36,420 nucleotides of DNA from Candidatus Anaerobiospirillum stercoravium (GTDB lineage: Bacteria; Pseudomonadota; Gammaproteobacteria; Enterobacterales; Succinivibrionaceae). This document shows positions 1 through 36,420 of the stretch, in pieces. Positions within the stretch are counted from its first letter, which is position 1, and each line of letters starts with the position of its first letter. A program made the translations under genes and the position numbers. The notes beneath the pieces are model-generated. The model did not search any database. It saw only the letters and a program-made list of their open reading frames with translations, and was not told where the DNA came from. The DNA lies in NCBI GenBank assembly GCA_019113025.1, contig DXIF01000038.1:1-36420 (forward strand), given 5' to 3'.

Positions 1-2
1 AC

Positions 3-1910
3 TTCATTGTCGATCAAGCGGGGGCAAGCTTCGACTGGAGCGCCATTAGTCCCACCATCTTTGGCGCGGTCTTCGAGAGCACCCTCAACCCCGAAACGCG
101 TCGCTTAGGGGGCATGCACTACACCTCGGTCGAGAACATCCACAAGGTGATTGATCCTCTGTTCTTGGATGAGCTCAAGGAGGAGTTTGCCGCCTGCATG
201 CAGATTAAGACGCTAAAAAGCCGCACCGCCAAGTTACTTGAGTTCCAGCACAAACTGTCGCAGCTTACTTTCCTTGATCCAGCGTGCGGCTCGGGCAATT
301 TCCTGACCGAGGCCTATTTGAGCTTACGCCGCCTAGAAAATCAGGTCATCCGCGAGCTTAACGCAAATCAAGCGTTCTTAGGCATTGAGGATCTCAACCC
401 AGTAAAAGTCAGCTTGGACCAGTTTGCGGGGATCGAGATCAACGACTTTGCGGTATCAGTCGCCAAGACCGCGCTGTGGATTGCCCAAAGCCAGATGCTG
501 GATGACACCAGCACCATAATCAATCACCAGATCGACTTTTTCCCACTCACTAACTACGACTCCATCGTGGAAGACAATGCGCTGACCTTACCCTGGGAGA
601 ACGTAGTGCCTTTAGAGCGGCTCAACTACGTCATGGGCAATCCGCCTTTTAGCGGAGCACGCACAATGTCCAAAGAAAATAAGCAAGCTCTCAAACGAGA
701 ACTTGGTTCGAAATGGCCTGGTAAAGTTGGAGACCTTGATTTCGTCTGTGGCTGGTTCAAAAAGGCCCATGACCTCATGGTCAAGGCCCCGCACATCAAG
801 ACCGCGTTTGTCGCCACTAACTCAATCTGCCAAGGAACCTCCATCACCAACCTCTGGGCCCCACTCATCCAAGGCGGCTCTGAGATTATTTTTGCCTATC
901 GCTCTTTTATCTGGGATAACGAAGCCTCCGACAAGGCCCATGTCTACTGCGTCATTGTGGGCTTTGCTAACAAGAATTGCCCTAAGCCAGGCGACAAACA
1001 CATTTACGACGGCGCAATTACCCACACCGCTAGCAATATCAATGGGTATTTGCTAGATGCTCCTGACGTTTTTATCTATGACCGCAGCGCTCCGTTGTGC
1101 TCTGTCCCGGTCGGACTTTCAGGTTGTCAGCGTCTTGATGACAACAACTACATCTTTACCCAACAGGAAAAAGATGCCTTTATCCAGCAGGAACCGCAGG
1201 CTGAGCCTTTCTTTAAGCGCTGGTATGGCAGCATGGAGCTGATTCAAGGCAAGGTCCGCTATTGCCTTTACTTAGGCCAGTGCTCAGTAGCAGAATTAGC
1301 CCAAATGCCCGAGGTACGCAAGCGGGTTGAAGCAGTACGGCAGTACCGACTAACTAGCAGCTCAGCTAAGCCTAATACGGGCGCTAATGAGTTCCATTAT
1401 GAGCCACAGCTGCAAAGTGACTTCTTGGTCATCCCGCGTGTATCTTCATCCAACCGCGATTACATTCCAATTGTCTTCCTACACCCTGACGATGGTTTAT
1501 GTAGCGATCAAGTTAAACTATTTCCCGACGCCACGTTATACCACTTCAGCGTGCTGAGCTCATCGGTGCACATGGCATGGGTCAAGATGGTGGCAGGGCG
1601 TCTCAAGATGGACTACCGCTACTCGACCGATCTGGTCTATAACAACTTCCCTTGGCCCCAAGTTGTAGATGCCAAGTTACACTCAAAAATGGAGGCTGCA
1701 GCCCAAGCGATCTTGGACGCGCGCGCGCATGAGCAAGGTGCAACCTTAGCAGAACTTTATGATCAAACTCTGATGCCAAGCGCCTTACGCCAAGCACATG
1801 AGGCCAATGACCGCTTAGTCATGCAGGCCTACGGCTTTGATCTGAACTGGTCGTCGGAGCAAATCTTTGCCGCCCTGTATCAGCTCTATCAGCAGATAAG
1901 TGCAGCCTAA
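3..1910 (+). CDS. MmeI-like Type IIL/IIG restriction-modification protein (SAM-dependent DNA methyltransferase + TRD), N-terminus off the left edge
   Basis: Frame is open from base 3 through the listed ORF start at 114. Motif I DPACGSGNFL, motif IV NPPF, MmeI-type layout with C-terminal TRD and helical tail; close paralog of 2328..5252. Confidence 0.88.
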   Translation, partial: FIVDQAGASFDWSAISPTIFGAVFESTLNPETRRLGGMHYTSVENIHKVIDPLFLDELKEEFAACMQIKTLKSRTAKLLEFQHKLSQLTFLDPACGSGNFLTEAYLSLRRLENQVIRELNANQAFLGIEDLNPVKVSLDQFAGIEINDFAVSVAKTALWIAQSQMLDDTSTIINHQIDFFPLTNYDSIVEDNALTLPWENVVPLERLNYVMGNPPFSGARTMSKENKQALKRELGSKWPGKVGDLDFVCGWFKKAHDLMVKAPHIKTAFVATNSICQGTSITNLWAPLIQGGSEIIFAYRSFIWDNEASDKAHVYCVIVGFANKNCPKPGDKHIYDGAITHTASNINGYLLDAPDVFIYDRSAPLCSVPVGLSGCQRLDDNNYIFTQQEKDAFIQQEPQAEPFFKRWYGSMELIQGKVRYCLYLGQCSVAELAQMPEVRKRVEAVRQYRLTSSSAKPNTGANEFHYEPQLQSDFLVIPRVSSSNRDYIPIVFLHPDDGLCSDQVKLFPDATLYHFSVLSSSVHMAWVKMVAGRLKMDYRYSTDLVYNNFPWPQVVDAKLHSKMEAAAQAILDARAHEQGATLAELYDQTLMPSALRQAHEANDRLVMQAYGFDLNWSSEQIFAALYQLYQQISAA

Positions 1911-2327
1911 CCGCAAGCTCAATGTTGTAGCCCACTCAAACCGAGGAGCGAGACGTGTTCTCGCTCCCAAAGCATGTCGACACGCCCCTCTACCTCCCTC
2001 ACCTCTATCTCCCCCCCACCTTTTGGCCTTTTCCTACTGCTTCCTACTTCCGACCAATCAACCACCGCCCCAAGGTCAAGCGCGTCTGAGCAAGGCAAGT
2101 GCAAACCCCACTTAGGCTCATAAAAACGGCATTTTAATCACCGCATCTCAACTTCTCCTCAAGCCCGAGCTATAATCACAACGAGGTCCACTGCCAGAGC
2201 TACTACTCTGGCGGTAGCAACTTCACTGGGCAAGTAAGATCCATGTTGCAACCGACCGACCACAAATTATTGTTTTAGTGCTCCACAAGCGAGCGCCACT
2301 TACTTTGCCCCCCACTTGGAGTAACGC

Positions 2328-5252
2328 ATGGAAAGCGTCCTCTACATACCGCAAGAGTCCAAGGCTCGCCAATTCATTAACAAATGGCAGGCAGCCAAAG
2401 GGAGCGAGACCCAAGAGGGAATTCTCTTTTTGCTTGAGCTTTTCGGCGTCACGAACACTCAAGGTCAAGAGCTCCCAGATATCAACGACCTGATCAAATA
2501 CCAAGAAGCCGTAAGACTTGGCACGGGCAAGAATCAGCGTAAAGTCATCGGTCGCATTGACTTGCTCCTTGAGCAGAGCGAAGTGCTCATCGAGCAAAAG
2601 AGCAAAGGCGTCGATCTCAGCAAAAAGCAGCGCCAGTCTGATGGCTCGATGCTCACCCCCTACCAACAGGCCTTACGCTACAGCAAGAAGCTTGACGCAA
2701 GTATCAGCATCATTGTCGTCTGCAACTTCGACGAGTTTTGGCTTTACAACCTCAAGCTCAACCCAGCGCACCCAGAACTGATCACCCCCAAGGTTATCAA
2801 GCTCGATGCGGATTTTGAGCACAACGTCGCGTGCCTCAGATTTTTGCTTGATCCGAGCATGCTGCAGCAGGATGATCCGTTTACCCCGCCCCCATCGGCT
2901 TTATCGATCGATGCGGGCTACCGCATTGCGCGCCTCTATAACGAGTTGCTGCCACTCTACCAGACAAAAGATCAAGAGCGCGTACACCAAGACCTCAATA
3001 AGTTTTGTGTTCGAATGGTCTTCTGCTTTTACGCCAGCGATGCCGGGCTGTTCAACGACGACCAAGGCCATAATCTGTTCCAATCCTACTTGGAAAATGT
3101 CCCGGCTAAGGTCGGCTCCCTTGTGCTACAGGAGCTGTTCCTAACGCTAAACACCCCGTCGCAAGAACGCAAGGCAGAAGCCCACCCATTCTTGCGTGGC
3201 TTGCCATATGTTGATGGCGGCTTGTTTGAGCAAGCAGAGAGCGCGCTCATCCCCGTCTTTAACGACAAGGTCACGCAGTTGCTCTGCGACGAGCATTACT
3301 ACAATTGGCGTGACATTAACCCGACCATCTTTGGTGCGGTCTTCGAGAGCACCTTTGACCCAGAGGGGCGCCGCTTTGGGGGTATCCATTACACCACTGA
3401 GGCGAACATCCACAAGGTCATTGACCCGCTGTTCTTAGACGAATTGAAGACTGAGCTTAATGCTTGCCTGAGCATGGCAGATCCAAAAGCACGTACGAAC
3501 AAGTTGTGCCAACTCCAAGACCATCTTGCGAGTCTCACCTTCCTTGATCCGGCATGTGGCTCAGGCAACTTCCTGACTGAGACCTATCTGAGCCTGCGCC
3601 GCCTAGAAAATCAAATCGTCCGCGAGCTTTACGCCTACCAATCCTTCTTGGGACTGAAGGCTCTCACCCCAATCAAAGTCAGCTTGGAACAATTTGCCGG
3701 CATAGAGATCAACGACTTTGCAGTCGCTGTGGCCAAAACCTCGCTGTGGATCGCCGATATTAAGATGCGCAAAGCGACCAAAGCCATCATCAATGAGACA
3801 ATTGACGAGTTACCGCTCAAGGACTACGACAACATTGTGGTTGGCAACGCCCTAACCATGGACTGGAGCCGAGACGTCAAGTTGGACAAGATCGACTACA
3901 TCATGGGCAATCCGCCATTTAGCGGAGCGCGCGTAATGACCAAGGCCAACAAGCAAGATCTGCAACAAGCCTTGGGCCCAGACTGGCCGACTCATGTCTG
4001 GGATCTTGATTTTGTTAGTGGCTGGTTCAAAAAAGCACATGATGTCATGGCTCAAGAGCCACACATCAAGACCGCCTTTGTCGCGACCAACTCAATCTGC
4101 CAAGGCACCTCCATCACCAACCTCTGGGCTCCGCTGCTCCAAGGCGGCTCAGAGATCATCTTTGCGCACCGTTCCTTTCTCTGGCACAGCGATGCCATCG
4201 ATCAAGCCCATGTCTACTGCGTAATCATTGGACTTACGCACCAGACCACCAAAGGTCCTAAGTTCATCTTCTCGAATCAAGAGGTAATTACGACTGAGCA
4301 CATTAACGCCTACCTAATGGAAGGCGAAGACACCTTCATCTACGATCGCCACACTCCTTTATGCCCATCTCCAATCGGCCTCTCAGGCTGTCAGCGCCTT
4401 GATGATAACCACTACATCTTTACCACCGAAGAAAAAAATGAATTTCTTCAACTTGAGCCGCAGGCGGCACCTTACTTCAAGCGCTGGTATGGCAGTAAAG
4501 AGCTGCTCCAAGGCAAGATCCGCTATTGCCTTTACTTAGGCCAGTGCTCAGTAGCCGAATTAGCCCAAATGCCCGAGGTACGCAAACGGGTTGAAGCAGT
4601 ACGGCAGTATCGACTAACGAGCAGCTCAGCTAAACCTAATACGGGCGCTAATGAGTTCCATTATGAACCACAGCTGCAAAATGACTTCTTGGTCATACCG
4701 CGCGTATCTTCATCCAACCGCGATTACATTCCAATTGTCTTCCTACACCCTGACGATGGTTTATGTAGCGATCAAGTTAAACTATTTCCCGACGCCACGC
4801 TGTACCATTTCAGCGTGCTAAGCTCATCGGTGCACATGGTTTGGGTCAAGATGGTAGCAGGACGCCTTAAGATGGACTTCCGCTACTCCACTGAGCTCGT
4901 GTACAACAACTTCCCGTGGCCGCAAGAGCTCAGCGCGCAACGGCGCAGAACCTTAGCCCAGGCCGCGCAAGCCATTTTAGACGCACGCGCCCAGTACCCT
5001 AAGCTGAGCTTAGCGCAGCTCTATGACCCAAAGAAGATGCCACCTTCCTTGCGTAAGGCCCATCAGCACAACGACCGCTTGGTACTCAAAGCCTATGGCT
5101 TTGACCCAACTTGGTCGCAAGAGCAGATCTTTGCAGCGCTGTTTAAGCTTTACGCCAAGCTAATCGCCGCAGAAAAGCAGCGGCTGATCAGTGCTGAGAG
5201 CAAGACGCGCCGTCGCTCCAAGGGTGGCAAGGCCAAAGCCAGCGCAAAATAG
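2328..5252 (+). CDS. MmeI-like Type IIL/IIG bifunctional restriction endonuclease/DNA methyltransferase, full length (974 aa)
   Basis: N-terminal RIDLLLEQSEVLIEQK fits a D-X(n)-EXK nuclease motif; DPACGSGNFL and NPPF MTase motifs; C-terminal TRD-like region. Paralog of 3..1910. Confidence 0.88.
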   Translation: MESVLYIPQESKARQFINKWQAAKGSETQEGILFLLELFGVTNTQGQELPDINDLIKYQEAVRLGTGKNQRKVIGRIDLLLEQSEVLIEQKSKGVDLSKKQRQSDGSMLTPYQQALRYSKKLDASISIIVVCNFDEFWLYNLKLNPAHPELITPKVIKLDADFEHNVACLRFLLDPSMLQQDDPFTPPPSALSIDAGYRIARLYNELLPLYQTKDQERVHQDLNKFCVRMVFCFYASDAGLFNDDQGHNLFQSYLENVPAKVGSLVLQELFLTLNTPSQERKAEAHPFLRGLPYVDGGLFEQAESALIPVFNDKVTQLLCDEHYYNWRDINPTIFGAVFESTFDPEGRRFGGIHYTTEANIHKVIDPLFLDELKTELNACLSMADPKARTNKLCQLQDHLASLTFLDPACGSGNFLTETYLSLRRLENQIVRELYAYQSFLGLKALTPIKVSLEQFAGIEINDFAVAVAKTSLWIADIKMRKATKAIINETIDELPLKDYDNIVVGNALTMDWSRDVKLDKIDYIMGNPPFSGARVMTKANKQDLQQALGPDWPTHVWDLDFVSGWFKKAHDVMAQEPHIKTAFVATNSICQGTSITNLWAPLLQGGSEIIFAHRSFLWHSDAIDQAHVYCVIIGLTHQTTKGPKFIFSNQEVITTEHINAYLMEGEDTFIYDRHTPLCPSPIGLSGCQRLDDNHYIFTTEEKNEFLQLEPQAAPYFKRWYGSKELLQGKIRYCLYLGQCSVAELAQMPEVRKRVEAVRQYRLTSSSAKPNTGANEFHYEPQLQNDFLVIPRVSSSNRDYIPIVFLHPDDGLCSDQVKLFPDATLYHFSVLSSSVHMVWVKMVAGRLKMDFRYSTELVYNNFPWPQELSAQRRRTLAQAAQAILDARAQYPKLSLAQLYDPKKMPPSLRKAHQHNDRLVLKAYGFDPTWSQEQIFAALFKLYAKLIAAEKQRLISAESKTRRRSKGGKAKASAK

Positions 5253-5357
5253 CCGCTTTTAGCGCCCACTTAAGGCGCTAATCTCGGGCGCCAATTTCGG
5301 GCGTATGCGCCCGTCATAGTGCGGGCGCTTCAGGCGCAGCTTGATGCGCTCAAACGA

Positions 5358-5404
5358 CACAGCCCAAGCGGGGTTAGGCGTAAGCCTAACCCGCTTGGGC
5401 TGTG
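5358..5404. terminator. Long inverted repeat between the convergent MmeI-like gene and rho
   Basis: CACAGCCCAAGCGGGGTTAGGC-GTAA-GCCTAACCCGCTTGGGCTGTG, 21-22 nt arms with a single bulged G; no clear T-tract. Confidence 0.5.
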
Positions 5405-5483
5405 TTGGGCCCACGCAGTGGGCCTGCTAAGCGCAGCTGGCCGCGGCGCGGCCCACGCGCTGAGCCGCCGCGGGAGCGGGCGC

Positions 5484-6743
5484 TTAGGAGCGCTTCATCG
5501 AGTCAAAGAACTCGTCGTTGGTCTTGGTCAAGGAGAGCTTGTCGAGCAGGAACTCCATGGCTTCGATTTCGCCCATTGGATGCAGGAACTTACGTAAGAT
5601 CCACATCTTCTGGAGCTCATCCGGCGAGGTTAAGAGCTCTTCGCGGCGGGTACCCGAGCGGGTGACGTCGATGGCTGGGTAGACACGCTTATCGGCGATC
5701 TTGCGCGACAGGTGTAATTCCATATTGCCCGTGCCCTTGAACTCTTCGTAGATGACTTCGTCCATCTTAGAGCCGGTGTCAACTAAGGCCGTACCGATAA
5801 TGGTTAAGGAGCCACCTTCCTCAACATTACGGGCAGCACCAAATAAGCGCTTGGGACGCTGCAAGGCGTTGGCGTCCACACCACCGGTTAAAACCTTGCC
5901 CGAGGATGGCACAACCGTGTTGTAGGCGCGGGCTAAGCGCGTGATCGAGTCCATGAAAATGACCACATCACGCTTGTGCTCAACTAGGCGCTTGGCCTTT
6001 TCAATCACCATCTCGGCCACTTGAACGTGGCGGGCAGCCGGTTCATCAAAGGTCGAGGCTACGACTTCGCCTTTGACGTTGCGACGCATCTCAGTCACTT
6101 CCTCTGGGCGCTCATCAATTAAGAGCACGATGATGACGCACTCAGGGTTGTTGGCGCTGATGGAATGCGCGACGTTCTGCATTAAAACGGTTTTACCGGC
6201 CTTAGGTGGGGCGACGATTAAGGCACGCTGGCCCTTGCCGATCGGGGCGGTTAAGTCGATGACGCGCGAGGTGATGTCTTCCTTGGAGCCATTGCCCAGC
6301 TCCAGGCGCATGCGCTCTTCTGGGAAGATTGGGGTCAAGTTCTCAAAGAGAATCTTGTTGCGGGCCTTCTCGGGCAATTCGTAGTTGACCGAATCGACCT
6401 TGAGTAAGGCAAAGTAGCGCTCGCCCTCTTTAGGCGGACGAATCTTGCCTGAGATCGAGTCACCAGTGCGCAGATTGAAGCGGCGTACTTGCGACGGCGA
6501 GACATAGATATCGTCAGGGCCTGCTAAGTAGGAGCTGTCGGCGCTGCGCAAGAAGCCAAAGCCATCCGGCAGGATCTCAATCACCCCCTCGCCGAAGATA
6601 TCCTCACCGGTACGAGCGCAGAGCTTGAGTAAATTGAAAATGATTTCTTTTTTCCCAAGGCGCGCAGTGTTCTCGATACCTGCTTGCTCGCACATATCGA
6701 CTAACTGTGCCACTGGGGTGTTCTTAAGTTCGTTAAGATTCAT
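5484..6743 (-). CDS. rho: Transcription termination factor Rho
   Basis: 419 aa; [30 protein letters not shown]-binding domain, Walker [12 protein letters not shown]-loop and R-loop motifs typical of Rho. Confidence 0.98.
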
Positions 6744-6878
6744 CTTGGCTTAAATATCGTGGATTAAAGGCGCTGCCACCTAATAGGAACCAGAACCGGG
6801 CTTACCAAGAGCGAAGTCCGAGCTCCGGCAGGATGGAAGTAAGCAGAAATAGGCATCAAAGCCGCTCCCAAGGCACCA

Positions 6879-6938
6879 AACCAGTACCGGCCTAACCAGC
6901 ACTGGACAAACCAGCACCAGCCTAACCAGTACCGGCCC
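6879..6938. repeat. 4 x 15-bp degenerate tandem repeat upstream of rho
   Basis: aaccagtaccggcct / aaccagcactggaca / aaccagcaccagcct / aaccagtaccggccc. Confidence 0.8.
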
Positions 6939-7823
6939 CGCCTGCGGCCACCTACGCCTTAGCCGGGCAGGCAAGACAGGTAGGGCAGGCCCTGTTCGGC
7001 GTCAGCTTAAGGGGGCTTTAATTGTGCTCAGAGGCTGCAACTTGGAGCCAAGCACAGCGTGAGACTTACTGCCTCACCTAGGCAAACAGCGCGCTAGGCT
7101 CTAAGATCAGGTTCTCAAGGCAAGGGACGACCTTGCTTGATGCTGCCTTAAGTCTAGGCTCTCACCCCATAGCGCTCAGAACGCAGCTGATGCCACCTAA
7201 GCTTACGCACGCGGCGCCACGCTGGTGGTCACAGCAAAAAGACGTTATGAGCTCCCTCAGGCACCAAAACCATGAATAGCACGCGCTAGCCTGCAACAAT
7301 CAGGAACGTTGATAGATAACGTTGAGAAAGGTTGACGTTTCGACGAGAGCAATCAGAAGTGCCAAGCAATGATTGGAGCCTGGGCAAAAGAAATCTAAGG
7401 TGGGTTTAGTTAGGTGAGATTGGCAAAACGATGGAGCGCAGCTCCATAGATAAAGAAAGGCCGCGCAAGTAGGCCGTAATTTCCGGCTTGCTCCGCGAAC
7501 GCCGCCATAATATCACACTTTCGCTTAAGACAACACGCCCCGCGCAGGCGCCAGCACCTAAGCTACGCAGCGGCGCTGCCGTGGGCGCAGCGGCGTTAGG
7601 ACAAAACCAGGACAGCGCCTGGACAGAGCCGGAGCAAGGCGCGGCTGCGATGGCGCATCTACGCTAGGGCGCGCGGCGCTAACTGACAAAATGGCGCGAC
7701 TCAGCGGCAACGTGGTGAGCAAAATGCCTAAAATGGAATAGCATGTGCTTGCATAACCTCGCGTATTGCTTTGCTGCTTGCCCCTTGCTAATGCTTGCTG
7801 TTCTTGTCAGTTAAGGACCGGTT

Positions 7824-10800
7824 ATGAGCCCGCTTAAGACTGCTCTTCACCTTGCCCCCACGCTGCGCCGCTTAGGCGTCGCGCTGAGCCTGACCGCGCT
7901 GCTGTGCCTGGCGCTCCCCAGCTGGGCCGAAGAGGCCGCGGATACAAGCGCGCCTGAGACGACCGTTACCTCCGCTGACGGCGCACCTGTTAGCCTCGAG
8001 GAGCTGAAGCTCTCGGATGTGCAGTCCCTGCTCAATGCCCCTAGCTTCTCCGGCGAGAATAATTTGCCCTTGCGCCTCATGCAAGATGAACCGCCCTTAT
8101 CGGTCTTAGAGCAAGCCATCAGCCAGCCCCCAGCCCCGGATGAAAGCGCAACCGCGCCGCAGACCGGCGCGCTGCCTGAGCACCTCAACCTTGGCCTCGG
8201 TGAGGGTACGGATGCGGCCTCGGTCGAGCCAATAGCCACGGCCGGGAGCACACCTGAGCTTGACTTATCTGAGGTGCAAGCCCAGCAACAGGCGCAGCGT
8301 GAACAAGAGTTAATTGAGCTCTTGGACTTAAGCGATGAGACCTTGCAAGCCGAGCAAGATAAGGTGCCGCGCGCCGAGCAATTGGAGCACCGCCTCTCCC
8401 AGCTTACGGACAACTCAGATTTAGCTGACGCGACCAAGGAGCGCATCAGCACCGCACTACAAAGCTCCCTTGAGACCTTGCCGCAATATGAGGCGCTGGT
8501 GAGCGCCAGCCACCGCTTGGCGCAAGAGCTGCGTGGCTCCAATCAAACACTGCATGAACTGGAAAGTGAGCTCAGCCACGCCAACGAGGTCTACACCAAG
8601 GCCCCGCCATCGGTTGCGGCTCTGAACTTGGCCCAAAGCTACGACTTGCTCGCGCAGCTGTCCGAGGCCCAAGCCCAGATTCAAAACCACTTAAATGAGG
8701 CTACCGCCGCCTACAGCTCGCTGCAAACGCTCCCTACCCGCGCCCAAAACCAAATCAGCAGCAATAGCGAACTGTTATCGGATATCACGCGTAACCTCAA
8801 TGACAGCTCGTTGAACCTGTTGCCCGCCGAGCGCCAAGCCCTGCAATTTAAAGCGCTGACCTTGGAGCGCCACAACACCTTGCTGCAAGCAGAGCTTAAG
8901 ACGCTCGCCACCTTCCAAGACATCGTCAACTACCGCATCAGCATCTTAAATCTGCAAAAGGACTACTTAAGCCGCTACATCACCTCCGCGCGCCTCAAGC
9001 AAAACAATTTGCTCAGCGCCCAGTACTTACAAAGCAGTAGCCTCAGTGATGCGCTGGATACCGCGGGCATCGATCCTTTGCTGAGCAGCGAAGTGCAGAC
9101 CAACAACGACATTGCGGATAATATCAACCGCATGCTCGAGACCAATACCACGCTCCAACGCGAGCTCCAAGAGGTCACGGTGGCACTGCGCACCACCGAG
9201 CAAATCAATGTCACGCTCCAAGAACAGCTGTCGGACTTACAAGGCAGCTCGATTCTCTCGCGCCTACTTAACCGCCAACAAGGCGCCATTCCTGAGGTCA
9301 ATATCTCCTTTAACCTCGATGAACTGATCCCGAATTTCAACCTCTGGCTTTATGAGCTGCGCAGCTTCCGCGAGGAAATCTTTGATGTCCAAAGCTATGT
9401 GGCGCACATGGTCGCACAAGACCACCGCTTTGAGCCCTACCAAGAGCAGCTGACCAAAATCATTCGCCAGCGCCGCAGCTTATGCGATGAGCTCTCCAAT
9501 ACTATGTCCGATGGCCTGACCTTGGCCTCAGAGCTGCGCGCCCAGTACAACGCCTTCACCGACATCAGAGCGCAGGTGGTCACCTCGATCAAAGATCACC
9601 TGTTTTGGTTGGCCAGCAACCAAGGCCTATCGCTTGATTTCGTCAAGACCATTTACCCGACGGCCATGCTGCAGCTGCGCAGCCTGATGCGCTTTGTCAC
9701 CAATACCGACAACTTAAAGGCCGCGGCCTTTGAGTTCACCTACATCGTGCTGCCCCTGCTCTTGGTCGCCTTTATCTTCTACAAGGCCAAGCCTTTCTTC
9801 TACCGGTGCACCAACAATCTGGCGCTACGCCTTGATAAGGACAATGACAACTTCTACATCACGCCCTTGGCGCTCTTGTACCATGCCTTCTTGATCTTGC
9901 CTCGGGTCATGCTCTTTACCTTGCTGGGAACCATCGTGATTTTCTGGACGGTCGAGAGCTTTGACAACCAAGTTTGGGTTACTTGGATGCTGGCACTGCA
10001 CTTAATCTGCTTCCTCTATATCCGTCACATCTTAGAGCCCAACTCGGTGATGCAGCGCCACTTTAGCGTGCCGCCCCAGATTTTGGCGCGCAACCGCATG
10101 CTGATCGACAAGTTGTGGTACGTCAGTATCCCAATGCTGCTCATTGCCAATATCCGCGAGGTTGAGCCCACCAAGATCTCTGATGACGTCATCGGCTACC
10201 TTTTGATGATGCTGGGCTTCTTGTACTTAACCTTTTTTGCTGCCCATACAATCAAACAGCTGATGGAGGTCAATCGCCCGTCGCTGGGTTTTGCCACCTT
10301 AGCGCTCGTCGGCTTTCTCACCCCGCTGACCATCGCCTTAATGCTGGGTTTGGGCTACTACTACACCATCATTCAGCTGTTAAACCGCGTCGCGTTAACC
10401 CTGTATCTTTTCTTCCTCTACACCATCTTAAGTCACATGCTGCGCCGCGAGCTCTATGTAGTCCAAAATAAGCTCCTTGCGCGCCTGCGTCAGCAGCGCC
10501 TCAAGCCGGCCACCACTAGCCTCACCCCGATAGGGAATAAAAAAGGCCGCAGCATCAACAATTACAACTTTGGCGGCAAGAGACGCAAAGAGGGCGCCCC
10601 TGAGCGCGAGAGCTTGGGGCTTGAGTTTGTCAACCAGCGCACCTTCAAGCTCTTTAACACCATCTTGCTCTTAATCTTCCTTTACTTCATGTACAACCAG
10701 TGGAGCGACCTGGCGGGCGTCTTAAGCTACTTAGACCAAATCTACCTCTATCACGATGTCTCCGTGTTCGACGGCAAGACCATCACCAATAGCTTGAGCC

Positions 10801-11849
10801 TAGGCGATGTGCTCCTTGCCTTAGTCATCATTGCAGTGGCGGTGGTGCTCAATCGCAACTTACCGTTACTCATCGACCGCCTCTTCATGCTCCGCAATAA
10901 CACTAAGACCAAGAGCGCAAGTTACACCACTAAGATCATCACGGGCTATGCCATCACCACTTTAGCGGTGATCTTGGCCGCAGGTGCAGTTGGGATCAAA
11001 TGGGAGAACTTGCAGTGGTTAGTTGCGGCCTTATCGGTCGGCTTAGGCTTTGGCTTACAAGAGATTTTCGGTAACTTCGTCTCCGGTATCATCATCTTGT
11101 TTGAGCGCCAGCTACGCGTGGGCGACATCGTGACCCTGAACAATCTATCGGGCACGGTCAACAAGATTCGCATTCGCGCTACCACCATCATCTCCTTTGA
11201 CAACAAGGAAGTGGTCATCCCCAATAAGCAGTTCATCACCGAGGCCCTGACCAATTGGTCCTTGTCCAATACCGTCACCATGATTGAATTTGCCGTCGGC
11301 ATCTCTTACGACGCCGACCCAACCAGAGCCAAGGAGCTCTTGCGCGGCATCTTGCGCCGCTGCCAAGACCTTAGCCGCGAGCAGCGTCCTAAGGTCTACA
11401 TCAAGAGCTTGGACACAAGTGCCATCACCATCATGTGCGAGGTCTACGTCAAGGAAATTGGCAAGCGCAAGGTCGTCTTCGATTACCTCAGCACCGAGAC
11501 GCTGCGCATCTTCAAGGAAAACGGCATCGAGATCCCATTCGATCAATTGGATGTCACCATCCGCAACCTCGACACCAATAAGACCTTAAGCTACCACGAA
11601 GAGGATCTGATCAAGGCCGCGGCCCTAGGTGCCAAGGAAGCGCTGCGCTCCCTTGAGGCCGACCCAGCCCCAACCGAAAAAGACGAAGACGCCGCAGCAG
11701 CAGCGGAGGACGCCGCCGCAGCTGAGGTAACCGCGGATGAGAGCAAGGCCACCGCGGATGCCGCCACCGCAGAACCGAGCCGGGCCACCGCCAAGCCACG
11801 CAAGGTCGCAGCCAAGCCGCGCAAGGCCACCGATCCTGCTTTGGGCTAG
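7824..11849 (+). CDS. Large mechanosensitive ion channel of the MscS superfamily, MscK/KefA-like
   Basis: 1341 aa; signal peptide, long periplasmic helical region, multiple TMs, C-terminal MscS core (VAALSVGLGFGLQEIFGNFVSGIIILFERQLRVGDIV...VVIPN), Ala/Lys/Pro-rich tail. Confidence 0.93.
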   Translation: MSPLKTALHLAPTLRRLGVALSLTALLCLALPSWAEEAADTSAPETTVTSADGAPVSLEELKLSDVQSLLNAPSFSGENNLPLRLMQDEPPLSVLEQAISQPPAPDESATAPQTGALPEHLNLGLGEGTDAASVEPIATAGSTPELDLSEVQAQQQAQREQELIELLDLSDETLQAEQDKVPRAEQLEHRLSQLTDNSDLADATKERISTALQSSLETLPQYEALVSASHRLAQELRGSNQTLHELESELSHANEVYTKAPPSVAALNLAQSYDLLAQLSEAQAQIQNHLNEATAAYSSLQTLPTRAQNQISSNSELLSDITRNLNDSSLNLLPAERQALQFKALTLERHNTLLQAELKTLATFQDIVNYRISILNLQKDYLSRYITSARLKQNNLLSAQYLQSSSLSDALDTAGIDPLLSSEVQTNNDIADNINRMLETNTTLQRELQEVTVALRTTEQINVTLQEQLSDLQGSSILSRLLNRQQGAIPEVNISFNLDELIPNFNLWLYELRSFREEIFDVQSYVAHMVAQDHRFEPYQEQLTKIIRQRRSLCDELSNTMSDGLTLASELRAQYNAFTDIRAQVVTSIKDHLFWLASNQGLSLDFVKTIYPTAMLQLRSLMRFVTNTDNLKAAAFEFTYIVLPLLLVAFIFYKAKPFFYRCTNNLALRLDKDNDNFYITPLALLYHAFLILPRVMLFTLLGTIVIFWTVESFDNQVWVTWMLALHLICFLYIRHILEPNSVMQRHFSVPPQILARNRMLIDKLWYVSIPMLLIANIREVEPTKISDDVIGYLLMMLGFLYLTFFAAHTIKQLMEVNRPSLGFATLALVGFLTPLTIALMLGLGYYYTIIQLLNRVALTLYLFFLYTILSHMLRRELYVVQNKLLARLRQQRLKPATTSLTPIGNKKGRSINNYNFGGKRRKEGAPERESLGLEFVNQRTFKLFNTILLLIFLYFMYNQWSDLAGVLSYLDQIYLYHDVSVFDGKTITNSLSLGDVLLALVIIAVAVVLNRNLPLLIDRLFMLRNNTKTKSASYTTKIITGYAITTLAVILAAGAVGIKWENLQWLVAALSVGLGFGLQEIFGNFVSGIIILFERQLRVGDIVTLNNLSGTVNKIRIRATTIISFDNKEVVIPNKQFITEALTNWSLSNTVTMIEFAVGISYDADPTRAKELLRGILRRCQDLSREQRPKVYIKSLDTSAITIMCEVYVKEIGKRKVVFDYLSTETLRIFKENGIEIPFDQLDVTIRNLDTNKTLSYHEEDLIKAAALGAKEALRSLEADPAPTEKDEDAAAAAEDAAAAEVTADESKATADAATAEPSRATAKPRKVAAKPRKATDPALG

Positions 11850-12107
11850 AGCAAAGAGTCAGGCCAAAAGCCAGTTCCGCGCCCCGCGTCCGCTAACTAA
11901 AGACAGCAGATAACTAAGGGAAGCAGGGCGGCGGCCGTGCCCCGCCTGCGCCTGAGGCAGGGCACAGGCGGGGCGCAGGCGCGCCGAGCACGGGTGGGGG
12001 CGGCCATCTTTGGCGCAAAGGTTGCCTAGGAAACGACCGCTTAAGGGAATGTCAGTCCCTTGGGTGCAGCGTTTTCTTTAGGTGGTCTAGGAGCTAAGAG
12101 GTGGATC

Positions 12108-13340
12108 ATGAGTGAACCCTTACAGCGGATCAAAAGTGCCGAGAACTATCTGGCCGCGCCCCGCCTCAACTTCTGGCGCATTGCCTTCAAAGTAACCGAC
12201 GAGGCCTATGACGTCAGCCGCTTCGATCAAATCGAGCTGAGCAATCAGCACTACGAGCTCTTTGCCGATGAGGTGTATTTAGGCAATAGCTGCTACGACC
12301 TGTGCCGGATCAAGGGCCATTACCACCGCTTGCACGAGGACTTTGTCCAAGTATATTTGCTCAAGCTCTTTGCGGACACGCCCTTTCCCTGCAATGTCTT
12401 AGTCTGGGTCGAAGAAGTGGCGATGGAGCAAGGCAAGTTTGCCCAAGAGCCAACGCCCCTTTATCCCATGAGCTCGCCCCACGAGCTCAAGCGCCTGCTC
12501 AGCGCCCAGCGCAAAAATAAAAAGCCTAAGAGCGCTGACGCCAAGCACGCCGAGCACAAAAACGTCGACCTGAGCACCATTGCCCCGGACTACGAAATCT
12601 TCTACTGCAATACCCCGAACTTGGTGTGCACCCCGGGCTCAGTCAATGATTTGGTGCTGAGCTTGTGCTGCCGTTACCTTAGGGCCTCACCCAAGCAGCG
12701 CGGCGTGACCTTTGGGCGCGCCCACGCCTTTGTCTCAGTGGCCGACGGCAAGGGGATGGTCTTCTTCAAGCAAAACGGCTTTATGGGCCTAGTGCCCCAA
12801 CTGCCCAGCGCCTCGACCTTAGTGCCCCTGGTGCTGTTAACCGGCTACAGCTTAGGGCTCCAGCACTGCCTGCGCCACATCAACCTCTTACTGAGCCGCA
12901 CACTGTGCGACAAGCTGCGCAACACCTTTTCCTTTATCAAGCGCACCAAACGCAATCTGCGTGATTTGAGCCTGCTCTACTACAGCGTCACCATCTATCT
13001 AAACCAGAGCTTACTGCACAACGCAGTCAGCACCAAGAACCGCTTGGCCCAAGAGCTGTACCAAGAAATCAGCCAGCGCCTTGAACTTACGCGCTACTAC
13101 CGACTGGTCAAGGAGCAATTAGAGCCTTTGACCGTACTCATGACCCAGCTGCGCATCCGCGAGGTGGTCAAGGCCCAAAGCTCGCTGCGCTTTGCCATTG
13201 TCGCCTTAGGCTTTTTCATGGTGGCCTTGGTGGTCTGCGTGTGCGTCATCTTAGGGGTCGAGCCCATGGTGCGCATGCTCAATGAGCTGGGCATCATGCC
13301 TGAGGGCTTTCTCAACCTCGCGTCCCCGCCCCCAAAATAA
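12108..13340 (+). CDS. Uncharacterised protein with a single predicted C-terminal TM segment
   Basis: ORF listed from 12060; ATG at 12108 (MSEPLQRIKSAENYL) has an upstream 'aagaggtgg' RBS-like sequence. Hydrophobic FAIVALGFFMVALVVCVCVIL near the C-terminus. Family not recognised. Confidence 0.75.
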   Translation: MSEPLQRIKSAENYLAAPRLNFWRIAFKVTDEAYDVSRFDQIELSNQHYELFADEVYLGNSCYDLCRIKGHYHRLHEDFVQVYLLKLFADTPFPCNVLVWVEEVAMEQGKFAQEPTPLYPMSSPHELKRLLSAQRKNKKPKSADAKHAEHKNVDLSTIAPDYEIFYCNTPNLVCTPGSVNDLVLSLCCRYLRASPKQRGVTFGRAHAFVSVADGKGMVFFKQNGFMGLVPQLPSASTLVPLVLLTGYSLGLQHCLRHINLLLSRTLCDKLRNTFSFIKRTKRNLRDLSLLYYSVTIYLNQSLLHNAVSTKNRLAQELYQEISQRLELTRYYRLVKEQLEPLTVLMTQLRIREVVKAQSSLRFAIVALGFFMVALVVCVCVILGVEPMVRMLNELGIMPEGFLNLASPPPK

Positions 13341-13451
13341 TGCCCAACCATAACGCCCAACCAAGCAGCCACCGCCGGGCGCAGCAGCGGCCCAAGCCCA
13401 GCGCGCCTGCAGCGCGCGCCGCAAGGGGCGCCTGAAGCGCGGCCCCAGCAA

Positions 13452-13500
13452 GCCCCCAGTGCCGGGGTGCCGCTTACGGCGACACACCGGCACTGGGGGC
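13452..13500. repeat. Perfect 14-bp inverted repeat with nested inner hairpin
   Basis: GCCCCCAGTGCCGG...CCGGCACTGGGGGC, inner GCCG-CTTA-CGGC; possible terminator without a U-tract. Confidence 0.55.
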
Positions 13501-13790
13501 GTTGCCCCGCTTTTCATAACGGTGGTTTGGGGGTAAAATTGCGGGTTTGTGCACCTGCCAACTTTTTGTTGATTTTATGAGATAAATCACATAGAATTAG
13601 GCAGATCACAGCCTTCCGTTAGACTTGGCGTCACCCCTTTGCCTTAGGTGGAGTGATGAAAGTCGCACCCAATCTTCTATCTTCCCTTAACCCAGCGCTG
13701 CTTTGACTCACCGCGTGAGCCTAATCACGTATGGCCTTAAGGTAAGTATCAGGCAAGCAAGCCCGCCGCTTGGGCGCGCCATGTTTGAGT

Positions 13791-13818
13791 TTGGGTTCTA
13801 GGTTTGGCTGCTTATAAT
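13791..13818 (+). promoter_or_regulatory. Putative promoter of the alpha operon
   Basis: TTGGGT - 16 bp - TATAAT. Confidence 0.5.
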
Positions 13819-13824
13819 TTTTGC

Positions 13825-13925
13825 CAAAGTGCACTATTCCGGCTGTCGCGTATCCTAACGGGCTTTGCGATAGCTTTTGTTTAACTGACCTTTTTAGGAG
13901 ATCAATAGTGGCCCGTATCGCTGGC
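13825..13925 (+). ncRNA. Alpha-operon leader / ribosome-binding-site pseudoknot (S4 autoregulation)
   Basis: Contains 'gtatcctaacgggcttt' just before rpsM, resembling the E. coli alpha leader 'gtatcctgaaaacgggctttt' at the same location. Recalled similarity, not computed. Confidence 0.6.
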
Positions 13926-14264
13926 ATCAATGTGCCTGATCACAAGATCGCCGTGATTGCTCTGCAATCGATCTACGGCATCGGCCCTACTCGTGCTCGT
14001 GACATCTGCAAGGCAACTGGGGTTCAAGAGTTAACCAAGTTCAAGGAGTTAGATGAGGCTACCTTGGACAAGATCCGTGCTGAAGTCGCTAAGTACACCG
14101 TTGAGGGTGACTTACGCCGTGAAGTTTCCATGAACATCAAGCGTTTAATGGACCTTGGTGCTTATCGTGGCTTACGTCACCGCCGTGGTCTGCCAGTACG
14201 CGGTCAGCGTACCAAGACTAATGCACGTACCCGCAAGGGCCCACGCAAGAGCATTAAGAAGTAA
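13908..14264 (+). CDS. rpsM: 30S ribosomal protein S13 (uS13), GTG start
   Basis: [26 protein letters not shown]...; Shine-Dalgarno aggag; the upstream extension in the ORF track is not part of the S13 family. Confidence 0.97.
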
Positions 14265-14275
14265 GGAGGCACATG

Positions 14276-14737
14276 ATGGCTGAAGAGATCCAACAAGCTG
14301 CAACCCCAGCAACCCCTGCTGCTTCTGCAGCACCAGCTACTAAGGCTACCTCTGCTCCGCGTGCTCGCGGTGGCAAGCGCGGTAAGAAGCAAATCGCTGA
14401 CGGCGTAGCTCACATCCACGCATCTTTCAACAATACCATCGTCACCATTTCCGATCGTCAAGGTAACACCTTATCGTGGGCTACCGCTGGCGGTTCGGGC
14501 TTCCGTGGCTCCCGTAAGTCCACCCCATATGCCGCTCAGGTTGCTGCCGAGCGTGCCGGTGAGGCTGCCAAGGAATATGGCGTTAAGAACCTTGAAGTTT
14601 TAGTCAAGGGTCCAGGTCCAGGTCGCGAGTCCTCGATTCGTGCGTTAAATGCGATCGGTTACAAGATCACCAACATCACTGATGTTACCCCGATCCCTCA
14701 CAACGGTTGCCGCCCGCCAAAGAAGCGTCGCGTCTAA
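14276..14737 (+). CDS. rpsK: 30S ribosomal protein S11 (uS11) with N-terminal Ala/Thr/Pro-rich extension
   Basis: [22 protein letters not shown]...[15 protein letters not shown]; start at 14273 or 14276. Confidence 0.97.
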
Positions 14738-14770
14738 TCTGGTATCTGCTTTTTTATTGGAGAAAGATAA

Positions 14771-15394
14771 ATGGCAAAGCATACAGGACCAGCTCTTAAG
14801 TTAAGCCGTCGCGAGGGCGTGGATTTATTCTTAAAGTCTGGCGTTCGCTCGATTGATACCAAGTGCAAGTTAGACACTGCACCTGGTCAGCACGGTGCTA
14901 ACAAGGCTCGCTTATCTGACTACGGTACTCAGTTACGCGAGAAGCAGAAGGTACGTCGTATCTACGGCGTGCTGGAGCGTCAGTTCCACAACTACTACAA
15001 GAAGGCTGCTAACATGCCAGGTAACACTGGTGAGAACCTGTTACAGCTGTTAGAAGGCCGTTTAGACAACGTCGTCTATCGCATGGGCTTTGGCTCGACC
15101 CGTATGGAGTCGCGTCAGTTAGTCAGCCACAAGGCGATCACCGTCAATGGCCGCGTCATCAACATCCCATCCTATCAGGTTCAGCCATCTGATGAGATCG
15201 CTGTTCGTGAGAAGGCCAAGAAGCAGCTGCGCATCAAGAACGCTATCGACCTCGCTGGCCAGCGTGGTTTAAAGCCAACTTGGATTGACGTAGACCACAG
15301 CGCCATGAAGGGTACTTACAAGAACAAGCCTGAGCGTTCCGAGCTCCCATCGGACATCAAGGAACAGCTCATTGTCGAGTTCTACTCTAAGTAA
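14771..15394 (+). CDS. rpsD: 30S ribosomal protein S4 (uS4)
   Basis: [21 protein letters not shown]...[19 protein letters not shown]. Confidence 0.98.
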
Positions 15395-15454
15395 TAGCTA
15401 GGCACGCCTAGCAAGGCAACGCCTGCACTCCTTTTACTATGTGGGGTATCAATA

Positions 15455-16444
15455 GTGTCAGTTTGTGAGTTACTTAAGCCAAAGCCTGTTGGCTTTACTG
15501 AACTGGGCCCAAATCACGTTCGCATCACCTTAGAGCCTTTAGAGCGCGGCTATGGCAACACCTTGGGTGTCGCCTTAAGCGGCATCTTATTAAAGACTCT
15601 GCCTGGTTTTGCCTTTGATGCCTTCCAAATCGATGGGGTTGAGGATTTAACTTCGGTCAAAAAGGACATGGTTGAATCCTTAGTTGAGGTGGTGATGAAC
15701 TTAAAGAAGGTCGCCATTACCTCCAACCACACGATGCAAGGTCCGGTTTGGTGCACCTTAGCCAAGATGGGCGAAGGCCGAGTTCGCGCTGGCGATATCG
15801 TATGCCCGGAGGGCATTAGCATCTTAAATCCTGATGCGACTATTTGTACCTTAAAAGGGGCAAAGGCCTCGTTGTCGATGAATCTCCGCGTCGTTTACGG
15901 CAACGGATATGTGGTCGCCACTGATCCCAACCACTTACCTGCCAAGGAAAAGAATGAGATCTTAATTGACGCCGCATTCTGCCCGATTACACGCTATGTG
16001 TACGAGGTCGAGTCCGCTCGCGTTGAGCAGCGTACTGATCTTGACCGTCTGGTGATCGAACTTGAGACCAATGGCACCATTACGCCGGACGAGGCCTTAA
16101 TGCGCAGCGCCAATTTACTGTGCGAGCACATGACCAACCTCGTTGACAAGGACGACCTCCCAGAGCGTTCTGCGACGCCATCTGCGCCACCGCTGCCTGA
16201 TCCTGTGTTATTGCAACCAGTAGAAGATCTTGAACTGACGGTGCGCTCTGCCAATTGCTTAAAGGCAGAGGAGATTCTATATATTGGCGATTTAGTCCAA
16301 CGCACTGAGGTGGAACTGTTAAAGACGCCAAACTTAGGCAAGAAGTCCTTAACCGAGATTAAGGACGTCTTAGCTACGCGTGGTTTATCGTTGGGTATGC
16401 GCATTCCTAACTGGCCACCTCAGAACTTAGCGCGTTCGAAGTAA
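15455..16444 (+). CDS. rpoA: RNA polymerase alpha subunit, copy 1 (syntenic position, GTG start)
   Basis: 329 aa; alphaNTD diverged, alpha[50 protein letters not shown] nearly canonical; lies between rpsD and rplQ. Confidence 0.97.
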
Positions 16445-16474
16445 GCAATTACTGTCAATTCAGGAAGGTTTTCC

Positions 16475-16855
16475 ATGCGTCATCGTTTAGCTGGCCGTCA
16501 CTTAGGCCGTACGTCTGCCCACCGTGCAGCGCTGTACCGCAATCTTGCTAATGCTTTAATCAAGCACGAGATCATCAAGACCACTTTACCAAAGGCCAAG
16601 GAGTTACGTCGCTTCGTTGAGCGTTTAATCACCTTAGCCAAGAACGATTCGGTTGCTAACCGTCGTTTAGCCTTTGCGCGTTTACGCGACAAGGACATGG
16701 TCAAGAAGTTATTTGATGAAGTTGCCAAGGCCAGCGCTGAGCGCAACGGCGGCTACACCCGCGTTTTAAAGTGCGGTTTCCGTCAAGGCGATCAAGCTCC
16801 TATGGCTTACATCATGTTGGTTGATCGCACCAACTTAGACAACGACGAGGAGTAA
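16475..16855 (+). CDS. rplQ: 50S ribosomal protein L17 (bL17)
   Basis: [49 protein letters not shown]. Confidence 0.98.
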
Positions 16856-16932
16856 TTAGCCGCCCTAGGCTAACTCCTCGGGGCAAGGGCGCACCGCCCC
16901 CGCCCCAGAGCGCTAAGCCCCAGCCCTGCTAA

Positions 16933-16986
16933 ACTAGGCATAGCCATGCCTCACTAGGTACCGCCATGCCTCACTAGGCACCGCCC
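16933..16986. repeat. ~2.5 x 20-bp tandem repeat between rplQ and the second rpoA
   Basis: actaggcatagccatgcctc / actaggtaccgccatgcctc / actaggcaccgccc. Confidence 0.8.
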
Positions 16987-17012
16987 TTAGCTTGGCGCCC
17001 TGTCTGAGTTCC

Positions 17013-17157
17013 AAACGGCACCGCAAGTGCATCCTAGTACCATAATACTGGATGTTCTCTACGGTGCCGTTTAGTGCACTCAAGTCCGACCGGACCTTTA
17101 GGTGGTAGGTGGCACTCTTGTTCACCAAGCTAAAGGCCGCGGCCTGACTTGAGTGTG
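17013..17157 (+). promoter_or_regulatory. Two consecutive nested stem-loops in the leader region of the second rpoA
   Basis: AAACGGCACCG(17013-17023)/CGGTGCCGTTT(17062-17072), nested CATCC..AGTA/TACT..GGATG; then CACTCAAGTC(17078-17087)/GACTTGAGTG(17147-17156). Confidence 0.5.
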
Positions 17158-17324
17158 CTAATGCCCACTTGGCTTTTCATCAGCGCGCTCCATCCGTGCC
17201 GGTCACGCCTACCTACCTATCGGTCGTATAAGACCGTGTTCCCACTGCCTTAATCACGAGCGATAGGCGCGCGCCCCTAAGCTCAGGACAAGCCAAAACT
17301 ACCAACCATTTTGAGGGTGGAACC

Positions 17325-18308
17325 TTGGAGCAAATTGATTTTCTCAGGCCATCAATCAAGGCCATCGAGGAGATTGCACGCAACAAAACCCGTGTAACCC
17401 TTGAGCCTTTTGAGCCCAACTATGCCCAGATTCTGGGTACCGCATTGCGTCGCATCATGCTCTCCTCGCTTCCAGGCTATGCCATTACTGAAGTGGAGAT
17501 TGCAGGTGCCGTTCATGAGTACATGGCCCTTGAGGGGATCCAAGAGGATGTCTTATTAATCCTGTTAAACCTCAAGGAAGTCGCTGTCGCCTGTGAAAGT
17601 TCAGTTACGACTGAACAGATCTTACACATCAAGAAGGTTGGTGTTGGCCCAGTTACCGCAGGTGACATTGAGTGCCCAGCCAATGTTGAGATCAAGAACC
17701 CAGACTTGGTGCTGTGCCACATCACCGATCCGGACACTGAGCTCAACATGACGCTGCACGTCACCCAAGGTCGCGGCTACGTCCAAGCGCAGAACCAGCC
17801 CTTTGTTGAGAACGGTGACAACCGCTTTATCGGCCGTCTGTTAATCGACGCTTCGTTCTGCCCAGTGCTCAACGTTGCGGTGCACCCACGCACCTTAAAC
17901 AACGGCATGGAAGCCTTAGATCTCACCATTGAGACCAACGGCACCATCGCCCCAGAGGTTGCGATTTCCTTAGCGGCCACCATCTTTGCCGAGCAGCTCA
18001 ACTCCTTTGTTGACATCCGCAACAGCGTTGAGCCGGCCGAGGACACTTCGTTCCGTCCGCTCATCGATCCTAAGCTCATTTGCCCAGTTGAGGATCTGGA
18101 GCTCACGGTCCGTTCGGCTAACTGCTTAAAGGCCGAAGGCATCAAGTACATCGGTGACCTAGTACAGCGCACCGAGGTCGAGCTGTTAAAGACGCCAAAC
18201 TTAGGCAAGAAGTCCTTAACCGAAATCAAGGACGTCTTAGCCGAGCGTGGCCTGTCTTTGGGCATGCGCCTTGAGCACTGGCCGCCATCGGATATCGACA
18301 TCCGCTAG
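17325..18308 (+). CDS. rpoA: RNA polymerase alpha subunit, copy 2 (diverged paralog, TTG start)
   Basis: 327 aa; alpha[37 protein letters not shown] and intact alphaCTD; Shine-Dalgarno-like gaggg upstream of TTG. Confidence 0.96.
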
Positions 18309-18358
18309 CGTGACCGCGCATTCGGCGCGCTCGTCTTGCCCCATGCGGGGCTAACTAG

Positions 18359-18386
18359 GGGCCACCTTACGGTGGCCCTTTGTTTT
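18359..18386 (+). terminator. Rho-independent terminator after the second rpoA
   Basis: GGGCCACC-TTAC-GGTGGCCC followed by TTTGTTTT. Confidence 0.85.
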
Positions 18387-18556
18387 AGCCGCACGCGCAA
18401 CAACTGCCAGGCCCGGGGGACGCAACCTCAGGCTCTGCGCCGCGCGAACGCAGCCGCCCGGGGGCTGCGTTACCGCCGCCGGGCGGCGCAAGGGCGGAGC
18501 GCTATGGCATAATGGCCCCGACCGCTTCGGTCGTAACCACTTTCTTGGAGAGCCTC

Positions 18557-19168
18557 ATGGACTTAGATTCGTACTTACGGCGCGGCAGCGAGCTGGCCGC
18601 CACGCTCGACCTCAATGACTTAACCGACGCGGGCATGGAGAAGCTCGAGGATCTCGCCCTTGATATGGCGCACGGCGCATGGAATCCAATTTTAAACCCG
18701 GAATTGGGTGCCACCGCCGATAAGCTCTGGCACGATGTCTTTGAAAAGAATTTCTACGACCTCTCCATCCAAGTCGATATCCCAGAGGACGGCTACTGGA
18801 AGCCGTTTGACCCAGATCCTGAGGGCGATAACGAAACCCACGCCGACCCGCTCTTTGCCGACTTTGCCGATGAAGACGACATGGCCGAGGCCGATGGCGG
18901 TGAGAGCATTGAGCGCCCTGACTACACGGCGTTAAAGGTGCTGTTAATTGCCAGCGACACCCGCCCGGCACACGCTGGGGACAGCTTTATCTTGGCAAAA
19001 ATCTATGTGCGCGTTGAGCTGCCCCTCTCCCAGTTTGAGCACCAAGCCCCGGGTTCGGCCACCATCTTCTTCTTCCCTGAGATGCAAGATGAGAGCGATG
19101 TGACCAGCGGCCTCACCATCTCCCCTGCTAAAAATAGCCCGGAAGCAGAGGCGTCCGACGAGCAATAG
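18557..19168 (+). CDS. Uncharacterised acidic protein
   Basis: ATG at 18557 (MDLDSYLRRGSELAATL) preceded by ggag; family not recognised. Confidence 0.7.
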   Translation: MDLDSYLRRGSELAATLDLNDLTDAGMEKLEDLALDMAHGAWNPILNPELGATADKLWHDVFEKNFYDLSIQVDIPEDGYWKPFDPDPEGDNETHADPLFADFADEDDMAEADGGESIERPDYTALKVLLIASDTRPAHAGDSFILAKIYVRVELPLSQFEHQAPGSATIFFFPEMQDESDVTSGLTISPAKNSPEAEASDEQ

Positions 19169-19292
19169 TGCCGTCCAAAGAGCACATTAAGACTGTGCGC
19201 CAGCGGCAGCGCAAGCGGCGGCGACGCAGCGACAGCGCAAGCAGCGGCGCGCTAGCGGCGGTTTATCGCGCCTCGGCCCCGGAAGCGCCGCC

Positions 19293-20441
19293 TTAGGCGC
19301 GCGGCGTCAGCAGCTTGCTGATGAAGTCGTGGGCTAGGCGGTAGATTTCCTCGCTGGGCACCGTGCGCAAGTCGGTGCTGCCGACAAAGCGGTGGCTCAT
19401 GCTGGCCCCGGCCGGATCATCACAGGCATAGACCGGAGCCCAGCGCCCATAATTTACCGGATCATCGTTATAGAAGCTCAGCTGCGGCACGGCGCTGGCG
19501 CAGGCTAAGTGCACCGCCGCGGTGTCGATGGTGATAAGGCCCTGCAAGTTGTCGATGTAAGTGCAGTAGTCGAGGACCGAGCAGTGCGCAGGCAGCAGCC
19601 GAATGCGACTGCCAATCAAGGCTTGCTCATCAGGGGAGAGGAGCGCGGTGGTGGCGTCGATATAAGCCTGTTGGCTGCGCGCCACCAAGAGCAGCACCCG
19701 GCTGTCGGGGTGCGCGGCCAAAATCATGTGAATTAGGGTCGCGACCACCTCTGAGCTCAGCTGACGGCGCTCCGAGGCGCCGCACGGATTGATGCCGATG
19801 TAGCGGTCATGCTCCGGCAGCTCCAACTCAGCGCGAATGTGCGCCGAGCGCTCCGGGGTGATAAAGGGCACATAGGCAATGGGGCTGGGGGTCACGCCGC
19901 CGCGCTCTAAAAATGCGGCAAAGGCCAAAGCGATCGGCTGGTCGTAGGTGCGACCATGAAACAAAAACAAGTTGATCTCATTTAAGCGCGGATCGCAGCC
20001 TGCGATGTAATCAGGCTTGAGGTGGTAATTGAAGATAAAGTCGCGCGGACGGTAATTAGGCTCAGTGGAGAGCACCACGTCGACCTTACCGCCTTCGGTG
20101 ACAATCTTGTGGCACAGCGCCGCAATCTCTGGCTGCTTCGGCTTACGCGCAACTGGATAGACCGCAGTGGCGCCCAGCACCTGAGTGTAAATCGGCACTA
20201 AGTTTTCCGGGCACACCACCGACAAGCGCGGCTTATGGGGCAAGTCGAGGAAGTTGCGGTAGAAATGGCTCATCACCGCGGTGTCGCCAAGCTTGCCGTC
20301 AACCTTGAGCACGACCATATGGGAGACCTTGCTCCAAGCAAAGTCCTCGGGCTTGCCCTGAGGCTGATAGTGAAACTTGGAGCGCGCCCAATTGAAGCGA
20401 ATCAAATCGCGGTAATAAAAGAATTTCTGCTTGAGCGCCAT
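19293..20441 (-). CDS. Glycosyltransferase family 9 (heptosyltransferase-like) protein
   Basis: VVLKVDGKLGDTAV..., YIGINPCGASERRQLS, LITIDTAAVHLACASAVPQLSFY as in the GT9 fold; likely start MALKQKFFYY. Confidence 0.8.
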   Translation of the reverse strand: MALKQKFFYYRDLIRFNWARSKFHYQPQGKPEDFAWSKVSHMVVLKVDGKLGDTAVMSHFYRNFLDLPHKPRLSVVCPENLVPIYTQVLGATAVYPVARKPKQPEIAALCHKIVTEGGKVDVVLSTEPNYRPRDFIFNYHLKPDYIAGCDPRLNEINLFLFHGRTYDQPIALAFAAFLERGGVTPSPIAYVPFITPERSAHIRAELELPEHDRYIGINPCGASERRQLSSEVVATLIHMILAAHPDSRVLLLVARSQQAYIDATTALLSPDEQALIGSRIRLLPAHCSVLDYCTYIDNLQGLITIDTAAVHLACASAVPQLSFYNDDPVNYGRWAPVYACDDPAGASMSHRFVGSTDLRTVPSEEIYRLAHDFISKLLTPRA

Positions 20442-20588
20442 GGCCCTGCTTCTCCCTAACCTACGACCGTGCGTTCCGGGCGCTGCCCCGCGGGCGTTCG
20501 CCGTCCCGCGCACATGCGCTGCCCCTCAGGCTCAGCGCCCCAGTTCGGAGCTCAGTGCAGATCCCATGGGGCCTGAGGCCGGGTGCAG

Positions 20589-21335
20589 CTACGGCATAAT
20601 CTCGATGGGGGTGCCCGGGTCGATGAGCGAGATAAACTCGTCGATCTCCGGATTTAAGATGGCGATACAGCCATTGGTCCAATCCGAGCGCTGCACCGTG
20701 TCCTCATAGACACTGTTAGATGGCGGCTGACCGTGCACCATGATCATGCCCCCCGGATCGACGCCCATGCGTGCGGCCTCGGCGCGATCTTGCTCATTGG
20801 GGTATGAGATGTGGAACGCGCGATAATAGTAAGAATCGTTCTTGACATAGTCAAGCGTGTACAGGCCCTCGGGGGTACGGCGATCACCTTGGTAGATCTT
20901 ATCGCCCTGCGGCCGATCTGACAGCGCAATCCAGTAGGTGCGCACCTGCGCGCCGTCCTTGAGCAGCACCATCTGATGGCGCGACTTGTAGACCTCGACC
21001 TTATCGACTAAGTTCTTACGCTCGGCGTAATTGGCAGGATATAGGGGCAAGCTCGAGATGCGCTCTAAGCGCTGATAATCGTACTCAGGGTCGGGCCGAA
21101 TCACTTGGCGCACCATAGCCCGATACAGCTCAGGCGGCGTGTTGGCCTCAAGCTCTGGTGAGATCTGCGCGTGATAACGCACCGCGGTACTGCTGGTGCT
21201 GCAGCCTGCCGCTAAGCACCCCATGACGAGGGCCAAAGTGGCGCCCCCGACGGCACGCCTCCAGCCGGTAACAACTTGAGCAAACAAGATCGCAAGCGCG
21301 ATCGCAAGCGAACTGGGCTGTCTCCCCATGAACAA
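20589..21335 (-). CDS. YkuD-domain L,D-transpeptidase family lipoprotein
   Basis: Lipobox-like LAAGC; YkuD signature MVHGQ...SDWTNGCIAILNPEIDEF. Confidence 0.85.
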   Translation of the reverse strand: MFMGRQPSSLAIALAILFAQVVTGWRRAVGGATLALVMGCLAAGCSTSSTAVRYHAQISPELEANTPPELYRAMVRQVIRPDPEYDYQRLERISSLPLYPANYAERKNLVDKVEVYKSRHQMVLLKDGAQVRTYWIALSDRPQGDKIYQGDRRTPEGLYTLDYVKNDSYYYRAFHISYPNEQDRAEAARMGVDPGGMIMVHGQPPSNSVYEDTVQRSDWTNGCIAILNPEIDEFISLIDPGTPIEIMP

Positions 21336-21774
21336 GCTCCCGGTTAAGACCTATTCTCAGGACAAAGTGCAATTAAGAGGCGCGCCCGGCCCCTGAGCCA
21401 CAACTGTAACGACCCAAGGGGCGTTGGAGCGCCTTTTCCCCGGGCGCAGCACTGAGCTGCGCTAAGATTGAAAGCGTGGACCCGCGCCCGGTACGGCGGC
21501 GGCCGCGCGCAGCGGTCGCGCGCGGCGGCGGTGACGTCAGGCGCGCTTTGATGTGGACAAGGCGCAAAAAGCGTGTAAAATGATTACTTTTTACGCCAAC
21601 CTATCCAAGCGAGCGCAAATTCATGTGTGGGCCGCGCCCAACCAGCGCCGCCTAACCAGCGCCCCTACATCCTAGCGGCGCGACCGCGCCTGCTTGGCGC
21701 CAGCACTATTTGTGCCGATGGGTACGGGATTTCCGCAGCACGATTTTAGCCTATTTTCCGAAGTTCGGTGAGTT

Positions 21775-24099
21775 ATGAGCGAGACGAAACTAAGTGATCT
21801 GAGCCTTGAGGGGGTTGAGCGCATGCCGCTCAAGACCTTTGCCCAGGATGCTTACTTAAACTACTCCATGAGCGTGATCCGCGACCGCGCCTTACCGTCA
21901 GTGTCCGACGGTATGAAGCCGGTGCAGCGGCGCATCATCTACGCCATGGCGAAGCTCGGCATCACGGCCAAAGCTAAACACGTTAAGTCGGCCCGTACCG
22001 TCGGTGAGGTCTTGGGAAAGTACCATCCCCACGGCGATAGCGCCTGCTACGAGGCCATGGTCTTGATGGCCCAGCCCTTTACCTATCGCTATCCGCTCAT
22101 TGACGGCCAAGGTAACTGGGGTGACGTCGAAGACCCTAAGTCCTTTGCGGCCATGCGTTACACCGAGGCGCGCTTATCGCCCGCCTCCGAGCTGTTGCTC
22201 GAGGACTTGAACCTAGGTTGCGTGCAATGGCAACCTAACTTCGACGGCACCGTCGAGGAGCCTAAGGCGCTGCCCGCGCGCGTGCCTAACATCCTGCTCA
22301 ACGGCACCATGGGTATTGCCGTGGGCATGGCCACCGATATTCCGCCCCACAACTTAAATGAGCTGGTCAAGGCTACCTGCCACCTTATCGACCACCCTAA
22401 CGCCACGGTCAAGGAGCTGATGAAATATGTCCAAGGCCCGGACTATCCGTGCGGCGCCGACATCATCACCCCCAAGGCTGAGCTCTTACGCATTTACGAG
22501 ACGGGCAAGGGCACGATTAGAAGCCGTGCGGTCTACCATGAGAGCAAGGAAGGCATCGTCATCACCGCGCTGCCCTACCAAGTGGGCGTGGGCCAAATCG
22601 AAAAAGAATTGGCCGACCTCATGGCCAAAAAGAAGCTGCCGTGGGTCTCCGATCTCATTAACGCCAGCGACCATGAGACTCCATGCAAGCTTATCATCGT
22701 GCCGCGCTCCAACCGCGTCGATGTTGCTGAGCTGATGAGCCACCTCTTTGCCACCACCGACTTAGAGGGCACTTATCGCGTCAACCTCAATATTCTGGGC
22801 CTGGACGGCAAACCCCAGGTCAAGGACTTGCGCACCATTTTGCACGAGTGGCTGACCTTCCGCACCGAGACTGTAACCAAGCGCTTTAACCACCGCTTGT
22901 CCGCGGTGCAAAAGCGCTTGCACTTGCTCGCCGGCCTCAAGGCGATTTTCCTCAACCTAGATGAGGTCATCGCCATTATTCGCACAAGCGATGACCCCAA
23001 GACTGAGCTCAAGCAGAAGTTCTTGCTCACAGATGAGCAAGTCGACTACATCTTGGAAACTAAGCTGCGCCAATTAGCCCGCTTGGAAGAAGAGAAGATC
23101 AACGCCGAAATCGACAAGCTCACGGCCGAGCAGCATGACTTAGAAGAGCTCTTAGCGCACCCTGAGAAGCTGATGGGCTTTATCAAGGCCGAGCTGCAAG
23201 CTGATGCCAAGAAGTATGGCGACAAGCGCCGCTGCGCCGTGGTCGAGCGCGATGAGGCCAAGGCCCTCGATTTAGTAGCAGCAGCCCCGGCCCAGGTCAT
23301 GACCGTAGTGCTCTCGCGCATGGGCTGGGTACGTGCCGCCACCGGTGCCAATATCGATCCGCTCAGCTTATCCTATAAGAGCGGTGATAGCTTCCTGGCG
23401 CAAGCGGTGGGCCGCTCCAACCAATATGCGGTGTTCCTGAGCAACTTAGGACGCAGCTTTAGCCTCTTGATCAAGGACTTGCCATCGGCACGCGGCCAAG
23501 GCGAGCCGATCTCAACCAAGATTGCGCTCCAGCCAAATGAGGTCATCTGCGCGGTGCTCACCGGCAATGTCGAAGACCTGTTCTTACTGGGCTCAGACAA
23601 GGGCTATGGCTTTATCTGCCGCCTGAGCGACCTCATCACGCGCAATAAGGCCGGTAAGGCCGTGGTGACCTTAGATGAGGGCGCAACCTTACTGCGTCCG
23701 GTCAAGGTCGCACACCAAGAGAGCTGCATCGTGGCGCTGGCTAGCAAGCAAGGCAAGCTCTTGTTCTATAAGGCCAGCGAATTGTCGCTTCTGCCGCGCG
23801 GCAAGGGCCTCAAGCTCATGAAGATTGCGAGCGCCAAATTAAAGAGTGGCGAGGACGGCATCTTAGATCTGTGCGTACTCAATGAAGGCGACAGCCTCAT
23901 GGTCCACGGCATCAAGGGCAAGATTAAGCTCTCAGCCGAGGCCATCGCCGAGCGCTTAGGCGAGCGCGAGCGCACCGGCGAATCAATGCCAAGCAAGATG
24001 AAGGGCATTGAGTTCTTAGAGCGCATCCCGGCCATCATCAGCGAAATCGCGGCCGCGCCGGATGCGGCCGCCCCTGACGGCGCCGCCTCCGCGCACTAA
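21775..24099 (+). CDS. parC: DNA topoisomerase IV subunit A
   Basis: [73 protein letters not shown]; ParC-type rather than GyrA-type. Confidence 0.96.
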
Positions 24100-24186
24100 A
24101 GTCCGCCCGCAGGGAGCGCCGCTGCGCTTGGCGCCATGGGCGCCGTGAGGCGCGCGACGGCCCACAGCCTAGCCTAGCCTATTTTC

Positions 24187-24205
24187 GGGGAGCCAACGGC
24201 TCCCC
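24187..24205. terminator. Hairpin between convergent parC and PTS gene
   Basis: GGGGAGCC-AAC-GGCTCCCC. Confidence 0.5.
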
Positions 24206-24211
24206 ATTTGG

Positions 24212-26281
24212 TTAGGCGCCGCTCAAGGTGAGCAGGCTTTGGCCTTGGTGCACTTGGTCCCCGGCTGCCACCTGCTCGTTGTGCGTTAAGTGCACGCGCT
24301 CAGGCAGAGTGCAGATGACCAAAACCGTGGGCTCAAAGCCCGCGGCCACGATTTGTGCTCGGTCAAATTGCATCAGGGGCTCGCCGCGCGTAACTTTGGC
24401 CCCTGGCTCCTTGAGCAACTTAAAGTACTTGCCCTCTAAGCGGACCGTATTGATGCCCACGTGCAGTAAAATCTCGCTCTCCAGCGGACCTTTGAGCCCC
24501 ACCGCATGGGCAAAGACGATGTCCGAGCTCAAGGTACCGTCGCACGGGGCAACGAGCACATCGCCCTCAGGATCGAGGGCATAGCCATCGCCTAACATCA
24601 GCGAGCTGAAAATCGGGTCGTTAACTTCAGTTAAGGGCACAAATTTTCCTGCCGCCACCGCACCGATGCTGACGCCCCAGTCAAGCCCAGCCTGCGCGCC
24701 GACCTGGGGCTTGCTTGGGCCGCGCCACATGAAGCTCACCGCTAAAGCTAAGCTAAAGCAGCTGACTACTACCGCAATAAAGCACCACAACGGAACGAGG
24801 CTGGCGCTGGTATTCGGCCGGTAGGCTAGCACGAAGGCAAAGGTACTCGAGAGCGAAATCGAGTACATATGCACGCCCGCCATGGCAATGAGCAAGCCCC
24901 CCACGCCCCCGATTAAGCACACGATCAAGAGCAGGCGGCTCTTGGGCAGCAAATAGCGGTATAAAGCCGGCTCGGTGATGCCAAAGACCACCGCTAACAC
25001 CGAAGCATTGCGGGCATAGGTAAGCTCCTCACTGCTGACTGCCTCTTGGTGCTTACGACAGCGTAGCGTCAGGTATTGGCCGAGCATAGCGCCCGCAGTT
25101 GCAGCGGTGGTGGCCATGACCATGGCGATGGTCATGTCGTAGCCTAAAATCGAGAGATTGGTCAGCATCACCGGGCTAAAGACCCAGTGCAGGCCAAGCA
25201 AGACCAATAACTCCCAGCAAAAGCCCATGACCAAGCCCAAGAGCCACGGGCTGTGCTCATAGAGACTAAGCAGGCTCCCCGAGATGACATAGCCTAATGC
25301 CGTAAAGAGCGGGGCAATGAACAGCACTACCAGCGGCAAACAAAAGCACAGGCAAATAAAGGGCAAGACTAAGGGCTGAACCGAACTTGAGATGACGCGT
25401 GCGACCAGTCGCTCTAATTTGGCATTGAGCACCGCCGCAGCCAAAATCGGCAGGACACTAACGGTATAGCGGGCAAAGTCAAAGCGCGCAGAAACCAAAT
25501 CTTGCAGCCATAAGAGCAAGGGCACGGTGATGGTGTCATAGCCGGGCATGATGGCGCAGAGCATGCGATAAAAGGTCGGCACCAAGCACAACCCCAGCAC
25601 AATGCTCACCATAGGACTTGATTTAAGCCATTTGGAGCAGTTGTAGCCGAGCAAGACCGGCAAAAAGTCCATCAAGAGCAAGAAGCAGGAGTTAAGGAAG
25701 CTGTACAGGCGATCACTGGGGTCGAGTAAGCCGGTAAATACTAACAGGCCCGTCAGGGCACTTAAGCTCGCGGTCGCGGTCAAAAAGCCAATTAACGGCA
25801 AGATTGCGGCCGCAATGAGGCTGGTTAACTTGGCACAACCTGTAGCAATTAAGGATCCGATAGAACCGCTCGGCAGGCGTACCGCCTCGGCGCTGCGCGG
25901 ATTAGGCTGCGCACTGACCGGCAAGCCCAAGTCCGCCTCATTTCCTTGCTGCGGCACCTCTAAGAACTCGCTTTTGGTGAGCACGGGCGAACTCACCTCT
26001 GAGCCCACTACCTGCTGGAGCGCCAAGCACAATAAGTCGACCGGGCCTTTGATGATGAGCTGCAGCTCATAGCCCTGAGTGATGACATTTAATACCGCCG
26101 CGTGCGCCTTTAAGGCGGCCAGATTAACTAAGGACTTTTGGCTAACATGCACGCGCAGGCGCGTGGTGCAGTGACTGAGGCGCTCGATATTGCGCGCGCC
26201 GCCCAGCTCTCTGAGCAAAGCGGCGCACAGGGCATCGGCGGCGGCTTGATCGGTGGTGAAATTAGTGTCCTTGGGTGGCAT
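24212..26281 (-). CDS. PTS beta-glucoside/sucrose-type EIIBCA transporter
   Basis: EIIB (ARNIERLSHCTTRLRV), multi-TM EIIC, EIIA (GDGYALDPEGDVLVAPCDGTL...EILLHVGINTVRLEGKYF). Likely start MPPKDTNFTTD at 26281. Confidence 0.9.
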   Translation of the reverse strand: MPPKDTNFTTDQAAADALCAALLRELGGARNIERLSHCTTRLRVHVSQKSLVNLAALKAHAAVLNVITQGYELQLIIKGPVDLLCLALQQVVGSEVSSPVLTKSEFLEVPQQGNEADLGLPVSAQPNPRSAEAVRLPSGSIGSLIATGCAKLTSLIAAAILPLIGFLTATASLSALTGLLVFTGLLDPSDRLYSFLNSCFLLLMDFLPVLLGYNCSKWLKSSPMVSIVLGLCLVPTFYRMLCAIMPGYDTITVPLLLWLQDLVSARFDFARYTVSVLPILAAAVLNAKLERLVARVISSSVQPLVLPFICLCFCLPLVVLFIAPLFTALGYVISGSLLSLYEHSPWLLGLVMGFCWELLVLLGLHWVFSPVMLTNLSILGYDMTIAMVMATTAATAGAMLGQYLTLRCRKHQEAVSSEELTYARNASVLAVVFGITEPALYRYLLPKSRLLLIVCLIGGVGGLLIAMAGVHMYSISLSSTFAFVLAYRPNTSASLVPLWCFIAVVVSCFSLALAVSFMWRGPSKPQVGAQAGLDWGVSIGAVAAGKFVPLTEVNDPIFSSLMLGDGYALDPEGDVLVAPCDGTLSSDIVFAHAVGLKGPLESEILLHVGINTVRLEGKYFKLLKEPGAKVTRGEPLMQFDRAQIVAAGFEPTVLVICTLPERVHLTHNEQVAAGDQVHQGQSLLTLSGA

Positions 26282-27107
26282 GACGCACGCGCTCAATGTG
26301 GACGGTGAGGAAGGTGATTTCATCGCGTCCTAGGTCGTGGCCAAACTTCTTTTTGACATAGAGCCCAATGCGCTGAACGCAGCTGTAGGCCACAGGATAG
26401 TGCTTTTTGACTTCATCGAAGAGAAAGTCAGCGCTTGGGGTGAGCTCTTCTTGACGCAACAGACGATGGGCAAAGAACTTTAAGTGGGTGACAAAGCGGG
26501 TGTAGTCGAGACTGTGCTCTTGCGGTTTTATCCCCAATTGGGTGTTGACGATGGTGATGATATCGGCGATCAGGCGCGTCACCTCCAAGGTCTTAGGCAT
26601 GTTCTCATCCAAAGCCGCGTTGACCAAGTGCAGCGCAATAAAACCTGCTTCATCCTCAGGCAGATTAAGCCCGGTCTGATCCCGAATCAGCACCAAGGCA
26701 TCCTCGCCCAAGGCATATTCTTCGGGGTAGAACTGGCGAATTTCTTGGAGCAAGGCATTGACCACATGCTCGCCGCGAATCAGGCGCTGGAGCGCATAGT
26801 AGATATGGTCCGCCAGAGCCAAGGTCAGGCTATTGTGAAAGGACAGGTGCAAGCGCTGTCCGGCTTGGGCGACCAACTGCGCGCACACTTGATAGAGCTC
26901 GGGGGGAATGGAGTCCACGCTCTCAGGGACAGCCGCAGTGGCGTGCTCAGCCTGCTCTAAAGCAAAGACCTTTTCGATCCGGGCAGCATCGACCTCAGCG
27001 CCGACCTTAACCTGAAAGCCCAAGCCCTTGCCCATCACCACTTTTTCTTGCTGGGCGTCGTCTTGGACGATCACCACATTGTTGTTAAGCACCTTAACAA
27101 TGCGCAT
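26262..27107 (-). CDS. BglG/LicT-family transcriptional antiterminator
   Basis: MRIVKVLNNNVVIVQDDAQQEKVVMGKGLGFQ CAT RNA-binding domain plus two PRDs; overlaps the downstream EIIBCA start by 20 nt. Confidence 0.93.
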   Translation of the reverse strand: MRIVKVLNNNVVIVQDDAQQEKVVMGKGLGFQVKVGAEVDAARIEKVFALEQAEHATAAVPESVDSIPPELYQVCAQLVAQAGQRLHLSFHNSLTLALADHIYYALQRLIRGEHVVNALLQEIRQFYPEEYALGEDALVLIRDQTGLNLPEDEAGFIALHLVNAALDENMPKTLEVTRLIADIITIVNTQLGIKPQEHSLDYTRFVTHLKFFAHRLLRQEELTPSADFLFDEVKKHYPVAYSCVQRIGLYVKKKFGHDLGRDEITFLTVHIERVRHATQGH

Positions 27108-27312
27108 CTTGCCTGCCTGTCCCCATCCCGAAAGCTCTATCACGGGGACTTACGCCCCGCGCGCCCGCATAGGCGAACCGTTAGCATGGCATTGTAGCAA
27201 AAGTTATCGCACCCAAAAGTGTCGGCGTCACGCGGGCGCACTCCCGGCCGTATGCAGACCGCAGCGCCGCCAGCGCCGTCGGCGCCGCCAGCCCCGCTTC
27301 GCGCGCCGCGCC

Positions 27313-27383
27313 GGGCACCAATCACTGGTGGCTTCGCACCGAGCGCGGGGCGCCCGCACTGGGCACCAATCACTGGTGGCTTC
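27313..27383. repeat. Two direct repeats (48-bp spacing), each containing an inverted repeat
   Basis: gggcaccaatcactggtggcttc at 27313 and 27361; inner CACCA-ATCAC-TGGTG. Confidence 0.85.
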
Positions 27384-27939
27384 TCACCATGCCCATGTGC
27401 TCAAGCTTACGCAAGCCATAGCTTTGGTAGTAGCCGCGGGCTTGGACGTCGCCGAACATGAGCCACTCGTGGTTTTCTTGCAGCGCAGCCATGACATCAT
27501 CCGGGCGGCAGCTTAATGGGTACACCAAGGCGCCTAAGAGCATGTTGCCGCTCTTGTCTGCCCCAACGGCCCACGCGCAGCGTGGGGCAGCGGGCGTGCT
27601 TGCGACTCCTTGCTCAAGGGACCGCGGCGGCGCAAGAACGGCCTATTTTCGCCGTCAAACTGCGCGCCGTTATGATTCGTGGGTATAATGAGCCGTTCAG
27701 GCTGGGGCCAATGAGCATGGCACAATGAGCATGGCAGTAAGGCAGTAAGCTTGGTGCCGGGGGCTGGGTAAGCCCACCGCGGATCAATCCGCAATGCCCG
27801 CGCGCAGTGCCAGTGCACAGTGCCACCCCATCGTGTCACTGCGCAGTGCCACCGCGTGCTCGCGCTGCCGTTGCGCCTGCGCAGGCGCGCCCGGTTCTAG
27901 CTTGAGATTTTTCTTGTTGCAAGAAAAGAGAAAAGTTGC

Positions 27940-30570
27940 ATGTACATGACCACAGATGAGATCCGTCAAACGTATCTCAACTTCTTCAAGGATCATGGCC
28001 ATGAGATCGTGCGATCGAGCTCACTGGTGCCGTACAACGATCCGACTCTTCTTTTCACCAACGCCGGTATGAATCAATTCAAGGATATCTACTTAGGCAA
28101 GGAAAGAAGATCTTATATCAACGCGACCACTGCCCAAAAGTGCGTGCGCGCTGGTGGTAAGCAAAACGACCTCGACAACGTAGGTTACACTGCGCGCCAC
28201 CACACCTTCTTTGAGATGCTGGGCAATTTCAGCTTCGGTGGTTACTTTAAGAAGGAGGCGATCACCTACGCTTGGACCTTACTGACCGAGGGCTTTAAGT
28301 TACCTAAAGAGTCCTTAATGGTCACGGTCTACGCCGAGGACGACGAGGCCTACAATGTCTGGCACAACGACATTGGTTTACCGCCTGAGAAGATCGTCCG
28401 CATTGGCGACAACAAGGGTGGGCGCTACAACTCCGATAACTTCTGGCAGATGGGCGATACCGGCCCATGCGGCCCATGCTCCGAGATCTTCTACGACCAC
28501 GGGCCTCAAATCTGGGGTGGCCCTCCAGGCTCACCTGAGGAAGACGGTGATCGCTTCATCGAGATCTGGAACATCGTGTTCATGCAATACAACCGTCAGG
28601 CCGACGGTACCTTTGAGCCTTTAGGCAAGCCGATGATCGACAATGGCCTAGGCCTTGAGCGTATTGCGGCGGTGCTCCAAGGCGTGCACTCCAACTACGA
28701 TATCGATCTGTTCCGTGACTTAATTGACAATGTCGCCGCCATCTTAGGGGTCAGCGACAAGTCCAATAAGTCGCTGCGCGTCATCTCCGACCATATTCGC
28801 TCGTGCTCGTTCTTGATTGCAGATGGCGTCTTGCCATCCAATGAAGGCCGCGGCTACGTACTGCGTCGTATCATCCGCCGTGCCGTCCGTCACGGGCGCT
28901 TATTAGGCGCTAAGGACGTCTTCTTCTACAAGGTTGTGGCTAAGTTAGTCGAGCTCATGGGCAAGGCTTACCCTGAGTTAGTCGAGCAACAGGCCTTAAT
29001 TGAGCGCACCTTAAAGAAAGAGGAAGAGCAGTTCTTAAACACCTTGGATCGTGGTTTAGCGCTGTTAGACGCCGAACTTGAGAAGTTAGGCGCCGAGCGC
29101 ACCATTCCAGGTGAGGTCGTCTTCAAGCTCTACGATACCTACGGTTTCCCAGCTGACCTGACCCAAGACGTAGTACGCGATCGCGGCTACATTGTGGACA
29201 TGGAAGGCTTTGACAGCGAGATGCAAAAGCAGCGTGAGCGCTCCAAGTCAGCTTCGACCTTTGGCGTCGACTACAACAAGGAGTTAAAGCTCAACGCTGA
29301 GACCGTGTTCACCGGTTATGATAAGACTGAAGATCAGGGCAAGATCATTGCGCTGTTCAAGGGCATTGAAGCCTGCGATCAAGTCTTAACCGATGAGCAA
29401 GCCGTGATTGTCTTAGATCAGACCCCATTCTATGCCGAGAAGGGCGGTCAGGTCGGCGATACCGGTGAGATCCGCTGCGGCCACAACCTCTTTATCGTCG
29501 AGAACACCAAGTACGTCGGCAAGGCTGCTATTCACGTAGGCCGCGTCGAACTAGGTGAGTTCAAGTTAGGCGACGAGTGCCGCGCCATCGTCAACAACGA
29601 GCGCCGCTTAGGCATTAGGGCCCACCACTCGGCCACCCACTTGCTGCACTCGGCGCTGCGTGCGGTCTTAGGCGATCACGTCCACCAAAAGGGCAGCTCG
29701 GTTGGTCCTGACCGTCTGCGCTTTGACTACTCGCACCCACAGCCGCTCTCGACCCAAGAGCGTCAGCAGGTAGTAGCCTTAGTCAACCAGTACATTCGTG
29801 CTAACGACCCAATCGTCACCGAGGTCATGGACTTAGAGGCCGCCAAGCAAAGCGGTGCTCAGGCCCTGTTTGACGAGAAGTATGAAGGTCAAGTGCGCGT
29901 GGTGACCATGGGTGACAGCTCCAAGGAGCTGTGCGGTGGTACCCACGCCAGCCGCACCGGCGATTTAGGCTACTTCCTGATTGTCAGCGATGAGGCCATT
30001 GCCTCGGGCATTCGCCGCATCGAGGCCATCACTGGGGCGGCCGCCATTGAGTATCAGCAGACGGTGTCGCGCGTGGTCGCTCAAGCCTGCAATATGCTCA
30101 AGACTGACAACTTCAGCATTGTTGAGCGCGCCAAGTACATGATCGACCGCACCAACGCCTTAGAGCATGAGAACATGCTGTTAAAGGAGAAGTTAGTGCA
30201 TGTTGAGTGCGAGGCTTTGGCCCACAACACCCAAGAGATCAAGGGCGTGACGGTCCTAGTCCACACCTTCAAGGGCTATTCGATCCGCGAGCTGCGCATT
30301 GCAGCGGACAGCTTAAAGGACAAGCTGCCAAACTCGGTAGTAGTCTTAGCCACGGTCGATGAGGAAGGCTCCAAGGTCAACCTGATTGTTGCGATCTCCA
30401 AGGAATTAACCGCCAAGGTTAAGGCCGGTGACTTAGCCAACACCGTTGCCGCCCAGGTTGGGGGCAAGGGCGGTGGCCGTCCGGAGATGGCTCAAGCTGG
30501 TGGCACTAAAGTTGAAGGCTTAGCTGCAGGTTTAGCTTTAGTCGAGCCGTTCTTACAGGAGCGTTTGTAA
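27940..30570 (+). CDS. alaS: Alanyl-tRNA synthetase
   Basis: TTDEIRQTYLNFFKDHGHEIVRSSSLVPYNDPTLLFTNAGMNQFKDIYLG; HSATHLLHSALR editing motif. Start at 27940 or 27946. Confidence 0.98.
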   Translation: MYMTTDEIRQTYLNFFKDHGHEIVRSSSLVPYNDPTLLFTNAGMNQFKDIYLGKERRSYINATTAQKCVRAGGKQNDLDNVGYTARHHTFFEMLGNFSFGGYFKKEAITYAWTLLTEGFKLPKESLMVTVYAEDDEAYNVWHNDIGLPPEKIVRIGDNKGGRYNSDNFWQMGDTGPCGPCSEIFYDHGPQIWGGPPGSPEEDGDRFIEIWNIVFMQYNRQADGTFEPLGKPMIDNGLGLERIAAVLQGVHSNYDIDLFRDLIDNVAAILGVSDKSNKSLRVISDHIRSCSFLIADGVLPSNEGRGYVLRRIIRRAVRHGRLLGAKDVFFYKVVAKLVELMGKAYPELVEQQALIERTLKKEEEQFLNTLDRGLALLDAELEKLGAERTIPGEVVFKLYDTYGFPADLTQDVVRDRGYIVDMEGFDSEMQKQRERSKSASTFGVDYNKELKLNAETVFTGYDKTEDQGKIIALFKGIEACDQVLTDEQAVIVLDQTPFYAEKGGQVGDTGEIRCGHNLFIVENTKYVGKAAIHVGRVELGEFKLGDECRAIVNNERRLGIRAHHSATHLLHSALRAVLGDHVHQKGSSVGPDRLRFDYSHPQPLSTQERQQVVALVNQYIRANDPIVTEVMDLEAAKQSGAQALFDEKYEGQVRVVTMGDSSKELCGGTHASRTGDLGYFLIVSDEAIASGIRRIEAITGAAAIEYQQTVSRVVAQACNMLKTDNFSIVERAKYMIDRTNALEHENMLLKEKLVHVECEALAHNTQEIKGVTVLVHTFKGYSIRELRIAADSLKDKLPNSVVVLATVDEEGSKVNLIVAISKELTAKVKAGDLANTVAAQVGGKGGGRPEMAQAGGTKVEGLAAGLALVEPFLQERL

Positions 30571-30990
30571 ATGTTAGTAATATCCCAGAAGAAGGGTGAG
30601 AAGCTGAGGATCGGACGGGATATTACTATCACTATTCTCGAGTCCAAGGCAGGAAAGGTGCGCCTGGGCATTGAAGCGCCGCAGGAGCTTGAGGTGATGC
30701 GCGAGTCCTTGTACCGCGAGCGTAAGCAAGCCCCCGGCGCCAACAGCGCCAGCGCCAGCAACGGTACCAGCAACGGCAACAAAGCCCCGGGCAAAAAGCC
30801 CAGCGCAGAAACCAGGGGCGAGGTCAAGGGCGAGGTCAAGGGCGAGGCTAAGGGTCCCGCCCCTGTCGGCCAAAGCCCAGCACCAAGCGCCGAGCTCAGT
30901 GCCGAGCCAAGCTCTACTGATGCCGCACCGGCGGCGAGCGCCGCTGACGCGGTAGCCGCTGGCGACAGCGACGCAAGCGCCTCAGCCTAA
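30571..30990 (+). CDS. csrA: Carbon storage regulator CsrA with ~80-aa low-complexity C-terminal extension
   Basis: MLVISQKKGEKLRIGRDITITILESKAGKVRLGIEAPQELEVMRESLY core; follows alaS as in many Gammaproteobacteria. Confidence 0.93.
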   Translation: MLVISQKKGEKLRIGRDITITILESKAGKVRLGIEAPQELEVMRESLYRERKQAPGANSASASNGTSNGNKAPGKKPSAETRGEVKGEVKGEAKGPAPVGQSPAPSAELSAEPSSTDAAPAASAADAVAAGDSDASASA

Positions 30991-31097
30991 GCGCGACTGC
31001 CCAAGGCTAACTTAGCGCCTGAGTGCAGTCCGAGCGATTCGAGCGTTACCTCAGAGCCCAACGGCGCCGCCCTAAACCGGCGTTAAGTTAGCTCCTA

Positions 31098-31127
31098 AAA
31101 GCCATGTCCTAGGACATGGCTTTGTTA
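31098..31127 (+). terminator. Rho-independent terminator after csrA
   Basis: AAAGCCATGTCC-TA-GGACATGGCTTT followed by a T-rich tail. Confidence 0.75.
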
Positions 31128-31190
31128 TCTGTGCTCAGCCTCACTCTCCTGCGCACCGCACTTTGCGTGTCCGCGGCCCCGCCCTAGCAA

Positions 31191-31270
31191 AGCTGGGACA
31201 AGGCGGAGCAAGCTGGGATCGGATGGAATAAGGTGGGACAAGGTGAGATAAGGTGAGATAAGGTGGGGCA
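31191..31270. repeat. 8 x 10-bp degenerate purine-rich tandem repeat upstream of tRNA-Ser
   Basis: agctgggaca aggcggagca agctgggatc ggatggaata aggtgggaca aggtgagata aggtgagata aggtggggca. Confidence 0.9.
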
Positions 31271-31299
31271 ATTAGTGCCAAAATTTTCTGAGATCACGC

Positions 31300-31328
31300 T
31301 TGACATCCAAAGTCAAAACCACCATAAT
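31300..31328 (+). promoter_or_regulatory. Sigma70 promoter for tRNA-Ser
   Basis: TTGACA - 17 bp - CATAAT followed by a GC-rich discriminator. Confidence 0.8.
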
Positions 31329-31344
31329 GCGCGCACACAGTCGC

Positions 31345-31438
31345 GGAGAGATGACCGAGTGGCTGAAGGTACTCCCCTGCTAAGGGAGCATACGACCTAA
31401 AAGTTGTATCGAGGGTTCGAATCCCTTTCTCTCCGCCA
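31345..31438 (+). tRNA. tRNA-Ser(GCU), CCA encoded
   Basis: GGAGAGATGACCGAGTGG...CTCCCctGCTaaGGGAG...long variable arm...GGTTCGAATCC...CTCTCCGCCA. Confidence 0.96.
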
Positions 31439-31439
31439 G

Positions 31440-31466
31440 CACAACAACCGTAAGGTTGTTTTTTTA
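31440..31466 (+). terminator. Rho-independent terminator after tRNA-Ser
   Basis: ACAACAACC-GTAA-GGTTGTTTTTTT. Confidence 0.85.
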
Positions 31467-32129
31467 TGCTCACATGTTGTATCTATGAACTTCAAGTAAA
31501 GCACCGTTGCGCGCGACTCCAATCAGCGCCGCGTCCCCCTGCGTTCCGTCCCACTCGGCGCACCGCCCCTCCCAGCACAGCGTCCCTCCCTGCGCTGCCA
31601 ACGGCGCCCCCCACGGCGCCGCACAGAGCATTAGGGCATTAGGAACGCGTCGCTCTACGGGCGTGCGCTGTAGCCTGCCCCCATCGGCGGGGCCCAACCT
31701 GAATCTGGGCCCAGCACCGTGCCCCTCAGGGCCCCACAGGGCCGCTGCTGGCACTTAGTACCACGCGCTGAGCGCGCACCAGGCGCCATGGAACAAGGGC
31801 GCTGTAGCTGGGCAGCGCCGAGCGGCCCCGAGAGGCCCAGATGAGGCCCTGCGACGCGGTTAATTCTGAGGGGGAGGCACGGGATGGGGTAACGCGGACG
31901 AATGAGCGCAGCGCGGGGCGCATGGGGGCAGCGCGGCCCGGTCCGGGCACACGCCCGCACAGGCCCAGCATGAGACCTGAATGAGGCCAAAATGAGAGTC
32001 GGCGGCGGGGCCGGGGCCAGTTGGTGCGGTGAAACGGGGCAGGCATCTTCCCAATAAAGCACAGCTATCCATCATAAACCCGATATATAAGCCAATTGTG
32101 AAAAAATTTTGAGATTTTGGTAAAAACTC

Positions 32130-32157
32130 TTGCCATGTCACATTTTTTTGCTATAAT
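32130..32157 (+). promoter_or_regulatory. Sigma70 promoter of the tRNA-Arg pair with an upstream A/T-rich element
   Basis: TTGCCA - 16 bp - TATAAT, preceded by aaaaaattttgagattttggtaaaaa, GC-rich discriminator. Confidence 0.8.
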
Positions 32158-32198
32158 GGCGGCCACTTGATGCGCTGATGCAGTCAAGTTATGACCAC

Positions 32199-32275
32199 GC
32201 ACCCGTAGCTCAGCTGGATAGAGTAATCGGCTACGAACCGATCGGTCGGGAGTTCGAATCTCTCCGGGTGCGCCA
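32199..32275 (+). tRNA. tRNA-Arg(ACG), CCA encoded
   Basis: GCACCCGTAGCTCAGCTGGATAGAG..TCGGctACGaaCCGA..GAGTTCGAATCTC..GGGTGCGCCA. Confidence 0.97.
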
Positions 32276-32314
32276 TTTCAAGTCATAACGTTAACGTATT
32301 AGTCATTAAGCTGC

Positions 32315-32391
32315 GCACCCGTAGCTCAGCTGGATAGAGTAATCGGCTACGAACCGATCGGTCGGGAGTTCGAATCTCTCCGGGTGCGCCA
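32315..32391 (+). tRNA. tRNA-Arg(ACG), second identical copy
   Basis: Same 77-nt sequence as 32199..32275, 39 bp downstream. Confidence 0.97.
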
Positions 32392-32916
32392 TCTTCCATT
32401 CGGCGCTGCTTGCAGTTGACCGAATTTTTTTGTCTCTAAATTCCCACCTTTCCCCTCAAATTCTTTACCGCGCTTTGTTTTTGCTTGGGCTCACGGCTTT
32501 AGTCGTGCGGCCTTGTGGCGTTTGTAGGCGCTCCAGCCGCGCCGCCTGTGGCAGCGTTAACGCGCACCAAGTGCGTGCTTGGTACACGCTTGATGCGGAG
32601 CAAAATCGTGGATGCGTTTTTGCCCGCGCAAGGGTAAGATAGCAAGCCCGGCGCCATAAAGTCGGGGGATAATCAAGGCGCTGTGGCGGCTCGGCAGCGG
32701 CAGCCCAGAGCCGATGCGCCGTCCAATTTCTCGGCCCCCAATGCCGATAAATATAGGAGAGCTGAGCGTCAAGCCAAGGCCTGATTGAACCTGACTTGAC
32801 CCAAATCGGGCTGATGCGCGCTTGCTTGCTGAGACGCTTGTTTAGGCGCTTGCTGGGATGCAGCTGAGACGCAGCTTGGGATGTATTGTTTGGTCTTATG
32901 ATGAGCCGGAGGTCTT

Positions 32917-34368
32917 ATGCCCAACGAGGTTGCTGCACGTAACAACTTGCTTGATCCTCCTAAGGATCTCGACGCCGAGCGCAATTTCCTTGGCGCCATC
33001 ATTCAAGATGGCTCGCTGCTGTCGGCCGTGGCTGAAGCGATTGGCCCGCTCTCGCCCTTGGACTTTGCGTCCAAGCGCAATAGCCTCATCTACGAAACCA
33101 TCATGAAGCGCTCGGCGCAGCTTGAGGACTTCAACGTCACGGTGCTGTGCGATCTGCTTGAGACCGATGGACTCTTAGAGCAGGCCGGTGGCCGCGTCTA
33201 TATCGCCTCGCTCTTAGACAGCGCCAATGCGCCCTCATCGGCGGTCATCGAGTTTGCTCAGATCATCCGCAATAAGTCCAAACGCCGTCAGCTCATTGCC
33301 GCTAGTGAGCGCATCATCGACATGTGCTACCAGCCTGAGGGGCGCACGGTCAAAGAGATCTACGACGAGGCGGCCGGCTCGATCTTCAAGCTGGTGGAAA
33401 GCTCCAACCAGAACATCGAAGGCCCTCAACCGGCGGTGCCTAAGGCGGTGCAGCTGCTGCTCAAGATCCAAGATGAGCTGCAGCGCGAGTCGATGATGTC
33501 GGGCGTGCCAACCGGCTTTGTCGAGCTCGACGAGCTGACGCAAGGCCTGCAACCGGGCAGCCTCAACATCATTGCGGCCCGTCCGTCGGTGGGCAAGACC
33601 TCCTTTGCCATGAACATCGTGGCCAATATCGCGATGAACCCCAATGTGCACAAGCCCGCCTTGGTGTTCTCCTTGGAAATGCCGACCGAGCAAATCCTGA
33701 TGCGTCTGTTGTCGACCTTTGGCCGCGTCAGCATGAACAAGCTCAAGACCGGCGAGGTGCAAAACAACCAGTGGATGGACATGGTGCGCAAGCTCAAGCT
33801 CCTTGCTGAAACCGTTAACGGTGAGACGCGCGATAAGCTCTACATCGACGATAGCGGCGATATCACGCCGCTGGAGTTGCGCGCGCGCGCCCGCAAGCTC
33901 TATATGGAGCACGGCGGTCTGAGCGTCATCATGATCGACTATATCCAGCTGATGCGCAGCCAAACCAAGGCTACGAGCCGCACCTTGGAAATCGGCGAGA
34001 TTTCGCGCTCGCTCAAGCTCTTAGCCAAGGAGCTCTCGGTGCCGATCTTGGCCCTCGCCCAGCTCAACCGTGAGGTCGACAGCCGTAAGGATCACCGTCC
34101 ATTAAACTCGGACTTACGTGAGTCCGGCTCCTTAGAGCAAGACGCCGATATGATCATGTTCTTACACCGTGAGGCCATTTACGGCCCAGCCCCGGGCGGC
34201 GAGGACAACTCCAATCAGGCCACCTTGATCATCGGTAAGAACCGTAACGGCGCCATCGCCGATATCGACCTGCACTTTGTGGGCGAGTACACCGCCTTCT
34301 TTGATAAGGGCTACGCTGAAGCTCACTTAGGCGCGGGCAGTTCCGGCCCTGAGATGATGGCCTACTAA
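32917..34368 (+). CDS. dnaB: Replicative DNA helicase
   Basis: DLDAERNFLGAIIQD, GFVELDELTQGLQPGSLNIIAARPSVGKTSFAMNI, LNREVDSRKDHRPLNSDLRESGSLEQDADMIMFLHR. Confidence 0.98.
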   Translation: MPNEVAARNNLLDPPKDLDAERNFLGAIIQDGSLLSAVAEAIGPLSPLDFASKRNSLIYETIMKRSAQLEDFNVTVLCDLLETDGLLEQAGGRVYIASLLDSANAPSSAVIEFAQIIRNKSKRRQLIAASERIIDMCYQPEGRTVKEIYDEAAGSIFKLVESSNQNIEGPQPAVPKAVQLLLKIQDELQRESMMSGVPTGFVELDELTQGLQPGSLNIIAARPSVGKTSFAMNIVANIAMNPNVHKPALVFSLEMPTEQILMRLLSTFGRVSMNKLKTGEVQNNQWMDMVRKLKLLAETVNGETRDKLYIDDSGDITPLELRARARKLYMEHGGLSVIMIDYIQLMRSQTKATSRTLEIGEISRSLKLLAKELSVPILALAQLNREVDSRKDHRPLNSDLRESGSLEQDADMIMFLHREAIYGPAPGGEDNSNQATLIIGKNRNGAIADIDLHFVGEYTAFFDKGYAEAHLGAGSSGPEMMAY

Positions 34369-34389
34369 TGCCCTACTAAGCGGCGTCCC

Positions 34390-34484
34390 GGCACCTGCGC
34401 CCAGGCACCGCATCTAGGTACCGCGTACCGACACCACATCTTGGTACCGCGCCTAGGCACCCGCCTTCCAGCACTTGCGCCCGC
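34390..34484. repeat. Degenerate ~13-bp tandem repeats between dnaB and alr
   Basis: ggcaccgcatcta / ggtaccgcgtacc / gacaccacatctt / ggtaccgcgccta / ggcacccgcctt... Confidence 0.7.
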
Positions 34485-34619
34485 GCGCCCCACTTGCGGT
34501 GGGGCGCGCTGAATTTTGCCCTAACGAATCTTGTAAAATAATGGCCTGTTTGCTGGGGCTTGCCTCGCTATCTTTTATTTTGCATGGCAGCAACGGATTG
34601 CTGCTTAGGCCTTTAAGTC

Positions 34620-35702
34620 ATGAAGTCAGTAACTGCAGTTATCAACACTCAGGCGCTCATCTCCAATATTGAGCGAATCAAAGGAATGGCGCCCCATTCC
34701 AAGCTCGTAGCGGTCGTCAAGGCTAACGCCTATGGTCATGGTGTCATCACCGTGGCTCAAGCCTTAGACTCCAAGGTCGACGCCTTTGCGGTCGCGCGCT
34801 TACCTGAGGCATTGGAGCTGCGCGCTGCGGGCATCGTCAAGCCCGTCATCTTACTTGAGGGCTTCTTAAACGACGAAGACCTGCCCGTCATCGCCGAGCA
34901 AGGCTTTTACACGGCGATCCATGATCAAGAGCAGATCAATGCCCTCGAGCGCACTGAGCTTGCCCAGCCGATTCATGCATGGCTTAAGATCGACATCGGC
35001 ATGCACCGCTTAGGCGCGGCCAAAGATGAGGTCAAGAGCATGAAGGCCCGACTTGAGGCCTCAGATAAGGTCATCAAGCCATTGGGCCTGATCTCGCACT
35101 TAAGCGTGGCCGACTGCCCGGAGCAAAGCGCCTACAACGAAGAGCAGATCAACTACTTCTTTGAGGTGGCCCAAGACTTCACGGGCGACCTGTGCTTAGG
35201 CAATAGCGCGGGCATCATTTCGTGGCCTCAGTCCCGCACCACCTACGTGCGTCCGGGCATCATCATGTACGGCATTTCCCCTTACACCGATAAGACCGGC
35301 GCGGACTTAGGCCTGACCCCAGTCATGACCTTAAAGAGCTCGATCATTGCCCTACGCCACATCAAAAAGGGTGATCGCGTGGGCTACGGCGCCACTTGGA
35401 CCGCACCGCACGACACCATCCTAGGCATTGTGGGCGCAGGCTACGGCGACGGCTATCCACGGAGCGTGCCTAATGGCTCCCCAGTTCTCATCAACGGCCG
35501 CAAGGTGCCCACCGCTGGGCGCGTCTGCATGGACATGCTCTTTGTTGACCTGGGCCCAGACTCTCAGGACAAGATCGGCGACGAGGCCATCTTATGGGGC
35601 GAGGGGCTGCCGGTTGAGCACATTGCCAATCTGTGCGGCACCATCCCATACGAGCTGGTTTGCCGCATCATGCCGCGCGTCAACATGGAAGTTAAGGCCT
35701 AA
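34620..35702 (+). CDS. alr: Alanine racemase
   Basis: KLVAVVKANAYGHG PLP-lysine motif; GYGDGYPR; follows dnaB as in E. coli. Confidence 0.97.
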   Translation: MKSVTAVINTQALISNIERIKGMAPHSKLVAVVKANAYGHGVITVAQALDSKVDAFAVARLPEALELRAAGIVKPVILLEGFLNDEDLPVIAEQGFYTAIHDQEQINALERTELAQPIHAWLKIDIGMHRLGAAKDEVKSMKARLEASDKVIKPLGLISHLSVADCPEQSAYNEEQINYFFEVAQDFTGDLCLGNSAGIISWPQSRTTYVRPGIIMYGISPYTDKTGADLGLTPVMTLKSSIIALRHIKKGDRVGYGATWTAPHDTILGIVGAGYGDGYPRSVPNGSPVLINGRKVPTAGRVCMDMLFVDLGPDSQDKIGDEAILWGEGLPVEHIANLCGTIPYELVCRIMPRVNMEVKA

Positions 35703-35750
35703 CGCCCCGCACTAGCGCCCGCGCCCTGGCTCTTCCCAAACTTTCCTTAC

Positions 35751-35786
35751 GAAAAGACCCAGCCTGAAATCAGGCTGGGTCTTTTC
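35751..35786 (+). terminator. Terminator after alr
   Basis: GAAAAGACCCAGCCTGA-AA-TCAGGCTGGGTCTTTTC perfect 17-bp stem. Confidence 0.9.
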
Positions 35787-35814
35787 GTCTCAAAACAGAT
35801 CTTGACATGTCATC

Positions 35815-36228
35815 TTGCACAAGGGCTTCAAATGCCACAACTCCTACGTGGATACTTGGCTTAAATTAGGCGTTTTGCAGGGAAGCTTGAGCGGCACTGC
35901 CCCTTACGAGTGGGACGACGACATCCCTGATTACGTGCGCCACTACTGCGACGGCTATGACGTTGAGTATTTTGGCATCTACGATGGCTACGATGTGTAC
36001 TCAGTCAGCTTTCGCTCCAGCGATCCCTTGGTCGGAGATGATGAGTGCATCGAAGGCTACCCAGCTTTCCTGTTAGTGGCGCGCGATGGCTCAGGCAAGG
36101 CCAAGCAAGTGAGCGACATCGACTTCAAGATTTGCAACGCTACTTTCGACCAAGTACGAAAGCTGCGCGCAGCCGGTCACCCTAAGCGCAAGTTTCCAGC
36201 TCACCCCCGCCCGCAACCGCAGAATTAG
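35815..36228 (+). CDS. Uncharacterised small Tyr/Asp-rich protein, TTG start or truncated N-terminus
   Basis: 137-aa open frame with protein-like composition (DGYDVEYFGIYDGYDVYSVSFR); frame only open from 35806, no clear RBS. Confidence 0.5.
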   Translation: MHKGFKCHNSYVDTWLKLGVLQGSLSGTAPYEWDDDIPDYVRHYCDGYDVEYFGIYDGYDVYSVSFRSSDPLVGDDECIEGYPAFLLVARDGSGKAKQVSDIDFKICNATFDQVRKLRAAGHPKRKFPAHPRPQPQN

Positions 36229-36290
36229 TCGGTACCAAGCAGCACAGCGGGGCACTTGCCCCGCCATGGATTACAGCGCCCGCCCACCAA

Positions 36291-36420
36291 ATCGAGTAGT
36301 GAGGGTTCTTGAGCCCTCCCTCTCACACCACCGTACGTGCCGTTCGGCATACGGCGGTTGAATTATGACTAATGAACTGGATGTTCTGCACAGTTCTCGA
36401 GAGCTTGCGACAGGGTTATC
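36291..36420 (-). mobile_element. 3' end (domains V-VI) of a group II intron, probably bacterial class C, truncated by the right edge
   Basis: Minus strand reads AACCGCCGTATGCCGAACGGCACGTACGGTGGTGTGAGAGG (domain V-like), then GAGGGCTCAAGAACCCTCACTACTCGAT (domain VI and 3' end). Confidence 0.8.

Follow-up and report, generated by a model that had tools for sequence, protein, structure and literature searches.

In the 36,420-nucleotide window analysed here (positions 1 to 36,420 of the forward strand of contig DXIF01000038.1, Candidatus Anaerobiospirillum stercoravium), two genes encode the RNA polymerase alpha subunit, and each copy (c1 and c2) keeps a docking surface that the other has lost. 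It is probable (roughly 0.86 by our estimate) that the RNA polymerase core of this bacterium is built from an obligate c1/c2 heterodimer of fixed orientation, with c2 as alpha-I on beta and c1 as alpha-II on beta'. This proposal is drawn from the divided docking surfaces and from a polarised dimer interface, and we infer the formation, orientation and obligate nature of the heterodimer from sequence. In the proposed scheme, rpoA would have been duplicated around rplQ in a branch of the Succinivibrionaceae, and the two copies would have divided both assembly jobs of the ancestral alpha homodimer. Copy c2 would have become the beta-bound alpha-I, keeping R44-R45, H66-E67-Y68 (HEY) and D77 and losing the 186-201 hairpin (E. 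coli numbering), while c1 would have become the beta'-bound alpha-II, keeping the hairpin and losing R45 and HEY. The dimer interface would have been polarised as well, with the F35/T38/L39 face of c1 placed on the ancestral I46/S50/Q227 of c2 and the opposite half co-diverged, and the resulting heterodimer would carry two near-identical C-terminal domains (alpha-CTDs).

Both genes lie on the forward strand within the S13-S11-S4-rpoA-L17 cluster, whose end in the window reads S13, S11, S4, c1, L17, c2. The proposed alpha-II, c1 (15455-16444, GTG start), occupies the ancestral rpoA locus between its conserved upstream neighbour rpsD (S4, 14771-15394) and rplQ (L17, 16475-16855), and the proposed alpha-I, c2 (17325-18308, TTG start), follows L17. 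In both products, the Pfam domains RNA_pol_L, RNA_pol_A_bac and RNA_pol_A_CTD all score above curated cut-offs. The N-terminal domains (NTDs) of the two copies are 33% identical, and the alpha-CTDs (16196-16426 in c1, with intact DNA-binding residues; 18063-18290 in c2) are 84% identical. The nearest named relatives are uncultured Anaerobiospirillum MAGs and isolate NML120448 (78-96% identical at c1). The rplQ-c2 gap (16856-17324, 470 bp) contains three degenerate 20-bp repeats and a 22-bp inverted repeat (17071-17092/17140-17161), which might possibly take part in the regulation of c2; across genomes, the length of this gap ranges from 91 to 532 bp. Elsewhere in the window, two tandem MmeI-type restriction-modification genes (114-1910 and 2328-5252) were found, the first of which lacks the N-terminal domain.

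The sequence-only reading, which had been made before any database search, assigned the reciprocal losses to particular codons of c1 and c2, and on realignment these coordinates proved exact. In c1, S42-G43 (AGC GGC, 15578-15583) replaces R44-R45, so that the beta-binding arginine is lost, and D-L-T (15644-15652) replaces HEY. The claim that c1 has also lost the Q75-E76-D77 stretch was slightly overstated, because V-E-S (15671-15679) changes Q75 and D77 but keeps E76. As had been stated, c1 keeps E80, K86 and the ten residues that correspond to E. coli 191-200 in the beta'-groove hairpin (16019-16048). Copy c2 likewise keeps R44-R45 (17448-17453), HEY (17514-17522) and the EGIQED motif, and its 11-residue hairpin sequence is replaced by a diverged stretch of 20 residues (17865-17924) with a four-residue deletion. 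The change of E80 to L in c2 (17556-17558) is real, but it was dropped as an interface marker, since three of four single-alpha relatives also lack E80, whereas Francisella alpha-I keeps it.

Searching the family revealed two alphas in 36 of 42 near-complete Succinivibrionaceae genomes; five of the 42, from genera g4 and g10, carry a single canonical alpha, and in one g7 genome the only alpha match lies at the edge of a contig. A single alpha is found in each of the 24 other families that were sampled from the order. Among 229 genomes sampled across the class, two alphas were found in only two other kinds, namely a Francisellaceae-like family (28/30 genomes when it was searched separately) and a lone genome in which both copies score as canonical. 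The gene order S4-c1-L17-c2, with rplQ between both alphas, is present in all two-alpha genomes examined (29/29), and single-alpha genomes have S4-rpoA-L17. In a maximum-likelihood tree of the NTD, built with the trait columns removed, all c1 sequences form one clade (100/95) and all c2 sequences another (100/93), and the two clades split alike into group A (four genera: g5, g6, g8 and g11) and group B (eight genera, including that of the window). A tree of S11, S4 and L17 has the form (g4+g10,(A,B)), with support of 86/84 for A+B. The two-alpha state of the Succinivibrionaceae is the outcome of one duplication. Separately, two single-alpha genomes of the order (G052, locus L073, and G057, locus L072) have very fast-evolving alphas, and that of G052 shows H66Q, K86Q and a diverged 191-200 segment.

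The reciprocal loss is not a matter of chance, because it holds in 21/21 group B genomes from eight genera: R45 is kept in c2 in all 21 and in c1 in none, segment 191-200 is kept in c1 in all 21 and in c2 in none, and c1 has lost both R45 and HEY throughout (21/21). Both genes are under purifying selection, with dN/dS values within the genus of approx. 0.11 (c1) and 0.10 (c2) for the NTD and 0.03 for the CTD. It could be argued that a single copy (c2-like alone, or c1 of group A) works mostly as a homodimer and that the other is accessory or slowly decaying, given that in group A neither R45 nor the beta' hairpin is missing from c1 and that Francisella alpha1 alone shows low activity (PMC3294249). 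However, each group B copy lacks a surface, purifying selection acts on both, and nearly all near-complete genomes of the eight genera contain the pair, which makes reliance on one copy very improbable in group B; for group A such reliance might still hold.

The sequence-only reading overlooked the Succinivibrionaceae genera that keep R45 in both alphas. In group A, c2 has lost segment 191-200 (8/8), and c1 keeps both R45 (8/8) and the segment (8/8). The beta' hairpin is thus restricted to c1 in all 29 genomes of groups A and B, whereas restriction of R45 to one copy is true for group B, including the window (21/21), and untrue for group A. Group A genomes are intermediates, in which the c2 hairpin is already gone and the c1 R45 is still present. 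Under the simplest reading of the tree, the order of loss would be the c2 beta' hairpin first and the c1 R45 second.

The altered residues had been predicted to lie on the beta and beta' interfaces, and the lost surfaces do match the R45 region and the 186-201 element. In E. coli, alpha R45 is needed for the alpha2-beta interaction and hydrogen-bonds near beta G1215/R1216, and residues 186-201 form an element that is remodelled as beta' enters the alpha-II groove (PMC13202282; PMC3294249). Retention of ancestral residues, scored on ancestrally conserved residues over ranges picked after the pattern had been seen, is 0.92 in c1 and 0.09 in c2 of group B at 186-202 (0.94 and 0.29 in group A), and 0.43 and 0.84, respectively, at 40-48 plus 64-78 (0.70 and 0.90 in group A). 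Published footprint ranges give the same direction more weakly, with group B values of 0.51 for c1 vs. 0.66 for c2 in the beta footprint (30-55/65-75) and 0.83 vs. 0.46 in the beta' footprint (175-185/195-210). It should be noted that R45 loss alone need not abolish beta binding, because B. subtilis R42A alpha (the R45 equivalent) still binds beta and the arginine is not essential there (PMC13202282).

Matching changes in rpoB and rpoC had been suggested earlier as a check. Beta R1216, a contact of alpha R45 in E. coli (PMC13202282), is an arginine in the outgroup (13/13), single-alpha relatives (3/3), group A (3/3) and Francisellaceae (8/8), and it is changed to T or M in 10 of the 11 group B genomes. 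The change matches the lineage in which c1 lost R45 and, being a single site, provides modest evidence: of the 902 conserved sites in beta, 37 are altered in group B, so that the chance odds are approx. 8% for two sites specified in advance. In addition, R45 is still present in c2, the copy that would sit on beta. An unbiased scan of outgroup-conserved sites (loci L100-L137) found nine sites in rpoB changed in both group B and Francisellaceae (3.7 expected, p 0.008; five of the nine in 729-787) and nine in rpoC (3.1 expected, p 0.0025; four of the nine in 503-567); the two clusters might be alpha-contact co-changes, and we treat the shared sites only as leads.

The large subunits also carry insertions. 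After E. coli beta residue 412, rpoB (in the window's own genome, L100, G000:C73) carries a beta-lobe insertion of 133-148 aa, for which neither Pfam nor PDB gave a match. Each of the 15 genomes compared from groups A and B has it, and it is lacking in single-alpha relatives, in other families and in Francisellaceae; thus, it was gained on the branch of the alpha duplication. In rpoC (L100-L117), a 26-aa insertion follows E. coli beta' residue 592 in the family genomes compared that have a full-length rpoC, single-alpha genomes included, and a further 50-60 aa follow residue 1072 in group A only. One group A rpoB (G013, L111) appears split or frameshifted near a gap with undetermined residues, which is probably due to assembly.

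The changes at the dimer interface are one-sided. In the E. coli dimer, one monomer contributes F35/T38/L39, which pack against I46/S50/Q227 of its partner (Kannan et al., as quoted in PMC3294249). In group B, c1 keeps R33 and T38, and its S50 and Q227 are mostly changed (in the window, to T at 15596-15598 and to H at 16127-16129); c2 keeps I46, S50 and Q227, and its R33, F35 and T38 are mostly changed (in the window, R33 to P at 17415-17417 and T38 to I at 17430-17432). The half-interface comprising c1 33/35/38/39 and c2 46/50/227 is ancestral in 127/147 cells of group B, compared with 27/147 for the opposite half; R33 was added here to the published cluster, and without it the values are 106/126 vs. 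24/126. Group A shows the same direction with a weaker bias (56/56 vs. 37/56). In a homodimer of c1 or of c2, an ancestral face would meet a derived one in both halves, and an ancestral half-interface would exist only in the c1/c2 heterodimer. AlphaFold monomer models of c1 and c2, built from eight-sequence alignments, were too poor to use (mean pLDDT of 40 and 36) and were discarded.

The alpha-CTDs, on the other hand, are essentially alike in their DNA-binding and AR1 residues, and the eight DNA-contact residues are invariant in every copy, which indicates that the split concerns assembly and not promoter contacts. A regulatory split between the c1 and c2 CTDs was rejected, as the two share their determinants. 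Gene conversion was rejected as well: in the window, the DNA identity of the two CTDs within the genome is barely above that across genera (0.74 vs. 0.70), the largest difference being that of g14 (0.82 vs. 0.70), so that strong amino-acid conservation is sufficient to explain the likeness. Two homodimeric polymerases, (c1)2 and (c2)2, each serving its own gene set, would fit two intact and conserved genes, the second of which lies far enough downstream of L17 (91-532 bp) for separate regulation. Nonetheless, such an arrangement is highly unlikely, given that each copy lacks a docking surface that a homodimer would need, that the dimer interface is polarised, that the matching DNA-binding and AR1 residues give no sign of regulatory specialisation, and that the Francisella alphas, for which an alpha1/alpha2 heterodimer has been shown biochemically, form no appreciable amount of homodimer (Mukhamedyarov et al. 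2011, PMC3294249).

The Francisella heterodimer is the precedent for the c1/c2 pair proposed here. In PDB entries 6WMP, 6WMR and 6WMT, alpha 1 and alpha 2 are separate molecules present in equal numbers of chains (three each over the three entries). Copy c1 (P0001) is closer to Francisella alpha2 (185 vs. 172 bits), and c2 (P0002) is closer to alpha1 (211 vs. 150 bits). The second two-alpha family of the class, from which 12 genomes of six genera were compared, is presumably Francisellaceae, as it fits the published description of an operon copy with R45 and an unlinked copy with R45Q. In its alpha-I-type copy, R45, HEY and D77 are present in 12/12 genomes, and a deletion accompanies the loss of the 191-200 segment. 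The partner copy carries R45Q in 12/12 genomes, is devoid of HEY and retains ARVxxxTDL(D/N). The passages of PMC3294249 that deal with these residues name R45Q and K200T and not the deletion of the hairpin. When losses in the two families are compared over 115 conserved sites of the NTD, their profiles show a correlation of r = 0.56, a value reached by 0/114 circular shifts and 0/20,000 permutations. There are 15 concordant sites (R45, S49, H66, E67, Y68, D77 and F231; R33, T38, A190, R191, V192, T196, L198 and D199) and one discordant site (L47).

Shared losses might also reflect common descent, i.e., a pair acquired wholly or partly from a Francisella-like donor and working by the same mechanism. 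The alpha tree joins c1 with Francisellaceae alpha2 weakly (80/74), and AU tests reject no alternative. However, CTD identity to other families within the order amounts to 85% for both copies (81% in the case of group A c2), compared with at most 68% to Francisellaceae; c1 occupies the native locus; and group A c1 still has R45, so that the loss of R45 happened inside the c1 clade. A donor origin is very unlikely. CTD identity, the R45 loss within the c1 clade and the single-copy state of the intervening families point to independent events, and the shared losses evidently represent convergence.

Taken together, single duplication, clade-wide conservation, purifying selection, intermediates, a one-sided dimer interface, beta R1216 and the Francisella convergence all agree with the earlier proposal of duplication-degeneration-complementation leading to an oriented c1/c2 heterodimer, which every sequence-level test appears to support. 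It seems reasonably likely that, on two or more occasions in Gammaproteobacteria, the alpha homodimer has been converted into an oriented heterodimer along a nearly deterministic path, with the same hairpin and R45-HEY losses and polarised dimer contacts. The order of steps would then be readable from the intermediates (the c2 hairpin, followed by c1 R45 together with the relaxing of beta R1216), and group A, in which one alpha is a generalist and the other a specialist, would represent a functional stage midway along this path. The Succinivibrionaceae would provide a second, evidently independent bacterial case of the split known from archaeal and eukaryotic alpha homologues, with species still at the intermediate step. 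Assembling subunits of both groups and of single-alpha relatives in parallel would open the route from homodimer to obligate heterodimer to direct test, and the pattern identifies, without a structure, the residues that selection treats as beta and beta' docking surfaces. These observations also qualify two published views, namely that Francisella stands as the exception and that all bacteria conserve R45.

The principle itself is not new, because both the Francisella heterodimer and its analogy with Rpb3/Rpb11 were published in 2011 (PMC3294249), a precedent that the sequence-only reading also overlooked; the Succinivibrionaceae pair would be a further, evidently independent oriented alpha heterodimer of the Francisella type. 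Two rpoA genes are also present in Chloroflexus species and Streptomyces avermitilis (PMC3294249). In the open-licence literature, no paper linking Succinivibrionaceae or Anaerobiospirillum with rpoA was found, and Francisella was the sole relevant natural heterodimer among reports on duplicated or non-identical alphas.

Like the window, Francisella has two full-length alphas, one with R45, HEY and D77 but without the 190-199 hairpin and the other with the hairpin, R45Q and neither HEY nor D77; as in the Succinivibrionaceae, only the alpha-I type lacks T38 and R33, and the residues match site by site. The two systems differ in gene arrangement: the Francisella operon encodes alpha-I, with alpha-II encoded at an unlinked locus, whereas here the native-locus copy is of the alpha-II type and the alpha-I-type copy follows rplQ in the same cluster. 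The CTDs of the two copies are 60% identical in Francisella and approx. 83% here, and only the Succinivibrionaceae have intermediate-stage lineages and beta R1216T/M. The small partners Rpb11 and L lack the insert domain and the alpha-CTD. In contrast, c1 and c2 both keep the two domains, so that a small partner devoid of the insert domain, a trait of D/L and Rpb3/Rpb11, is not seen here. Nonetheless, archaeal RpoD/RpoL and Rpb3/Rpb11 resemble the proposed pair in being fixed-orientation heterodimers of alpha homologues whose beta-side member keeps the R45 equivalent (PMC3294249). Finally, oriented heterodimers of E. coli wild-type and R45A alpha have been made in the laboratory, where the R45-less alpha is forced into the alpha-II position (as related in PMC3294249); the arrangement proposed here would be natural, fixed and reciprocal.
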